Source: Candidatus Gordonibacter avicola (GTDB taxonomy: Bacteria; Actinomycetota; Coriobacteriia; Coriobacteriales; Eggerthellaceae). Taken from it: DNA of 64,000 nt. The notes under the pieces are model-generated. The model did no database searches. It was not told the origin of the DNA and worked only from the letters and a program-made list of their open reading frames with translations. Numbering within the stretch: the first letter of the stretch is position 1; each line of letters starts with the position of its first letter. Both the position numbers and the translations under genes were made by a program. Of the stretch, positions 1-64,000 are shown piece by piece. Location: positions 1 through 64,000 of the forward strand of contig DXGM01000010.1 in NCBI GenBank assembly GCA_019113915.1. Reading direction: 5' to 3'.

Positions 1-75
1 AGGTCGGGACCGTGTCGTGTCATTCATCGATCCGGTAAACCGAAACCTCATCAAAGGGAAAGCGACTCTATCGAC

Positions 76-312
76 ATGTCCGTCCAGATCACACCCGAGC
101 ACGAACGTTTCGAGCATGCGTATTTGAGCGACACCATAGGCTCCCTCTTCTCGCTGACTACCACACCCGAAGAGACGGTATGCCTGCGCGACGAGCTTTT
201 GCACGCTGTTGCTGAAAGTGCAGCAGCCGCCCGGCAAGCCCTGGCTTCAAACTCCAACCAGGCGTCTCCTTCGGAACATGCCGAAAGCCCTTCTTCGCCA
301 CCCCTTCCCTAA
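76..312 (+). CDS. small hypothetical protein (possibly left-truncated)
   Basis: A 78-residue acidic, Ala/Ser-rich protein with no recognised domain, signal peptide or membrane segment. A perfect hairpin follows the stop, which supports a transcribed gene ending here. The same frame stays open to the left edge of the window and no good ribosome binding site precedes the ATG, so this may be the C-terminal part of a longer protein. A second frame, ending at 127, could instead be the tail of an upstream gene. Function unknown. Confidence 0.4.
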   Translation: MSVQITPEHERFEHAYLSDTIGSLFSLTTTPEETVCLRDELLHAVAESAAAARQALASNSNQASPSEHAESPSSPPLP

Positions 313-336
313 GGGCTGAATCTCCCCCATAGCAGC

Positions 337-368
337 GCGCGCCCTGCCGACACATCGGCAGGGCGCGC
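337..368 (+). terminator. intrinsic terminator hairpin
   Basis: A perfect 14-bp stem (GCGCGCCCTGCCGA / TCGGCAGGGCGCGC) with a CACA loop, followed by TTT. It lies just after the small gene and before apbE, so it probably separates the two transcripts. Confidence 0.7.
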
Positions 369-457
369 TTTCCGCTTCGGGCGTCTATTTTGCTGCTGCG
401 CGCTGCTTCACGCATCACGTGCGCGTTCGGATGTGTGGTGCCGTATACTGTGGAGCC

Positions 458-1483
458 ATGAAAACCGCCGGAGAAAATTACGGAATCGAAGATGTCATTC
501 CGCTTGAAGACACGGTCCAAACCCTTGGGCCGGATGAGCGTGGCATGGTGACGGAACTTTTCTACGCGTTCAACACCGTTGTCACGCTGCAGGCGTTTGG
601 CGACGAAGCTGTGTGCCGCGCCGCGTTTGCCGAAGCGCGCGGTGCCTGCCGCACGTTTGAGCGCCGCTACTCGCGCACGCTTCCTCACTCAGACATCGCA
701 CGGATCAACGCGGCAGGCGGTGCGCCTGTCGCCATTGCGCGCGACACCGCTGAGCTGTTGCGTGCGGCTCAAGGCTACTGCGCCGACAGCGAGGGGTGCT
801 TTGACATTACGGTGGGACCGCTCGTTCGCCTCTGGGATTTCCACGAGGGCATTGTGCCCACGCAGGCGCGCATCGACGAGGCACTCGCGCATGTGGACTG
901 GCGCGCGCTGCGCGTATGGGAAGAGCCGCTGGGTGCGAACCTGCGCGAAGGTGGGCATGAAGGTGCACCTATGCAGGCGTTTGCCCAGCTGAGCGACCCG
1001 GAGGCCGCCGTCGATGTCGGCGGCATCGCGAAAGGGTGGATTGCCGATAGGCTCACCGAACTGCTAGCGGCGCACAGGTTGGACGCGTTCATCGTGAATT
1101 TGGGCGGCAATGTGGCAGCCCACGGCCAAAAGCCAGACGGCTCCCCGTGGCGCATTGGACTGCAAGACCCGCACAACAAAGAGGGCGTTGTTGGCTCCGT
1201 GGCTGTGCGCAACGCCTCTGCCGTGACCAGCGGTATCTACGAGCGCTACTTCACACACAACGGGCAGCGCTACCACCACATTCTCAACCCGCAAACGGGC
1301 TACCCCGCAGACACCGATGCCGCCGGCGCCACCGTGGTTGCGCAGCGCTCCCTCGACGCAGAGGGCTATTCCACCACCCTCCTTGCGCTCGGCATCGAAC
1401 GCGGCATCGCCTTCGCACGAAAGCACCCAGCCATCCTCGCGGCCTACTTCGTCGACAACGAAGGCACGGTTCACGAGACATAA
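458..1483 (+). CDS. apbE: FAD:protein FMN transferase (ApbE family)
   Basis: Transfers FMN from FAD to a Ser/Thr of a target flavoprotein, typically RNF/NQR subunits or extracellular flavoprotein reductases. Family motifs seen: SDIARINAAGG in the N-terminal third, DVGGIAKGW near residue 185, AVTSGIYERYF, and HHILNPQTGYP near residue 272 for Mg/FAD binding. At 341 residues it has the usual core length. No signal peptide or lipobox is visible, so this copy appears cytoplasmic, unlike many secreted ApbE proteins. An upstream GTG at 419 and an internal ATG at 545 are alternative starts; the ATG chosen keeps the whole domain. No flavinylation target is next to it. Confidence 0.88.
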   Translation: MKTAGENYGIEDVIPLEDTVQTLGPDERGMVTELFYAFNTVVTLQAFGDEAVCRAAFAEARGACRTFERRYSRTLPHSDIARINAAGGAPVAIARDTAELLRAAQGYCADSEGCFDITVGPLVRLWDFHEGIVPTQARIDEALAHVDWRALRVWEEPLGANLREGGHEGAPMQAFAQLSDPEAAVDVGGIAKGWIADRLTELLAAHRLDAFIVNLGGNVAAHGQKPDGSPWRIGLQDPHNKEGVVGSVAVRNASAVTSGIYERYFTHNGQRYHHILNPQTGYPADTDAAGATVVAQRSLDAEGYSTTLLALGIERGIAFARKHPAILAAYFVDNEGTVHET

Positions 1484-1535
1484 CGGGCCCGTTTATCTTT
1501 ATTGTATCTAGCCACCGACCCATTCAAACAAACAA

Positions 1536-1566
1536 AACGGGCACCGCGTGATGTGCGGTGCCCGTT
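1536..1566. terminator. bidirectional terminator between apbE and veg
   Basis: Perfect 12-bp stem AACGGGCACCGC / GCGGTGCCCGTT with a 7-nt loop, flanked by A-rich sequence on the left and T-rich sequence on the right. It lies between convergent apbE and veg and can serve both strands. Confidence 0.75.
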
Positions 1567-1590
1567 CGTTTAGCGCTATGGCCTTTCGGT

Positions 1591-1932
1591 TTAAGAAAGC
1601 ACCGTTTCCTCTTCGAGGCTTTCCTCGAGGGGGGCCTGGTCGGCCAGGGGGTTCTCGGGGACGAAGGGCTCGAACAGGGGCTCGCCGTTCTGCGACAGCT
1701 CAACCATGCCCGTGAGAACATCGACGTACTGGTAGGACTGACGGGCGGTGCGTCCGCGCTTGCGGTCGACCTCCATGATGAACAGCTGGGGGTGCACCTG
1801 CATGAGAACGCCTTCGCTCTCGACAATTTTCGAGCGTCCCATGTTGGCGCGCACTTTCAGGCGTTGACCGACGAAGTCGTCTAACGTATCATGGATGGAG
1901 TCGACGATTTTTGCTTGTTTCGCTAAATCCAT
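1591..1932 (-). CDS. veg: Veg family protein
   Basis: A 113-residue protein whose first ~75 residues match the Veg/DUF1021 fold: a helix then GQRLKVRANMGRSKI, a hydrophobic LFIMEVD strand and a RQSYQYVDVLT segment. B. subtilis Veg stimulates biofilm matrix expression, and the family often neighbours ksgA/rsmA, as it does here. A Glu/Pro-rich acidic tail of ~35 residues extends beyond the core. The ATG was chosen with AAAGAG just upstream; a GTG two codons earlier is possible. The 177-bp gap from rsmA suggests its own promoter. Confidence 0.8.
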   Translation of the reverse strand: MDLAKQAKIVDSIHDTLDDFVGQRLKVRANMGRSKIVESEGVLMQVHPQLFIMEVDRKRGRTARQSYQYVDVLTGMVELSQNGEPLFEPFVPENPLADQAPLEESLEEETVLS

Positions 1933-2109
1933 GCTCACTCTTTCTCGCGTGTGCCGTTATACAGAAATCACAAAGCGGCATTATACCACCTCGGTCAAGT
2001 CTCTACAGAATCTGCACGGATATGTTACTTTTCGCTAACCATAAGTCGGTGGCAGGTTATTCGGCGTGTGTTTGAGGTAGAGCGTGGCGAAGAGAACGCG
2101 GCGGGTTTC

Positions 2110-3006
2110 CTAGCTTTCGAATGCGCTCAGGGCACGGCCAAGGCAAATGAATTCCTCGAGGTTGAGCGTTTCCCCCCGACGTGTGGGGTCGATGCCTGCT
2201 TGTTCGAAGAGCCGGGGCAGTTCAGCGGCAATGCGCGCGCCCTCTGCGCCGCGAGCGGCAAAGTACGTCTTGCAGGAATTCGACAGCGTCTTGCGGCGGT
2301 TCGCGAAACCTGCCTCGGCCATACGACAGGTGGCTTGCATCTCTTCGGGAGAAAGCGGCGTACCCGCATCGTCCCAGGCAGCACGCCTGTTGAGGCGCAA
2401 CACGGCACTTTCCACACGCGGCGGCGGGAAGAAGTTGCCGGGACCCACGGCGAAACGACCAGCAGGTTCAGCAAACAGGCGCAACTTCACCGTATAGGCG
2501 CCGTAGTTCTTGGAACCGGGCGTTGCCGCCATGCGATCGGCCACCTCTTTTTGCACCATGACCGTCGCGCTGGTAATACTGGGGAAGTGTTCGAAGTAAT
2601 CGAGCACCACGGTGGCAGCCACGGCGTAGGGCAGGTTGGCCACCAACTTAGTAGGCTCATACGGAAGGTCAGCGGTCGTCAAATCAAGCGCATCTTTTTC
2701 AACGAGCGTGAAGCGGTCGGCCCATGGCGTAAGCGTTTCAGCAAGCACGGCGGGCAGATCGGGGTCGCGCTCAACCGAGGTCACCTGGCTCACATGCTTA
2801 AGCAGCGCAACGGTGAGCGTGCCAATACCCGGACCCACTTCCAGCACACGGTCGGTGGGACCCGCTTCCGCCAGCGCAACAATCTTTTGCAGAATGGCAT
2901 CGTTGATCAGGAAGTTTTGCCCGAGCGAATACTTCGTCGTGAGGCCATGCGCCTCCAGCACTGCGCGTGTGGCAGTGGGGCTTGCGAGAGGCGAAAGCTT
3001 ATCCAC
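2110..3006 (-). CDS. rsmA: 16S rRNA (adenine(1518)-N(6)/adenine(1519)-N(6))-dimethyltransferase
   Basis: RsmA/KsgA dimethylates two adenines in the 3'-terminal hairpin of 16S rRNA late in small-subunit assembly. Visible motifs are GQNFL (residues 29-33), the SAM-binding LEVGPGIGTLT (near 55-65), catalytic NLPY (124-127) and a C-terminal domain with NFFPPPRVESAV. At 298 residues it is close to the family norm. The GTG chosen overlaps the stop of the flavin reductase by 8 bases, indicating translational coupling; an in-frame GTG 33 bases further upstream is possible. It is the last gene of the metG-tatD-reductase-rsmA operon. Confidence 0.92.
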   Translation of the reverse strand: MDKLSPLASPTATRAVLEAHGLTTKYSLGQNFLINDAILQKIVALAEAGPTDRVLEVGPGIGTLTVALLKHVSQVTSVERDPDLPAVLAETLTPWADRFTLVEKDALDLTTADLPYEPTKLVANLPYAVAATVVLDYFEHFPSITSATVMVQKEVADRMAATPGSKNYGAYTVKLRLFAEPAGRFAVGPGNFFPPPRVESAVLRLNRRAAWDDAGTPLSPEEMQATCRMAEAGFANRRKTLSNSCKTYFAARGAEGARIAAELPRLFEQAGIDPTRRGETLNLEEFICLGRALSAFES

Positions 3007-3835
3007 GGCGCTTGCCGTTCCGCTTCGCGCCGCTCGCACCAGAATTTTTGTTGGAGCGCCCCTGCTTGGAGCTGCCGCCCTGCTGCGTGCCTCCCTGTCG
3101 GGGACGACTCTCCCCCTTCGCCGGAGACGAAGACGGCTTGTTTGTCTTGTGTCCCTTCGCGGCTTTGCCCCCGGGAGACACGCTCAGCACAGGGCGCGAC
3201 GAAGCGGCCGATGCCTGCTCAGGAACCTCATCGCGCGAACGCGCTGGCGTCTCGCTACTGCCCGCATCGCGGCTATCTGCTTCCCCCAACAGGTGTTCCT
3301 CAGCCTCGGCCACGATCTCGCCGTCTTCGTCAATCTTGCCGACCCAGTCCAGCACGCGTTCAAGTTGAAAGCCCGCGCCGGCCAGCGCCGAGCGCACGAT
3401 GCCTACCAGGGGGTCGAAGCCGTGCGGATCGCCGCCTTCGCCCACCACGTGCAGCGTGGCTGGGCGCTTGGGACGCGTGCGCGCTGGCGTCCAAAAATAC
3501 GGCTGCAGACGATCGAGGAGGGCTTTCAGCTGCGCCGGAGGCCCGGCGAAGTACACCGGCGACACCACTACCAGCTCATCCGCAGCGTCAATCAGTTCGT
3601 ACACGTCCGCCATATCGTCATCAATGGCACAGCGGCCGGGTTCGCCCTCCGCCGGCGCCTCGCTATAACGACAGGAATCGCAACCCGAACAGGGCTGCAC
3701 CTCCAGCATGGACACCGGCGCAAGCGCCACCTCATCAGCGGGATACTCTTCGATGCAGGCCTCAAACAGCATATCAGCCAGAGCTGCACTTCGGCCGTTT
3801 GGGCGCGGGGATCCCACAATGATCAGGCGATTCAT
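2999..3835 (-). CDS. NADPH-dependent FMN reductase / flavodoxin-fold protein with basic tail
   Basis: The N-terminal ~185 residues form a flavodoxin-like FMN-binding domain: GSPRPNGRSAA at residues 8-18 for phosphate binding, a CSGCDSC cysteine cluster at 49-55 as in iron-sulfur flavoproteins, and VVVSPVYFAGPP. From about residue 190 the sequence becomes low-complexity, rich in Lys, Arg, Gly, Ser and Pro, which resembles a nucleic-acid-binding tail; this is unusual for the family. The gene sits between tatD (15-bp gap) and rsmA (8-bp overlap). The redox role is family knowledge; a link of the tail to ribosome assembly is speculation from the neighbours. Confidence 0.82.
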   Translation of the reverse strand: MNRLIIVGSPRPNGRSAALADMLFEACIEEYPADEVALAPVSMLEVQPCSGCDSCRYSEAPAEGEPGRCAIDDDMADVYELIDAADELVVVSPVYFAGPPAQLKALLDRLQPYFWTPARTRPKRPATLHVVGEGGDPHGFDPLVGIVRSALAGAGFQLERVLDWVGKIDEDGEIVAEAEEHLLGEADSRDAGSSETPARSRDEVPEQASAASSRPVLSVSPGGKAAKGHKTNKPSSSPAKGESRPRQGGTQQGGSSKQGRSNKNSGASGAKRNGKRRG

Positions 3836-3850
3836 ATCGGTTACTACTCC

Positions 3851-4912
3851 TTATAGTTCGTCGGTGGCCGCGTCAGGAACCGCATCAGCAGCACCGCACG
3901 GTGACTCGTCACCCTGAACGGCATCAAACGCCGCCGCGTAAAACGACGCAGCGGCCTCGCGCTGCCAGGCCGTCGGCTCGCGATCCAGCAAATCACGCGC
4001 GTTCCCCCTGATCGTACGCAGGAAGTCGGCGCGTTCCACACCCGGAGCACACCCGCGCACCTCGGCCAGCCGCTCAGCCGTGAACACCACGTGCTCGGGC
4101 CCGCACATCATTCCTCGCAACGGCTCAGGCGTCATGTAGGGCGCATCCGTCTCGGTGAGCAGGCGATTCAGCGGCACCTGCCTAGCCGCCTCGCGCGTCT
4201 CATCGGCTTTCTTAAAGGTGAGCGGCCCGCCAAATGCCACGTAGCAACCAGCCTCCACCCACGGCTCCAGCGTCTCCCAATCCAGGTTGAAGCAGTGCAG
4301 CAGCGTACCCGCCTCCGGCCATCCCTCTTCGCGCATAATGGCCAGCGCCTCGTCATGCGCCTCACGCACATGCAGAATCACCGGCATCCCACACTCTTTT
4401 GCCACCTGCAGCTGACGGCGAAACGCCCGACGCTGATCGTCACGCGGCGAGAAGTCGTAATGAAAGTCCAGCCCAATCTCACCCACCGCTGCCACGCGCG
4501 AGTCGGCCAGCCGCTCGCGCAGCGTAGCTTCAAGCGCGTCGTCGTAGTGCTTGGCGTTATGCGGGTGACACCCCGTTGCAATGCGAACCCGCGGCACGCG
4601 CGGGCAGGGCGTTCCTCAACACCGATGAACAAGCTGACCGATGTTCACTCCGGCCGCGTGTTCCCACTCCCCTAGCTGGTCAAACGTGACCGCGCCATCT
4701 TCGTACACATCCGAAATGGTGCACACGAACACCACGCCATTCGCCGCCGCTCGAGCCAGCGACAGCGCCGGATCGGGCAAAAGCTGCAGGTGCGTGTGCG
4801 TGTCAGCCACGGGCGCCTCCAACGTGGGCGCGTCCACGATGTCCCACTTGTCGTGCTTGCGCTTGCGGTGGAATAGGGTGTCGCGAAAAACCGGCTCGTC
4901 GAATGAGGGCAT
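3851..4912 (-). CDS. tatD: TatD family metal-dependent hydrolase interrupted by an in-frame UGA
   Basis: TatD enzymes are two-metal TIM-barrel nucleases. The first 98 codons carry the metal motif ADTHTHL. A single UGA (4616-4618) follows, and the same frame continues without indel through GCHPHNAK, GEIGLDFHYDF, HVREAH, LLHCFN and TETDAPYM to the stop. Read through, the product is about 353 residues. The UGA lies in a poorly conserved loop between the first strand and the GCHPH motif. A perfect 6-bp hairpin begins 11 nt after it, with its 5-nt loop 17 nt from the UGA, within the usual geometry of bacterial SECIS elements. Options are selenocysteine, a recent nonsense mutation, a sequencing error, or two-part translation from the GTG at 4597. 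RBS AGAGAGG overlaps the metG stop. Confidence 0.75.
4588..4618 (-). promoter_or_regulatory. possible SECIS-like hairpin after in-frame UGA
   Basis: On the coding strand the UGA is followed by 11 nt and then CCCGCG, loop CGTGC, CGCGGG. The apical loop has G in its second position and starts 17 nt after the UGA. GC-rich DNA makes such hairpins by chance, and no selA/B/C/D gene is in the window, so this is a candidate only. Confidence 0.3.
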
Positions 4913-4926
4913 GACAGGCTACCTCT

Positions 4927-6516
4927 CTATTCCATGCTGAGGTCCACCGCGTCCATGTCCAGGCGCGGGAACAGGGGGTCGCCAATTTCCACCTGGTTGC
5001 CGGAGGGCAGCTGGCCCCAAGCGGTAGCAGCCTCGATGTCGGCCACGTCCGTCACCGCACCCAGGCTCAGACGGCGGAACACCTCGGCCGACGTGTTGGG
5101 CATGAGCGGTGCCATATACAGCGCGATAATGCGGATGGCCTCAAGCGCGTTATAGATAACTTCGGCCAGTTCCCCTGCCGTTTCCTCGCTCTTCGCGAGG
5201 TTCCACGGGGCGCTTTCCTCAACGTACAGGTTCACGCGACTGGCCAACTTCTGCACCGCAGCGGCCGCGCGCGTGAAGTCGGCGGCACTCAGGGCGGCAT
5301 CGTATTCCGCATACAGCTCGTCGGAAATGGCGCGCAGCGGGTTCTCCTTCGCCAGCACGTCGGCGGGCACCTCCGGCACCTGCGAGTCGAAGTACTTCTT
5401 CGTCATGTTGAACACGCGGCTGCACAGGTTTCCCCAGGTGTTGGCCAAGTCGGCATTGTACACCTGCACCATGCGCTCCAGCGAGATGGAGCCGTCCGCG
5501 CCAAACTGCACGTCGCTCATAAAGTAGTACCGATACGCGTCCACACCGAACACGCGCACGAGGTCGGCGGGCTTGAGCGCATTGCCCTTCGACTTCGACA
5601 TTTTCTCGCCCTTGGTGAGCAAGAAGCCGTGGCCGAACACAGTGTGCGTGATGGGCATCCCCGCCGCCATGAGCATGGCCGGCCAGATGACGCAGTGGAA
5701 GCGTGTGATGTCCTTGCCCACAAAGTGGTACTGCATGGGCCAACGGCGGTCGAACTCGCCGGCGCGTTCGCCCTCGTCAGCGTAGCCGATGCCCGTGAGG
5801 TAGGCCAACAGTGCGTCGGCCCACACGTAGGCCACATGGCCCTCGTCAAACGGCAGCGGCACGCCCCAGTCGAAGGTGGAGCGGCTGATGGAGAGGTCCT
5901 TCAGGCCGCTTTTTACGAACGAGACGATTTCGTTCTTGCGCGTCTCGGGGCGGATGAACTCAGGGTTCTCCTCGTAGAACTTCAGCAGTGGCTCCTGGAA
6001 CTCGGACAGTTTGAAGAACCAGTTTTCTTCGCCGCCGGCCTTCTGAACAGGGCGCTTGCAGTCGGGGCACACGAGTTCGCCCTCGTCATTCTTTTCGAGG
6101 TCGCTTTCGGCGTAGTAAGTTTCCTCATGCACGCAGTACCAGCCTTCGTAGCTGCCCTTGTAGCACCAGCCCTTGTCGTACAGGTCCTGCCAGAACTTCC
6201 GCACGGAGCGCGCGTGGCGCGGCTCGGTGGTGCGCACGAAATCGGTATAGGTGATGCCGAGCATGTCCCACGCTTCGCGGAACGCCGGCTCCATGGAGTC
6301 GCACCAGTCCTGCGGCGTCATGCCTTTGTCGGCCGCCGTGTCGGCCACCTTCTGGCCGTGCTCGTCCATGCCCGTGACGAACGCGACGTCGTAACCGTTC
6401 ATGCGCTGGTAGCGCGCCACGGTGTCGGCCGCGATGGTGGTGTAGGCGGTACCCAGGTGCGGGGCCGCATTGACGTAGTAGATGGGCGTGGTGAACGAGT
6501 AAGTTCCCTTTGACAT
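4927..6516 (-). CDS. metG: methionine--tRNA ligase
   Basis: Charges tRNA-Met with methionine. Class I signatures seen: HLGT (HIGH-type, residues 20-23) and KMSKSKGN, plus a VCPDCKRP metal knuckle in the connective peptide. The anticodon-binding domain follows and the protein ends at 529 residues without the EMAP-like dimerisation domain of longer MetG forms. The ATG is preceded by AAAGGAAAG at good spacing; an open extension upstream (to 6702) is low-quality sequence and was not used. First gene of the metG-tatD-reductase-rsmA operon, with tatD starting 14 bp after its stop. Confidence 0.95.
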   Translation of the reverse strand: MSKGTYSFTTPIYYVNAAPHLGTAYTTIAADTVARYQRMNGYDVAFVTGMDEHGQKVADTAADKGMTPQDWCDSMEPAFREAWDMLGITYTDFVRTTEPRHARSVRKFWQDLYDKGWCYKGSYEGWYCVHEETYYAESDLEKNDEGELVCPDCKRPVQKAGGEENWFFKLSEFQEPLLKFYEENPEFIRPETRKNEIVSFVKSGLKDLSISRSTFDWGVPLPFDEGHVAYVWADALLAYLTGIGYADEGERAGEFDRRWPMQYHFVGKDITRFHCVIWPAMLMAAGMPITHTVFGHGFLLTKGEKMSKSKGNALKPADLVRVFGVDAYRYYFMSDVQFGADGSISLERMVQVYNADLANTWGNLCSRVFNMTKKYFDSQVPEVPADVLAKENPLRAISDELYAEYDAALSAADFTRAAAAVQKLASRVNLYVEESAPWNLAKSEETAGELAEVIYNALEAIRIIALYMAPLMPNTSAEVFRRLSLGAVTDVADIEAATAWGQLPSGNQVEIGDPLFPRLDMDAVDLSME

Positions 6517-6809
6517 GGTGCTTTCCTTTGCTCGGGGCCGCGGAGCGAATGGTGCGCCGTCGACCAATGGGGCGCGACTCGCGGATGATACGGCGCGCAA
6601 CAGTAACCCGCCCATTCTACCACTCCCCCACCCCCACAAACCCCCCACCACCCCCGTCCGCGAATGTTCCACGGGTGACAGCACCACGAACTTTGCCACC
6701 ATGCTGGACGCTTCGTGAACGCTTGCAATAAAGCTATTTCTTACGCTCTATTAACGTACATATTTATAGCGCTTTTATGGTACACTACGGTCGAAAGAAA
6801 GGAGTACGC

Positions 6810-7073
6810 ATGACTATGAACACTGTGAGTGTAGCGGAGGCACGTGCCAACTTTTCGAAAATCGGTGAAGCCATCAACCGGACCGGAAATCCTGTCACGG
6901 TATTCAAACACTCGAAACCCTACCTTGTCATCATGCCCGCCGCACACAAAGAGCCAAACGCCGAAACCCGCGCAGCAATGGCAGATGCAGAACAAATCAT
7001 TTCCGACCCCAACCGCTCTCACTATTCTTCCTTCGAAGATCTCATGGCAGCGCTCGACAACGAGGAAGACTAA
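6810..7073 (+). CDS. type II toxin-antitoxin antitoxin, Phd/YefM family
   Basis: An 87-residue protein whose N-terminus (TVSVAEARANFSKIGEAI) and following GNPVTVFKHSKPYLVIMP are typical of the Phd/YefM DNA-binding fold; the acidic C-terminal half (AALDNEED end) would wrap and neutralise the toxin. The start is set by AAAGGAG five bases upstream. Its stop overlaps the toxin start as TAATG, so the two are co-translated. Antitoxins of this family usually repress their own promoter. Confidence 0.85.
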   Translation: MTMNTVSVAEARANFSKIGEAINRTGNPVTVFKHSKPYLVIMPAAHKEPNAETRAAMADAEQIISDPNRSHYSSFEDLMAALDNEED

Positions 7074-7354
7074 TGCTTGATGCGGACTTCACGCCAGCAT
7101 TCAACCGAGACCGAAAGAAATGCAAGAAAAAGCATTGGGATGGGAGCGGGCTCAACGAAGCAATCAAGGCAGTGATGGAGTCTGACACGCAAGCAATTCC
7201 AAGCCGCTTCAACGACCACGCGCTTTCGGGGAACATGCAGGGCTATCGCGAACTCCATGTGGGAGGCCGCAAAAGCGACTGGCTCCTCATCTATAAAGTA
7301 GAGGGAAACGTAGCCGTATTCGTCCGAAGCGGAACCCACGACGAATTGTACTGA
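7073..7354 (+). CDS. type II toxin-antitoxin toxin, YafQ/RelE superfamily
   Basis: A 93-residue ribosome-dependent mRNA interferase candidate. The YafQ pattern is visible: TPAFNRDRKKCKKKHW at the N-terminus, then DHALSG, GYRELHVGG, DWLLIYKV and a C-terminal GTHDELY. The three histidines and the aspartate sit where YafQ places its catalytic residues. E. coli YafQ pairs with DinJ; here the partner is of the Phd/YefM type, a mixed pairing. It has no full-length neighbours other than its antitoxin, and a MITE-like repeat follows. Confidence 0.85.
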   Translation: MLDADFTPAFNRDRKKCKKKHWDGSGLNEAIKAVMESDTQAIPSRFNDHALSGNMQGYRELHVGGRKSDWLLIYKVEGNVAVFVRSGTHDELY

Positions 7355-7409
7355 CACTATTGAAAGCCGTAACAAAAAGTTACCTTTACAGGTACCTGCC
7401 TTTCCGCAA

Positions 7410-7741
7410 ACAAAAGTGTGACGCGCTTTCGCGCTAGCTAATACGCCATGAGTTTTCTCGCATTCCTTACCTTACGACGCGGGCTGACTTGGAGGCGAGG
7501 TCTTACAAGAGGTATAACCTCCGTAGGAGCGTTCCCCAGAGCGCGCCTTTCGCGCGAAGTGCAAAACGCAGGTCAAGGTTGATTTCTCCGCCTTCGGCGG
7601 AGAGGGCGCTTCGTGAAGCGCCCCTACGAAGGTTACCTTTTTAGTTAGGTTTATTGTACATGGAAAAGCCCTCGTCATAGTGGTAGGGAGGGCGACCATC
7701 TCTTGGCATATTTGCCAGCGCGAAGCGCGTCACACTTTTGT
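7410..7741. repeat. MITE-like element with terminal and nested inverted repeats
   Basis: About 330 bp without a gene, bounded by ~27-bp terminal inverted repeats: the left one carries AAAAGTGTGACGCGC and the right one its complement, 26 of 28 positions matching. A second, inner inverted pair lies at 7515-7531 and 7619-7635 (15 of 17 match). Two local hairpins lie inside, at 7585-7603 and 7604-7623. No transposase frame is present and no clear target-site duplication was found. It may be a non-autonomous transposable element or a structured RNA. Confidence 0.6.
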
Positions 7742-7782
7742 GAAGCGGGACTTTTGTGACAGTCCCGTTGTGATTCAATTTT

Positions 7783-8034
7783 TCACTCGAAATAAAAAAG
7801 GTCTTCGAATTTTTTGTCGAGGGCTATGCAGAGGACGAGGGCTAACTTTGCGGTGGGATTGAACAGGCCTGTTTCTATGGATGAGATGGTTTGGCGCGAC
7901 ACACCTACCAGGCGGGCCAGTTCTGTTTGGGAAAGTCCTGCTTCGGCGCGAGCGGCTTTGAGGCGGTTCTTCAGCTCAAGCTCGCCATCGTTGTCGTGCA
8001 CGTTATCGAAGCCAAATGAGGGCATCTTTATCAT
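7783..8034 (-). CDS. XRE family transcriptional regulator
   Basis: An 83-residue protein dominated by a Cro/C1-type helix-turn-helix: NRLKAARAEAGLSQTELARL then GVSRQTISSIETGLFNPTAKLAL. The C-terminal LDKKFEDLFYFE segment is typical of the short YozG-like regulators. It begins 9 bp after the stop of a small membrane protein gene and is co-transcribed with it. The palindromic pair upstream of that operon is the likely binding site (inference). Confidence 0.9.
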   Translation of the reverse strand: MIKMPSFGFDNVHDNDGELELKNRLKAARAEAGLSQTELARLVGVSRQTISSIETGLFNPTAKLALVLCIALDKKFEDLFYFE

Positions 8035-8043
8035 GGCGCGGCC

Positions 8044-8358
8044 TTACATCGTTGCCATAATATAGTTGACAGCAAAGGTGATGGCACCAAACGCGGCCAG
8101 TGCGCCGAAGAACAGGCCGCTCTTCATACGGTACTGGTAGAACTGCCAAAAGCCCATGGCCGCAACGCCCGACAGCATGATGGCACCGCCCTGGCTGGTA
8201 TCGAGGCCGCGAAAGAGATTCCAAAGAAACAGCACCAGCCACATGCCCAGCATCGCAGCGATAAACACTGTGCTCTGGCGCTGATTAAGAATGCGGAAGC
8301 GCTCGTCAACCACCTGATTGTCCTTACGATTCTTCTCGAGGATCTCATTCTTGTCCAT
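8044..8358 (-). CDS. small membrane protein (DUF6442-like)
   Basis: A 104-residue protein with a charged N-terminus (MDKNEILEKNRKDNQ) followed by three hydrophobic segments that should span the membrane (about residues 30-48, 53-67 and 77-98). The pattern resembles DUF6442 proteins, which are commonly encoded next to a short XRE regulator, as here. The ATG with GGGGG upstream was chosen over a longer Pro-rich open extension. Function unknown. Confidence 0.75.
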   Translation of the reverse strand: MDKNEILEKNRKDNQVVDERFRILNQRQSTVFIAAMLGMWLVLFLWNLFRGLDTSQGGAIMLSGVAAMGFWQFYQYRMKSGLFFGALAAFGAITFAVNYIMATM

Positions 8359-8375
8359 ACCCAACCCCCTTCGTG

Positions 8376-8430
8376 TGCCAAGTTTTCTTGTCATAGTGCC
8401 AAGTATACTTGGCATTCTCGGGAAACACAA
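8376..8430 (-). promoter_or_regulatory. promoter with two palindromic operators
   Basis: A perfect 18-bp palindrome TGCCAAGTATACTTGGCA (8397-8414) and an imperfect copy TGCCAAGTTTTCTTGTCA (8376-8393) lie 21 bp apart centre to centre, two helical turns. On the minus strand TTGTGT, a 17-bp spacer and TATACT form a promoter whose -10 lies inside the perfect palindrome. This suggests autorepression by the XRE protein of the operon. Confidence 0.7.
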
Positions 8431-8508
8431 GGGGTGCGGGATGGCGACGGGGTGGTGTGGGGTGAACATGGGGAGCCTTGGTGAAGGGGAACCTGGTATC
8501 ATCGGAGT

Positions 8509-9414
8509 ATGAAACACATCGACGACAGAGCGAACGAAGCCTCAACATCCAAGAGCGCAGCATCTAAGTATGCATCGTCCAATGGTGTGGCACCCGACGC
8601 CGCTGCTTCCCCCGCTTCCGCCCCCGCGCAGCCGCGGCGGCGGTGGCCGCGGCGGGTGGCCATCGTGCTCACTACCTTGGCTGTGCTCCTGTTCGTGTGC
8701 GCGGCAGCGTTTCTCGTGTACGCGAGCGACTACTACCACGCTGGCACGTCCGCACAGGCCGCGCTCACTTCCACACCAGAAATTCCCGTCGCCCAGGGCG
8801 ACGGCTTCGTGGCATTCGGCGACCCGGACGCCTCCGCCGGCATCGTGCTGTACCCGGGCGCCAAGGTTGAATACACCGCCTATGCCCCGCTTGCTCGCGA
8901 ACTGGCCAAACAGGGCTACTTCACCGTTATCACGGAGATGCCCTTCAACTTCGCGTTCTTCGGCATTGACGCGGCCGACCGCGTGCGAGACGCGTATCCC
9001 CAGGTGAAAAGCTGGTGGGTGGGCGGCCATTCCCTCGGTGGCTCCATGGCGGCGCAGTACGCGGCCACCCATGCAAGCGACCCCGCGCTGGCGGGCCTCG
9101 TGCTTTTGGGCGCGTACACCGCAAGCGATCTTTCGGCCACCGACCTGGGCATCATCTCCGTATATGGCTCGAACGACCAGGTGCTCAACCGCAGCAAGAT
9201 GGCGGACAGCGCACCCCTCCTTCCCCCCGACGCGCGCACGGTAGAAATTCCCGGTGGCAACCACGCCCTCTTCGGTGATTACGGCGCCCAAAGCGGCGAC
9301 GGCGTGGCCACCATCACCCACACCGACCAGCAGCTAAAAACCGCCAGCATCGTCGACGCCTACCTCACCGCGCGCGAAAACCCGAACCCCACCGCCCTTC
9401 CTGCGGCGGCGTAA
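8509..9414 (+). CDS. membrane-anchored alpha/beta hydrolase
   Basis: A 301-residue protein with a ~45-residue Ala/Ser-rich cytoplasmic segment, an RRRWPRR stop-transfer cluster, one membrane span (about residues 49-72) and an extracellular alpha/beta-hydrolase domain. The nucleophile elbow GHSLGG, a YGSNDQ acid region and GGNHALFGDYG with the likely catalytic His are visible. The family includes esterases and lipases; substrate unknown. The start has GGAG very close to the ATG, so a slightly different start is possible. It lies divergent from the XRE operon. Confidence 0.8.
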   Translation: MKHIDDRANEASTSKSAASKYASSNGVAPDAAASPASAPAQPRRRWPRRVAIVLTTLAVLLFVCAAAFLVYASDYYHAGTSAQAALTSTPEIPVAQGDGFVAFGDPDASAGIVLYPGAKVEYTAYAPLARELAKQGYFTVITEMPFNFAFFGIDAADRVRDAYPQVKSWWVGGHSLGGSMAAQYAATHASDPALAGLVLLGAYTASDLSATDLGIISVYGSNDQVLNRSKMADSAPLLPPDARTVEIPGGNHALFGDYGAQSGDGVATITHTDQQLKTASIVDAYLTARENPNPTALPAAA

Positions 9415-9564
9415 GAATACGGCCGCCTTGCCGCCCGTGCCATTTCTCACCATCTCATGACACCTAATCTTAAGGAATATGTTGGTTCGCCAACGCACGG
9501 ACGCCACCGCGCTACGCCCCCTATACTAACCAGCAGCAATGGCCGTAGGAAAAAGGAGCATGGG

Positions 9565-10875
9565 ATGACGAAACCGTCTCGCCCGATCGCCGTCGTCGCG
9601 GCTTCGTGCGCGGCGTTCCTCCTGGTAACGCTCTTCTTCATTCAGGTGCGCTTCATCGCAGGCACGCTCAACCTGCTTCCCCTTCCGCACGCCACGGCAG
9701 AAGCTGCCGAAAACCCTCTTACAACCAGCACTAACGGCAACACCGTGCAGGCCGAATACTGCAGTGAGGCAATTGCCGCTAACAACTTCGGTAACCCCAC
9801 CGGACGTACGTCAACCAGCCTCACGCTGAACGATGCCTGGTTCGACACCAGCCCCTATTCCTACAACCACTCCCTGGCCACCAGTTGTGCCGTACTCAGC
9901 GCCGTCTGTAACTCGGAATCGCGTTTTTATAGCAGCGACGGCGCTGAGTACCCCTATGCCGAACGCGCGCTGGGGGCGCTCGGCTTCAGCCACGTGCGCA
10001 CGGAGTCGTACGCGCTGCGCAGTACGGTGGTTGACCAGGTGGGAGCCTTGATGAACGGCACACACAACTCAGCGGCCTACACGTTTGCCCAAAAGCCGCT
10101 CGACGCGGCGAACGCCGACACGCTGGTGTTCGTGGGCGTGCGCGGCACGTATGGTGCTGAATGGGTCAGCAACTTTTCCTTCCTTGATCCGTCGGGGGAA
10201 GATATTGATCACGCAGGCTACCTCACGGCCGAGCAGGAAGTACTCACGGCGCTGCAAGCCTACCTGAGCGACATCGGCGCAAACCCTGCTCACACGCGCA
10301 TTCTTATCACCGGTCACAGCCGCGGCGGCGCCATTGCCAACTTGCTGGCCGCCGAACTGGTTGACCGCTCAAGCACATCCCTCGCTCTTGCGCCCGCTGA
10401 CGGCGTGTATGCCTACACGTTTGCCGCGCCGGGCTCAACCCGCGCCGAAACGCGCGATGCCGCCGCCTACAAAGGCATCTTCAACGTGGTGAACCCCGCC
10501 GACCTCGTGCCGCAGCTACCGCTTGCGGCCTGGGGTTATGGTCGCTACGGCACCACGGTGGAACTGCCGAGCGCAACCGACGAGCGCTTCGCCGATTCGT
10601 TCGCCACCATGCAGCAGGCGTACTTGGAGAACACGGGGTACCTCGATACGTGCAGCGTCGACACGCTGGCGTCCCTCGATTCGTTTGAAGAGCGCGCGGC
10701 GCAAAGCCTGCCGACGGCTGACAGTTTCCTATCTCCGCTTGGCATTGTTGCAGCGGCGGGCGAACTTGCCTACCTCGACTGGGGCGAGGCCCTGGTAGCG
10801 CACTATCCCGACACCTATATCGCCTGGATGCAGGCGCTTGATCCTGCGGCACTGTCGTTCGTGCACACCGTGTAG
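9565..10875 (+). CDS. secreted lipase family protein (class 3-like)
   Basis: A 436-residue protein with a signal sequence or N-terminal anchor (residues ~8-32) and a lipase-type alpha/beta-hydrolase domain. LVFVGVRGTYG is the oxyanion-side strand, ITGHSRGGAIANLLA is the GxSxG elbow, YTFAAPGS and NVVNPADLVPQLP are the conserved class 3 / DUF2974 segments with the catalytic Asp. The start is fixed by AAAAGGAG six bases upstream. Substrate unknown; likely acts outside the membrane on lipids or esters. Confidence 0.82.
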   Translation: MTKPSRPIAVVAASCAAFLLVTLFFIQVRFIAGTLNLLPLPHATAEAAENPLTTSTNGNTVQAEYCSEAIAANNFGNPTGRTSTSLTLNDAWFDTSPYSYNHSLATSCAVLSAVCNSESRFYSSDGAEYPYAERALGALGFSHVRTESYALRSTVVDQVGALMNGTHNSAAYTFAQKPLDAANADTLVFVGVRGTYGAEWVSNFSFLDPSGEDIDHAGYLTAEQEVLTALQAYLSDIGANPAHTRILITGHSRGGAIANLLAAELVDRSSTSLALAPADGVYAYTFAAPGSTRAETRDAAAYKGIFNVVNPADLVPQLPLAAWGYGRYGTTVELPSATDERFADSFATMQQAYLENTGYLDTCSVDTLASLDSFEERAAQSLPTADSFLSPLGIVAAAGELAYLDWGEALVAHYPDTYIAWMQALDPAALSFVHTV

Positions 10876-10909
10876 GCGACGAGCGACGAGCGGCACGCGG
10901 CACGCGGGC

Positions 10910-11563
10910 TTAGCGCAGTTTCGCACGCCGCTCGCGCCAGTCGGGCATATAGGTGTCCATGAGATCCTGAAAGCGCGGCCCATGCCCGCGTTCGCGCAGG
11001 TGACAGAGCTCATGTACCACCACATACTCCAAGCATTCAGGCGGATACAGCGCTAGGCGCACGTTGATACAGATGCGCCCCGTGGCCGGCTGGCAACTAC
11101 CCCAACGGCTGGTCATGTTGCGATACGCCAGCTTACCCGCCTTCACGCCCATGATGGGCTCCCACGCTTTCACCAGCACGGGCACGCACGCCTCAACGAC
11201 GGCACGCCACTCCGCCACCTGGGCGGGGTCGGCAGCGGCCGCTTCGGCACGCGGTGAGGTGGCAATATCTGCGCGCTTCGCGTCAATCCACGCGCGCTTT
11301 TGGCGTACAAACGAGGCGGCGGACTGGGCAGATACGTGCGGCGGTGCCGATACCTCCACCGTGCCGTCGGGCGCTTTCACGCGCAGGTTCAGGTTCTTCA
11401 CGCGCTTGTGCACCAGGCGCACGGGCAAGCCGTCCACCTCTATCTCGCTCACACCCAACACCGTGCCGCGCCCGCGGGCTGAGCGCCGCCGCGCCAACAC
11501 CTCAACGCGCGCCGCATCCTCGCGCCCGGCAGCCACGCCGCGTTCGCCTCCGCTACCCTTCAC
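10910..11563 (-). CDS. YgjP-like M48 family metallopeptidase
   Basis: A 217-residue protein with the SprT/YgjP zinc-protease signature: NMTSRWGSC, RICINVRLALYPPE and VVHELCHLRERGHGPRF, in which HELCH gives two zinc ligands and the Glu. It ends with DWRERRAKL, typical of the DUF45 family. The start is uncertain: GTG at 11563 has GAGG eight bases before it, GTG at 11572 is also possible, and both lie at the rsmI stop, indicating coupling. Substrate unknown. Confidence 0.85.
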   Translation of the reverse strand: MKGSGGERGVAAGREDAARVEVLARRRSARGRGTVLGVSEIEVDGLPVRLVHKRVKNLNLRVKAPDGTVEVSAPPHVSAQSAASFVRQKRAWIDAKRADIATSPRAEAAAADPAQVAEWRAVVEACVPVLVKAWEPIMGVKAGKLAYRNMTSRWGSCQPATGRICINVRLALYPPECLEYVVVHELCHLRERGHGPRFQDLMDTYMPDWRERRAKLR

Positions 11564-11573
11564 CCGAGCCACC

Positions 11574-12458
11574 TCACACCTGAAGGGCCAGCTCATAGGC
11601 CGCATTGCGCGCAATGCCAAACTCGTCAGCCAACGCGCGCGCGATGTCCTTCTTCGACGCACCCGCAGTGCGCAACTCAGCCGCACGCATGCGAGCTGCA
11701 TCGGCAGCATCCTCGGCCGCAGCAGCATCCTCCGCCGCGTTCGGGCCGTCTACTACCACCACAATCTCGCCCTTCACGCCGCGTCCGTCACCCGCTTCGG
11801 CCACGCGCCGCGCAAATTCGTCGCGCACCTCACCCACTGCGCCGCGCACCACTTCCTCGTGCAGCTTCGTGAGCTCGCGACATACCGCCACCTCGCGCTG
11901 CGGGAACGCCTCAGCCAGCGCCTCCAGGGCACTTACCAGGCGGTTCGGACTCTCATAAAACACGAGCGCCGCATCCAGTGCGCGCACACTTTCCAGAAGC
12001 GCCCTCCGCTCAACATCCTTGCGGGGCAGAAAGCCACCGAAGTAGAAGCGCGGGTTGTCGCACCCGCTCGCCACATATGCCGCGGCCACCGCAGTCGGCC
12101 CCGGCAACACTTCCACCGCAGCGCCCGCTTCGCGCGCGGCCCGCACCAGGCGCAAGCCCGGGTCCGACACGCCCGGCATACCCGCATCCGAGCAGTACAC
12201 CACCACTTCACCATCAAGCACGCGCCCCACAATACCGGCCGCGCGGTCGCCTATGAGCGCCTCATCCAACCGCTCAAGCCGCTTCCCTATCCCAAACGCG
12301 GCCAGAAGCCGACCCGTCACGCGCGTGTCCTCCGCGCACACCACATCAGCCGCGCGCAACGCCGTGAGCGCACGCTCGGTTATGTCTCCCAAATTCCCCA
12401 AGGGCGTGGGGCATATCACCAGCTTACCGGGCACATTTGCCTCCCCGTATTCACTCAT
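11574..12458 (-). CDS. rsmI: 16S rRNA (cytidine(1402)-2'-O)-methyltransferase
   Basis: RsmI methylates the ribose of C1402 in the decoding centre. It has the tetrapyrrole-methylase fold: CPTPLGNLGDITERAL near residue 16, AEDTRVTGRLL, CSDAGMPGVSDPG and VLPGPTAVAAAYVASG. An Ala-rich linker is followed by a C-terminal helical segment (ASKKDIARALADEFG) as in longer members. At 294 residues the length is normal. Its ATG overlaps the stop of a 42-codon membrane-protein gene as ATGA, and a metallopeptidase gene follows at its own stop. Confidence 0.93.
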   Translation of the reverse strand: MSEYGEANVPGKLVICPTPLGNLGDITERALTALRAADVVCAEDTRVTGRLLAAFGIGKRLERLDEALIGDRAAGIVGRVLDGEVVVYCSDAGMPGVSDPGLRLVRAAREAGAAVEVLPGPTAVAAAYVASGCDNPRFYFGGFLPRKDVERRALLESVRALDAALVFYESPNRLVSALEALAEAFPQREVAVCRELTKLHEEVVRGAVGEVRDEFARRVAEAGDGRGVKGEIVVVVDGPNAAEDAAAAEDAADAARMRAAELRTAGASKKDIARALADEFGIARNAAYELALQV

Positions 12459-12583
12459 CGTCCGCGCCGCATGAACACAACTGCCACAACTACCGCAATC
12501 AGCGCCACCGCAACGAGTGCCACCACCAGAAACAGCACCGGGCTATCCCCCGTGCAGGCCAGGCCACCCTGAACGCCTTCCAT
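12455..12583 (-). CDS. 42-residue single-span membrane protein
   Basis: A very short gene: ATG with GAGG five bases before it, 42 codons, and a TGA that overlaps the rsmI start. The product has a short N-terminus containing TGDSP, a strongly hydrophobic stretch of ~23 residues and a positive RRGR end. This looks like the C-terminal half of a sortase-type sorting signal or a simple tail-anchored microprotein. Tight coupling with rsmI supports translation. Function unknown. Confidence 0.5.
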   Translation of the reverse strand: MEGVQGGLACTGDSPVLFLVVALVAVALIAVVVAVVFMRRGR

Positions 12584-12776
12584 ATTCGCCTCATCTTCAC
12601 GTGCCGAACAGTGTATGCTCACATTGTCCGCCATCGCCCTCCCATTGGCAAACCCTCACGCTTTCGCCCGCTCGCCCCTGCCCCTCGCCTTTCGTCCCCG
12701 CACCCCCACAAGCGGCACATGAAAACCTTCTCTTTCCTCTTCATTCACAGCGAGTCAGATAAGATAGTGACCGGGG

Positions 12777-12821
12777 GTGTGCTATCCTGATTCTCGCAGA
12801 ATAGCCCCTACGTAATAGCAC
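12777..12821. promoter_or_regulatory. inverted repeat upstream of the cheR operon
   Basis: TGTGCTAT and ATAGCACA flank about 29 bp just before the cheR start. It could be an operator or fold in the 5' leader. No convincing -35/-10 pair was assigned. Confidence 0.3.
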
Positions 12822-12833
12822 ACAAGAGACCCT

Positions 12834-13649
12834 ATGCAGCATATGAGTGATACCGAATTCGAACGAACCTGCACCCTTATCTCCCGTGTGCTCGGACTTG
12901 AGATGAGGGCTAAACGTGTTCTGCTTGAATGCCGCCTCACCCGCGAGCGCGAGCGCCTTGAGCTGCCCTCATTTACTGCCTACCTCAACCTCATTGAAAG
13001 CGGCGCGAACCCGCGCGCGTTCCAGCGATTTGTCGACCTTGTTACCACCCACTACACCTACTTCATGCGCGAAAGTTCGCAGTTCTCGTTCCTGGAACAC
13101 GTGGCGTTTCCCGAGCTGGAACAGCGCATTCCCGAGCGCCCGTGGAAAATCCTCTGCGCCGGCTGCTCTACGGGCGAAGAAGCCTACACACTTTCCATGC
13201 TTGTGGAAGAGTACAGCCGCTCCCGCAGCCTACCCCCAGTCACCATCCGCGCGATTGACGTGTCCGAACCCGCACTGGAGGCGGCCCGCCGCGGCATCTA
13301 TTCCGCGTCACACATTGACAAGGTGCCCCTTCTCTGGAAGTCGCTCTACTTTTCTCGCGAAGGGGAGCAATTCCGCGTCGTCCAAAGCATACGCAATCGC
13401 ATAACGTTCCAAAGCGCGAAGCTGGGCGACGCCAACGCACTCAGAGGATCCTACGACCTCATCATGTGCCGCAATGTACTTATTTACTTCACGCAAGATG
13501 CGAAAGAGCGGGCTCTCAATCAGCTCCATCGACACCTTGAGCCGCAGGGTTTTCTCGTGCTCGGCCATGCGGAAATTGCACGAGATCGCGAAAAGTTCAC
13601 CTACGAAGGCAATTCGATCTATCGAAAGCAGGAGGCATCCATCCGATGA
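12834..13649 (+). CDS. cheR: CheR-type protein-glutamate O-methyltransferase
   Basis: Methylates glutamates on chemoreceptors using SAM. The 271-residue protein has the N-terminal helical CheR domain and the methyltransferase domain: [14 protein letters not shown] for [14 protein letters not shown] for the ribose, then [12 protein letters not shown] and a C-terminal GFLVLGHAE. First gene of a tight five-gene operon; the next gene starts inside its stop (ATGA overlap). No cheB methylesterase is encoded, so the balance of receptor methylation would be unusual. Confidence 0.93.
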
Positions 13650-15208
13650 AGCAACGCTTTAAGAATATGAGTATCGGCACTATGATCATGCTGTCCTATG
13701 TCGTTGTCATGGTGCTGTTCATCACGTCGGCTGGTGTCGCGTTCTACGCCATCCACTCCAACGCCGCCATGACCAGCGAGTTTTACCAGCGCCCCTTCCA
13801 AGTGACGAAGTCGTCCATGCAGTTGCGCAGCGCCATCGAGCAAACCGCCAACTGCCTCGGCCAGCTGGTCGATGAGAGCGCCAGCGCGCAGCAGACCAAA
13901 AATCTTGCCGCTATCGAGCAGTACAGCGAAGCGCGCAACCAGGAGTTCGCCTTCATATCCAACACGTTCACCGCCGACCCAGCTCTGCTGGAGCGTTTCT
14001 CCGAGGCAAACGACAAGCTGGTCGCCGTCCGCGACAAGGTGCTCACGGCCGTTAAGCAGGGCGATTACGAGCGCGCCTCAAACCTGTACACCGACGATTA
14101 CCTCCCCCAAAAGGAAACGACGTCCGGCTTGGCGGACGACATTGTGGACACCGCGAATTCCGTCGCCACCACCTTCGTGCAGACCTCTCAGGAACTGGAA
14201 ATCAAGACGGTGGTCATTGTGGGCGTTGGAGCCCTGATCACGCTTTTGTTGGTGGTTCTCATGTGGCGCGCGCTCGCACGCGCTATCACCAAGCCGACGC
14301 TGGCCATGCAGGCAGCCGCCCAGCGCATCGCTCAAGGTGACCTCACGGCTTCCGTCGAATACGAGTCGGAAAACGAACTGGGCGCCGTGGCCGCCTCTAT
14401 CAACCAAACTGCACGCTCTTTGCACAACACTCTGGACAAGATTGGCGAGGCGGTCGAACAGGTGACGCGCTCGTCGTCACAAATGTCCGACGGCGCGCAA
14501 TCCATCGCCCAGGGCTCGGCGGAACAGGCCATGTCCATTGAAGAGCTGGCCACGAACGTGCAAAACATCGACCAAGTGGTGAGCGAAAACACCGAAAGCG
14601 TGCTGGTGGCCAACAACAGCACCACCGACGTCCTAGCCGCCGTGGCCGACGGAAACGACCATATCACGCGAACCGCGCAGATAATCGACCAGATCAAGCG
14701 CAATACCGAGAACATTTCCCAGCTGGCCAACAACATTGAAGACATCTCATTCCAAACCAATATCCTGGCCCTGAACGCCTCGGTTGAGGCGGCGCGCGCA
14801 GGAGAAGCCGGGCGCGGGTTCTCCATTGTGGCCGAGGAAATCAGGCGGCTGGCCGCTCAGGTGAGCGACGCATCCAAGGAAGCCGACACGCTCGCCGACC
14901 ACACCATTTCCGGCATTCAAACCAGCTCGGCCATGATCGACGAAGCCGTGCGCAACATGACGGGCGCGGTGGAGGCCACCGAAAACGTGAAAGCCATGAT
15001 GTCGAGCATCGCCGAAACCTCCACGCAGCAGCAGGAAGCCGTCGCGCAAATTCGCGAAAGCATGGATAGGCTTTCCGACGTCGTGCAGGAGAACTCGGCC
15101 TCCGCCGAAGAGAGCGCCGTTATTGCGGAGGAACTGTCTTCCCAGGCTGAAGAGCTGCAACACCTTATGGATCGGTTCAATCGCGGCGAGGATGAGCACG
15201 CCCGATGA
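13646..15208 (+). CDS. methyl-accepting chemotaxis protein
   Basis: A 520-residue transmembrane receptor: TM1 at about residues 13-35, a ~150-residue helical periplasmic domain of the four-helix-bundle type, TM2 near 190-210, a HAMP segment ([20 protein letters not shown]) and a long cytoplasmic coiled coil. The signalling tip ([20 protein letters not shown]) is conserved, so it should dock CheW/CheA-like proteins. No C-terminal CheR-tethering pentapeptide is seen. It overlaps cheR by 4 bases and the next gene by 4 bases. Confidence 0.95.
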
Positions 15209-15867
15209 CCGCCACGCACTCATTCCCCGCATCCGCACACGTCCCCACACCCGCACCCGCGGAGCAGGCGAACTCCTTAGCGCAGCTGCACGAGGAAAAC
15301 GCGCGCCTGCACAAGGAGAACGCCCGGCTGCGCGAGGAACTAACCTTTTTGCGCGGCCTCGCCTTTCGCGATCAGCTGACCGGCCTCTACAGCCGCCGCT
15401 ACCTGACCGAGTACCTGGAGCGAGAAATTGAAGAACGGTCGGTCGAAACATCGGTTGTGCTGGCGTTGTGCGACATCGACGACTTCAAAAACATCAACGA
15501 CGCGCGGGGACATCGCGCAGGTGACATCACCATCGTCTGCATCGCCGACATTCTGGACGACCTCGCTGCAGATCAGCCGGTCATTCGTTGGGGAGGCGAA
15601 GAGCTGCTCATCGTGCTGTTCTCCATGGGAACTTCCGAAGCACTGCGTCTGTGCGAGAAAATACGCGCGCAGGTGGCCTCCTACCGCATCAACGATGGCT
15701 ACGGCGAGTTTTCCTGCACGCTGACGTTTGGCGTGGGTGCATTCGATTCGCAATACACCTTCGCGGAAAATTTCGCCCGCATCGACCGCGCGCTGTACCG
15801 CGGAAAAGAAACGGGCAAGAACTGCTGCATCTTAGCGCTCCCCGCCGCCCACGAAGAGGAACGCTAG
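15205..15867 (+). CDS. soluble diguanylate cyclase (GGDEF domain)
   Basis: A 220-residue protein: a Pro-rich start, a short coiled coil (about residues 25-48, heptads of Leu/Glu/Asn) and one GGDEF domain. [14 protein letters not shown] and [11 protein letters not shown] are intact, and the active site reads GGEEL, a functional variant. The RxxD inhibitory site is absent (LAAD at that place). It has no receiver or membrane domain, so its input is probably the coiled coil or a partner from the operon. It is coupled to the receptor gene by a 4-base overlap. Predicted product: cyclic di-GMP. Confidence 0.9.
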
Positions 15868-15868
15868 T

Positions 15869-17404
15869 ATGAGGTATCCCGAGCTCATAGCGCAGGTCAC
15901 CTTCAAGCCCAACTGCGATTTGGAAAACACCCGCGCCTCGCTTATCATCCGGCGTATCGCGCGTTTGTGCGAGCGGGTGTCGTGCTATCCCAACAATGTT
16001 GGCGGCGACACGGGAACCATTTCCTACCTGCGAGACCATGGGCTCTACGTGCGCTTTTGTTCGACCCAGCCCGAACAGGTGCTGCTGACCATCCGCAGTT
16101 CGTTCTACGTGGAAACGTGCACCCTCGTACACGACGCGGACGATATTCCGGTGTACGAGGCGCTGTTGTCAACGGCGGACGAGCACTGGACGCACGATGC
16201 TACGCGGCCCTCGCCGGCGTTCCAAAGCGGTGACGACAAGCGCAACAGCGAGTTGGTACGCCAGTTGCTTCACTTCGATGACGTGCGACGTCGGCTGCGC
16301 GCCTGCGCCTTACGACATCCTGAAGACCGCGAACTTGATGACGTGGCCTTTCTACAGGAAAAGACTGCCGACGAATTGCGCACCCTTGTTGCACGCTCGC
16401 GTATGCAGCCGTTCAAGTCAATTACCGCCTCGCTGCAATCCCTTACCACCTCGTATGCCACTCGGTTCAACGTGGAAGCGGAGCTTAAGGTAACCGCCAC
16501 CGATCTGGAAGTTGACCAGAGCGTTCTCGGTTCGCTTGAAGAAATAATTAAGCGTCTGATCAGGGTTTATATACGTGAAAGCATCGAAAGCCCCGAGGAG
16601 CGGCGCGCGGCGGGTAAGCCAGCACGAGCCACCATTCACGTTTCGGTAGAAACCGACGGTGCCACGGTAATCTGTCGGTGCGAACATGATGGGCGCGCCT
16701 ATCAAGCACAGGTGGCCGGCAAGCTTGCCCAAGAAAGAGGCCTGCTCACGCGCGACCTTTCAACCTACAGCGAAAGTGATATCGGCAGGATTGTTCTTAT
16801 GCCCCATTTTCTGGCCGACAGCGAGGACCGCTTCGGCACAGCGTTTAAGATGAAGGAAATAAGCTCCATTCTGCACCAAAGCGGCGGGCATGGCAGCATC
16901 CGCAACACTGAACACGGAACTGTCGAAGTCTCGCTGTTTTTGCCAGTGCCGTTTATCGCGCTTGATGTGGCGCTTCTGAGATGTGGTACCAACGAGATAG
17001 CCATTCCTGCATTTCGGATTGAGCGCTTTGAGCGGTTCTGCGCCGAGCACGTCCACGCGCCGCAAGACAGTACGAGCAAAACGCCAAAGGAGAATAGCTT
17101 TAGCTACCAAAGCGAAAACGGTACGAGCTACCCTCTTATCAATGCCGAGAATTCGCCTCTGGGCGCCGCGCGTCCGCGGCTTGTTGGCTTCCTCAGTTGC
17201 CGTGAGGGCCATGCCGCCCTACTCATCGACGAAGCCGACGGGTACGAACACGTGGTGGTGCACCCCCTGCCGCGCACGCTTGAACGTGAGGTGACAGGTG
17301 TAAACAGCATGGGGTTCGCCCTGCTCGCCGACGGGTCGCCGCGGCTGGTGCTCAACGTGGTGCTGATGATTGCCGCGTTGAAAGGTGGTGTTGTAGATGC
17401 GTGA
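15869..17404 (+). CDS. CheA-like protein lacking Hpt and with degenerate ATP-binding site
   Basis: A 511-residue protein that aligns with the C-terminal part of CheA. Residues 1-100 resemble the P2-type domain (VTFKPNCDLENTRASLIIRR); there is no P1 phosphotransfer domain before it. A coiled-coil dimerisation region follows (~165-200). The kinase-like domain keeps the landmark SPEERRAAGKP (241-251), but the N-box reads RLIRVYIRESIE where CheA has its essential Asn and His. The G1 box is EHDGRAY and the G2 glycines are lost. Residues ~365-505 form a CheW-like domain. It is therefore likely a scaffold or pseudokinase rather than an active kinase (inference). It starts just after the cyclase gene and overlaps the CheW-like gene. 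Confidence 0.78.
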   Translation: MRYPELIAQVTFKPNCDLENTRASLIIRRIARLCERVSCYPNNVGGDTGTISYLRDHGLYVRFCSTQPEQVLLTIRSSFYVETCTLVHDADDIPVYEALLSTADEHWTHDATRPSPAFQSGDDKRNSELVRQLLHFDDVRRRLRACALRHPEDRELDDVAFLQEKTADELRTLVARSRMQPFKSITASLQSLTTSYATRFNVEAELKVTATDLEVDQSVLGSLEEIIKRLIRVYIRESIESPEERRAAGKPARATIHVSVETDGATVICRCEHDGRAYQAQVAGKLAQERGLLTRDLSTYSESDIGRIVLMPHFLADSEDRFGTAFKMKEISSILHQSGGHGSIRNTEHGTVEVSLFLPVPFIALDVALLRCGTNEIAIPAFRIERFERFCAEHVHAPQDSTSKTPKENSFSYQSENGTSYPLINAENSPLGAARPRLVGFLSCREGHAALLIDEADGYEHVVVHPLPRTLEREVTGVNSMGFALLADGSPRLVLNVVLMIAALKGGVVDA

Positions 17405-17879
17405 TAATGAACGCCGCCTCGCCTGGATCGAAAGCCTTATTGGCGCGAGGCCCAACCTGGTGCCGCGCTCAAACGTGGTAACCGTTTCCTCTGATCACGG
17501 GCCGCTTGCCCTTCCTTTTGCCTTCATCGAAGAAATCGTTCCCGGCTCCTCTCTGCGTCCGTTCGCCTTTCTTCCGGCGTGGTTTTGCGGAACGGTAGCC
17601 AGGGGAGTTGACCTGTATCCGGTTCTCAACCTGGGAGGCGCACCGCAGGCACGGACGAGTATCGCCCTCGTGAGCCATGACGAGCGCGCTTGCGGCTTTC
17701 GTTTTTCTGGTGCGCCGCAGGTCGTTGACCTGGACACCGTGGGTGCCGTGACCAACCTTGCGGAAGGGGAAATCCCTCTGCCGTTTCCGCTGAGTGCTTC
17801 CAAGCGCTTCGAGGGGCCAGCGGGACCCACGCTATTGCTTGACGTGCCCGCCACCCTGCGCGCGCTCTGCGAGGCGTAA
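17397..17879 (+). CDS. CheW-like protein
   Basis: A 160-residue protein with one CheW-type SH3-like pair: LPFAFIEEIVPGSSLRPFAFLP, a GTVARGVDLYPVLNLG core and a C-terminal LLLDVPATL strand. These match the canonical CheW positions where the first module meets GxxxxRGxxxPVxDL. It would couple the receptor to the CheA-like protein. It overlaps the preceding gene by 8 bases and ends the operon. Confidence 0.82.
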   Translation: MRDNERRLAWIESLIGARPNLVPRSNVVTVSSDHGPLALPFAFIEEIVPGSSLRPFAFLPAWFCGTVARGVDLYPVLNLGGAPQARTSIALVSHDERACGFRFSGAPQVVDLDTVGAVTNLAEGEIPLPFPLSASKRFEGPAGPTLLLDVPATLRALCEA

Positions 17880-18008
17880 GACCGACACTCGGCCGTTACC
17901 GTTTCGGAACCGTTCGCTAACGACCGCGCGTCCCGGCGCGCGGCGCCTTCCTCTGGGCCTATCATCGCACGAACTAACCCACACTTTCAGGAAAAGGAAG
18001 GCCCGCCC

Positions 18009-19517
18009 ATGACTTCAGAATCTTCCGTCCGCGCCTCTGCCACACCTGCCGCACCGCGCCCCTACGACGGTCTGGATAAGCTTTTTGTTGCCGGCACCTG
18101 GCGCGATGGTGGCAGCGGTGAAACCACCCCCGACGTGAACCCCTACAATCAGAACATCTTGGCTGAGCACGTGCTGGCCGACCGCCACGATCTGGACGAA
18201 GCGTACGCAGCCGCCGCACGCGCCCAACACGAGTGGGCCGCCGCTGCGCCCGCCGAGCGCGCGAACGTGTTGGCCCGCGCCGTGCGCATCTTCGACGAAC
18301 GCCGCGAGGAACTGATTGGCTGGTGCCAGCGCGAATCGGGCAGCGTCCGCGCAAAAGCCGAGTTCGAGGTGAGCGCCGCGCGCGATATTACTGCGGAGGC
18401 CGCGTCGTTCCCCTACCGCATGGACGGCGACATTTTCGGCTCCGACATACCGCACAAGGAAAACCGCGTCTACCGCCAGCCACTGGGCGTGGTGGGTGTC
18501 ATCAGCCCGTGGAACTTCCCCATGAATTTGTCGAACCGCTCGGTGGCCACGGCTCTGGGCTGCGGAAACACGGTGGTATTGAAGCCCGCCAGCGACACGC
18601 CTATCACGGGCGGCCTGCTTCTGGCAAAGATTTACGAAGAAGCGGGCTTGCCGGCTGGCGCGCTGTCGGTGCTGGTGGGACGCGGCAGTGTCATTGGCGA
18701 TTACTTCGTGGAGCACCCCGTGCCGAAACTCATCACGTTCACGGGTTCCACGGCCGTCGGTCGCGGCATCGCCGCCAAGACAGTCGCGGGAACACGCATC
18801 AAGCGCGTGGCACTGGAGCTGGGCGGCAACTGCCCCTTGGTGGTGCTTGACGATGCCGACGTGGAACGCGCCGTAGATATCGCCATCATCGGACGCTTTT
18901 TACACCAGGGGCAAATCTGCATGAGCACGAACCGCATTATTGTGGACGCCTCGATAGCGAACGCCTTCACTGAACGCTTTGTGGAGCGCGCGAGCAACCT
19001 GGTGTGCGGCGACCCGCTGGATCCGGCCACCAACATTGGTCCTATCATCAACGAATCCCAGCTCAACGGCCTGTTGGACAAGGTAAAGCGCGCCGAAGAG
19101 CAAGGTGCCCGCGTGCTTCTGCACGGCGAGCCGGAAGGCCTCGTGCTGCCGCCCGTGGTGTTTGGCGACGTGGACCCCATCTGGGACATCGCCCTACAAG
19201 AAAGCTTCGGCCCGCTGGCACCCATCATCGTGACACACGGAGAGGACGAAGCGCTCGAGTGTGCAAACATGAGCGACTACGGGCTGTCATCGGCCGTGGT
19301 GGGTGGCGACGTGGAGCGCGCGACCGCCTTCGCCTTGAAGATTGACGCCGGCATGACCCACGTGAACGACATGTCCGTGGCCGACGAGCGTCACGTGCCC
19401 TTCGGCGGCGAGAAGAACTCGGGACTCGGCCGTTTCAACGGCCGCTGGATCCTTGAAGAAATGACCCGCACCCACTGGACCAGCATCCAACACGCCCCCC
19501 ACCCCTACCCGTTCTAG
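18009..19517 (+). CDS. NAD(P)-dependent aldehyde dehydrogenase
   Basis: A 502-residue ALDH-superfamily enzyme that oxidises an aldehyde to the acid. Visible: the NAD-binding VISPWNFPMNLSNRS, TFTGSTAVGRGIAAK, the general-base ELGGNCPLVV and the catalytic cysteine in GQICMSTNRI, then ESFGPLAP. The PFGGEKNSGLGRF end and overall pattern resemble benzaldehyde/vanillin-type dehydrogenases. The start has AAGGAAGG upstream. It is alone on its strand; its stop codon overlaps that of the convergent hydrolase in CTAG. Substrate not determinable. Confidence 0.92.
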   Translation: MTSESSVRASATPAAPRPYDGLDKLFVAGTWRDGGSGETTPDVNPYNQNILAEHVLADRHDLDEAYAAAARAQHEWAAAAPAERANVLARAVRIFDERREELIGWCQRESGSVRAKAEFEVSAARDITAEAASFPYRMDGDIFGSDIPHKENRVYRQPLGVVGVISPWNFPMNLSNRSVATALGCGNTVVLKPASDTPITGGLLLAKIYEEAGLPAGALSVLVGRGSVIGDYFVEHPVPKLITFTGSTAVGRGIAAKTVAGTRIKRVALELGGNCPLVVLDDADVERAVDIAIIGRFLHQGQICMSTNRIIVDASIANAFTERFVERASNLVCGDPLDPATNIGPIINESQLNGLLDKVKRAEEQGARVLLHGEPEGLVLPPVVFGDVDPIWDIALQESFGPLAPIIVTHGEDEALECANMSDYGLSSAVVGGDVERATAFALKIDAGMTHVNDMSVADERHVPFGGEKNSGLGRFNGRWILEEMTRTHWTSIQHAPHPYPF

Positions 19518-20599
19518 GAGGTTACCTGGTCAAGCGCGGCTGCGAACTCCATGGGGTGCTCGAAGTGGATATCATGTCCACTTTTGATGCGCACGGTTTC
19601 GCAGTCGCGCACCAGCTCTTGCACGTGCGCGGCATCTTCGTCCGTGTTTGCGGCGTAAAGCAGGCCGTCTTCGCCATAGTTTGTTTCAGCCTTCAGATAC
19701 ACCGTGGGACATTCGATGCGAGCAAGCAGATCTACCTGGTCAACGTCCACGAAAAACGTACCCGTGTAGAACGCCTCGCTGAAGCGCGGGTCAAACGCGT
19801 CGAAGAAGTACATGCCGCGCACCCAGTCCCGGGGCACCCACGAAAGCGTCACGTGGCCGGTGGGGTTCACGGCGCGCTCGGCCGCCGTCCATTCGGCAAT
19901 CCTTGGCTGCAAGCCTCCGAACAGGCCAAACAGGTAGCTGTGCTGCGCGTAGTACACGGCGTAGTCGTCCACTTCGTCCTGGTTGAGGAACGCGTGGGTC
20001 ACCTCAAAGCCGTCTTTCCACGCAAAGCAGCCGGGAGGCGCCTGCATTTCTTCGGGTGTCACGTGGAAGAACGGTGGGTCCTCAAGCAGGCACCCTGTGA
20101 CGCGTTCGGCATCGTTCGCCGCAAGCCACGCCGCGATGATGCCACCCGATGAATGGCCCGACACTGCGTAGGGCTCGCCTATCACCTGCGTGGCGAACGC
20201 CTTCAGCGCCGCGCCCTGAGCGTTGAGTGAATAGAGCGCCGGGTCATGCGCCGACTCGCCGTGACCAAAGCAATCGACGGCAAACACGTGGTAGCGCGTT
20301 GCCAGATCGGGCAGCACCCGCGCGTAGTCTTCCCACTGCATGCCTTGGCCGTGCACCAGCAGCACGGCCGGCCCGTTGTTGGGGCCCTCGGCGTAGTTCA
20401 CAGTTGCGCCATCAATCGCAGCCTGGTGCTCCATGAAGCCGGCGGCCTGCGCTTTTGCGAGGTCGCGCTCCTCTCCGTGCCGGTTGCCATCTACGTACAC
20501 GGCCAGCGCGATGGCCGCCGCCGCAATCGCCACCACAACTACGATGCCCACTGCCATGGCAACCTTCTTTCCCCTGCCGCTCCCCTTGCCTTTGCCCAT
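19514..20599 (-). CDS. membrane-anchored alpha/beta hydrolase
   Basis: A 361-residue protein with a Gly/Lys-rich basic N-terminus, one membrane span (about residues 13-35) and an alpha/beta-hydrolase domain: LLVHGQGMQW near the oxyanion hole, VDCFGHGES, the nucleophile elbow SGHSSGGIIAAW, YLKAETNYGEDG for the acid and KSGHDIHFEHP for the catalytic His. The membrane topology places the enzyme outside. It is distinct from the other anchored hydrolase at 8.5 kb. A regulator gene lies 35 bp upstream and may be co-transcribed. Confidence 0.85.
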   Translation of the reverse strand: MGKGKGSGRGKKVAMAVGIVVVVAIAAAAIALAVYVDGNRHGEERDLAKAQAAGFMEHQAAIDGATVNYAEGPNNGPAVLLVHGQGMQWEDYARVLPDLATRYHVFAVDCFGHGESAHDPALYSLNAQGAALKAFATQVIGEPYAVSGHSSGGIIAAWLAANDAERVTGCLLEDPPFFHVTPEEMQAPPGCFAWKDGFEVTHAFLNQDEVDDYAVYYAQHSYLFGLFGGLQPRIAEWTAAERAVNPTGHVTLSWVPRDWVRGMYFFDAFDPRFSEAFYTGTFFVDVDQVDLLARIECPTVYLKAETNYGEDGLLYAANTDEDAAHVQELVRDCETVRIKSGHDIHFEHPMEFAAALDQVTS

Positions 20600-20634
20600 T
20601 GCGAGCCCCCTTCCGCCCGCCGGGAGGGGCGGGG

Positions 20635-21057
20635 TCAGCCGTTCAAATGTGCACGCATCGCTTCGATGCGCTCCATGAAGTCGTCAGCCTTCATCAGGGC
20701 GAGGCCTTGATCTTCGTCGCCCAGCACCAGCAGCGCGTCGCCCGGCATGATGCCGAACAGCTCGCGCGCCTGCTTCGGGATAACAATCTGCCCGCGCTCA
20801 CCCACCGTCACAGTGCCGAACAGGTGCTTTCCCCGTGGTGGCATGGGCAGCCCCGTGCCGCGCGCATCGTAGGCCACCAGCGCGTCAAGCGACACGTCGA
20901 GCGCCGCAGCCAGCGCACCCGCGTTTGCCAGGTCGGGCGACGTTTCGCCGGTCTCCCACTTCGTCACCGTCTGCCGCGACACACCCAGCCGCTCCGCCAA
21001 CTGCTCCTGCGTAAGGCCCAGCATCTTGCGCCTACTCTGAATGTTCTGACCAATCAT
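20635..21057 (-). CDS. XRE family regulator with C-terminal AbrB domain
   Basis: A 140-residue protein: an N-terminal Cro/C1 helix-turn-helix (MIGQNIQSRRKMLGLTQEQL, then GVSRQTVTKWETG) and a C-terminal SpoVT/AbrB swapped-hairpin domain (GTVTVGERGQIVIPKQARE). Two DNA-binding modules in one chain is an architecture seen in Firmicutes and Coriobacteria regulators. The chosen ATG has GGGAG ten bases upstream; a start three codons earlier is possible. It may control the downstream hydrolase gene. Confidence 0.87.
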   Translation of the reverse strand: MIGQNIQSRRKMLGLTQEQLAERLGVSRQTVTKWETGETSPDLANAGALAAALDVSLDALVAYDARGTGLPMPPRGKHLFGTVTVGERGQIVIPKQARELFGIMPGDALLVLGDEDQGLALMKADDFMERIEAMRAHLNG

Positions 21058-21167
21058 GTTTTTCATACTCCCAACAAACCCATAGTACCCCGCCAACCAG
21101 CCCCACACCACCAACCAATCATGGCATGAGAAACGTATTTTGTCGCGTTTGATTTACAAAATGAAAC

Positions 21168-21234
21168 GACTCCCGCAATCACGATACTTGCCGAAGCCTT
21201 AATCCTTCAAGGCGGAAATAGGGTGACGGGAGTC
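21168..21234. repeat. structured intergenic inverted repeat
   Basis: GACTCCCG (21168-21175) and CGGGAGTC (21227-21234) enclose a second stem formed by AAGCCTT and AAGGC. It lies between two XRE genes. It could be a processed transcript end or the remnant of a mobile element. No gene is seen in 21058-21310. Confidence 0.45.
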
Positions 21235-21262
21235 TCTTGCTTGTCTCTTACGTGAAAATGCA

Positions 21263-21292
21263 CGCCTATTGAGCAAATTTGCTCAATAGGCG
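21263..21292. promoter_or_regulatory. perfect 30-bp palindrome
   Basis: A 30-bp sequence identical to its reverse complement, centred on GCAAATTTGC. It lies 18 bp after the stop of the XRE gene. It has no loop and no strong T-run, so it may be a protein-binding site rather than a terminator. Confidence 0.5.
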
Positions 21293-21310
21293 CGTGGCGA
21301 CTCTTCTCTG

Positions 21311-21541
21311 TCAGTCGATGAACAGGTCGGAGTGGAAGAATTCTTCCAGGGTTATGCCGAGGCCTTTGACGATTTTCTCAAGGTTGATGGCTGCCACGTT
21401 TCGTCTTCCCGTTTCTACTTCGCCGAAATAGGAACGGGACATGCCAATGAGGTTCGCGAACGCCTCTTGGCTCAGCCCTTGGTCCATGCGCAGCTCTTTG
21501 ATGCGCAGGCCAATCTTGCATCGGATGTCATAGGTGCGCAC
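21311..21541 (-). CDS. XRE family transcriptional regulator
   Basis: A 76-residue Cro/C1-type regulator: GLRIKELRMDQGLSQEAFAN, then GMSRSYFGEVETGRRNVAAINLEK. The GTG start is set by AAAGGAGG six bases upstream. The C-terminal EEFFHSDLF segment is usual for this small group. A 13-bp inverted repeat CCGCT-ATA-AGCGG at 21593-21605, upstream, is a candidate operator. It is a single gene with no obvious partner. Confidence 0.88.
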   Translation of the reverse strand: MRTYDIRCKIGLRIKELRMDQGLSQEAFANLIGMSRSYFGEVETGRRNVAAINLEKIVKGLGITLEEFFHSDLFID

Positions 21542-21592
21542 GAGGCCTCCTTTCGCCCACCCATGATTTACGATGCACCGATATAAGTTGAC

Positions 21593-21605
21593 CCGCTATA
21601 AGCGG
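21593..21605. promoter_or_regulatory. possible XRE operator
   Basis: CCGCTATAAGCGG, a 5-bp inverted repeat around ATA, about 50 bp upstream of the XRE gene start. Candidate autoregulatory site only. Confidence 0.3.
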
Positions 21606-21675
21606 CTATCCGGCAGCGGGCACCGTATGCGAGCGATTTACGGAAACCGGCAAGAACGGGCGGAAGAAGTGGGCG

Positions 21676-21709
21676 AAAAAGAAGGAGGCCCGGCGGCCTC
21701 CTTCTTTTT
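21676..21709. terminator. bidirectional intrinsic terminator
   Basis: A perfect 15-bp stem made of AAAAAGAAGGAGGCC and its complement with a CGGC loop, so each strand ends in a T-run. It directly follows the stop of the large activase-like gene on the minus strand. Confidence 0.9.
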
Positions 21710-21714
21710 CGTGT

Positions 21715-24700
21715 TTACGCCTCTTTGGTCTCTATCTCCAGTTTACCAAGCTTGTCTTGGCGGGCGTGAGGTCGCCCGGCGTCGACGAAGCGGTCGCGCT
21801 CGGCTTTCGCCTCGGCCTCCTTGTCGGCGAGGTTCGCCTTCGCCACACTAATCATCAGTTTGATGCGGTTGAGCTGGTTCACCTCGGACGCGCCGGGGTC
21901 GTAGTCCACGGCCACAATGTTGCTATCCGGATAGCGGCGGCGCAGCTCCTTGATGACGGCCTTGCCCACCACGTGGTTCGGCAGGCACGCGAAGGGCTGC
22001 GTGCACACCACGTTCGGCGCGCCGGTGCGAATAAGTTCCACCATCTCGGCCGTGAGCAGCCAGCCCTCGCCCATCGAGTTGCACAAGGACAGGATTTCAC
22101 TCGCGTATTCGGCCAACTCGTAGATATCCGCCGGCGGCTCAAAGCGGCTCGACGTGGCAAGCGCCTTCGTCACCGGTGCACGCAGTTTCGCAATGGCCCA
22201 AAGCCCTATGCGGCTGCCGATGGCGCCCTTCGCCGAACGCCCGAGCGGGTCTTTCTGGAAAATGCCGCCCGCAATGCCGAACAGAAAGAACTCGGCCAGG
22301 CCGGGCACCACGGCCTCGCAGCCTTCGCGCTCGATCACGTCAACAATCTGGTTGTTCGCCGTCGGGTGGAACTTCACGAGGATCTCACCCACCACACCCA
22401 CGCGCGGCTTCGTGCCTTCACCTTGCAGCGGCAGCGTGTCGAAGTCTTCCACGATGCGGCGCGCCGTGTCTTTGAATATGCGGCGTTTGAGGCCCTGGCG
22501 TAGTTGACCCTTGCACACGGCCATCCAGTGATCGAACAGGCGGTTAGCGCTGCCTGGCTCCAGTTCATAGGGGCGCGTGCGGTAGAGCGCCATCATGAGC
22601 AGGTCGCCGTAGAAGATGGCGTAGGCCGCCTGCAGCAGCATGGCAGGCGTCACCTTGAAGCCGGGGTTGCTCTCGCCGAGGTCCTTGAACGACAGCGCGA
22701 TCACGGGGATGTGCGACAGCCCCACCGCGGCCAGCGCCTTGCGGATGAGCGAGATATAGTTGGTGGCGCGGCAGCCGCCGCCCGTTTGGGTGATGATGAC
22801 GGCCAGCTTGTCGGTGTCGTAGCGACCGCTCATGACCGCTTCCATAATTTGGCCTGTGACCAGGATAGACGGGTAGCAAATGTCGTTGTTCACGTACTTG
22901 AGGCCCGCGTCCACCGCGCCGTGGTCCACCGACGGCAACAGCTCCAAGTTGTAGCCGTTGCGCGCGAAAATGTCGATAAGCAGCTCGAAGTGGATCGGTG
23001 CCATCTGCGGACAGAGAATGGTGTAGCCCGCATCCTTCATCTCCTGCGTGAACACGGCGCGCGGGAATTCGGTGGTGGCACCTTCGCGCTGGCGGAAGCG
23101 CTCAATCACCTCGGGCGCGGCCTTTTCCGTGAACGTTTCGGGCGTGGCACCCGCCACTTTTTCGGCGATGGAGGCCTCGGTGTCGCCCGTGCGCACGTCA
23201 ACGGCGGCCTCGGGCGTGGCTTCAAACGTTGCGGGGTCGAATGTCATCGCCGGGCAGCCGCGTGGCATGAGTTCGGATTCGGCCCGGTCATCGGCCTGAT
23301 CCTTGAGCGCGGCCAACAGGCTACGCACGCGAATGCGCGCCGCACCGAGGTTCGACACCTCGTCAATCTTGAGGACGGTGTACACCTTCCCCGCCGCTTC
23401 GAGAATTTCCTGCACCTGGTCGGTGGTGAGCGCATCCAAGCCGCAGCCGAAGCTGTTGAGCTGAATGAGATCGAGGTCGGCGCGCTCGGTGGCCACCTTG
23501 GCGGCGGCGTAGAGGCGTGTGTGGTACATCCACTGGTCCACGAGGCGAATGGGGCGCTCAAGCGTGCCCAGGTGAGCGACCGAATCTTCCGTGAGCACGG
23601 CCAGACCGAAGCTGGTCAAAAGCTCGGGGATGGCGTGGTTGATCTCGGGGTCGTTGTGGTACGGGCGGCCCGCCAGCACAATGCCGTGCGTGCCGGTGGC
23701 CTCCATCCAGGCGAGCGTTTCCTCGCCCTTCGCGCGGATGTCGCGCTTGAAGGCCTCGTCTTCGGCCCAGGCGGCCTCCACGGCGGCGTCCACTTCGGCC
23801 TGCGTCGGCGCACCAGCCGCGCCCATGAGTTCGGGATGCGCCTCAATCAGTTCCACATACAGGCGCTTCTTCAGGTGATCCTTTTGGTCGTAGGGCAGCC
23901 AGGGGTTGAGGAACTGCGTCGGCGAATCGCGCAGCTCGTCGATGTTCAGGCGCAGCGCCTCGGGGTAGCTGGCCACAATGGGGCAGTTGAAGTGGTTGCC
24001 GGCGCCTTCGTCTTCCTGGCGCTCCCACTTGCTGCACGGGAACCAGATGAAATCCGGGTGCTTGTCCAGCAGGTTCATAATGTGGCCGTGGCTGAGTTTG
24101 GCCGGGTAGCACACCGATTCGCTCGGCATAGACTCGATGCCCGCCTCGTAGGTTTTCTTCGTGGACGGATCGGACAACACCACGCGCCACCCCAGCTTCG
24201 TGAAGAATGTGAACCAGAACGGGTAGTTTTCGTACAGGTTGAGCGCGCGCGGGATACCCACGGTTCCGCGCGGGGCGGCCTCGGCGGGCAGCGGCTCGTA
24301 CACGTCGAACAGGCGCTGGCTCTTGTATTCGAAGAGGTTGGGCACTGTGCTCTTGTTCTCGTCGAACGTGCCCGCGCCCTTTTCGCAGCGATTGCCCGTG
24401 ATGAAGCGGCGGTGCTTGCCGGTAACGTCATCTTTGCCGAAATCATTCACGGTGAGCAGGCAATGGTTTTCGCACGCCTTGCAGCGCACCGTCTTATGGG
24501 TAGGTGAGAGAGCTGCAAGTTGCTCGAGCGAGAGCAGATTGGAGGTGACTTTACCTGTGGGACGGGCGGCATCCTCCGGGGCTTCGCTCAGAAGCTCCGC
24601 AGCCTTCGCTCCACCCCGCAGGATGCCGCCCTGGTTCGTTGTTGAGTCAACCTGTGTGTCTGTATCAGCACGAGCAGCTTGCTGCTGGGTGAGGGGGGTC

Positions 24701-26604
24701 AACCTGCGAACTTCATCGTGGTAGCGGTCGCGCGCGAGCAGGGCGGCGCCGAAGGCACCCATGTTGCCGGCAATGTCCGGGCGCACGGCGTTGACCTCGG
24801 ACAACTGCTCGAACGCGCGCAGCACAGCGTCGTTTAAGAACGTGCCGCCCTGCACGATGACCTTCGTGCCCACATCGTGCGGGTCACGAATCTTGATAAC
24901 TTTGAAGAGCGCGTTCTTGATAACGGAGATGGCCAGGCCCGCGGCGATATCGCCCACGGTGGCGCCTTCCTTCTGCGCCTGCTTCACGCGGGAGTTCATG
25001 AACACGGTGCAGCGACTGCCCAGGTCAACGGGGCGCTCAGCCTCAATGGCGGTCTGGGCGAACTCAGCCACGTCCAGGTTCAGACCCGTGGCGAAGCTTT
25101 CGATGAAACTGCCACAGCCCGACGAGCACGCCTCGTTTAGCATGATGTGGTCGATCACGCCGTCCTTCACGCGCAGGCACTTCATGTCTTGGCCGCCAAT
25201 GTCCAGGATGAACTCCACGCCCGGCAGCATTTCCTGCGCGCCGCGCAGGTGAGCCACCGTTTCGATTTCGCCTGAGTCCACGCGCAGGGCTTCCAGCAGC
25301 AGGTGCTCGCCGTAGCCCGTTACCGTGGCGTGACCGATGGTGACCAGCGGCTCGCCCGTTTCGGCATCCACCGGCATGGCGTTGTACAGGTTGGACAGCG
25401 CAGCGCGGGCGCAGCCCAGCACGTCGCCCTTGTTGCTGGCGTAGTGCGACCACAGAAGCGCGCCGTCCTCGCCGATGAGCGCGGCCTTGAACGTGGTGGA
25501 ACCCGCGTCAATGCCCAGGTAGGCCACACCCGTGTAGTCCATGAGGTTGCTGCGACGCACGCATTCGCCGTCGTGGCGCTGCTTGAACTCGTTGTATTCG
25601 GCTTCGTTCGCGAACAGCGGGGCCAGGCGCACCACCTCGGAGCCCTGAATGTCGCCGAGGTTCTTCAGGCGGTCAAGCACGTCAGCCAAACGCTCAGACT
25701 TCACCGTGTCGCTGGTTGCGCCCGCCATGGCGCAGCCGCTGGCCACGAACAGGTGGGCGTTGTCGGGCACGATGATGTGCTCATCGTCCAGGTTGAGCGT
25801 TTCGTAGAAGCGTTTGCGCAGTTCAGGGAGATATTGCAAGGGGCCGCCGAGGAAGGCCACATGGCCGCGGATGGGGCGGCCACACGCGAGGCCGCTGATG
25901 GTTTGCGTCACAACCGACTGGAAGATGGAGGCCGCGATGTCCTCCTTGCGCGCGCCTTCGTTGAGCAGCGGTTGCACGTCGGTTTTGGCGAACACGCCAC
26001 AGCGGCTGGCGATGGGATAAATAGTGGTCGCGCCCTGGGCCAGCACGTTGAGGCCGCCCGCATCGGTGTTCAGCAGTGACGCCATCTGGTCGATGAACGC
26101 GCCCGTGCCGCCGGCGCACGTGCCGTTCATGCGCTGCTCGATGCCCTGATCGAAGTAGATGATCTTCGCGTCCTCGCCGCCCAGCTCAATGGCCACGTCG
26201 GTGGCAGGGATGAACGTTTCCACGGCGGTTTTGGAGGCGATGACTTCCTGCACGAATTCCACGCCAAGCCACTGGGCCAGCAGAAGGCCGCCCGAACCCG
26301 TGATGGCAATGGTCATACGCTCGCCACCGAAATCGACGGCGGCTTCTTCCAGCACCTCCACGATGGTGGCACGCACGTCGGCGTGGTGGCGGCGGTAGAC
26401 GGAGAACTTCACGTTGTGTGCGTCGTCCAAGATGGCCAGCTTCACCGTGGTGGAGCCGACGTCAATGCCGATATGCAGCGAACCTTCCGCGGCGGGTGCA
26501 GCCGCAGGCGCAACGGCCGGGGCAGCCGTCGCCGTCTCGGGCACCTTCGCCTTTGTGACCTGCGAGTTCTTCTGTTCGCTTTCGTTCATGGGCTCGTTCG
26601 CCAT
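21715..26604 (-). CDS. giant 2-hydroxyacyl-CoA dehydratase activase-related protein
   Basis: A ~1629-residue cytoplasmic protein made of several modules. Two ASKHA-type ATPase domains of the BcrA/BadF/HgdC class come first ([10 protein letters not shown] near residue 45 and [10 protein letters not shown] near 361). A cysteine cluster CKACENHC lies near 705. Then comes a DUF2229 domain ([17 protein letters not shown] near 780) and a dehydratase-like HgdB-type region ([12 protein letters not shown] near 1190, [12 protein letters not shown] near 1270). In the classic system the activase and dehydratase are separate proteins; this family joins them, and its reaction is not established. The ATG has AAGGAGAAGG upstream. 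The TetR gene behind it may regulate it. No substrate-pathway genes are near. Confidence 0.88.
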
Positions 26605-26661
26605 GACCTTCTCCTTCACGTGCTCTCGTGTGACTCGCCGACAGCCCCTTCGCCGTCGACG

Positions 26662-27348
26662 TTATAGGGTGATTGATTCGCCCGGCTTGATGAAGAACAG
26701 CCGCATGGCCACCAGGGCCATTTCCTCCGAGCTTTCTTGCATGCCCGTTTCTATCCAGCGCTCGATGACGCCGAGGTAGGCCGAGGCGAAAAACGCCACG
26801 TAGTAGCCCACGAACGGCGAGGGGTCGTTGCGGTAACGCTCATGCAAGATGGACTGGACGAGGTTCGTGCAGATGGAATCGCGCAGCCGCGGCCCGAAAC
26901 GCACGTCGCCGCCGGGGCCGAGGACCGCGTGCAAAAAGTCGCCCTGTTCGCGCAGGTAGTCGAACAGTTCCACAAGGAACGGCAGCGGCTTTTTGCGCGC
27001 GCGGTACGTCAAAAGGCGACGCACGGTGAGTTCCTGCATCTGTTCTTGGAAGCGCTCAAGGTCGTCCATGACCTCGTCTTCAAGCGCTGCGAGCAGGGAT
27101 TCCTTGTCGTGGAAGTGGTTGTAGAACGTGCCGCGGTTAAGGTCCGCGCGGGCACAGAGATCGTTCACGCTGAAGCCGTCAAAGCCGCGCTCTTCCATAA
27201 GCTCGATGAGCGCATCGCGCAGGGCTCGCTTCGAACGCGTAATACGGCGATCTTCGCTACACGGCTCCCCCACGTGCCGCGCCCGCTCAGGCGCGCACTT
27301 CACCGCAGAGGGCGCCATCGTCGTACGCGAGGCAAGTGAAACAGCCAT
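26662..27348 (-). CDS. TetR/AcrR family transcriptional regulator
   Basis: A ~228-residue regulator. The DNA-binding domain reads RITRSKRALRDALIELMEE, GFDGFSVNDLCARADLNRGTFYNHFHDKESLL, which is a textbook TetR helix-turn-helix. The C-terminal ligand domain is of the DhaS-like class and ends in a hydrophobic IERWIETGMQ segment. It lies 57 bp upstream of the giant activase-like gene and is probably co-transcribed. The start is uncertain among several Met/Val codons; the ATG preceded by GGGGG was chosen. Confidence 0.9.
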   Translation of the reverse strand: MAVSLASRTTMAPSAVKCAPERARHVGEPCSEDRRITRSKRALRDALIELMEERGFDGFSVNDLCARADLNRGTFYNHFHDKESLLAALEDEVMDDLERFQEQMQELTVRRLLTYRARKKPLPFLVELFDYLREQGDFLHAVLGPGGDVRFGPRLRDSICTNLVQSILHERYRNDPSPFVGYYVAFFASAYLGVIERWIETGMQESSEEMALVAMRLFFIKPGESITL

Positions 27349-27393
27349 AGTCCCCCAATTGAACACCCGGACCAATAATGAACAACCTGTCTA

Positions 27394-27407
27394 ATAATGA
27401 CCATTAT
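27394..27407. promoter_or_regulatory. possible TetR operator
   Basis: ATAATG-AC-CATTAT, an inverted repeat about 45 bp upstream of the TetR start, with a related half copy (AATAATGA) at 27374-27381. Typical size and place for TetR autoregulation. Confidence 0.45.
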
Positions 27408-27675
27408 AGCTGCTAAACCCCCAAAGAGCAACGCAGAACCAAACAACGAAACAACGAGTGATAGCAACAACCCTCTTCAAAACAATCAATTTTTAATCCA
27501 TTAGTTGATTGAATGATTAAACTTCCAATGCTTAAAAAAGCAACGTTTCAAACACTTAACGATCGCAGCAACCAACGGCCGAAGCAGTTAACTTTCGAAA
27601 CAAGCCTGGTCAACATCTAGTTAGTGAAGCCCCCCAACTGTCGCCGCAATAATACTCCCTCCCCCTGCGCCAAAA

Positions 27676-27691
27676 TGTTTCACGTGAAACA
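27676..27691. promoter_or_regulatory. parS: parS site (ParB-binding)
   Basis: TGTTTCACGTGAAACA matches the universal bacterial parS palindrome at all 16 positions. A further half site CGTGAAACA lies at 27699-27707. It sits in an intergenic AT-rich stretch. Chromosomal parS sites cluster near the replication origin. Confidence 0.92.
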
Positions 27692-27798
27692 TGCGTTCGT
27701 GAAACATTCATCGCAAATAATTCGTTAAGAAACATTCGTTATGAATAATTCATTGCTGAAAATACGCCTCTTCCATTCGCTCTCATTTTTTTCACGCA

Positions 27799-27910
27799 CG
27801 AAAAAGTGATTAACAAAATAACGCGTGACTAAAAAACGGATGACCGATGACTAAAAAAGGAATAACGAAAAAATCGTTGATCAAAAAATGAGTGGCGAAA
27901 AAGTTAATTG
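27799..27910. repeat. seven A-tract units of 15 nt in an AT-rich island
   Basis: Units of 15 nt begin at 27799, 27814, 27829, then, after a 7-nt insertion, at 27851, 27866, 27881 and 27896. Each starts with C/T-N followed by 4-6 A and several end in TGA. The surrounding 27.41-27.96 kb is far richer in A+T than the rest of the window and contains no credible gene. It may be an iteron-like or curved-DNA region. Confidence 0.6.
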
Positions 27911-27932
27911 TCACCTTTAATTTATTCTTTCG

Positions 27933-27962
27933 TTGACAATGAGGGACGGGGGCTTCTACGCT
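27933..27962 (+). promoter_or_regulatory. sigma70-type promoter for birA
   Basis: TTGACA (27933-27938), an 18-bp spacer and TACGCT (27957-27962), ending 26 bp before the birA start. Confidence 0.55.
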
Positions 27963-27988
27963 AGGGAAGTCGGCGAGAAAGGGCAAAG

Positions 27989-28996
27989 ATGGCAACGAAA
28001 GATCGGTTGTTACGGCTTTTGGAGAATCGGCGGGAGCGGTTCGTGTCGGGCGAGGTGCTGGCGCGTGAACTGGGCGTAAGCCGCAACGCAGTGTGGAAAG
28101 CCGTAGGATTGTTGCGAGCCGAGGGATACGCAGTTGAAGCGGTCACCAACCGTGGGTATCGGCTGGCGCAGGAAAACGACGTGCTGTCGCCGCAAAGCAT
28201 CGAACACTTCTTACCCGAAGAACACCCCTTCACCATATCCGTGCGCAAGCGCGTGGACTCGACGAACGCCGAAGCACGCCGTCGCGCGCTTGAAGGCGCG
28301 CCCGAGGGCACCGTCGTGGTGGCCGAAGAGCAAACGGCCGGCCGCGGTCGCCGTGGCAAATCGTTTTTCTCGCCAGCGGAAACCGGGTTGTACTTAAGCG
28401 TGCTTCTGCGCCCCTCGCTGGCCGCTGATCAGGCACACTACCTCACGTGCGCCGCCGCCGTCGCAGGCGCGAGGGCCATCGAGCACGTCACCGGCCGCGC
28501 TGTGCTCATCAAGTGGGTGAACGACCTCTACTGCGACGGCCGAAAAGTCGCCGGCATTCTCACGGAAGGCGTCGTCGACATGGAGTCGGGGCTCCTTGAT
28601 CACGCGGTGCTCGGCATCGGCATAAACGTGAAGCCGCCACACGAAGGCTTCCCCACCACTCTCGACGACACGGCAGGCACCGTGTGCGACGAACAGGTGG
28701 GTGCAATCCGCAGCGAGCTGGCCGCCGCCGTGCTCCAGCACTTCTGGAGCCTCTACCAGCAAAAAGACAGCCAACCCTTCTACGAAGAATACCGCAAACG
28801 CTGCTTCCTCATCGGCCAAAACGTGGTGGTAACGCGCAACAACTCCCGCGTGCGCGCCCGCGCCGTCGACCTCACCCACGACTTCAAGCTGGTGGTGGAA
28901 CTCCCCAACAAAACGCGGCTGGAACTTCCCTACGGCGAGGTAAGCACGCGCCCCCTTCCGCCCGCCGCCCTGGGGAGAAACGCCGAAAACAGCTGA
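27989..28996 (+). CDS. birA: bifunctional biotin--[acetyl-CoA-carboxylase] ligase/biotin operon repressor
   Basis: A 335-residue BirA: an N-terminal winged helix (residues 1-60; SGEVLARELGVSRNAVWKA) followed by the ligase domain with DSTNAEARR, the adenylate loop QTAGRGRRGKSFFS and KWVNDLYCDGRKVAGIL, and the C-terminal SH3-like domain. The DNA-binding domain suggests that it also represses biotin genes. AAAGGG precedes the ATG. It is the first gene after the parS island. Confidence 0.93.
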   Translation: MATKDRLLRLLENRRERFVSGEVLARELGVSRNAVWKAVGLLRAEGYAVEAVTNRGYRLAQENDVLSPQSIEHFLPEEHPFTISVRKRVDSTNAEARRRALEGAPEGTVVVAEEQTAGRGRRGKSFFSPAETGLYLSVLLRPSLAADQAHYLTCAAAVAGARAIEHVTGRAVLIKWVNDLYCDGRKVAGILTEGVVDMESGLLDHAVLGIGINVKPPHEGFPTTLDDTAGTVCDEQVGAIRSELAAAVLQHFWSLYQQKDSQPFYEEYRKRCFLIGQNVVVTRNNSRVRARAVDLTHDFKLVVELPNKTRLELPYGEVSTRPLPPAALGRNAENS

Positions 28997-29070
28997 ACCG
29001 TCCACCCGCGGCGCACCGGGTTTGCTAGACTGGGACAACACACCTGAATCAGAGAGAAGGACGGGGCACC

Positions 29071-30435
29071 ATGCAGATCACGCCGGCCGAAATTGCCGAA
29101 ACGCTTGCGATGGTAAGCAAGCAGCACCTCGACATCCGCACTATCACGCTGGGACTGAACCTGCGCGGCTGCACGGACGCGGACATCGACGTGATGGCGC
29201 GCAAGGTGTACGACCGCATGACAAGCGCCGCCGAGCGCCTCGTGCCCACCGCTGAACAGCTGGAACGCGAATTCGGCATCCCTATTGTGAACAAGCGCAT
29301 CTCCGTCACACCCATCGCTGAGATCTGCGCCGCCACCAACGCGACCGATCTCACGCCCATCGCCGTAGCCATGGACCGCGCGGGTAAAGAAGTGGGCGTC
29401 GACTTCGTGGGCGGCTTTTCCGCGCTCGTTCACAAGGGTGCATCAAAGGCCGACCACAAACTCATGGACTCTATCCCCCACGCGCTGTCCGTCACCGACA
29501 ACGTATGCTCGTCGGTGAACGTGGGCTCCACGCGCGCGGGCATTAACATGGACGCCGTGCTGAAAATGGCGGGTATCATCAAGGCCACGGCCGAAGCCAC
29601 GGCCGACCGCCAGTGCATCGGCGCAGGTAAACTGGTAGTTTTCTGCAACGCCGTGGAGGATAACCCTTTCATGGCCGGCGCCTTCCACGGCTCGGGCGAG
29701 GCCGACGAAGTGGTGAACGTGGGCGTATCCGGCCCTGGCGTCGTGCGCGCCGTGCTGGCCGACCTGCCGAAAGATGCCGACATCACGTCGGTGGCCGAGG
29801 CTATTAAGGCCACCGCGTTCAAGATCACGCGCGCGGGCGAACTCATGGCACGCGAGGCATCGCAGCGCCTGGGTGTGCAGCAGGGTATCTTGGACCTGTC
29901 GCTCGCACCGACGCCCGCCGAGGGCGATTCCGTGGCCGAGATTCTGGAAGCCATCGGCGTGGGCCAGTGCGGCGGCCCCGGCACCACGGCGGCGCTCGCC
30001 ATGCTGAACGACGCCGTGAAAAAGGGCGGCGTCATGGCGTCGTCGTCAGTCGGCGGCCTGTCCGGCGCATTCATCCCCGTGTCCGAGGACGCCGGAATGA
30101 TTCGCGCAGCCGAAGACGGCGCACTGTCGCTGGAGAAGCTGGAAGCCATGACCTGCGTGTGCTCCGTGGGCCTGGACATGATTGCCGTGCCGGGCGACAC
30201 CTCCGTGGAAACCATCTTCGGCATTATCGCTGATGAGTGCGCTATCGGCATGATCAACAACAAGACCACCGCCGTGCGCCTGATCCCCGCCATCGGCAAA
30301 ACCGTGGGCGACCAGCTCGACTTCGGCGGCCTTCTGGGCTACGCCCCCGTCATGCCCGTGAACAGCCACGCCGGTACCACCTTCGCCCACCGCGGCGGCC
30401 GCATGCCCGCCCCGTTAAACTCGCTCAAGAATTAA
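29071..30435 (+). CDS. UPF0210 (PFL-fold, DUF711) family protein
   Basis: A 454-residue protein of the DUF711 family, structurally related to glycyl-radical barrels but without the radical machinery. Diagnostic segments: [12 protein letters not shown] near the start, [45 protein letters not shown] and MIAVPGDTS; the end reads [16 protein letters not shown]. In many bacteria it follows a small ACT-domain gene (UPF0237), which is missing here. Biochemical role unknown. It lies 74 bp after birA. Confidence 0.9.
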
Positions 30436-30463
30436 GACGCGACACACAACCCTTTATGCTCAC

Positions 30464-30510
30464 CATCAACGCCAATCAATTACCTGTCGAGCTGGCGATT
30501 GGCGTTGATG
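30464..30510. repeat. 14-bp inverted repeat between UPF0210 and the toxin gene
   Basis: CATCAACGCCAATC (30464-30477) and GATTGGCGTTGATG (30497-30510) pair across a 19-nt loop. It overlaps the last codons of the toxin gene and can serve as a terminator for the convergent UPF0210 gene. Confidence 0.5.
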
Positions 30511-30783
30511 AAAGAATCGCAGCCATATAACAGCTTCCTCTTCAACAACGTAAACAATAAGGTAGTGTGAGAGCGGATACTCGCGATACGGGCGATTTTG
30601 AAAATACTCTTTTGTCGATATCGCACGCACGAACGGATTCGCCTTGAGTACTTCTCTCGCTTCGTCAATTTCATCTGCAAGTTGTCTCGCAGCTTCAAGA
30701 GAACCCTGTTTGAAAATGAGATACTGCACGGCATGGTCATAGTCGTCCTCAAAAGCCTCGGTGCGCAGAACCTCATAACCCAT
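30466..30783 (-). CDS. RelE/ParE superfamily toxin
   Basis: A 105-residue basic-acidic toxin of the RelE/ParE fold: an N-terminal TEAFEDDYDHAVQYLIFK helix, a helix containing LADEIDEAREVLKANPF, then the strands YREYPLSHYLIVYVVEEEAVIWLRFFHQRQ. The arginines and tyrosines near the C-terminus match the catalytic or target-binding surface. It overlaps the antitoxin gene by 11 bases, consistent with co-translation. Target (ribosome or gyrase) cannot be told. Confidence 0.78.
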   Translation of the reverse strand: MGYEVLRTEAFEDDYDHAVQYLIFKQGSLEAARQLADEIDEAREVLKANPFVRAISTKEYFQNRPYREYPLSHYLIVYVVEEEAVIWLRFFHQRQSPARQVIDWR

Positions 30784-31138
30784 ACTTGGCCCTTATTCGC
30801 TCCTGCATCTCATCAACAGCGCCCACTCTGCCTTCAGCAATGTCGCGCTCAGCCTCATTGAGTTTGTCTTTTACCGAAACAACTTTTTTCTTCATCTCCT
30901 TATAGTGAGAAATGAGTTCTTCGCCGTCGTACCCTTCTTTGATGAGATAGCGCAATATATCAACAGTCACATCCTCATCATCGACATCAAGAGGCTGCAG
31001 AAACATACCCTTGTCAGTCCAGGTACACAGCGCATAGTCCTTAAATCCAGCGCTCTCGTACACTTTCGCTGGAATCGTGATCTGACGCTTACTGGATATT
31101 TTGAGAGTAAGCGGTTCCGCCATTGCTGCCACGCCCAT
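30773..31138 (-). CDS. AbrB/MazE-like antitoxin
   Basis: A 121-residue protein with an N-terminal SpoVT/AbrB DNA-binding hairpin (LTLKISSKRQITIPAKVYES) and an acidic, helical C-terminus (residues 60-121) for binding the toxin. AAGGAGG lies just before the ATG. AbrB-type antitoxins usually partner MazF/PemK-like toxins; the RelE/ParE partner here is a hybrid pairing. Palindromic operator half-sites occupy its promoter. Confidence 0.78.
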   Translation of the reverse strand: MGVAAMAEPLTLKISSKRQITIPAKVYESAGFKDYALCTWTDKGMFLQPLDVDDEDVTVDILRYLIKEGYDGEELISHYKEMKKKVVSVKDKLNEAERDIAEGRVGAVDEMQERIRAKYGL

Positions 31139-31149
31139 ACTGCCTCCTT

Positions 31150-31178
31150 ACCAAGCGCTTGGTGCTTGGTAAAGTATA
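31150..31178 (-). promoter_or_regulatory. toxin-antitoxin promoter with triple half-site operator
   Basis: ACCAAGCGCTTGGT (31150-31163) is a perfect palindrome and a third half site GCTTGGT follows at 31164-31170. On the minus strand TATACT (31178-31173) is a -10 just upstream, so bound antitoxin would block the start of transcription. Confidence 0.6.
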
Positions 31179-31194
31179 GCATAAACAGGCACAC

Positions 31195-31620
31195 TTATGA
31201 ACGCTTCTCACCTTCCACTTCCGCCGCTTCCGCAGGCGCAGTCGCCGTCGTCTTCGCATCCTCCCGCCGTCGTGACGACTGGACGAATTCGAAGAAGGCG
31301 AAACCGATGGAGACGATGGTGAGTACCGAGACGATGAGTTGCGACATGGCGGTGGCGTACTCTGCTTGCTCGGGCTCAACTACGCCGAGAATCAAATAAT
31401 ACGCGCACCAGATAAGCCCCAGCGCAAGGAACAAAACCGTCACGAACTTGAGAACCGCGCTGACGGCGCGCAGAAGCCGCGCCGTCCGTTCCACCTGATC
31501 GGCGGAATACGGCCGTGCTTTCCCCGACCGGCGGCGCACGCCCACCTTAACCGCGCCGCCCAAAAAACCAATGAACAATCCTACCGATAGCGCGCAGCAT
31601 ATTTGGAAAAGGTAGTTCAC
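31195..31620 (-). CDS. hypothetical membrane protein
   Basis: A 141-residue protein with three hydrophobic segments (about residues 5-28, 55-80 and 90-112), a basic loop after the first and an Ala/Glu-rich cytoplasmic tail. GTG start, overlapping the tlyA stop by 4 bases, so it is probably translated with tlyA. No known family was recognised. Confidence 0.7.
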   Translation of the reverse strand: MNYLFQICCALSVGLFIGFLGGAVKVGVRRRSGKARPYSADQVERTARLLRAVSAVLKFVTVLFLALGLIWCAYYLILGVVEPEQAEYATAMSQLIVSVLTIVSIGFAFFEFVQSSRRREDAKTTATAPAEAAEVEGEKRS

Positions 31621-32363
31621 GCTTCGCTCCCGCCTCCTTGGTACACCGCGCGCACGAGGTATTCCACGTTACCCTCGGGCCCGGTGATGGGCGACTCCAC
31701 AACCCCCGTTGGCTCGAAGCCAGCCGCCTCAAGCGCCGCGCGCACTTCTTCCACCGTGCGTTGTCGCACCGCCTCATCGCGCACCACACCGCGCTCCGTC
31801 TCGTTGGGTCGCGACTCGAACTGCGGTTTCACAAGCCCAATAAACACACTTCCCACCTGCGAAAACCGCGCGAACACGGGAGCGAGCGCCGCCAGGCCAA
31901 TGAAGCTGAGATCAGCCACCAGCACATCAAACGGCGCGCCCAACTCCGCAGGGTCGGCCAGCTTCACGTTCGTGCGCTCGAACACACTCACGCGCGCGTC
32001 CTGCCGCAGCTTCCACGCCAGTTGGCCGTAGTTCACGTCCACGCACGCCACGCTGGCCGCGCCCGCCTGTAGCAGACAATCGGTGAAACCGCCGGTTGAC
32101 GACCCAATATCCAAGCATCGCAGCCCGCGCACGTCTTGCGCAAACGCATCAAGTGCGCCCTGCAGCTTGTGACCGCCACGCGACACAAAACGCTTGCAGC
32201 CCTTCACCACCACCGCGGCGTCAGGCGCCACGCGCACGGCGGCACCCGTGGCGTACACGTCGTCCACCTTCACCTCGTGCGCGAGCACCGCCCGCAAGGC
32301 CGCGTCCGCGTCCGGGAAATAGCCCTGCTCAACCAGCAGGGTATCAAGTCGGATTTTCTTCAT
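31617..32363 (-). CDS. tlyA: TlyA family rRNA 2'-O-methyltransferase
   Basis: A 248-residue protein with an N-terminal S4 RNA-binding domain (KKIRLDTLLVEQGYF ... VKVDDVYAT) and an FtsJ-type methyltransferase domain: RGGHKLQGALDAF, LDIGSSTGGFTDCLL for SAM, and DLSFIGLAAL. Homologues methylate cytidine riboses in 16S and 23S rRNA and are often annotated as hemolysin A. The ATG has only a weak ribosome binding site. It follows the EAL-protein gene by 51 bp. Confidence 0.9.
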   Translation of the reverse strand: MKKIRLDTLLVEQGYFPDADAALRAVLAHEVKVDDVYATGAAVRVAPDAAVVVKGCKRFVSRGGHKLQGALDAFAQDVRGLRCLDIGSSTGGFTDCLLQAGAASVACVDVNYGQLAWKLRQDARVSVFERTNVKLADPAELGAPFDVLVADLSFIGLAALAPVFARFSQVGSVFIGLVKPQFESRPNETERGVVRDEAVRQRTVEEVRAALEAAGFEPTGVVESPITGPEGNVEYLVRAVYQGGGSEA

Positions 32364-32414
32364 GAAGAACAGTATAGCGCAGCCACGACCCCGGCCGGCC
32401 CCGCCGCCGCAGCC

Positions 32415-34658
32415 TTACTCGGCGGCGTCGTCCACCAAGCGATAGAATTCGTCGGACGGCACCGGGCGCGAGAACACGAAACCCTGCACCATATCGCACG
32501 GCGTAGTCCGCAAAAACTCCAGCTGACGCGGCGTTTCCACACCTTCCATGACCGTGGTCATGCTCAGTTCCTTCGCCATGGCAATGACGGAGCGCACCAC
32601 CGTTTCCTCCTTGCCGGGAAGCGTGCTTTCCAGCAGGAAGTCGCGATCGAGTTTCAGCACGTCGGCCGGCAGATCCTTCAACACGTTCAGCGAGGACTGA
32701 CCCGACCCAAAGTCGTCGATCGAGCACAAAAAGCCCGAGCGGCGCAACTCTTCCATAATGGCGAAGGTACCATCCAGGTCCTCCACCACAATGCTTTCGG
32801 TCAACTCCAGCTCGCACAGGCCATCCGGAATGCAGTAGGCCTCCTTGATGCGCACGTACGTTGACACGAAGTCGGGGCGATGCAGATGCAACCGCGACAC
32901 ATTCACCGACAGCGGCACCACCGGCAAGCCCGCATCTAGCCGTTCGCGCAGGTCGTGGCACACCTTTTCGAACACAAACTCGTCCAGACGCAGGATGAAG
33001 CCGTTCTGCTCGAACAGCGGCACAAACTCGTTGGGGCCCACCGTCCCCTCATCCGGCCGCCGCCAGCGTACCAGCGCCTCGCCGCCCAGCACCTGCGTAC
33101 CCGACGGATCGTACTTCGGCTGAATGACGTGGAAGAACTCGCCGTTCTCAAGCGCCGCCTCCATACTGCGCTCCAGATCGGCGCGGCGCAAAAGCGCATC
33201 GCGCATGGGCTGGCTGAACACGCAGGGCGCAACGGAGCGCTTGCGCGACTCTCGCTGCGCGATGCGCGCACGGTCGGTAAGTTCGGTGATGTCGCGCGCG
33301 TCCGGCGCGTCCTCGGAGCAGCACAGTCCCAGGTGAAGCGACAGCGGCTTGCCGTTCCCCAAAATCCCATGGGCGCGTTCGACCAACTTTTCGCACACGG
33401 AAAGCGCGTCCTCGCGCGTCTGATAGGGGAACAGCAGCAGGAAGTAGTCGGCCGACTGGCGCGCCGCAATGCCCTGCGGACCCATAACATCCCTGATAAC
33501 GCCCGCCAGCTCCTTGAGTATTTCGTCGCCGCGTCCGTAACCGTCCACGTCGTTGATCAGCTTGAAGTTGTCGATGTCAACACAGGCTACCGCAAGACCC
33601 GCCGCCCCGCTTCCGCCCGCGCGGGACAGCGAGGCCAGGCGCGCATCGCCATCCATCGTAAACTTATCGACACTATGCAACCCAGTCAGGCTATCGAAGT
33701 ACGCCATGCGCTCAATCTGGCGTCGGTGTGCGCGACTGCCACGCCAGTACACCAGAAGCACCAGCCCCAGCCCAACCACAATGAGTGCACACAGCAAAAG
33801 CGTGGCTTGAATAATGGCGTTCGCCTGCTCCATGACCACGGAGTTCGGGATGATGGACACCACATCCCAGCCTTCGGTCCCCGCAAGCGGCGTATAGCAG
33901 AACACGTACTCTTCGCCCAGGTAGGTGAACAGCGCCACCCCGCGGCGATCCCCCTCCAGCGCCGCGCGGAACGCGTCAACCGCTGCGGGGTCATTGCCCT
34001 CAAACCCCACGATGTCATGCAGGTTGGTGAACGTGCGGTTGCTGTTGGGGTGCGGCGAGCGAATGATCACGTTGCCCGTATCGTCAACCACGTAAGAAAA
34101 GCCGCTGTTGTTGTAAAACGACAGCGAGAAGCGTTCGGCCACATCCTCAAGCGGGCGCGCCTTGCGTGCAATACCCTTGGTGCCATCCGCGAACTCAAAA
34201 CGCTCGTACACACCCAGCATGTTCGTGCCGGTCTTTTCATCCAGAAACGGCTTCATGATGCCGCGCTCGGGCTTCGTGGCAAGCGGGGCCAGCTGCTCTT
34301 CGGACACCGCAACCGCCTCATCGGTGCCCATGCGATACGCAAGCCGTTCGTCCAGGTTAACGCACACGTACGTGGCGCCCTCATCGTCGCGGTCAAAGAG
34401 CGCGAACTTCTCGTCCAAGCGCGCGAAGTCGTCTGCGTCCTGCATCGCAAGTTCGCCCACGAACAACTCAAGCGCTTCAGCATCTTTTTCGAGGTACGTC
34501 TCAAGGGCGTGCTCGCCTTGCGTGGTCACCTCCAACACGTCCGTGACCGATTTCTCCCACAGCGACTCTTGCACGAAGCGCGAGAAGAGCCCCGAGCCCG
34601 CAACCACGGCCACGGCCACCAGCAGCACCAGCACCGGAACAAGTTTCTTAGCCTTCAT
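32415..34658 (-). CDS. membrane cyclic-di-GMP phosphodiesterase (Cache-degenerate GGDEF-EAL)
   Basis: A 747-residue sensor enzyme: TM1 at residues 7-25, an extracellular Cache-like domain up to ~280, TM2 near 285-308, then a GGDEF-like domain whose active site reads RQSADYF instead of GGDEF, and an EAL domain. The EAL keeps GGEALVRW, NVSRLHL, ELTESIV and IDDFGSGQSSL, so it should hydrolyse cyclic di-GMP. The dead cyclase domain may bind GTP as a regulator (family knowledge). Its ATG overlaps the stop of the solute-binding lipoprotein gene as TAATG, indicating a functional pair. Confidence 0.9.
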   Translation of the reverse strand: MKAKKLVPVLVLLVAVAVVAGSGLFSRFVQESLWEKSVTDVLEVTTQGEHALETYLEKDAEALELFVGELAMQDADDFARLDEKFALFDRDDEGATYVCVNLDERLAYRMGTDEAVAVSEEQLAPLATKPERGIMKPFLDEKTGTNMLGVYERFEFADGTKGIARKARPLEDVAERFSLSFYNNSGFSYVVDDTGNVIIRSPHPNSNRTFTNLHDIVGFEGNDPAAVDAFRAALEGDRRGVALFTYLGEEYVFCYTPLAGTEGWDVVSIIPNSVVMEQANAIIQATLLLCALIVVGLGLVLLVYWRGSRAHRRQIERMAYFDSLTGLHSVDKFTMDGDARLASLSRAGGSGAAGLAVACVDIDNFKLINDVDGYGRGDEILKELAGVIRDVMGPQGIAARQSADYFLLLFPYQTREDALSVCEKLVERAHGILGNGKPLSLHLGLCCSEDAPDARDITELTDRARIAQRESRKRSVAPCVFSQPMRDALLRRADLERSMEAALENGEFFHVIQPKYDPSGTQVLGGEALVRWRRPDEGTVGPNEFVPLFEQNGFILRLDEFVFEKVCHDLRERLDAGLPVVPLSVNVSRLHLHRPDFVSTYVRIKEAYCIPDGLCELELTESIVVEDLDGTFAIMEELRRSGFLCSIDDFGSGQSSLNVLKDLPADVLKLDRDFLLESTLPGKEETVVRSVIAMAKELSMTTVMEGVETPRQLEFLRTTPCDMVQGFVFSRPVPSDEFYRLVDDAAE

Positions 34659-36037
34659 TAGGCACCATCTTCTTCACCGGACAGGTGCTTGAACAGCTGC
34701 GCTTCAGCCTCCTCAGCCGTCGCGCCCTCAAGAAGCGCCACCACACTTGCGCGCGTGGCACCCCACACGGGAAGGTTAATGTTGTCGTCAGAGCCGATGA
34801 CGGCGCGCTCCTTAAAAGCGTCGGCCAAAGGTGCAACCGACTGCTCTTCGGGCTGGAAGCTGGCAGCCAGCGGACTGAACGAGCACTGGCTGTTCGCGAA
34901 CAACTCAATGGCCTCAGGACGCGTGAACGCGGCCACAAACTCCTTCGCCGCCGCAACATCCGGGCCATTCGCATTCACGCTGACGCGGGTGTCCACGTTC
35001 ACCACCAGCAGGGGGCCTTCGTCAAGTATTGGGTAGGGATGCACCTCGAAGTCCAGGTCAGGCGCCATGTCACGCACGCGCACTGCAGCCCACGCACCGG
35101 TGAGCATGAACGGGCGATCCCCCGCCGCGAACAAATCCAAATCGTCGGCGGTCTTTTCGGTTTGAAGGGCTTCGGCAGCATCCACGTAACCACGCGCAAT
35201 AAGGCGCTCCACCACGTCCAGGCCGGGCCTCAGTTGAGTGGCCAGCGCAGCGGGATCGTCCACGAACGGGTGCACGGCCTCGCCGATATCTTCCGCCTGA
35301 TATATCGGCGCCATACCCCGGGCAATGACCAGCGTTTTCAGCGAGATATCGTTGTTCGCCACCACGGGCACGATGCCCTCTTCGACGAACACATCGCAGG
35401 CACGTTCGAACTCAGACAGCGTTCGCGGCACCGTCAAGCCGCGCTCCTTCAGCAGCGCCAGATTGCAGTACAATCCGAACGCCGAGATGGAGGTGGGCAC
35501 ATACCTCACCGCGCCGCTTGCCCTCATCTGACTGAGCGCCAGTTCGCCAAACGTGCTGATGGTGGGCAGGTCGGATAGGTCGGACAGGTAGCCCTTTTCG
35601 GCGTACACCAGCGACGTGTCGTGATCGACCATGAAGACGTCATCGCCATTCCCCGTGCTCAGACGCTTGTCGAGCGCTGCATAATACGGGCGGCTTTTGA
35701 TGCCCTCGTAAGAAATGGAGACGTTCGGATGCTCGTCCATGTACGTGCGCAAGATAGTCTCAATGGCGGTGACGTTGAGGGGCTCATACTTGAACCCGAA
35801 GAACGTGAGTTTTGTATCGATGGTGGCCTCGTCGGGCGGCGCTTCCACCACGATATTGCGGCTGGGCGAACACCCTGGCAAGGCCAGCACGCCGAACAAC
35901 GATGCCGCACCAACGGCCGAAGCCGCCAAGAAGCTGCGGCGTGTAAGCGCGGGCCACCCCTCACAAGGCGTGGCAGGGCGCAGTCCGCATGCCCGGACCG
36001 TGTGAACGCGCTTCGCGCGATGCTGTGCGTCTGCCAT
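34658..36037 (-). CDS. extracellular solute-binding lipoprotein (family 1-like)
   Basis: A ~459-residue protein with a twin-arginine-type signal LTRRSFLAASAVGAASLFG and lipobox LPGC, so it is exported and lipid-anchored. The mature part has the two-lobe sugar-binding-protein pattern (TFFGFKYEPLNVTAIETIL, DVFMVDHDTSLVYAEKG, FMLTGAWAAVRV). No ABC permease or ATPase genes are next to it; instead it is co-translated with the Cache-EAL protein, so it may present a ligand to that sensor (inference). The chosen ATG is preceded by GGTGGG. Confidence 0.85.
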   Translation of the reverse strand: MADAQHRAKRVHTVRACGLRPATPCEGWPALTRRSFLAASAVGAASLFGVLALPGCSPSRNIVVEAPPDEATIDTKLTFFGFKYEPLNVTAIETILRTYMDEHPNVSISYEGIKSRPYYAALDKRLSTGNGDDVFMVDHDTSLVYAEKGYLSDLSDLPTISTFGELALSQMRASGAVRYVPTSISAFGLYCNLALLKERGLTVPRTLSEFERACDVFVEEGIVPVVANNDISLKTLVIARGMAPIYQAEDIGEAVHPFVDDPAALATQLRPGLDVVERLIARGYVDAAEALQTEKTADDLDLFAAGDRPFMLTGAWAAVRVRDMAPDLDFEVHPYPILDEGPLLVVNVDTRVSVNANGPDVAAAKEFVAAFTRPEAIELFANSQCSFSPLAASFQPEEQSVAPLADAFKERAVIGSDDNINLPVWGATRASVVALLEGATAEEAEAQLFKHLSGEEDGA

Positions 36038-36211
36038 GTTTCCCACCCTCTGTCGGCGGCTCACGTGCGGCTATGCCCCAAAGCGCGCCAGACCTCCGAT
36101 AACCGTCCACATAATAGCGCAATCGGGCAATGAGCGCACGGAGGATCGAGTGATTCACAGGCTTTACCAACGATTAAACCCATGCTTTAACCTGGACTTT
36201 TCCTCTCAACG

Positions 36212-36244
36212 AAAAAACGCCCACCGGGTGAGCGGCGGGCGTTT
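36212..36244 (-). terminator. intrinsic terminator after asd
   Basis: AAACGCCC (36215-36222) pairs with GGGCGTTT (36237-36244) with extra G-C pairing inside; on the minus strand the stem is followed by T6. It lies ~25 bp after the asd stop. Confidence 0.85.
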
Positions 36245-36268
36245 GAAGAAGCCGGTATGCGCGCCGTT

Positions 36269-37318
36269 TTACGGCAGCAGCAGCTGGGCAATTTGCACGG
36301 CATTGAGCGCGGCACCCTTGCGAATCTGATCGGCCACCACCCAGAACGCCAGCCCGTGATCCACCGTATCGTCCTTGCGCAGGCGGCCAACGTAGGTGTC
36401 GTTCGTACCCGCAAGCAAACCCGGCATGGGGTAGGTGTTGTTCGCAACATCGTCCATCACCGTAATACCCGGGAACGCTTCCATCGCGGCGCGCGCGGCC
36501 TCCACGCTGACCTCGTCTTGGAATTCCACGTACACGGCCTCGGCGTGGCAGCGCAGCACGGGCACACGCACGCAGGTGGCAGCCACCTTGATGCCTTCAT
36601 CACCCATGATCTTCTTCGTTTCGACAACCATCTTCCACTCTTCTTTAGTGGAATCGTCCTCAAGGAACTTGTCGATGTGCGGGATGCAGTTGAACGCGAT
36701 GCGATGTTGAAACACCTCAACGGTGAGTTCGTCTTCCGGCGTGCCGCTCAGGAACGCGCGCGTCTGGTCGTAGAGTTCGGCCATGGCTGGCGCGCCACCG
36801 CCACTGGCTGCCTGGTAGGTGGACACCACCACGCGCGTGATGGGCGACAGATCGTAGAGCGGCTTCAAGGCCACCACCATCTGGATGGTAGAGCAGTTCG
36901 GGTTCGCAATGACACCTTCATGCCACGCCACGTCGCCCGGGTTCACCTCGGGCACCACCAGCGGCACGTCCGCATCCATGCGAAATGCGCTCGAGTTGTC
37001 AATCATGACCGCACCGGCATCAACCACGGCCTGGCGCATCTCCTTCGACACGCTGGCACCGCAGCTAAACAGCGCAATGTCCACGCCCGCGAAGGACTCC
37101 GGTGTCATTTCCTGCACCGTGAGCTCGCCCGCCGGCACCTGCCCGCAGCCCGCGAACGGCACCTTCTTGCCCGCCGAGCGCGCCGATGCGAGCGCCCGCA
37201 CCTCGCTCGCCGGGAAGTCAAGGTCGTGCAGCACCTGCAGAAACTCCGTACCCACAGCACCGGTCGCCCCCGCAATAGCCACCACCGGATGCGCCGGAAT
37301 CGTCTTCGTCCACGTCAT
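36269..37318 (-). CDS. asd: aspartate-semialdehyde dehydrogenase
   Basis: Reduces aspartyl phosphate to the semialdehyde, the branch point to lysine/diaminopimelate, threonine and methionine. A 349-residue enzyme: VVAIAGATGAVGTEFLQVL for NADP, NSSAFRMDADVPLVVPEVN, the catalytic cysteine in ANPNCSTIQMVVAL, and HRIAFNCIPHID. The ATG is set by AGGAGA five bases upstream. It follows lysC on the same strand, separated by a long hairpin element. Confidence 0.95.
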   Translation of the reverse strand: MTWTKTIPAHPVVAIAGATGAVGTEFLQVLHDLDFPASEVRALASARSAGKKVPFAGCGQVPAGELTVQEMTPESFAGVDIALFSCGASVSKEMRQAVVDAGAVMIDNSSAFRMDADVPLVVPEVNPGDVAWHEGVIANPNCSTIQMVVALKPLYDLSPITRVVVSTYQAASGGGAPAMAELYDQTRAFLSGTPEDELTVEVFQHRIAFNCIPHIDKFLEDDSTKEEWKMVVETKKIMGDEGIKVAATCVRVPVLRCHAEAVYVEFQDEVSVEAARAAMEAFPGITVMDDVANNTYPMPGLLAGTNDTYVGRLRKDDTVDHGLAFWVVADQIRKGAALNAVQIAQLLLP

Positions 37319-37350
37319 GATCGTTCTCCTCATCCCAATAGGTTGGCGTA

Positions 37351-37504
37351 GTCAGTCAGCGAGAGGGGCTGGGGTGCGCCGAATTCGTGGGATCCAAGAG
37401 GCGAAGCGTACTTCGGTACGCGAGCCTCTGGGATCGCGCGAAGGCGGTGTGCACCAGCCCCTCGCAGCGTCGAGCAGTTCCGCCGGTCGGCAGACCGGCG
37501 GAAC
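37351..37504 (-). repeat. structured intergenic element, copy 1 (lysC-asd)
   Basis: Read on the minus strand: a hairpin GTTCCGCCGG / CCGGCGGAAC, the box CGACGCTGCG, a long imperfect arm whose outer part pairs GGTGC with GCACC and AGCCCCT with AGGGGCT, a central GCGTAC-TTCG-GTACGC hairpin, the complementary arm, and CTCGCTGAC. Copy 2 lies at 46435-46583 with the same order and different arm sequence. Confidence 0.65.
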
Positions 37505-37505
37505 G

Positions 37506-38786
37506 TCAACGGCCCTTATTCATCTTGGCGGCAATCTCTTCCGCCGAGAGTTGGGTTTCTTCGAATACGCTGTCGCTGTCCAGGTCGAACGCGGTGTGCA
37601 GGCAGCGTACGGCCTCGGCGGCTTGAGAGCCGTCCACCACCACCGACAGGCGAATGGGCGACGTGGAAATAGCTAGGATGTTGATCTGGTTCTCGCCAAG
37701 CGTGGTGAAGGCGCGCGCGGCCACGCCGGGCGACGACTTCATGCCGGTACCCACAAGGCTCACCTTCGCAATGTCCTCGTCCACGTCGAACTCGCGCGCG
37801 TTGATGTCGGGCAGGATGCGCTCGATGGTTTCGCGCGCCATGGACAGGTCGGCCCCGGCACACGTGAAGCTGATGTCGGTGAACCCGTCCTCGGAGATGT
37901 TCTGGATGATCATGTCCACGCGCACGTTGCGGCCGGCCAGCGCGGAGAACACCTTCGCCGCTACGCCCGTCATGTCGGGAACGCCGCGAATGGTGACCTT
38001 CACCTCGGACGTATCGTGAGCGATGCCGGTGATGACGGCTTCCTCCATCATGTCGGTTTCCTCCTTGATGTAGGTGCCCTCGGCGTCGGAAAACGCCGAG
38101 CGCGAATGGATGACCACGTCGTATTTGCGCGCGAATTCCACGGCGCGCATCTGCAGAACGCCTGCTCCGGAGCCGGACAGCTCCAGCATGTCGTCGTAGG
38201 ACACGGCGTCCAGTTTCTTGGCGCGCGGGCACACGCGCGGGTCGGCCGTGTATACGCCGTCCACGTCCGAGTAAATTTCGCACACATCGGCACCAATACC
38301 CCAGGCCACGGCCACGGCCGTGGTGTCGGAGCCGCCGCGACCAAGCGTGGTTATGTCGCCGTTCGCGTCGATGCCCTGGAAGCCCGCCACCACCGGAATT
38401 GCGCCCGAGTGCAACGCTTCCATGATGCGCTCGTTGTGCACCTTCACAATTTTGGCCTTGGCGTGCGAGCCGTCCGTTTCAATGCCAGCTTGACGACCCG
38501 TGAAGCTCATGGCCTTGTAGCCGCGCGCCTCAATGGCCATAGCCAGCAGCGTCATGGACACCTGCTCGCCCGTAGACAGCAGGCGATCCATCTCACGCGC
38601 CGGTGGATTATCGTTCAGCGAAGCGGCCAATCCCACCAGTTCATCGGTGGTTTTACCCATGGCAGACACAACGGCCACCACGTCATGGCCCTGCTGCTTT
38701 TTCGCGATAAGTTTCTTCGCGACCATCTGGATGCGCTCGGGGGAAGCGACGGACGTGCCCCCGAACTTGCATACGATTAGCGACAT
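37506..38786 (-). CDS. lysC: aspartate kinase
   Basis: Phosphorylates aspartate, first step of the aspartate-family pathway. A 426-residue protein: SLIVCKFGGTSVASPERI for ATP, FQGIDANGDITTLGRGGSDTTA for catalysis, and two C-terminal ACT modules (VTIRGVPDMTGVAAKVFSAL; VSLVGTGMKSSPGVAARAF) that usually give feedback control by lysine or threonine. The ATG with GAGAAAG upstream was chosen over a short upstream extension. A 15-bp inverted repeat TTACCC-AAT-GGGTAA at 38810-38824 lies in its leader. Forms a pathway unit with asd. Confidence 0.95.
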   Translation of the reverse strand: MSLIVCKFGGTSVASPERIQMVAKKLIAKKQQGHDVVAVVSAMGKTTDELVGLAASLNDNPPAREMDRLLSTGEQVSMTLLAMAIEARGYKAMSFTGRQAGIETDGSHAKAKIVKVHNERIMEALHSGAIPVVAGFQGIDANGDITTLGRGGSDTTAVAVAWGIGADVCEIYSDVDGVYTADPRVCPRAKKLDAVSYDDMLELSGSGAGVLQMRAVEFARKYDVVIHSRSAFSDAEGTYIKEETDMMEEAVITGIAHDTSEVKVTIRGVPDMTGVAAKVFSALAGRNVRVDMIIQNISEDGFTDISFTCAGADLSMARETIERILPDINAREFDVDEDIAKVSLVGTGMKSSPGVAARAFTTLGENQINILAISTSPIRLSVVVDGSQAAEAVRCLHTAFDLDSDSVFEETQLSAEEIAAKMNKGR

Positions 38787-38909
38787 GGCGTTCTTTCTCG
38801 TCTCAGGAGTTACCCAATGGGTAATCACTATACCAAAACGCCTACCACACCGCCGACAGAAAGCCCGCCAACAGGCGCTTTTCCACGGGGAATTCGGCAG
38901 CGCGGGGCC

Positions 38910-40127
38910 TTACGCCTTCTCGGGCATCTTCCACAACAGCACAAATCCGATGATGAACAGCGTGGCAATGGACAGCACGCCAATGGACGAATTGCCCGTA
39001 AGCTGCGTGAACACGCTTACCAAAAACGTGCCCATGACCGCGGCATACTTGCCAAAGATGTCGAAGAAGCCGTAGTACTCGTTCGCGTGTTCCTTGGGAA
39101 TGAGCTTGCCGAACTCGCTGCGCGAAAGCGCCTGGATGCCGCCCTGGAAGAGCCCCACGAAAAACGCGAGAATCCAGAATTCCAAGGCTTCCCGCAGGAA
39201 GAACGCCGCGAACAGCGTAATGCAGAAGTACGCGAACACAGCCACCAGCAGCATGCGCTTCGTGCCAAACTTCGACGACAGCCGCCCGTAGGCGATGGCC
39301 GACGGAAACGCCACAAACTGGGTCATGAGCAGCGCCAACACCAGCTGCGTCGAATCGATACCCAGGTCGGTGCCATAGCTGGTGGACATCTTTATAATAG
39401 TGTGCACGCCGTCGATGTAGCAAAAGAACGCCAGCATAAACAGGCGCAGCCGCTTGTCCTTCCAGATGCGCTTGAGCGTGCGCCACAAGCCCGCGAACGT
39501 GTCGCGCAGCAGGTGCTCGGCGCGCTCCTTGTAGTGTGTCTGGTGCACGTTTTTGATAAGCGGAATGCTAAACAATACCCACCACACGGCCGTGATGAGG
39601 AACGCCACCTTCATGCCCACATCCATGGGAATGCCCACCGAGGGCCCACCCAACACCACAATCAGGCTAAGAATGAACGGGATGCACGAGCCAATGTAGC
39701 CCCACGCATAGCCCTGCGAGGACACTTCGTCGTAGCGGCTCTCTTCGGTGGCATCCACCAAAAATGCGTCGTAGAACACGATGGAGCCGTTCAGCATGAT
39801 GGACGCAATCACGTACACCACGAGAAACGCCAGCGCCGCTGACGGAATGCCAAGCGCCGCAAGCGCAATGGCACCCGTGCCCACAGTGCCGATGAAGAAC
39901 TTCTTCTTGTTGCCTTTAAGGTCGGCAAGACTTCCCAGCACGGGCATGAGCAGGGCCAACAGAAGCGACGCCACCGTTTCAGCGTAGCCCCACGCCACCA
40001 CCACCGACGAGCCTGGCTCGGCCAGCGACTTGAAGTACACGGGTATCAGCGCCGTGGCCAGCATAATGAAGGCCGAGTTGCCCACGTCGTAGAGCACCCA
40101 GCTCTTCTCTTGCTTGGTCAGTTTCAT
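38910..40127 (-). CDS. MFS transporter, UMF1 family
   Basis: A 405-residue membrane protein with ~12 hydrophobic segments. The start KLTKQEKSWVLYDVGNSAFI and the loop VFYDAFLVDATEE are typical of the UMF1/Atg22-like group of the major facilitator superfamily; SLADLKGNKKK is the cytoplasmic A-like motif and SRSEFGKLIPKEHANEYYGF is a conserved signature. Substrate unknown; eukaryotic relatives export amino acids from vacuoles. The ATG has GGGGG upstream. It lies ~120 bp upstream of lysC. Confidence 0.88.
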   Translation of the reverse strand: MKLTKQEKSWVLYDVGNSAFIMLATALIPVYFKSLAEPGSSVVVAWGYAETVASLLLALLMPVLGSLADLKGNKKKFFIGTVGTGAIALAALGIPSAALAFLVVYVIASIMLNGSIVFYDAFLVDATEESRYDEVSSQGYAWGYIGSCIPFILSLIVVLGGPSVGIPMDVGMKVAFLITAVWWVLFSIPLIKNVHQTHYKERAEHLLRDTFAGLWRTLKRIWKDKRLRLFMLAFFCYIDGVHTIIKMSTSYGTDLGIDSTQLVLALLMTQFVAFPSAIAYGRLSSKFGTKRMLLVAVFAYFCITLFAAFFLREALEFWILAFFVGLFQGGIQALSRSEFGKLIPKEHANEYYGFFDIFGKYAAVMGTFLVSVFTQLTGNSSIGVLSIATLFIIGFVLLWKMPEKA

Positions 40128-40271
40128 GCGGCGCCCCCTTCTGCTTGCGGCCGCCGAAGCGCCGCTCATCTTCACATCTGGGCAACCTTCGGTTAACAAC
40201 TCCGGCCTCATTGTATATGATAGCGCCAAGCGTCATCGGTAAAATTAACGTCAGAAACGGAGTGCACTTCC

Positions 40272-41336
40272 ATGCCGGCTCTCATCACGCACGACTTCTT
40301 CGGCCAGGACGTCTACGACCGCCTCTTCCGCACCATCGGGGGAACCCGCGACGAGGCGGAGGCTTTCCTGTTGGGCAACCAGGGGCCTGACGCCCTGTTC
40401 TACTCCGTGTTGAACCCGCGCCTGCGCGAACACAACCGCCTGGGCAACGTCATGCACAACGAGAAGCCGACGGAGCTTGTGCGCGCGTTCAAGGACTCGC
40501 TCGGCATTTTGAATGAGGAAGAATTCCCTGTTGGGCGGGCCTATGCACTGGGGTTCCTCTGCCACTACACGCTGGATTCCACCATGCATCCGTTCGTGTT
40601 TTTCCACGAGTACCAGCTGTGTGATGCCGGCGAGCCTGGTCTCACGCGCGACGACGGCACCGAGGTGCACGCGGTTATTGAGAGCGAACTGGACGAGTTG
40701 GTGCTCACGGCGAAGCGCGGCGAAACGGTGGCCACATTTGAGCCGTGGCGCGAGATTCTGCAGGCGAGCGACTTTGTGCTGGATACCGTGTCGAAAATGT
40801 ACGCGTACGTGGCGCTGACCGTGTACGGGCGCATTGTGCCGCCTCGGATGTTTGCCCAGTCGGTGCGCAGTTTCCGGCGTGCGCAAAAGATATTCCACTC
40901 CCCCACCGGTCTTAAGCGTGCGGCGCTGGGACGCATTGAGGAATTGGTGCGGCCCCACTCGTTCGTGCGTTCCATGAGCCATCGGCCTGTTGAGCTGGAG
41001 GAAAGCGTGTTCGACAACCGCACGCACGAGAAGTGGGAGAACCCCTTTACGGGCGAGGTGAGCACGGCATCGTTCTGGGATTTGTTCGAGGAGGCGCTGG
41101 AGAAGGCGGAGGCGAACCTCGCCGCGTTCGACGCGGAGGACTTTGACGAGGCGGCAGCCCGTCGTATTACGGACGACAAGGACTTTTCCGGGCAGCCAGT
41201 GACGGCTTCCATTGTGTCGGTGGTGGACGGCGCGGCGGCTGGCGCGGCTGCGGGCGGCGGTGTTAGCGCCGCTGCGCAGGACGCGCAGGATGCGCAACCG
41301 GGCGCGGCGGTCCCCGGACCTTCGACCGGCGCCTAA
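40272..41336 (+). CDS. zinc-dependent phospholipase C family protein
   Basis: A 354-residue protein with the histidine/aspartate pattern of the zinc phospholipase C / S1-P1 nuclease fold: PALITHDFFGQDV, GNQGPDALFYS, VMHNEKP, LGFLCHYTLDSTMHPFV and EYQ. No signal peptide is seen, so it is likely cytoplasmic; many bacterial members are of unknown substrate. An Ala/Gly/Gln low-complexity tail (~40 residues) follows. It is 3 bp from the TRIC gene and probably co-transcribed. Confidence 0.85.
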   Translation: MPALITHDFFGQDVYDRLFRTIGGTRDEAEAFLLGNQGPDALFYSVLNPRLREHNRLGNVMHNEKPTELVRAFKDSLGILNEEEFPVGRAYALGFLCHYTLDSTMHPFVFFHEYQLCDAGEPGLTRDDGTEVHAVIESELDELVLTAKRGETVATFEPWREILQASDFVLDTVSKMYAYVALTVYGRIVPPRMFAQSVRSFRRAQKIFHSPTGLKRAALGRIEELVRPHSFVRSMSHRPVELEESVFDNRTHEKWENPFTGEVSTASFWDLFEEALEKAEANLAAFDAEDFDEAAARRITDDKDFSGQPVTASIVSVVDGAAAGAAAGGGVSAAAQDAQDAQPGAAVPGPSTGA

Positions 41337-41339
41337 CCA

Positions 41340-42290
41340 ATGCTGGAAGTTGTCCTCGCCGTCCCGTTTTGGCTGGAGCTGGCCGCTGCGCTGACCGGCG
41401 GTTTGTCCGGTGCCATGAGCGCGGTGCGGGCGCGCTACGACATTTTCGGCGTGGTATGCATCGCGCTGACCGCCGGTCTCGCCGGCGGCATCATGCGCGA
41501 CCTGCTCATGCAGAACTACGGCATTTACGCCTTTCAGAAGCCCGAATTGCTGCTGGCGTGCGCGGCGGCGGGTGTGGTGGTGTTCTACTTTGGCAAGCTG
41601 GCCACCTACCTCGACCCCGTGGTGGCGCTGCTGGACAACCTTTCGGTAGCGCTCTGGGCCGTGATCAGCGTGGGCAAGGGACTTTCGGCCCAGTTGGACA
41701 TTGTGCCGTCCATCATTTTGGGCACGGTCACCGCTGTGGGCGGCGGCATTTTGCGCGACGTGTTCATGAACCGCGAGCCCGAGGCATTCCAGGCCGGCGC
41801 GCTGTACGGTTCGGCCGCACTCATCGGCTCCACGGTGTATGCACTCATGAAGCAAAACCACATCCTCGACAGCTACGCGCCGTTCGCGTGTGTGGCCATT
41901 GTACTGGGGCTTCGCTACGCTTCGCTCTTCTTTGGCTGGAGCACCAAGCCGCCGAAGGACTACTCCGATGTGGTAACCAACGCCGTGGCGCGCCCCGTGA
42001 AGTCAGTCGCCCGCCGCGTGCGCCCGCCGAAAGGCAAGGTGCAGCGCGACAAGGAACGCAGCAAGGCCTACGCGAAACTGTCCTACTTCTGGAAGCGTAT
42101 GAACGGCGAGATTCCTCCCCCGCGCAAACGCCGCACCGCTGAAGTGCCACCCGAGGCGCCCGCACAAGACACTGAACCCCAGGCCAGCGACCCCAGCGAC
42201 CGCATAGTCATCGACCGAGAAGAGTTGCACCGCCTGCTGGGCACCCCCGAAGAAGAAAAGCCCCGCGACCCCTTCGAGCCACGTTCTTAA
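41340..42290 (+). CDS. TRIC cation channel family protein (UPF0126)
   Basis: A 316-residue protein whose first ~200 residues hold seven hydrophobic helices in two repeats with ALTGGLSGAMSAVRAR, FGVVCIALTAGLAGGIMRDLL and FGTVTAVGGGILRDVF-like motifs (here ILGTVTAVGGGILRDVF), the Gly-rich pore elements of TRIC channels. The ~110-residue cytoplasmic tail is charged and Pro-rich, longer than usual. Probably conducts K+ or other monovalent cations (family knowledge). Confidence 0.9.
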   Translation: MLEVVLAVPFWLELAAALTGGLSGAMSAVRARYDIFGVVCIALTAGLAGGIMRDLLMQNYGIYAFQKPELLLACAAAGVVVFYFGKLATYLDPVVALLDNLSVALWAVISVGKGLSAQLDIVPSIILGTVTAVGGGILRDVFMNREPEAFQAGALYGSAALIGSTVYALMKQNHILDSYAPFACVAIVLGLRYASLFFGWSTKPPKDYSDVVTNAVARPVKSVARRVRPPKGKVQRDKERSKAYAKLSYFWKRMNGEIPPPRKRRTAEVPPEAPAQDTEPQASDPSDRIVIDREELHRLLGTPEEEKPRDPFEPRS

Positions 42291-42309
42291 ATGTCACCGG
42301 TTGGCGTAA

Positions 42310-42420
42310 CAGGTTGATCGTAGGGCAAGGGTTCTACCCTTGCCGCTCAGCAAAGACAAAACCTGCCAGGTCAAACGTAGTTGACGGCAAGGGCAGAGCC
42401 CTTGCCCTACGATCAACCTG
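42310..42420. repeat. 36-bp inverted repeat with nested hairpins
   Basis: Arms at 42310-42345 and 42385-42420 match at 34 of 36 positions as inverted repeats. Each arm also forms its own hairpin from GGGCAAGGG and CCCTTGCC. The two differing positions keep pairing inside each local hairpin (T-A in one, C-G in the other). It lies between convergent genes and may serve as a terminator for both. Confidence 0.65.
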
Positions 42421-42452
42421 GCAGGAACGTAGCCTTTGTTACCGCCCCAACA

Positions 42453-43082
42453 CTAAACGTTTTTCAAGAGAATAGTATTCATGATGTCGGCGGTGTGTTC
42501 GCAGGCGTCGCAGCATTTTTCCATGCGGTCGAAGATCTGCGTCCACACGAGCACGCGCATGGGGTTGTCGCAGTCCTCGGTGTGCAGGCTACGGATGACG
42601 TGGAGGAACAGCTCGTCGGCCTCTTCCTCATAGGTGTTCACGTCAATGATGAGCTGCTTGAACTTCTTCGACTTCTTGAAGTTGCGGAAGTCCTCCATGG
42701 CGCGGTGCAGGGCCTCGCAACTCTTCTTGATGAGCAGGGCAAACTCGTGCGCGTCTTTGTGCATGAAGTGGACGTCGTACATGTAGAAGCGCTGCATGAC
42801 GTCTTCCACGTAGTCGATGATGTTGTCCAAAAACTGCGCGAGCTCAATGATGTCCTCGCGATCGATGGGCGTGATGAAATCGGTGGCCACCGTTTTGAAG
42901 ATGGCATGGTTGATCTCGTCACCCTCGTGCTCCAGCGCGTGCGCGCGCCTCATGACGTCGAGTGTGTTCTCGGCCGTCGTGAAGCCTTCGATGGCTTTGA
43001 TCAGCAGCTCGGCTTCTTTAACCGCCACCTCGGTCTGCTTCTCAAATGCGTCGAAGTAATCAAACTTTACCTTTTTGCTCAT
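42453..43082 (-). CDS. DUF47 family PhoU-like protein
   Basis: A 209-residue all-helical protein (FDYFDAFEKQTEVAVKEAELLIKA ... LEHEGDEINHAIFK ... TPIDREDIIELAQFLDNIIDYVED) typical of the PhoU-related DUF47 group, which partners PiT transporters and is thought to bind metal and regulate phosphate uptake. It follows the PiT gene by 15 bp. AGGAGG lies 11 bases before the ATG. Confidence 0.92.
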   Translation of the reverse strand: MSKKVKFDYFDAFEKQTEVAVKEAELLIKAIEGFTTAENTLDVMRRAHALEHEGDEINHAIFKTVATDFITPIDREDIIELAQFLDNIIDYVEDVMQRFYMYDVHFMHKDAHEFALLIKKSCEALHRAMEDFRNFKKSKKFKQLIIDVNTYEEEADELFLHVIRSLHTEDCDNPMRVLVWTQIFDRMEKCCDACEHTADIMNTILLKNV

Positions 43083-43097
43083 TGTTCGTTGAACCTC

Positions 43098-44150
43098 CTA
43101 TACGAAGAATAAGAACAGATGGGCGAACGCGAACCCCAAAAGGCCGCACCCGGGAAACGTCAAAACCCACGTCTTCACCATGTCAACCGCAATGCCCCAC
43201 TTGACCGACTTCGCGTTTTTAGCAGCGCCGACACCCATGATGGCCGTCGTGTTCGTATGTGTGGTGGACACGGGCAAACCCGCAAACGTGGACAACATCA
43301 GGCAGAAAAACGTGGAGAAGCTGGCCGCAAACCCTTGGAACGGCTCCAGCTTCACCATGTTGACGCCGACACTTTTGATGATGCGCTCGCCGCCCACCGC
43401 CGTGCCGAGGCCCATGTTCAGCGCACACAGGAACATCAGCCAGATAGGAAGCACCATTTGATCGGCCTGACCCACGCCCGTGGCCAGCGTGATAGCAAGC
43501 ACGAAAATGCTCATGAACTTCTGGCCGTCCTGCGCGCCGTGCATGAACGCCACACCGGCACCGGAGGCCACCTGCGCCCAACGGAAAAAGCGCGCCGTGC
43601 TGCGACGGTTCATGTCGCGGCAGACGCGCCCGAGTATTTTGTAGTTGAGCCAGCCCAAAAAGAATCCCAGCAGCGTGGACAGCAGAATGCCGTACACCAC
43701 TTTCATCCACTCCGCGCCGTTGATGGCACCGAAGCCACCCTGTAGCGCAATGGCTGCGCCCGTGAGGCCGGCAATGAGCGAATGGCTCTGCGACGTGGGA
43801 ATGCCGAAGTACCACGCAGCCACACCCCACACGATGATGGCAATCATGGCCGCCGTCAGGGCAATAAGGGATTGCTGCGCATCCCCGCCGAAATCGACCA
43901 TACTAAAGATGGTGTGCGCAACTGCAGATGTTACCAGGGACACCAAAAGCAGACCTGCAAAGTTGCAGATGGCGGCCATCACGATAGCCCACTTGGGCTT
44001 CATGGCCCGCGTAGAGACCACCGTAGCGATGGCGTTCGGCGCATCGGTTGCGCCGTTGACGACGATAACGCCGATATTGAGCAAGGTCACCGCCACCAGC
44101 ATGGGATTGGAGGCCAGCTCGGCGATAAACGTAGCCCACTCGATGGTCAC
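43098..44150 (-). CDS. inorganic phosphate transporter, PiT family
   Basis: A ~350-residue transporter with about ten membrane helices and the two PiT repeats: NIGVIVVNGATDAPNAIATVV and MHGAQDGQKFMS, the Asn/Gly-rich signatures of Na+- or H+-coupled phosphate transport, and the SQSHSLIAGL loop. The GTG with GAGGA six bases before it was preferred over an upstream TTG. It forms an operon with the DUF47 gene. Confidence 0.92.
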   Translation of the reverse strand: MTIEWATFIAELASNPMLVAVTLLNIGVIVVNGATDAPNAIATVVSTRAMKPKWAIVMAAICNFAGLLLVSLVTSAVAHTIFSMVDFGGDAQQSLIALTAAMIAIIVWGVAAWYFGIPTSQSHSLIAGLTGAAIALQGGFGAINGAEWMKVVYGILLSTLLGFFLGWLNYKILGRVCRDMNRRSTARFFRWAQVASGAGVAFMHGAQDGQKFMSIFVLAITLATGVGQADQMVLPIWLMFLCALNMGLGTAVGGERIIKSVGVNMVKLEPFQGFAASFSTFFCLMLSTFAGLPVSTTHTNTTAIMGVGAAKNAKSVKWGIAVDMVKTWVLTFPGCGLLGFAFAHLFLFFV

Positions 44151-44262
44151 GGGTTCCTCTTTCGACAAAACCGCAAAAAAGCCCAGCGGGCATCAGTTTA
44201 ACGTAAATCTGACACGGAGGAGGGGACGTCACCCGCTTTTTACGTCGACGGACACACCATTA

Positions 44263-44279
44263 GGTAAAATTCCGGTAAA
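44263..44279 (-). promoter_or_regulatory. possible Pho-box-like direct repeat
   Basis: On the minus strand TTTACC-N5-TTTACC, a direct repeat with 11-bp period like PhoP boxes, about 113 bp upstream of the PiT start. Two copies only, so weak. Confidence 0.3.
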
Positions 44280-44406
44280 GCCACCTTTCCGAACCTGGGT
44301 TCAGATTGCGGGTTGCTAAAACTTGAGGATGCCGGTAGGATTACCGGGCGAGCGATGCGGGCATCGGAAAATCAGCGTTGGGCGAGATGAGGGGGAAAGG
44401 CCACGC

Positions 44407-45558
44407 ATGAAGAAGCGCATTCAGTTGCCGTTGCAGACGGCCGATCTTATTGTTGGCTTCATGGTGTGGGTTATTCTGTCGTCGCTGCTGCCGTTCATCA
44501 AGCAGGATATTGCCATTCCCACAGATCAGGTGGCGCTGGTTACCGCGGTGCCGGTGATTTTGGGTTCGGTGTTGCGCGTGCCGCTGGGGTATCTGACGAA
44601 CCTTGTGGGCGCGCGAACGGTGTTCTTGGCCAGCTTTGCCGTGCTCTTAGTTCCCGTGTGGCTTATCAGTGAAGCGACCAGCTGGCAGGAACTTATCGCG
44701 GGCGGTGTGCTACTTGGCGTGGGCGGAGCCGTGTTTTCCGTGGGTGTGACTTCGCTGCCGAAGTACTATCCGCGCGAGCGGCATGGGTTTGTGAACGGCG
44801 TGTACGGGTTCGGCAACATGGGTACGGCACTCACCACCTGGCTGGCGCCGCTGGCGGCCGTCGCGTGGGACTGGCGCGTAGCAGTGAAGCTGTATATCGT
44901 GCTTTTAGCCTGCGCATTTGTGGTGAACCTTGCGCTGGGCGACCGCGACGAACCGCGCGTGAAAACACCTTTGCTGCAGCAGATGCGCACCGTGGCAAAA
45001 GATGCGCGGCTGTGGCTGCTTTCCTTGTTTTACTTTGTGACGTTTGGTGCGTTTGTGGCGCTGACGGTGTATTTGCCGAACTTCTTAACCTCGCACTACG
45101 GGCTTGATGGCGTGACGGCCGGCATGCTGACCAGCGTGTTTATTGTGGCGGCAGCATCGGTGCGCATCCTTGGCGGATGGCTGGCCGACCGCATGGACTG
45201 CCTGCGGCTGCTAGCCTTTGTGTTTGGTACGCTGGCGGCGGGAGCCGTGGTTTTGGCGGTGGCACCGGGGCTGCCGGTGTATCTGGCGGGCATCTACCTG
45301 GTGAGCGTGGCCTGCGGCATCGGCAACGGCGTGGTGTTTAAGCTGGTGCCCACCTACTTTATGGAACAGGCGGGGCCGGCCAACGGTCTCGTGTCCATGT
45401 GGGGAGGGCTGGGCGGCTTCTTCCCGCCTCTCGTGCTGGCGGCATCTATGGCGGCTTTTGGATCGAATGTGGTGGGGCTTGCGGGATTTGGACTGCTGTC
45501 TCTGGTGTGCTTGGTGGGAGCGCTGGTGATGAGAAGGAAGAACCTGTCTGGCGAGTAG
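44407..45558 (+). CDS. MFS transporter, nitrate/nitrite (NarK-like) group
   Basis: A 383-residue major facilitator protein with ~12 helices. The first helix (ADLIVGFMVWVILSSLLPF), the GYLTNLVGARTVF loop, and the SVGVTSLPKYYPRERHGFVNG and GIGNGVVFKLVP segments are the nitrate/nitrite-porter signatures. No nitrate or nitrite reductase gene lies in the window, so the true substrate is uncertain. The start is set by GGAAAGG seven bases upstream; an upstream in-frame extension was not used. Confidence 0.85.
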   Translation: MKKRIQLPLQTADLIVGFMVWVILSSLLPFIKQDIAIPTDQVALVTAVPVILGSVLRVPLGYLTNLVGARTVFLASFAVLLVPVWLISEATSWQELIAGGVLLGVGGAVFSVGVTSLPKYYPRERHGFVNGVYGFGNMGTALTTWLAPLAAVAWDWRVAVKLYIVLLACAFVVNLALGDRDEPRVKTPLLQQMRTVAKDARLWLLSLFYFVTFGAFVALTVYLPNFLTSHYGLDGVTAGMLTSVFIVAAASVRILGGWLADRMDCLRLLAFVFGTLAAGAVVLAVAPGLPVYLAGIYLVSVACGIGNGVVFKLVPTYFMEQAGPANGLVSMWGGLGGFFPPLVLAASMAAFGSNVVGLAGFGLLSLVCLVGALVMRRKNLSGE

Positions 45559-45573
45559 TTTGAGCTGATCAAC

Positions 45574-45718
45574 CTGAGTTCAACCTGAGTTCAACCTGCG
45601 ACAGGCTCGGGCGATAGGCTGTGCGAGAACACTTCGCGAAATCTCGCCCAACCTATCGCCCGAGCCTACTTACTTCTGGGAAATTCTGACAAAACCTATC
45701 GCTTAGGCCACCTTACTT
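45574..45718. repeat. inverted and direct repeats after the NarK-like gene
   Basis: AGGCTCGGGCGATAGG (45603-45618) and its exact complement (45652-45667) form a 16-bp stem with a further GCGAGA/TCTCGC pair in the loop. About 30 bp starting ACCTATCGC and ending CTTACTTCTGG occurs at 45651 and again, 43 bp on, at 45694 (23 of 30 match). TCAACCTGAGT is repeated in tandem just before. Confidence 0.6.
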
Positions 45719-45733
45719 CTGGCACACACTTTT

Positions 45734-46393
45734 CTACGCAAAGCGGGCGAAGACGGGGCCTCGTTCGGCTCCTATCGTGGTGGTGGGGCCGTGACCGGGG
45801 AGGACTTTCGTGTTGTTGGGCAGGGTGGCGAGGCGTTTCAGGGAGGCGCGCATCTGCTTCAGGCTGCCGCCGGCGAAGTCGGTGCGGCCGATGGAGCCGG
45901 CGAACAGGGTGTCGCCCGACACAAGCACGGGCGCACCTTTCGGGTTGGAGCCATCGCGCGCGTCAAGGTACAGGCACATGCCGCCGGGGGTGTGTCCGGG
46001 CGTGGCAATGACCTTCCAGGGCATGCTGCCTACCTGGAACGTCTCGCCGTCTTTCAGCACCCGGTCAACCGGACAGGGGGTGAAGGGGCGGTCGGACAGC
46101 GGCGTGGGCTCGTCGCCGCAGATCATCGGTGCGTCCACCACAGAGGCAACCACCGGAGCGCCCGTGCGCTCGCGCAACGCTTCCGCAGCACCCACGTGAT
46201 CGAAATGACGATGCGTCAGCACGATAGCCTCGGGCACGCGCCCGTTGAGCGCCTTCATGATACGATCAGGCTCGCACGACGGATCCACCACAAAAACGGA
46301 CGACCCGTCGGAAATGATATACACATTGTTCTCCAGCATGCCAAGCACCAAGTACTCAACAGACACGCACGTTCCAGGAATAGTATGAGACAT
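45734..46393 (-). CDS. MBL fold metallo-hydrolase (glyoxalase II-like)
   Basis: A 219-residue metallo-beta-lactamase-fold protein: VLGMLENNVYIISDG, the metal motif LTHRHFDHVGAAE, TPGHTPGGMCLYL, LVSGDTLFAGSIGRTDF and the C-terminal LPGHGPTTTIGAE. The pattern is that of GloB-like thioester hydrolases, though no glutathione is expected in this lineage. The ATG has AAAGGAAC upstream. It follows relA, separated by a long hairpin element. Confidence 0.9.
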   Translation of the reverse strand: MSHTIPGTCVSVEYLVLGMLENNVYIISDGSSVFVVDPSCEPDRIMKALNGRVPEAIVLTHRHFDHVGAAEALRERTGAPVVASVVDAPMICGDEPTPLSDRPFTPCPVDRVLKDGETFQVGSMPWKVIATPGHTPGGMCLYLDARDGSNPKGAPVLVSGDTLFAGSIGRTDFAGGSLKQMRASLKRLATLPNNTKVLPGHGPTTTIGAERGPVFARFA

Positions 46394-46434
46394 AAAGTTC
46401 CTTTCAGTTAAAAATCGAAGTACTGGTCCACCAA

Positions 46435-46583
46435 CGTCAGCGAGGGTTTTCGTGGTGCCCGATATTGGCGTGTTTCGCGGCCGAGCGTGCTTCGCACGAG
46501 AGGGTAAGCGAAAAAGCGCCAAGATCGGGTGCCACGAAAAGCCGCAGCGTCGGCCCGTTCCGCTGGCTGACAAGCCAGCGGAA
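46435..46583 (-). repeat. structured intergenic element, copy 2 (relA-MBL)
   Basis: On the minus strand the order is GTTCCGCTGG / CCAGCGGAAC hairpin, CGACGCTGCG box, a ~25-nt arm starting GCTTTTCGTGG, a central GTGC-GAA-GCAC hairpin, the complementary arm and CTCGCTGAC. The arm sequence is unlike copy 1 but pairs with its own partner. Confidence 0.65.
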
Positions 46584-46586
46584 CAA

Positions 46587-48992
46587 TCATTTCTTCTTTT
46601 TGGCGCTCTCGCCGGGGAGCATGCGGCGGGCATCAAAGACTCCTTCTATGCCGCGGAGTTTGTTCAGCACGAGATCGATGTGGCCAACATCCGACACCTG
46701 GAACAAGAAGCGCATCTCCACCATGCCGTCGCGGTGCGAGGTGGTGGACGATGACAGCACGTTCGCTCCAATTTCGGACAGCAGGATGGCCACGTCGCGC
46801 AACAAGTTCATGCGGTCGAGCGCCTCAATGAACACTTCCACCTGGTACGACGTGCTCTTCGACGGCTCGTTTTCCCACGACACCTCTATGATGCGCTCGG
46901 GCTCGGTCATGAGGTCTTGCGCATTCGGACAGTCGGCGCGGTGCACCGACACGCCGCGGCCGCGCGTCACGAAGCCGAGAATTTGGTCTCCCGGCACGGG
47001 GTTGCAACAGCGCGACAGGCGCACGAGCACGTCGTCGATACCCTTCACCACCACGCCGTTGGAGCTGTGCGTCTCGTGCTTCTTCGGACGCTTGACGCTG
47101 GTGAGCATGGGGGGCAACTTGCCCGTGGACATGTCCGACGCGCCGAAACCGGGGGACTCGTCAGCCTCGTTACCCTTGTCCACCAGGATCTTCAACAGGC
47201 GGTTCGCCACGTGCTGCGAGCTTTCTTTGCCCGTGCCGATGTTCACCAGCATGTCGTCGGCGTCCTTGTAGCCCAGGTGCTCGGCCACCGTTTTGATGGC
47301 GCGCATCGACTGGGCGCTGGAGATGCCCAGGCCGTGTTTGCGCATTTCACGCGTGAGTTTGTCGCGGCCGTTCTGCAAGTCGTCGCTGCGGCTGACCCGG
47401 CTAAAGTACGAGCGAATCTTGCTGCGCGCGCTCGGCGTTTTCACGATACTCAGCCAGTCGCGCGACGGCGTGGCGCTCTTCTGCGTGAGCACCTCCACGC
47501 GGTCGCCCAGCTGCAGCTCGTAGGTCAAAGGCACAATGGCGCCGTTCACCTTCGCACCCACGCAGTGGTTGCCCACCTCGGTGTGGATGGCGTAGGCGAA
47601 GTCCACCGGCGTGGAGCCAGCGCGCAGGCTCATGGCCTCGCCTTTTGGCGTAAACACGAACACCTCGGTGGGCGCGAGATCCACCTTGAGGTCCTTCAGA
47701 AACTCGCGCGAATCCTGCGTTTCATCCTGCCAGTCCACCATCTGGCGCAGCCACGCCAGCTGCTGGTCAAGCGCGTCGCCGCCCTTGCCGCCCTTCTCCT
47801 TGTAGCGCCAGTGCGCCGCCACGCCGTACTCGCTTTGGCGGTGCATGTCCTCGGTGCGAATCTGCACTTCAAGCGGCCGCCCAGCCGGGCCGATGACCGT
47901 GGTGTGCAAGCTCTGATACATGTTGAACTTCGGCATGGCAATGTAGTCTTTGAAGCGGCCGGGCATCGGGTGCCAGAGCGTGTGCACCGCGCCGAGTGCC
48001 GAGTAGCAGTCCTTCACCGACTTCACAATGATGCGCACCGCAATGAGGTCGTAGATTTCGGAGAAACCTTTGCCCTTTTTCGTCATTTTTTGGTAGATGG
48101 AATAGAGGTGCTTCGGGCGGCCCATGATTTGGGCGGTGATGCTTACCTTTTCCATCTCGTCGTGCAGGATGTTGATGATTTGGTCCAGGTAGCCCTCGCG
48201 CTCGGAGCGGCTTTCCGTAACCATGCGGCTGACCTGCTTGTACTTGTTCGGTTCAAGGTAGTAAAACGACAGGTCTTCCAGTTCCCACTTGATGTTGTTG
48301 ATGCCCAGGCGGTGCGCGATGGGCGCGTAGATTTCCAGCGTTTCGCGCGCTTTGAAGATGCGACGATCCTCGCGCAGGGCGGCCAGCGTGCGCATGTTGT
48401 GCAGGCGGTCGGCCAGCTTGATAACAATGACGCGAATGTCCTTGCTCATGGCCACGAACATTTTGCGAATGGTGGCGGCCTGCTCGTCGGAGAGGCTTTC
48501 CACCTCGATGCGCGTGATTTTCGTAACGCCTTCCACCAGCTGCGCTACCTGCTCATTGAACTGGGCTGCTACCTCGTCGGTGGTGGTAGCAGTGTCCTCC
48601 ACGGTGTCGTGCAAAAGCGCCGCGCAGAGCGTTTCCACGTCCATGCGGAGGTCGGCCAGAATGAGCGCCACCTCAACGGGGTGCGCCACAAAGGGCTCGC
48701 CACTCTTGCGACACTGGCCCTCGTGCGCCTCGCTGGCGAACTGGAACGCCTTCGCAAGCAGTGCCTGATCGGGCTCAGAAAGATACGCTGACGTGAGCTT
48801 TTGCAGTTCCAGGAACCGCTCTTCCGGCGTGTTGGTGCGCCGTGCCGAACCATCGGTGCGCGCTTCGGAAGCGAACGCCTTCTCGGCCACATGCGGACGG
48901 CCCAGCAGCTCGTCTTCCACCGTTTGACGGCGCGACGACTGCTCAAGTGGCTCTCCCAGCAGTTCTTCGCGTTTGCGGTCGGCCTTGCCCAT
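46587..48992 (-). CDS. rel: bifunctional (p)ppGpp synthetase/hydrolase
   Basis: Makes and degrades the stringent-response alarmone. An 801-residue RelA/SpoT-family protein: ~75 variable residues, the HD hydrolase domain (FVAHPVEVALILADL; HDTVEDT near residue 127, an active-type HDxxED), the synthetase domain, TGS (EVFVFTPKGEAMSLRAGSTP) and a C-terminal ACT domain (VEVFIEALDRMNLLRDVA). Conserved HD residues suggest that both activities remain. It starts 23 bp after the RecJ-RecQ gene, with AAAGGAGG upstream. Confidence 0.94.
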   Translation of the reverse strand: MGKADRKREELLGEPLEQSSRRQTVEDELLGRPHVAEKAFASEARTDGSARRTNTPEERFLELQKLTSAYLSEPDQALLAKAFQFASEAHEGQCRKSGEPFVAHPVEVALILADLRMDVETLCAALLHDTVEDTATTTDEVAAQFNEQVAQLVEGVTKITRIEVESLSDEQAATIRKMFVAMSKDIRVIVIKLADRLHNMRTLAALREDRRIFKARETLEIYAPIAHRLGINNIKWELEDLSFYYLEPNKYKQVSRMVTESRSEREGYLDQIINILHDEMEKVSITAQIMGRPKHLYSIYQKMTKKGKGFSEIYDLIAVRIIVKSVKDCYSALGAVHTLWHPMPGRFKDYIAMPKFNMYQSLHTTVIGPAGRPLEVQIRTEDMHRQSEYGVAAHWRYKEKGGKGGDALDQQLAWLRQMVDWQDETQDSREFLKDLKVDLAPTEVFVFTPKGEAMSLRAGSTPVDFAYAIHTEVGNHCVGAKVNGAIVPLTYELQLGDRVEVLTQKSATPSRDWLSIVKTPSARSKIRSYFSRVSRSDDLQNGRDKLTREMRKHGLGISSAQSMRAIKTVAEHLGYKDADDMLVNIGTGKESSQHVANRLLKILVDKGNEADESPGFGASDMSTGKLPPMLTSVKRPKKHETHSSNGVVVKGIDDVLVRLSRCCNPVPGDQILGFVTRGRGVSVHRADCPNAQDLMTEPERIIEVSWENEPSKSTSYQVEVFIEALDRMNLLRDVAILLSEIGANVLSSSTTSHRDGMVEMRFLFQVSDVGHIDLVLNKLRGIEGVFDARRMLPGESAKKKK

Positions 48993-49015
48993 AGCGTGCG
49001 CCTCCTTTCTTTTCC

Positions 49016-52000
49016 CTAGCAGCCTGGCAAAATGGGCCGCGACACGCGCACGTGCAGGCTTGCCGTGTCGGTGCCCATCGCCCAGTCGCGGAACGCGTCG
49101 AACGTGGCGCGCTCGCCCAGGCCCTCGCGGTAGCGCACGCTGTCGGTGAGCTCCACCTTGCTGTTGGTATCAACCACGCGAATTGAGCGTGTGACCTCGC
49201 CGGATGCGTAGGCCGTGTGCGTTTCCACCAGCCCCAGTTCGCGAAACACGGCCACGCCACACGCGGCAGATGCGGCGCTCACCACGTGGCCGCCCTCGCT
49301 GGCCAGCTGCGCCAAATCGGCGTTGCTCAGACAGAAAAACTCGTTGCCATGCTGGCGCTGAACGGCGCGCAGGCGACGATACACCTGTGCCAGGCAATCG
49401 TGGTCGGGTGTCATGTCGCGCAGCACCTGTTCGTTGATGCCCGCATCATTGCGGCCGAACAGCAGGTGAATCTGCGCTGGGCTGCCGTCGCGGCCCGCAC
49501 GGCCACTCATCTGGTTAAACTCCACCTCGTTGTACGGCAAATGGTACAGCACCACATGCCGAATGTTTGGGATGTTCACGCCTTCGCCGAAGGCCGAGGT
49601 GGCTATGAGCACCTTCAGCGCGTCGGTGCGGAACAACTCTTCCACACGTGTGCGTTCAGCGCGCGTGAGGCCGGCGTTGTAGAAGCCGATGAGCGGCGCC
49701 ATTTGCGGCACGCGCTTGCGCAGCGCACGCGCCACCGACACCGACTGTTCGCGCGAGTTCACGTACACGACGGTTTTTTCGCCCGAGGCGATGAGATTCG
49801 CCAGGTAGTCGTCGCGGTTCTTGAGGTTACGGCGGTCGTCCAGCCCCAGGTTGGCGCGCACGGTTTCGTCCAGCACCAGCTCGTCGATGGGCAGGGCGGC
49901 GCGAATGTCGCGCGCGATGTTGTCGTCGGCCGTGGCGGTAAGCGCCAGCACCGTGGGGCTGCCCAGCTGCGCGATGGAGCGGCCGATGGCAGAATACGCC
50001 GGGCGCTGACCCGCTTTCGCCAGGCCAATGTGGTGCGCCTCGTCCACCACCACAAACCCGATGCGCCCGGATGCGGCAAACTCACTGGCATGGAAGCCCA
50101 GAAACTCCGGCGTGGTAAGCACGATATCCACCGAGCCGTCGGCCAGACCCGCAAACGTTTGGCGGCGTTCCTCCGGCGCACTTTCGCCCGTGAGCACCGC
50201 CACGGCAATGCCGAACGAATGCAGCGCCTCATTTAGGTGAAATGCCTGGTCAGCAATCAGCGCGCGCAGCGGGTAGATAAAGAGGCTGGCCGCGCCGTCG
50301 CGCAGGGCGCGGCACGCGGCGTGCACCTGGAACGTGAGCGACTTGCCGCGACCCGTAGCCATAACGGCCAGCACCGAGCGGCCGGCGTCCAAATGATCAA
50401 GCACGACGCGCTGCGACTCATGCAAAGCGCCGTCCCCGATGATGGCGCGCACCACATCGGCCTCAAGGCCCGCCGGGTCATCCTGCGCCTTGCGCTCCCA
50501 CGCCGAACGGTTGGCGGCAAGGGCGGCCTCGTAGGCCTCCACGTCTTCGGGGCAGTGCACGGCGTCGGCGCACAGTTCGGCATCGCTCGTAGCGTAGAGA
50601 TCGGCCACAAAGGAAAGGTTCTCCGGGTTCAGGCACGCCTCCAGCGCACCGCACGTGCGCGCGGGCGCGAGCGATTGCAGCATAGCCTTCACCGTGCGGC
50701 GGCCACGCCATTCATCAATCTGCACCTCGAACGCGGCGTTCACCACGCTGTCGGTGCACATAAGCGCCTCAATGTCCGTGCAATGAAACATGATGCCCGC
50801 CACCGTGGCGCTTCCGTCGGACAGCGCGCACGAGAAGTGGTTCTTCTCGGCACCCACGGCGCGGCAGTTCGTCAGCGTCACGTCGCGCGCGAGGAAGCAC
50901 GGCACGGGGTTTTCCTGGCCAAACGGCGCAAGCGCGTCCAGTTTCTCCACGTTTTCCAGGGAGAGTTCGTCCAGCGCCACGCACGTGTCAATTTCAATGA
51001 GCGGGTGGAAGGCGCCTTCGGGCAGCTCGTCCATGTAGGCGCACAGGCGTTGCGAGAACTCGGGCAGCTTGTCGGCCGGCAGCGTTACGCCTACGGCAGC
51101 GTCGTGTCCGCCAAAGCGTGTGAGCAGATCAGAAGCGTTTTCCACCGCCTTGAACAGGTTCACCTGACCCACGCTGCGGCCCGACCCGCGCGCTTCGTCA
51201 CCATCAATAGTGAACAGCATGCTGGGCACGCCGTAGGTATTCACCAGGCGGCTGGCCACAATGCCCTTCACGCCTTCATGCCAGCCTTCGCCCGACACCA
51301 CGAGCGCTCGCTGGCCGTGGTAGATGTCCGCAGCCTGGGCTTTCGCGATCTCGGACAGCTCGGCTTCTATGGTGCGACGCTGGTCGTTCACCGCTTCCAG
51401 TTGCGAGGCCAAGCGGCACGCTTCGTCGAAGTCGTCGGTCATCAGCAGGTCGAGCGCCAGCTGCGCGTCGCCCATACGACCGGCGGCGTTCAAGCGCGGA
51501 ATGAGCGAGAAGCTGAGGTTCGTGGCACTGACCGGCTTGTCGCCCGCGCCGCTCGAACCCAGAAGCGCCGCGATACAGGGGCGCGGGCCGTCGTTCATGC
51601 GGCAGATGCCGTCGGCCACGAGCGCGCGGTTTTCGCCGCGCATGGGCATAAGGTCGGCCACCGTTCCCAGCGTGGCCAGGTCGGTGTAGCTGCGCCACAA
51701 ATGCGGATAGCCGAAGCGCCCGCCCAGCACCTGCACCAGTTTCAGCGCCACGCCCACACCGGCCAAGATGGAACTTTCGCAGGTGGCGTCGCACTTGGGA
51801 TCGGCCACGGGCACGCCCTCGGGTACGAGGTCGACGGGCTCGTGGTGGTCGGTGATGGCCAGCCCCACGCCCGCTTCCACAATGGCCGCAGCCTCCACCT
51901 TGCAAGCGATGCCGCAGTCCACGGTCACAATGAAGTCCGGCCGCTGCTCACGCGCGCGCTTGAACGCGGCCTCGGTCAAGCCGTAGCCTTCCTCGAAGCG

Positions 52001-52345
52001 CCGGGGAATAAACGGCGTAGCATGTGCGCCCAGCGCCCGCAACCCGCGCGTGAGCACGGAAGTGGCGGAGATGCCGTCGAGGTCGAAGTCGCCGAACACG
52101 AGAATGCGGCCGTCCGCGCGCATGACGGCCTCCAGCGCGTCGGCCACCTCCGACAGCCCGGGGATGGTGTAGGGGTCAAGCCAATCGCGATCGAGCGAGG
52201 GTTCCAGGAAGCGCCGCACGTCGGCGGGTTCGCTGATGCCGCGCGCCACCAAGGTGGCGGCCACAAAGCGCGGAAGCCCCAGCCCCTGTTGGATGCGCGC
52301 GACGGCGGCCGGATCGGCCGCTTTAATGTTGAACTGGGCAGACAT
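49016..52345 (-). CDS. recJ: RecJ single-strand exonuclease fused to RecQ-like helicase
   Basis: A 1109-residue two-part protein. The N-terminal ~560 residues are RecJ: GDFDLDG (residues 85-91), a TDHHEP motif with DHH at 166-168, SFSLIPRLNAAGR, GWHEGVKGIVASRL and GRSVGQVNLF with FGGHDAAVG (DHHA1). The C-terminal part (from ~640) is a superfamily 2 helicase: ATGRGKS (663-669), DEAH (768-771), LTATA (802-806) and QMSGRAGRDG. RecJ and RecQ normally act as separate partners in end resection; here they are one chain without a frame break. The RecQ-specific zinc domain and HRDC were not recognised. Confidence 0.9.
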   Translation of the reverse strand: MSAQFNIKAADPAAVARIQQGLGLPRFVAATLVARGISEPADVRRFLEPSLDRDWLDPYTIPGLSEVADALEAVMRADGRILVFGDFDLDGISATSVLTRGLRALGAHATPFIPRRFEEGYGLTEAAFKRAREQRPDFIVTVDCGIACKVEAAAIVEAGVGLAITDHHEPVDLVPEGVPVADPKCDATCESSILAGVGVALKLVQVLGGRFGYPHLWRSYTDLATLGTVADLMPMRGENRALVADGICRMNDGPRPCIAALLGSSGAGDKPVSATNLSFSLIPRLNAAGRMGDAQLALDLLMTDDFDEACRLASQLEAVNDQRRTIEAELSEIAKAQAADIYHGQRALVVSGEGWHEGVKGIVASRLVNTYGVPSMLFTIDGDEARGSGRSVGQVNLFKAVENASDLLTRFGGHDAAVGVTLPADKLPEFSQRLCAYMDELPEGAFHPLIEIDTCVALDELSLENVEKLDALAPFGQENPVPCFLARDVTLTNCRAVGAEKNHFSCALSDGSATVAGIMFHCTDIEALMCTDSVVNAAFEVQIDEWRGRRTVKAMLQSLAPARTCGALEACLNPENLSFVADLYATSDAELCADAVHCPEDVEAYEAALAANRSAWERKAQDDPAGLEADVVRAIIGDGALHESQRVVLDHLDAGRSVLAVMATGRGKSLTFQVHAACRALRDGAASLFIYPLRALIADQAFHLNEALHSFGIAVAVLTGESAPEERRQTFAGLADGSVDIVLTTPEFLGFHASEFAASGRIGFVVVDEAHHIGLAKAGQRPAYSAIGRSIAQLGSPTVLALTATADDNIARDIRAALPIDELVLDETVRANLGLDDRRNLKNRDDYLANLIASGEKTVVYVNSREQSVSVARALRKRVPQMAPLIGFYNAGLTRAERTRVEELFRTDALKVLIATSAFGEGVNIPNIRHVVLYHLPYNEVEFNQMSGRAGRDGSPAQIHLLFGRNDAGINEQVLRDMTPDHDCLAQVYRRLRAVQRQHGNEFFCLSNADLAQLASEGGHVVSAASAACGVAVFRELGLVETHTAYASGEVTRSIRVVDTNSKVELTDSVRYREGLGERATFDAFRDWAMGTDTASLHVRVSRPILPGC

Positions 52346-52598
52346 GGATACTCATACCTAACATGCGAGAAGTGTTTGTGTCGCCTTCCATTGTCCCACA
52401 ATCCACCGCCGCTGTCACGACGAACACCCCCACGCGCCCACCCCCTCCCCGCCACCGGCAAAAGGACGAAGCGCGGGGCGACCGCACGTTCGCCCTCACG
52501 CCCCACACCAAGACAGCGCCCCCTTTTATCACCCCTTCAACTTTCCCGCGAACAATTGCCTTGCCCTATCCGTGTTATGGTCAGGGAGGTGAAAATTT

Positions 52599-53207
52599 GT
52601 GTCTGAACATATACGCTCGAACGAGTTTATTGAAAACGCTATGCGACGTTGGGGCGATACGGTGTTGCGGCTGGCCTTGAGTCATACGCGCAGCGTCAGC
52701 GATGCTGAAGATGTGTTCCAAGATGTGTTTTTACGACTGCTCAAGAACGACACCGTATTCAACGACGATGAGCATTTGAAGGCATGGCTGCTCCGCGTCA
52801 CCATCAACCGGTGCCTTGACCTGGGACGCACAGGATGGAAGAAACGCAATGTACCGCTTGAAGAACGTCACTCGCTTATTGCAGAACCCGTTGACCTCAT
52901 GAAAACCGACGTGTGGGCGGCCGTGGGTGAGTTGCCCTTTGACCTGCGTACGGTCGTGCACCTGTTCTACGTTGAAGGTTACACCACCGACGAAATTGCC
53001 CGCATAACCAACGCTAACCCCAGCACGGTGCGCACGCGCCTCCATCGTGCCCGCGCCTGCTTGCGAGAAACCCTGGATCATCTGGAATCTTCCATTTCAA
53101 CAGCCCAACCGTCGCCTTTTGGAAAGGAGGCCCACTATGAGCATCGATCCTCTAACTCTCTACGCTTCGAAGATGAGGGAGGTGAAAGCGTCCAACCAAT
53201 TGCTTGA
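52599..53207 (+). CDS. ECF-type RNA polymerase sigma factor 1
   Basis: A 202-residue sigma-70-family protein with region 2 (RWGDTVLRLALSHTRSVSDA, EDVFQDVFLRLL, LKAWLLRVTINRCLD) and region 4 (ELPFDLRTVVHLFYVEGYTT, DEIARITNANPSTVRTRLHRARACL). GTG start after GGGAGGTG. Its last ~24 codons overlap the start of the paired membrane protein. Family knowledge says that the partner holds this sigma at the membrane until a signal releases it. Confidence 0.9.
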   Translation: MSEHIRSNEFIENAMRRWGDTVLRLALSHTRSVSDAEDVFQDVFLRLLKNDTVFNDDEHLKAWLLRVTINRCLDLGRTGWKKRNVPLEERHSLIAEPVDLMKTDVWAAVGELPFDLRTVVHLFYVEGYTTDEIARITNANPSTVRTRLHRARACLRETLDHLESSISTAQPSPFGKEAHYEHRSSNSLRFEDEGGESVQPIA

Positions 53208-55029
53208 CGCCGTGCTGCAACAAGCCGACGATGAACGGGCGGCCGCCGACGAAGACGACATACATCACCCCACCGCAAATGACACAGAGCCAGAAAGCGC
53301 GTCCAGCCGCGGCTTCAACCAGCCGCGCGCCAAACGATCCCCCTCGTTCAAGTTCGCTCTTGCTGCTTGTCTCGTGCTGTTAGTCGGCATCGTGGGCATC
53401 TCCCTTGCGATGCCAGTACTTTCCGGCCCGAACTCTACCTTTGTAGGAAAGGGAGGCACCTCCCCCTTCGCCGTGCAGGCCTATGGGGCAATGGATGACA
53501 CGCTGTTGCCCTCGGGCTCCCAAGGGGCGCTCTTCTTCAACTGCGAAACCGAAACGCAGCGCATGATTCCCGTCCAAGCCGACGAATACGCTAACGAGGG
53601 CTTCTACTCGGGCTGCGTATTCAGCGTGGAAAGTTCCGAGAAGGAAATCACACGCATTCAGGCGAATGTGTCGAAGGGTGAGCTTTACCGCGTGACCAGC
53701 AAGGTATTCAGCCGCGAAAGCGACCCCGAATTTGCGCGAGAAGCAAACGGGTGGAAATGGTACAAGATTGGCCAGGGTGACTACCTGAAAAAATATGACT
53801 ATGTGGCGGGCGTGCCCTATTATGGCACTATTCATGAAGGCGAAGAGAACGTGGGGAAAGACCGCAACGACCCCAGCCGCACAAGCAAGGTGAACCTTTA
53901 CCAACGCTTGGGTGCAACTATCGATACCGACGTTGTGAGCGAACCCGAAACGGACATGAGCAACTATGCCTTTGGTTTGTGGACGAACGAGCCGTTCGAC
54001 ATGATGGCCTACGATCCCGATAATCCTGACAATTATTATCCTGATGCTAATATCAATCGGGCGCTTGACACGCTTGACGGCGCACAGCTCACCGTCACGG
54101 TGACGTTTGCGGACGGCACGTGCGCCACGCAGGTGATTGACTTGCACGCAGCCGACTTTAAGGCAAACATCATTACCACAGCCGATGGCATTAACCACGT
54201 GGAAGAACTGGTGCCTGAGATTATTGAGGTTCCTGAACGAACCCTAAATCAGGTCATAGAAGACCGCAACAACGGCTTTGCCTCCATTCACACACTGTAT
54301 GGCCTGGTGAACGAAACGAACGAAGAGCCCTTCCCCTGTGGTGAGGCGTCGTATCCCTACTTGGACACACCGCTCACGCAGCCGCGCCAACTTGATCCGC
54401 CGCCAGAACCCACCAACGAGCAGCGAGCAGCAGCGTCCTCTCTGCCACCGGGGCCGTTCATCCCGCGTGAAAACTTGTCCGAGTTCGGCACAAGCTATGA
54501 CGATGGCAACGGCACTGTGACCACGTTCGATAGCGTTGAGCGCTTGGAAACATTGCCCGAAGGCATGGGGATAGCCGACCTCATTGTGTACTATGAGGGA
54601 AGCGGCGGACAATACGATGCCGATACGAATACCATCGTTGTATCTGACGGCTACACCATCGCTTCAGACGGCAAGCTTTCGGATGGCTATTCATACGTGT
54701 TATTTACCATGACGCTTACAAATACGAGCGGTGAAGAAAGTGGGAAATTCCTGGGCAACGGCGTTTTCGCGACGCTTGAGAAAGAGGGGGATGGCTACCG
54801 CGCCAACCATATCAACATGCACGGCCCCCTTTGGCGCAGCGACCACGTTGGAGAAACATGGAGGTCAGACTACTACTTCCATACCATGGCTCCTGGCGAA
54901 ACACACCAGTTCTCCGTTCTCAACGTGGTACCGAACGAAACGCTAAACAACCCGAGCCTCGTTTTCGTCTATGCTGGCCTGGCCGGCGAACCCGAGGGAA
55001 AAGCCATCCAAGTGGGTGCGCTTCAGTAA
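53137..55029 (+). CDS. membrane anti-sigma factor 1 with large ectodomain
   Basis: A 630-residue protein. The N-terminus (ASKMREVKASNQLLDAVLQQ) is the short cytoplasmic sigma-binding motif shared with the two downstream paralogues. A single membrane span lies near residues 72-93, followed by a ~530-residue extracellular region of unknown fold with TFADGTCATQ, recalling the DGTTQTK motif of the others. AAAGGAGG lies six bases before the ATG. A DUF4179-like protein is the best description; the ligand is unknown. Confidence 0.8.
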   Translation: MSIDPLTLYASKMREVKASNQLLDAVLQQADDERAAADEDDIHHPTANDTEPESASSRGFNQPRAKRSPSFKFALAACLVLLVGIVGISLAMPVLSGPNSTFVGKGGTSPFAVQAYGAMDDTLLPSGSQGALFFNCETETQRMIPVQADEYANEGFYSGCVFSVESSEKEITRIQANVSKGELYRVTSKVFSRESDPEFAREANGWKWYKIGQGDYLKKYDYVAGVPYYGTIHEGEENVGKDRNDPSRTSKVNLYQRLGATIDTDVVSEPETDMSNYAFGLWTNEPFDMMAYDPDNPDNYYPDANINRALDTLDGAQLTVTVTFADGTCATQVIDLHAADFKANIITTADGINHVEELVPEIIEVPERTLNQVIEDRNNGFASIHTLYGLVNETNEEPFPCGEASYPYLDTPLTQPRQLDPPPEPTNEQRAAASSLPPGPFIPRENLSEFGTSYDDGNGTVTTFDSVERLETLPEGMGIADLIVYYEGSGGQYDADTNTIVVSDGYTIASDGKLSDGYSYVLFTMTLTNTSGEESGKFLGNGVFATLEKEGDGYRANHINMHGPLWRSDHVGETWRSDYYFHTMAPGETHQFSVLNVVPNETLNNPSLVFVYAGLAGEPEGKAIQVGALQ

Positions 55030-55048
55030 TTACCGCGATGTGCACTTG

Positions 55049-55075
55049 GCCCCGGTCGACCCACTCGGCCGGGGC
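55049..55075 (+). terminator. hairpin after sigma cassette 1
   Basis: GCCCCGG and CCGGGGC pair around a 13-nt loop. It follows the anti-sigma stop and precedes cassette 2; T-run weak. Confidence 0.5.
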
Positions 55076-55189
55076 TTCAGTATAGTGTGACGCGCTTGAC
55101 GGTGGCGCGGCGCTTCTTTTCGGCCATTTCGCTATCCTCTGAAACAATTGGGGTTGCTTGATCGTATGCTTGGTCGAGGAGGTGAGAAC

Positions 55190-55870
55190 ATGCCTAACCA
55201 ACAGGGTGCGGGGCCCCGCACCGAGGCGTTTCTCACGCAGGCCATGGCTGATTGGGGTGACGCGGTGTATCGGCTGGCGCTGAGCCACACGCGGTCGCGC
55301 GCCGATGCCGAGGACGTGTATCAGGACGTGTTTCTGCGTCTATACAACGATGCGACGGTGTTTGAAAGCGCCGAGCACGTGAAGGCGTGGCTTTTGCGGG
55401 TGACGGTGAATAGGTGTCATGACCTGGCAAAATCTGGGTGGAAGCAGCGCACCGTGGAGCTGGACCCCGAGCGCGACTCGCCGGCGGTTCCAGCGCACAA
55501 CGCCGAAGATGCGGACGTGTGGGATGCCGTAGGCCAGCTGCCCGACAGCCAACGCTTTGCCGTGCACCTGCATTACGTGGAGGGATACTCAACCGACGAG
55601 GTGGCCGAACTTCTCGGTTGCCAGCCCGCCACCGCCCGCACCTGGCTCCACCGAGCCCGAGCCCGCGTAAGAGAGTTGCTGGGCGAACGCGGAAACGCCA
55701 AACCCAGCCCGACTGCCGCAACCAGACCTCGGCCATCGCCGAGCAGCACCACACACCAACCCTGCCCTATTATCCCCTTCAGAGAGGAGGCTGACCATGA
55801 CCAACGACCCCCTGAACCGCTTCGGCGAGATGATGAAGGACGTCAAAGCGCCTGCTCATCTTCCCGATAA
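55190..55870 (+). CDS. ECF-type RNA polymerase sigma factor 2
   Basis: A 226-residue paralogue of sigma factor 1: WGDAVYRLALSHTRSRADA, EDVYQDVFLRLY, VKAWLLRVTVNRCHD in region 2 and LPDSQRFAVHLHYVEGYST, DEVAELLGCQPATARTWLHR in region 4. The ATG has GGAGGTGAG upstream. Its tail overlaps the partner gene by 74 bases and is Pro/Ser-rich. Confidence 0.9.
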   Translation: MPNQQGAGPRTEAFLTQAMADWGDAVYRLALSHTRSRADAEDVYQDVFLRLYNDATVFESAEHVKAWLLRVTVNRCHDLAKSGWKQRTVELDPERDSPAVPAHNAEDADVWDAVGQLPDSQRFAVHLHYVEGYSTDEVAELLGCQPATARTWLHRARARVRELLGERGNAKPSPTAATRPRPSPSSTTHQPCPIIPFREEADHDQRPPEPLRRDDEGRQSACSSSR

Positions 55871-56837
55871 GGTTCTTGAACAAGCCCGCAACCAACAGAC
55901 GGCCACCCCTGTAACTTCTACAGATACATCCACCAACGCGCCCACCTTTTCTGTCAAGCGTTTCCGGTACCGCAAGCTTGCCGTAGCCGCTTGCGCTGCT
56001 CTCCTGATAGGCGTTGGACTGCTGGCTGCAGGACCGATAAGCGCCGCACTTGGCCAAGGAGGCGGAATTGTGAGCGCTCCTACAGATAACTTTTTCCAGA
56101 TGACCGCTTTTGCCGACGAAGGGACTGATCAGACAAACGGCCCGGTTACACTTTCCGCCGAAGACTTCTTAATCATGCGCTCAAGCGTGGGATACGTCTT
56201 CCATTCCGATACGGGCGAAACCGATTTGAACCAGGCGAAAGCGTCGCGCTCCTACAACCTTGACCTTACGTGCACCGGCGACAACGTGACGTCGATGACA
56301 TACGAGTTGCAAGGCGAGGGTGTGAAGTTCTTCAACTGGGAGCTTACTTACGAGGGCAGTGGCGCAACTTCCGACGGCCCAACTATCACAGGAGCAAAGG
56401 GCGACAACAACAATTCGTTCACCGTTGACTACTCCGAACAGGACATCGACACCGCTGAAGCCGTGCACCATGAGATTTACCTGAACTATCTGCTCGACGA
56501 CGCCCAGAAAGCACTTTGGGATAAGCTGAATGCAGCCCACCCACAGAACAAGACTCCCCGAGATTCCCTGAGTGAAGCCGAACTCGCGCCTATTCGAGAA
56601 GCGTCCGATAGGCTTGACCTGGCGCTCGCCCAGCATGATGCCGAAATCATGGCAAACGCGAGGCTTGTCCTCACTGCAACCTTCTCCGACGGCACCACGC
56701 AGACAAAGACGTATCGCATTGCCCCTGTGGACGATTTCGAAACAGCGTATCGCGCCTACCTTGACACACGTTTTGACGGTGAAGGCACAGCTGCTCCCGA
56801 CCGCCCCGTGCTTTACACCATAGAAGAAGTGGTCTAG
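55797..56837 (+). CDS. membrane anti-sigma factor 2
   Basis: A 346-residue protein with the cytoplasmic motif FGEMMKDVKAPAHLPDKVLE, one membrane span (about residues 60-80) and an extracellular domain containing VTSMTYELQGEGVKFFNWEL and TFSDGTTQTKTYRIAP. The ectodomain is shorter than that of anti-sigma 1 and resembles anti-sigma 3. GAGGAGG precedes the ATG. Confidence 0.82.
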   Translation: MTNDPLNRFGEMMKDVKAPAHLPDKVLEQARNQQTATPVTSTDTSTNAPTFSVKRFRYRKLAVAACAALLIGVGLLAAGPISAALGQGGGIVSAPTDNFFQMTAFADEGTDQTNGPVTLSAEDFLIMRSSVGYVFHSDTGETDLNQAKASRSYNLDLTCTGDNVTSMTYELQGEGVKFFNWELTYEGSGATSDGPTITGAKGDNNNSFTVDYSEQDIDTAEAVHHEIYLNYLLDDAQKALWDKLNAAHPQNKTPRDSLSEAELAPIREASDRLDLALAQHDAEIMANARLVLTATFSDGTTQTKTYRIAPVDDFETAYRAYLDTRFDGEGTAAPDRPVLYTIEEVV

Positions 56838-56875
56838 CGGGATTGTTTGCGATAACACAGCATCCGAACTATGAT

Positions 56876-56909
56876 GAATGGGAGCCCGGTTCAAGTCGGG
56901 CTCCCATTC
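56876..56909 (+). terminator. 13-bp hairpin between anti-sigma 2 and nrdG
   Basis: Perfect stem GAATGGGAGCCCG / CGGGCTCCCATTC with an 8-nt loop, 20 bases before nrdG. It may terminate the sigma cassette or shape the nrdG leader. No T-run. Confidence 0.55.
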
Positions 56910-56928
56910 GTCTGTGAGGAAGCATCAC

Positions 56929-57633
56929 ATGAAATTAGCGGGGTTGCAGAAGCTTACGTTGTTGGATTTTCCGGGGCGTACGGCGGCGACGGTGTTTTTG
57001 CCGGGGTGCAACTTTCGCTGTCCGTTTTGTCACAATGCGGATTTAGTAACCGCAGGCGGCGCGGCGGAAACGCCGGAAGTGCCTGTTGAGGAGTTCTTCG
57101 CCTTCCTGGATAAGCGACATGGCTTGCTGGACGGCGTGTGCATCACGGGCGGCGAACCGCTGCTGCACCCTGAACTGGCCGACTTCTGCGCGCGCATAAA
57201 ACAGGCCGGCTTCGCCGTGAAGCTGGATACGAACGGCAGCTTCCCCGACCGGCTGCGCGACCTGGTGGAAGCAGGCCTCGTGGACTACGTTGCCATGGAT
57301 ATGAAGAACACGCTGGCGCGCTATGCCGAAACTGCTGGGGTGCCCGCATTCGACACCACGCCGGTGCGCGCTTCCCTTGACTACCTGCGCTCGGGCGCGG
57401 TGCCGTACGAGTTCCGCACCACCGTTGTGCGCGAACTGCACACCGCCGATGACCTGCGCGCCCTCGCGCGTGACATCGAAGGCGCAGACGCCTGGTACCT
57501 CCAAAGCTTCGTCGACACAGAAAACGTACTCGCTGGCCTGGACACCCTCCACCCCTGGGACCCCGCCGACCTCGAAGCCTTACTTCCCGACCTCCGCCAC
57601 CACGTCCCTAACACCCAACTCCGCGGCGTGTAA
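56929..57633 (+). CDS. nrdG: anaerobic ribonucleoside-triphosphate reductase activating protein
   Basis: Radical SAM enzyme that makes the glycyl radical on NrdD. A 234-residue protein: LTLLDFPGRTAATVFLPG, the CxxxCxxC cluster in GCNFRCPFCHN, CITGGEPLLHPEL for SAM and KLDTNGSFPD. The ATG has GAGGAAG upstream. It lies between sigma cassettes 2 and 3 on the opposite strand to nrdD, 2 kb away; usually the pair is adjacent in one operon. Confidence 0.92.
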   Translation: MKLAGLQKLTLLDFPGRTAATVFLPGCNFRCPFCHNADLVTAGGAAETPEVPVEEFFAFLDKRHGLLDGVCITGGEPLLHPELADFCARIKQAGFAVKLDTNGSFPDRLRDLVEAGLVDYVAMDMKNTLARYAETAGVPAFDTTPVRASLDYLRSGAVPYEFRTTVVRELHTADDLRALARDIEGADAWYLQSFVDTENVLAGLDTLHPWDPADLEALLPDLRHHVPNTQLRGV

Positions 57634-57677
57634 GCGAAGCGCACTTTATCTTCACTGATCCAATATCTCTATGTTCC

Positions 57678-57728
57678 ATTAAGGTAAACACTCACACGAA
57701 CCCAGTTTATGTGAGTGTTTACCTTAAT
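57678..57728. terminator. 19-bp inverted repeat after nrdG
   Basis: ATTAAGGTAAACACTCACA (57678-57696) pairs perfectly with 57710-57728 across a 13-nt loop. It lies ~45 bp after nrdG in an AT-rich gap before cassette 3. Confidence 0.65.
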
Positions 57729-57866
57729 TTCTTAACTTTAAGCTGTTCGTTTTGTATTAATAATGATTCTATTACTTATATTATTTTGAGAGGCTTTCGA
57801 AAAACTTTTTGCTTTCTGGGAACTATTTGGGGGGCTGGGGCATGTTGGTGGCGAGGAGGTGAGGTT

Positions 57867-58424
57867 ATGGCTGATTTTTGTAGGAGATCGCCAGCGTTTA
57901 TGGAGCGAGCCATGGATGGTCATGGGGCGCTGGTGTATCGGTTGGCGCTCAGCCAGACGTGCTCGCCGCAGGATGCGGAAGATGTGGCACAGGATGTGTT
58001 TCTGCGGCTGCTGAACGACACAACGCCGTTTCAGGATGACGAGCACTTGAAGGCGTGGCTTATTCGCGTCACCGTGAATCGGTGCCGTGAGCTGCACCGA
58101 TCGGTGTGGAAGCGGCGGGTAGATGCCACCGATACGACCGCACCGGCGCTGGCGAACCTCGCGGCACCGATGCAGCAACTGATGGAAAGCGATGTATGGG
58201 AGGCCGTGCAGCGGCTTCCCCACCAGATGCGGCTTGTTGTGCATCTGCACTATTTCGAAGGGTACCCCGTTGCGGACATCTCGCGGCTTACGCACTGCAA
58301 CCCTATCACTGTGCGCACGCGGCTGCACCGCGCACGAACGAAACTCCGCCTCGACTTAGAACAGGAGGCTCCTCATGAAACAACCAGCTATGAACGAATA
58401 TCGCTCGCTGATGAACAACGTTGA
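57867..58424 (+). CDS. ECF-type RNA polymerase sigma factor 3
   Basis: A 185-residue paralogue: GALVYRLALSQTCSPQDA, EDVAQDVFLRLL, LKAWLIRVTVNRCRE (region 2), LPHQMRLVVHLHYFEGYPV and ADISRLTHCNPITVRTRLHR (region 4). GAGGAGGTGAGG lies just before the ATG. Its end overlaps the partner start by 50 bases. Confidence 0.9.
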   Translation: MADFCRRSPAFMERAMDGHGALVYRLALSQTCSPQDAEDVAQDVFLRLLNDTTPFQDDEHLKAWLIRVTVNRCRELHRSVWKRRVDATDTTAPALANLAAPMQQLMESDVWEAVQRLPHQMRLVVHLHYFEGYPVADISRLTHCNPITVRTRLHRARTKLRLDLEQEAPHETTSYERISLADEQR

Positions 58425-59478
58425 TCTGCCTGAAAGCGTCCGTGAGAGCGTTATGCGCGCGGCTACTGCCCCGGACGCCCACCAGGCGCAGCCGCAACCT
58501 GCACGCCGCACCGCACCGCGCCGTCACCCCGTGGTGCGAGGCCTTGCCGCTGGCACGTGTGCGGTGGTGCTGATGGCGGGGCTGGCCTTCGCCAGCGGTT
58601 TAGTGCACCTGCCCAACAATGCGCCCACCCACAACGGCGCAAGTATGGTTCCCGCAACCGGCAATTTCTTCACGCTGGCTGCCTATGCGGCTGAGCAAGA
58701 AGGAAGCAACGGCCAGTCGGCAACCCTCGCGTTGCGCAACTTCGGCCTGGGCGGCGGCTGGGGTGCGGGCGACTTGGATGTGGAAACCGGCGAGGTGCAC
58801 AGCGACGGCGACGGACCTGCGTGCGTCGGAGACGACGGCCAGGCGTTTGCGCAGGTGCGCTACCCGCTGGACCTGACGTGCATCGGCAACAACATCCAGT
58901 CCGTCACCTACAGCATAGGCGGCGAGCGCGTTCACTTCACACGTGAGAACTGGATATACGGCCCCTTCAGCGACGAACCGGTAGACTTCGAGCAGCAAGA
59001 TAGCTTCACCATTGCCTATGACCAGCAAGAGGCCGACAAGGCGGAAACACAGCGGAACCTCGTAGCATACTTCCCCCTGAACGAGCGCGGGAGCGAGATT
59101 AATGCCCTACTGATTGAGAACGGCGAAAAGCGGCAACGCATCCACGAGAGCAGGGGAGCCAAAGACGGCGAGTCCACACGCATTGACCCCAACGAGCACC
59201 CCGAGCTACTATCCGACGAAGAAGTGCAAGCACTCAACGACGAACTGGGCCGCATTGTCCATCGCGGCTTCGCTGAGCTGCTGGCCCAGGCCCCGCTCAC
59301 ACTCACTGCAACGTTCACGGACGGCACAACACAAACAAAGTCCTACCTCATCGCTCCCGTCCCCGAGTTCGACGAACGCTACGAAGCCTACATTGAGGAA
59401 CGCCTCAAACCCTGGTACGAGCAAAATCCCGAAAAAATCAACCCCACCCTCTACACCATCACCGAGATCACGGAGTAA
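58375..59478 (+). CDS. membrane anti-sigma factor 3
   Basis: A 367-residue protein: cytoplasmic motif YRSLMNNVDLPESVRESVMR, one membrane span (about residues 54-74) and an extracellular domain with NNIQSVTYSIGGERVHFTR and TFTDGTTQTKSYLIAP, close to anti-sigma 2. GGAGG lies six bases upstream. The gene is followed by a strong terminator shared with convergent nrdD. Confidence 0.82.
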   Translation: MKQPAMNEYRSLMNNVDLPESVRESVMRAATAPDAHQAQPQPARRTAPRRHPVVRGLAAGTCAVVLMAGLAFASGLVHLPNNAPTHNGASMVPATGNFFTLAAYAAEQEGSNGQSATLALRNFGLGGGWGAGDLDVETGEVHSDGDGPACVGDDGQAFAQVRYPLDLTCIGNNIQSVTYSIGGERVHFTRENWIYGPFSDEPVDFEQQDSFTIAYDQQEADKAETQRNLVAYFPLNERGSEINALLIENGEKRQRIHESRGAKDGESTRIDPNEHPELLSDEEVQALNDELGRIVHRGFAELLAQAPLTLTATFTDGTTQTKSYLIAPVPEFDERYEAYIEERLKPWYEQNPEKINPTLYTITEITE

Positions 59479-59515
59479 CTACGTAGATTTACCCACCTAC
59501 CATGCGCATGCTTTA

Positions 59516-59557
59516 TAAAAACCCCGGGGCCGGATCTTGCGATCCGGCCCCGGGGGT
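59516..59557 (-). terminator. intrinsic terminator of nrdD
   Basis: ACCCCGGGGCCGGATC pairs with its complement across a TTGC loop, with one extra G; on the minus strand the stem runs into TTTTTAT. It ends the nrdD transcript and may also stop the convergent cassette. Confidence 0.9.
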
Positions 59558-59645
59558 GGGCGCTTGCTGTTGGTGTGAATGCGTGGGGTGCGGTTGTGGT
59601 TGTGGTGCGCCCTCTCGTCTTGTGCCGGTGCTTGCGCGCCGGGAA

Positions 59646-62144
59646 TTAGGCGGTTAGCTGCATTTTCGTCTCGTTAATGAACTGGAATACCGGCGCGGCA
59701 CCCGCAGTGACGGACACGGTGCCATCCGCACCCACTTCAAGCAGTGTCGGGGCCTGCATAATGTTGTAGCGCTGGGCCAGTTCAACGTTTTCTTCGGCCA
59801 GAAGTTCCTCGTAGGCAATGCCGGCCTCGTCCATTTGCAGAGCGGCGTGCTTGCAGTTGGGGCAGGTGCGCGTGGCCACCAGATACAGACCCGCAGGTAG
59901 CGAGCTGCGCGACGGCGCCTCAACGCCACCCAACGCAGGAGCCTCGCCCAGAGCAACCGCAGCACCTTCGGGCAGCTCCACGGCTTCCACCTCAGAAGGC
60001 ACTGTCACATGAGTACCCGCCTGACCAGCCTTCTCGGCCGCAGCAGCCACCTGCACGCCGGCGCGCGTCAGGTGCGAATGCGTCAAATCGTACTCCACGC
60101 GGTCGGCGAATTCCTGGCTCTTGCCATCGTTCCAGTTCTTCACCGGGCGATAGTAACCGGTAATGCGCGAGTACACCTCAGTTTCCTCGTGACAGCAGGG
60201 GCATTCGTACACCTCGCCGGCAATGTAGCCGTGGTTCTTGCACACGGAATATGTCGGTGACATGGTGTAATACGGCAGCTTGTAATTCTCGGCAATCTTG
60301 CGCACCAGCGTGGCCGTACTCTTCCAGTCGGGCAGTTTCTCGCCAAGGAACGCGTGGAACACGGTGCCGGACGTGTAGAGCGTCTGCAACTCGTCCTGCA
60401 CGTCAAGCGCGCTGAAAATGTCGTCGGTGTAGCTCACCGGCAGGTGCGACGAGTTCGTGTAGTACGGTTTGCCCTGCTCGTTGGCCGTGATAATATCCGG
60501 GAACTGCTCCTTGTCGTGCTTGGCGAAGCGGTACGTGGTACTCTCGGCCGGCGTAGCCTCCAGGTTGTACAAATCGCCGTACTGCTCCTGGTAGTCGGCC
60601 AGGCGGTCGCGCATGTGATTGAGTACGGCCTTCGTGAACTCCTGCGCGGGCTCCTGCGTCATGTCGACGCGCAGCCACTTCGCGTTCAGGCACGCCTCGT
60701 TCATGCCCACCAGGCCAATCGTCGAGAAGTGGTTCTCGAACGTGCCCAGGTAGCGCTTCGTGTACGGATAGAGACCGGCGTCCAAAAGGCGCGTGATAAC
60801 CTGGCGCTTCGTGTGCAGCGAACGCGCAGACACGTCCATAAGATGATCGAGGCGCTTGTAGAAATCGGCCTCATCGGCAGCCAAATACGCCAGGCGCGGC
60901 ATGTTGATAGTAACCACGCCAATGGAGCCCGTCGATTCGCCACTGCCGAAGAACCCGCCGGACTTCTTCCGCAGTTCGCGCAGGTCAAGGCGCAGGCGGC
61001 AGCACATGGAGCGCACATCAGAGGGCTCCATGTCGGAGTTGATGTAGTTCGAGAAATAGGGCGTGCCGTACTTGCTTGTCATTTCGAACAGCAGCTGGTT
61101 GTTCTCCGTGTCGCTCCAGTCGAAGTCGTTCGTGATGGAGTACGTAGGAATGGGGTACTGGAAGCCGCGGCCGTTCGCGTCGCCCTCAATCATGATCTCG
61201 ATGAACGCCTTGTTCACCATGTCCATTTCGCGCTTGCAGTCGCCGTAGGTGAAGTCCATTTCGCGGCCGCCCACGATGGCCGGCTGTTCGCGCAGGTCAG
61301 GCGGGCACACCCAGTCAAGCGTGATGTTGCTAAACGGCGCCTGCGTGCCCCAACGCGAGGGCGTGTTCACGCCGAACACGAACGACTCTACGCACTGCTT
61401 CGTCTCTTCATAGGTGAGGTTGTCCACTTTCACGAACGGCGCGAGGTACGTGTCGAAGCTGGAAAACGCCTGAGCACCGGCCCATTCGTTCTGCATGATG
61501 CCGAGGAAGTTCACCATCTGGTTGCAGAGGCTGGACAGGTGGCTGGCCGGCTTGGACGTGATTTTGCCGGGCACGCCGCCGAGGCCCTCCTGAATGAGCT
61601 GCTTGAGCGACCACCCCGCACAGTAGCCCGTCAGCATGGACAGATCGTGCAGGTGAATGTCGGCGTCGCGGTGGGCTTTCGCCACCTCGTCGTCGTAGAT
61701 TTCGGAGAGCCAGTAGTTTGCCGTGATGGCGCCCGAGTTCGACAGAATGAGGCCACCGACGGAGTACGTGACCGTGGAGTTCTCCTTCACGCGCCAGTCC
61801 TCCACCTTGACGTACTGATCCACAAGGTCCTTGTAGTCGAGCAGCGTGGCTTTGGCGTTGCGCACCTTTTCGCGCTGGCGGCGGTACAGGATGTAGGACT
61901 TCGCCACGTCGGCGTATCCGGCGGTGGACAGCACCTCTTCCACGCTGTCTTGCACGTCCTCCACGCTGATAATGCCGTTTTTGATTTTCGGCTCGAAGTG
62001 GGCGGTCACATTGAGGGCCAGAAGGTCGATCGTAGACGGATGGTACTGCTTTTCCAGTGCGTCGAACGCTTTCGCGATGGCGGCCGAGATCTTCGCGATG
62101 TCGAAATCGGCGATTGTGCCGTCGCGCTTCTGAACCTCGTACAT
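59646..62144 (-). CDS. nrdD: anaerobic ribonucleoside-triphosphate reductase with C-terminal redoxin domain
   Basis: Reduces NTPs to dNTPs without oxygen through a glycyl radical. An 832-residue protein: ATP-cone (YEVQKRDGTIADFDIAKISA), the barrel with MNEACLNAKW, then the zinc cysteines (CKNHGYI ... CPCC) and the glycyl-radical site RITGYYRPVKNW near residue 660. After an Ala/Val-rich linker, residues ~740-832 form a thioredoxin/glutaredoxin-like domain with a CPNC active site near 760. Class III reductases normally use formate or a separate thioredoxin; a fused redoxin suggests a built-in electron donor. It lies convergent to sigma cassette 3. Confidence 0.95.
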   Translation of the reverse strand: MYEVQKRDGTIADFDIAKISAAIAKAFDALEKQYHPSTIDLLALNVTAHFEPKIKNGIISVEDVQDSVEEVLSTAGYADVAKSYILYRRQREKVRNAKATLLDYKDLVDQYVKVEDWRVKENSTVTYSVGGLILSNSGAITANYWLSEIYDDEVAKAHRDADIHLHDLSMLTGYCAGWSLKQLIQEGLGGVPGKITSKPASHLSSLCNQMVNFLGIMQNEWAGAQAFSSFDTYLAPFVKVDNLTYEETKQCVESFVFGVNTPSRWGTQAPFSNITLDWVCPPDLREQPAIVGGREMDFTYGDCKREMDMVNKAFIEIMIEGDANGRGFQYPIPTYSITNDFDWSDTENNQLLFEMTSKYGTPYFSNYINSDMEPSDVRSMCCRLRLDLRELRKKSGGFFGSGESTGSIGVVTINMPRLAYLAADEADFYKRLDHLMDVSARSLHTKRQVITRLLDAGLYPYTKRYLGTFENHFSTIGLVGMNEACLNAKWLRVDMTQEPAQEFTKAVLNHMRDRLADYQEQYGDLYNLEATPAESTTYRFAKHDKEQFPDIITANEQGKPYYTNSSHLPVSYTDDIFSALDVQDELQTLYTSGTVFHAFLGEKLPDWKSTATLVRKIAENYKLPYYTMSPTYSVCKNHGYIAGEVYECPCCHEETEVYSRITGYYRPVKNWNDGKSQEFADRVEYDLTHSHLTRAGVQVAAAAEKAGQAGTHVTVPSEVEAVELPEGAAVALGEAPALGGVEAPSRSSLPAGLYLVATRTCPNCKHAALQMDEAGIAYEELLAEENVELAQRYNIMQAPTLLEVGADGTVSVTAGAAPVFQFINETKMQLTA

Positions 62145-62289
62145 GCTTGCTCCTTTACCGTGTTGCGTTTCGTGTCCCGCTCGCCGACCGCACTGAACCA
62201 GGCATCTGAGGATGCGACGAACAGGGCAATCGGTCGGGGATTTCGGTTGGCTTTCACCCTACCAGCACGGCCGAGGGTCGTCAATGCCC

Positions 62290-62340
62290 GTTATCTATAT
62301 GTTGAAGTTCAAAAAATGGTGAACAACAATATATGGTAGA
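62290..62340. promoter_or_regulatory. possible NrdR-like boxes upstream of nrdD
   Basis: CTATATGTTG (62295-62304) and CAATATATGG (62327-62336) are AT-centred elements about 34 bp apart, ~170 bp before nrdD, the usual arrangement of NrdR box pairs although the match is weak. The 62145-62558 gap holds no gene. Confidence 0.25.
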
Positions 62341-62558
62341 TTTACGCCACCAGGGGTTTTGCGAGCGGCCGGCGCGCGTCCTATGAAAAGCGACCTGCGA
62401 CAATAGAACAAACCTATGACAGGCGAATAACAAGCAACCCAGACACAAGCGAATTCACCCCACCTGCGACTATCCATTTCTGATGGATTTCGACAAGCGG
62501 TTGGGTTGTTAAACTGGCTTTTTATCAGGGGTGGGTGGCGTAAAGGGGACGCGAATAC

Positions 62559-63416
62559 TTACGAAGAAGCAAGACCTATCGTGTAGGTAAGCTTTGCAAC
62601 CTCAACCTCAGAGGGAAGGTAGGCAAGGTGTGCGTCCGGCGGCAGCAACAAGGCGAACTTCACCGCGAATTCACCCTGCCGCACACCCTGCCGCTGGGGA
62701 ATGAGGAAGTTTGCCGCCACCCCGTCGGCGGATGTCAGCGGCACCTGCACTTCGGCACCTGCGCCCGCCAAAGGCGTGAGCACCGTTTTCACGCCGACAC
62801 GCACTGCTTGTTCGGGGAACAACGCTGCGGCACCTTCCAACTGTTCACTCATGACGGCGCTCACCTTCAGCGGCGCCACCGTGGAGGAGACGAAAGATAC
62901 ATTGTCGCCCGTGACGGTGCCGGTGGCATCAACCGTAACGGTGGCTGCGGTGGGCACGGCGAACGCGATAGTCATTGTCCATTGGGCGTATAGCTCCAGG
63001 TCCTGCTTTACCGGCGTTGAAAAATCGTAGCGAACGCCACCGGAAGGCTGCGTGAACCATCCGACAAACCGGTAGCCATCGCGCTCAGGGTTGGCCGGTT
63101 CTGTTGCCTGCTGGTTGTAGCGAACGGTTTCGGAAGGAACGTCCGAACCGCCGTTTGCGTCGTACGTCACCTGCACCGTGAGCGGCACCGGATGCGCCGA
63201 GTCCGTCACGCGAATGCCCAGCTGGATGCCGCCGGGCTGACCCGTGGAGGGGTCGGTCGCGCCCTGGAACTGGGACGAGTCGGTGACGCGCAGGCCCAGC
63301 TGCGTATCATTCGCAGCCAGGGCGGACGCCGGCAGCACAAGCGCAACCACCAGCGCACTTGCCGTTAGAATGAGCGCGCGGGCGCGTACGTTATATATGT
63401 GTAACCAGCGTGGCAT
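62559..63416 (-). CDS. secreted InlB B-repeat-type protein
   Basis: A 285-residue exported protein with a signal peptide (about residues 12-34, ending SALA). It carries a short duplicated LGLRVTDSSQF / LGIRVTDSAHP motif and a Listeria-Bacteroides/InlB B repeat (VTYDANGGSDVPSETV, RDGYRFVGWFTQPSGG). The remaining ~130 residues are beta-rich without a known family. There is no LPxTG anchor. Possibly a surface or pilus-associated component. Confidence 0.78.
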   Translation of the reverse strand: MPRWLHIYNVRARALILTASALVVALVLPASALAANDTQLGLRVTDSSQFQGATDPSTGQPGGIQLGIRVTDSAHPVPLTVQVTYDANGGSDVPSETVRYNQQATEPANPERDGYRFVGWFTQPSGGVRYDFSTPVKQDLELYAQWTMTIAFAVPTAATVTVDATGTVTGDNVSFVSSTVAPLKVSAVMSEQLEGAAALFPEQAVRVGVKTVLTPLAGAGAEVQVPLTSADGVAANFLIPQRQGVRQGEFAVKFALLLPPDAHLAYLPSEVEVAKLTYTIGLASS

Positions 63417-63437
63417 AAGGCAGCCGTCCTTCCCAGA

Positions 63438-64000
63438 TCACAGGCAGAAGCAGGGACAGATGCCACCCGGAGCGCTCGCGCTTCCGTTATTGCTGGGGTT
63501 ACCATCATGGATCACACGGAAGAAATGGGTATCAGTATCAGGGAAAATGGAACGCTCCCACCAGAGAACCGGTGTCTTTGGATCGGACTGATATCCTTTT
63601 ATCAGGTTCGGATTTGGTCCATAGTTGTTCTCAACTTTGCCCACCCAGTATTCGTACTGCTTTCCTTCACCAGCCAGCCATTCCTTCAGCAGCCAGCGAC
63701 TGTCTACCGAACCCGTCAGCTCAAAATAACTCGCAAGGAAAAGCTTATCGTTCGAGGTGCGCAAACCATCGGTGGTCATGTTTCTTTCAAATCCATATTC
63801 TTTGACGACAGGCTCAATCACCTCTTGCAAATCGGACGGAACCATCGCCCAAATCTCCCCTTCGTTCATACTTATTCTCAATTCGGCCGTTCCCCAGCCG
63901 CCTTCACTCACGTTTTCAGCCTTCATTCGGTACTCACTATTCAACAGATTCGTGAACTGGAATGTGAGACCTGCGGTTCCTGTACCGCTTGCTTTCTTGT
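63438..64000 (-). CDS. DUF6273-like surface protein (5'-truncated by window)
   Basis: The C-terminal ~187 residues of a larger protein that runs off the right edge; the frame is open through the edge (…LTFQFTNLLNSEYRMKAEN). The end shows WWERSIFPDTDTHFFRV and GGICPCFCL, the terminal pattern of DUF6273 domains found in many coriobacterial exported proteins. Its 21-bp spacing to the InlB-type gene suggests an operon. Confidence 0.7.
   Translation of the reverse strand, partial: KKASGTGTAGLTFQFTNLLNSEYRMKAENVSEGGWGTAELRISMNEGEIWAMVPSDLQEVIEPVVKEYGFERNMTTDGLRTSNDKLFLASYFELTGSVDSRWLLKEWLAGEGKQYEYWVGKVENNYGPNPNLIKGYQSDPKTPVLWWERSIFPDTDTHFFRVIHDGNPSNNGSASAPGGICPCFCL

Follow-up and report, generated by a model that had tools for sequence, protein, structure and literature searches.

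Gene content of the operon

Five open reading frames lie on the forward strand at 12834-17879 of the window, i.e. of the whole 64,000 nt stretch that was analysed. They encode a CheR methyltransferase, a chemoreceptor (MCP), a GGDEF protein, a CheA-like protein and a CheW-like protein. A summary is given in Table 1. Adjacent frames overlap by 4 (cheR/mcp), 4 (mcp/GGDEF) and 8 bases (cheA-like/cheW-like) or are separated by a single base (GGDEF/cheA-like), in agreement with the sequence-only reading of five genes with overlapping or nearly adjoining ends. Promoter and terminator scans upstream of cheR gave nothing convincing. No Rfam family was found in the window and hence no known c-di-GMP riboswitch. 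The operon is flanked by rsmI and an aldehyde dehydrogenase gene (window 11574-19517). In relatives (L011, L012, L013, L015, L017) it is, unlike in the window, located downstream of the aldehyde dehydrogenase gene.

Table 1. Genes, domains and motifs of the operon. Positions refer to the window.
Feature	Position	Strand	Basis
cheR, receptor methyltransferase, 271 aa	12834-13649	+	Pfam CheR E 2e-47
mcp, transmembrane receptor 4HB-HAMP-MCPsignal, 520 aa	13646-15208	+	Pfam
Receptor hairpin tip, predicted CheA P5/CheW contact, residues 355-410	14708-14875	+	near-invariant in 8 orthologues
Receiver-less diguanylate cyclase, short coiled-coil stalk and GGDEF domain, 220 aa	15205-15867	+	Pfam, alignments
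GGEEL active-site motif, residues 130-134	15592-15606	+	alignments
cheA-like, CheA pseudokinase P2-P3-P4-P5 with degenerate P4, P1 missing, 511 aa	15869-17404	+	structure matches, alignment
P2-like domain, residues 1-90	15869-16138	+	Pfam P2 sub-threshold; conservation
P3 dimerisation helices, residues 123-190	16235-16438	+	predicted helical pair; Foldseek CheA P3-P4
Degenerate P4, GHKL fold, N/G1/G2 boxes lost, residues 191-360	16439-16948	+	alignment; predicted fold
P5, CheW-like regulatory domain, residues 361-505	16949-17383	+	structure matches, Pfam, predicted fold
cheW-like coupling protein, 160 aa	17397-17879	+	AlphaFold model

The receptor consists of the Pfam domains 4HB, HAMP and MCPsignal (E 1.3e-32). 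Its distance from HAMP to hairpin tip fits the 36H class, and the NCBIfam alignment shows no change in length. The tip is almost invariant across eight orthologues, which bears out the earlier claim that the CheW/CheA-binding tip is kept. It is the only MCP of its own genome. Moreover, among 61 genomes scanned for receptors exactly the eight with the CheA-like protein have one, one each, and the 53 non-carriers have none. The CheW-like protein stays below Pfam cut-offs. Its AlphaFold model (pLDDT 82) matches CheW structures with an E value of 7e-8, whereby all top matches are either CheW or CheA P5. The operon hence combines a chemoreceptor with conserved signalling tip and a CheW.

An orthologue of cheR is found in all carriers of the operon. 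Its 5' half is lost in L034 (genome G104) and its frame is shifted in L016 (genome G035), while the other four operon genes are intact in both genomes. CheR may therefore be dispensable. A CheR that is not accompanied by CheB points to methylation that is slow or runs one way.

The third gene product contains a GGDEF domain (Pfam E 1.3e-32) preceded only by a short coiled-coil stalk. Pfam shows no further domain, in particular no receiver, and the GGEEL motif as well as the metal- and substrate/guanine-binding residues of the cyclase are invariant in the alignments. The sequence-only reading of a receiver-less GGDEF protein with GGEEL thus holds. By sequence the active site is intact, and the protein would be expected to be catalytically active. 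An RxxD inhibitory site is missing and replaced by a stretch without Arg. Product inhibition via this site therefore seems unlikely, leaving room for control by a partner. Set against 18 further GGDEF domains from the order, the cyclase stands apart as a subfamily of its own, in which many invariant positions are not shared with the others. With a mean pairwise identity of 70% it is conserved better than any other gene product of the operon, and its best match in the PDB is SiaD (7e6g).

The CheA homologue and its lost kinase elements

The product of the fourth frame stays below Pfam cut-offs as well. Its sequence matches P3-P5 of CheA structures (E 1e-17) and its predicted fold matches CheA structures with an E value of 1e-24 (Foldseek). 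P1 is missing. We aligned the nine full-length operon proteins with 24 canonical CheAs of the phylum. The motifs HxxRNxxDHG, DxGxG and GRGVG are kept in 24/24 canonical proteins whereas none of the three is found in any of the nine operon proteins, i.e. the N, G1 and G2 boxes for ATP binding are intact in the former and lost in the latter. In the N box Asn is replaced by V, S, A, L or M and Asp by R. In the G1 box Asp is replaced by an invariant His and the second Gly is gone, as are the glycines of G2.

The nine proteins form one clade with a support of 100/100 on a long stem. Hence the loss of the kinase elements is ancestral and fixed and not an error. Homologous to CheA by sequence and fold and deprived of the catalytic elements of a functional kinase, the protein is a pseudokinase as judged by its residues.

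A Pfam P2 match is located at the N-terminus in 7/7 orthologues (E ~5e-4), each below the cut-off. A search of the P2 profile against the PDB matched no chain. Mean pairwise identity within the CheA-like proteins is 0.67 for P2, 0.52 for P3, 0.55 for P4 and 0.45 for P5, so that the P2-like domain is their most conserved part. The protein had been called degenerate before; we can specify that P1 and the whole ATP site are lost and that P2, P3 and P5 are kept.

Distribution and genomic context of the carriers

The CheA homologue is found in 10/138 Eggerthellaceae genomes. These carriers belong to five genera, and all ten have the gene order cheR, mcp, ggdef, cheA-like, cheW, counting one carrier with cheR as a 5'-truncated remnant. 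An identical order in ten carriers of five genera excludes a chance arrangement. The cyclase, whose absence from the operon of related species would have argued against the sequence-only reading, is present in 10/10. Named records among the carriers include Gordonibacter spp., Paraeggerthella hongkongensis and Eggerthella sinensis. The type strain of Eggerthella lenta is described as non-motile (PMC3035228). A scan of a genome collection with peptide patterns of the CheA-like protein reached close relatives only, since these patterns are narrow. On plasmids, only distant CheA relatives with <25% identity were found among the matches listed.

All five genes are under purifying selection (dN/dS well below 1). 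For the CheA-like protein dN/dS is ~0.15-0.35 in the closest pairs, and values for receptor and cyclase are similar. Divergence of the CheA-like and CheW-like proteins is faster than that of the cyclase; coupling contacts may hence be loose.

The CheA-like protein of the window groups with those of G104 and G035 (support 99/99) and not with those of other Gordonibacter genomes. The flanks of the operon, however, are 81-87% identical to Gordonibacter. This disagreement, together with the different position of the operon, suggests that it was transferred or replaced within the family. In G. pamelaeae 7-10-1-b (L017, assembly 82% complete) the frames of cheA-like, aldehyde dehydrogenase and rsmI are all broken. 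As the two neighbours are affected too, the frameshift in the CheA-like gene is probably a sequencing error.

Further chemosensory wiring was searched for in the carriers. CheW-domain matches above background lie only within the operon in all ten genomes (remaining listed matches have E values of 0.1 or worse); a further CheA or CheW is hence absent. CheB was not found in the ten genomes either. The window's own genome contains 30 receiver domains and none of them is a stand-alone receiver of the CheY type, the smallest open frame with a receiver having 233 aa. None of its 15 larger receiver loci contains GGDEF, so a receiver-GGDEF protein is not found there. The absence of CheB, CheY and an active CheA, as read from the operon before, thus extends to the genomes, namely to ten of them for CheA and CheB and to the window's own for CheY. 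An active CheA with CheY elsewhere that would serve this receptor, which would have spoken against the earlier reading, was not found in these genomes. With the kinase elements lost and no CheB, no other CheA and no CheY of its own genome at hand, an output by phosphorelay appears very unlikely.

Flagellin and PilZ domains were not detected in the ten carriers whereas the controls were. Eight genomes (G000-G004, G007, G011 and G035) encode 18 to 45 GGDEF domains each and no PilZ. By this count the c-di-GMP effectors of the carriers would be of another kind than PilZ.

A putative kinase-free array and known systems

The operon combines a c-di-GMP synthase with a kinase deprived of its catalytic parts. 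Based on this, the sensor probably relies on contact between proteins and not on phosphorylation. Array assembly is plausible since P5, P3 and CheW are kept: receptor, CheW-like coupler and P5 of the CheA-like protein would come together at the tips of the receptor, just as they do in ordinary arrays. Ligand and CheR methylation would set the state of the receptor, which in turn would shift position or exposure of the domains of the CheA-like protein. Lacking P1 and the ATP site, the latter may serve as scaffold and conformational relay. With phosphotransfer ruled out on sequence grounds, the signal would have to be passed on from the array through conformation or through recruitment. The presumed output is the dedicated GGDEF protein of the same operon, which would be recruited or paired through its coiled-coil stalk such that c-di-GMP synthesis goes either up or down.

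P2 of ordinary CheA docks the response regulator. We thus regard the conserved P2 domain as the likeliest contact site of the cyclase, because the cyclase is encoded between mcp and cheA-like and because P2 is both the most conserved part and an output-docking domain. A kinase-free array with a CheA-like relay and the operon cyclase as contact-controlled output is in our view the best explanation and a fairly probable one. The weak, sub-threshold P2 matches, the damaged CheR of two carriers and the faster divergence of the CheA-like and CheW-like proteins weigh against it. That it is the first array to signal without phosphotransfer, by contact of the CheA-like protein with the cyclase via a repurposed P2, is put forward more tentatively, as we are not quite half convinced of it.

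Alternatively, the kinase-free array could be real while the cyclase contacts receptor or CheW directly or is merely co-expressed, whereby the CheA-like protein would be a filler of the lattice. The kept P5, P3 and CheW are in line with this, as is the cyclase gene between the receptor gene and cheA-like. However, the best conserved part of the protein is the P2-like domain, and ordinary arrays do not use P2 to build the lattice. The CheA-like protein hence seems to hold a partner, and we consider this alternative rather unlikely. Less probable still is that the array controls another target, e.g. a transcription factor or a receiver from a different two-component system that docks on P2, with the cyclase downstream or in parallel. 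P2 of known CheA is a binding site for response regulators, and the window's own genome encodes 30 receiver domains, all of them located elsewhere than in this operon, as well as 17 additional GGDEF matches. A stand-alone receiver, however, is missing from this genome, and the cyclase is always present and more conserved than any other operon gene.

The operon could also be a decaying chemotaxis relic of bacteria that lost their flagella, given a flagellin gene in 0/10 carriers, CheR broken in two of them and the lost ATP site of CheA. Against this, carriers of five genera have intact frames with dN/dS values well below 1, the active site of the cyclase is invariant and the frameshift in G. 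pamelaeae is probably a matter of sequencing. A pseudogene remnant was rejected based on dN/dS and intact frames, and we regard decay as highly improbable. Finally, it is barely credible that the CheA-like protein is still a kinase, of an unusual kind whose ATP boxes are altered and whose P1 comes from another protein: the GHKL fold is kept and activity persists in some pseudokinases, but no member retains Asn/Asp in the N box, Asp and the second Gly in G1 or the glycines in G2, and a phosphate acceptor is missing, i.e. there is no CheB and, in the window's own genome, no stand-alone CheY.

Returning to the contact-controlled array, no paper on the operon was found in the open-licence literature. 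A survey of actinobacterial chemosensory classes does not mention Eggerthella (PMC10746217). Within this scope the sequence-only suggestion of an undescribed system is upheld, and the operon is apparently a real, conserved and undescribed kinase-less chemosensory module. The kinase is the defining part of a chemosensory array. If the proposed mechanism is true, a change of conformation would be enough for a receptor array to drive an output, and the lattice function of CheA would be separable from catalysis. Moreover, a named sensory input would be added to the c-di-GMP signalling of gut bacteria that are common in humans (the Eggerthella/Gordonibacter group, E. lenta included).

According to a review, those chemosensory systems that act on c-di-GMP fall into either the ACF or the type-IV-pilus class, and kinase and receiver are counted among the minimal parts of a chemosensory system (PMC8846402). 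Among the closest comparisons is Wsp (WspA-F and WspR, ACF class, Pseudomonas), likewise an operon of receptor, coupler, CheA homologue and methyltransferase tied to a diguanylate cyclase. The sensor domain of WspA is 4HB as in the operon receptor (PMC8846402). Wsp, reported only from beta- and gammaproteobacteria, has the active kinase WspE, the methylesterase WspF and the phosphorylated receiver-GGDEF protein WspR (PMC8552884). All three were looked for and are absent here: the GGDEF protein has no receiver, the CheA homologue lacks P1/Hpt and the ATP boxes, and a CheB methylesterase is missing from ten genomes. Hence the operon is no Wsp system, although it likewise ties a receptor operon to a cyclase.

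In another family of Coriobacteriia, chemotaxis operons of the F1 class (L059-L061) also encode CheR, receptor and CheA at a single locus, followed downstream by GGDEF; the canonical che operon there (CheR, MCP, CheY, CheB, CheA, CheD) closes with a GGDEF protein whose architecture is another one (L059 10798-12294; also L060 and L061). Unlike the operon described here they have an intact CheA, CheY, CheB, CheD and a longer receptor hairpin, and their GGDEF protein differs in its N-terminal part with ~33% identity to the operon cyclase. Owing to these CheY/CheB/CheD operons, intact kinases and the different GGDEF architecture, the canonical CheAs of other Coriobacteriia, which were considered as possible ancestors, represent another system.

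The BdlA/NicD dispersion pathway of P. aeruginosa also links a chemotaxis-transducer protein to cyclic-di-GMP enzymes. It has no CheA/CheW array operon, and activation of BdlA requires phosphorylation and proteolysis, after which it activates phosphodiesterases (PMC9769550). SiaABCD of Pseudomonas aeruginosa has no chemoreceptor, CheA or CheW, and SiaC is unrelated to the CheA-like protein. SiaD moreover has an inhibitory site (PMC8457831), whereas RxxD is missing from the operon cyclase. Nevertheless SiaD is a receiver-less GGDEF protein with a stalk as well, and its activation by the bound partner SiaC (PMC8457831) is a precedent for a cyclase switched by protein contact.
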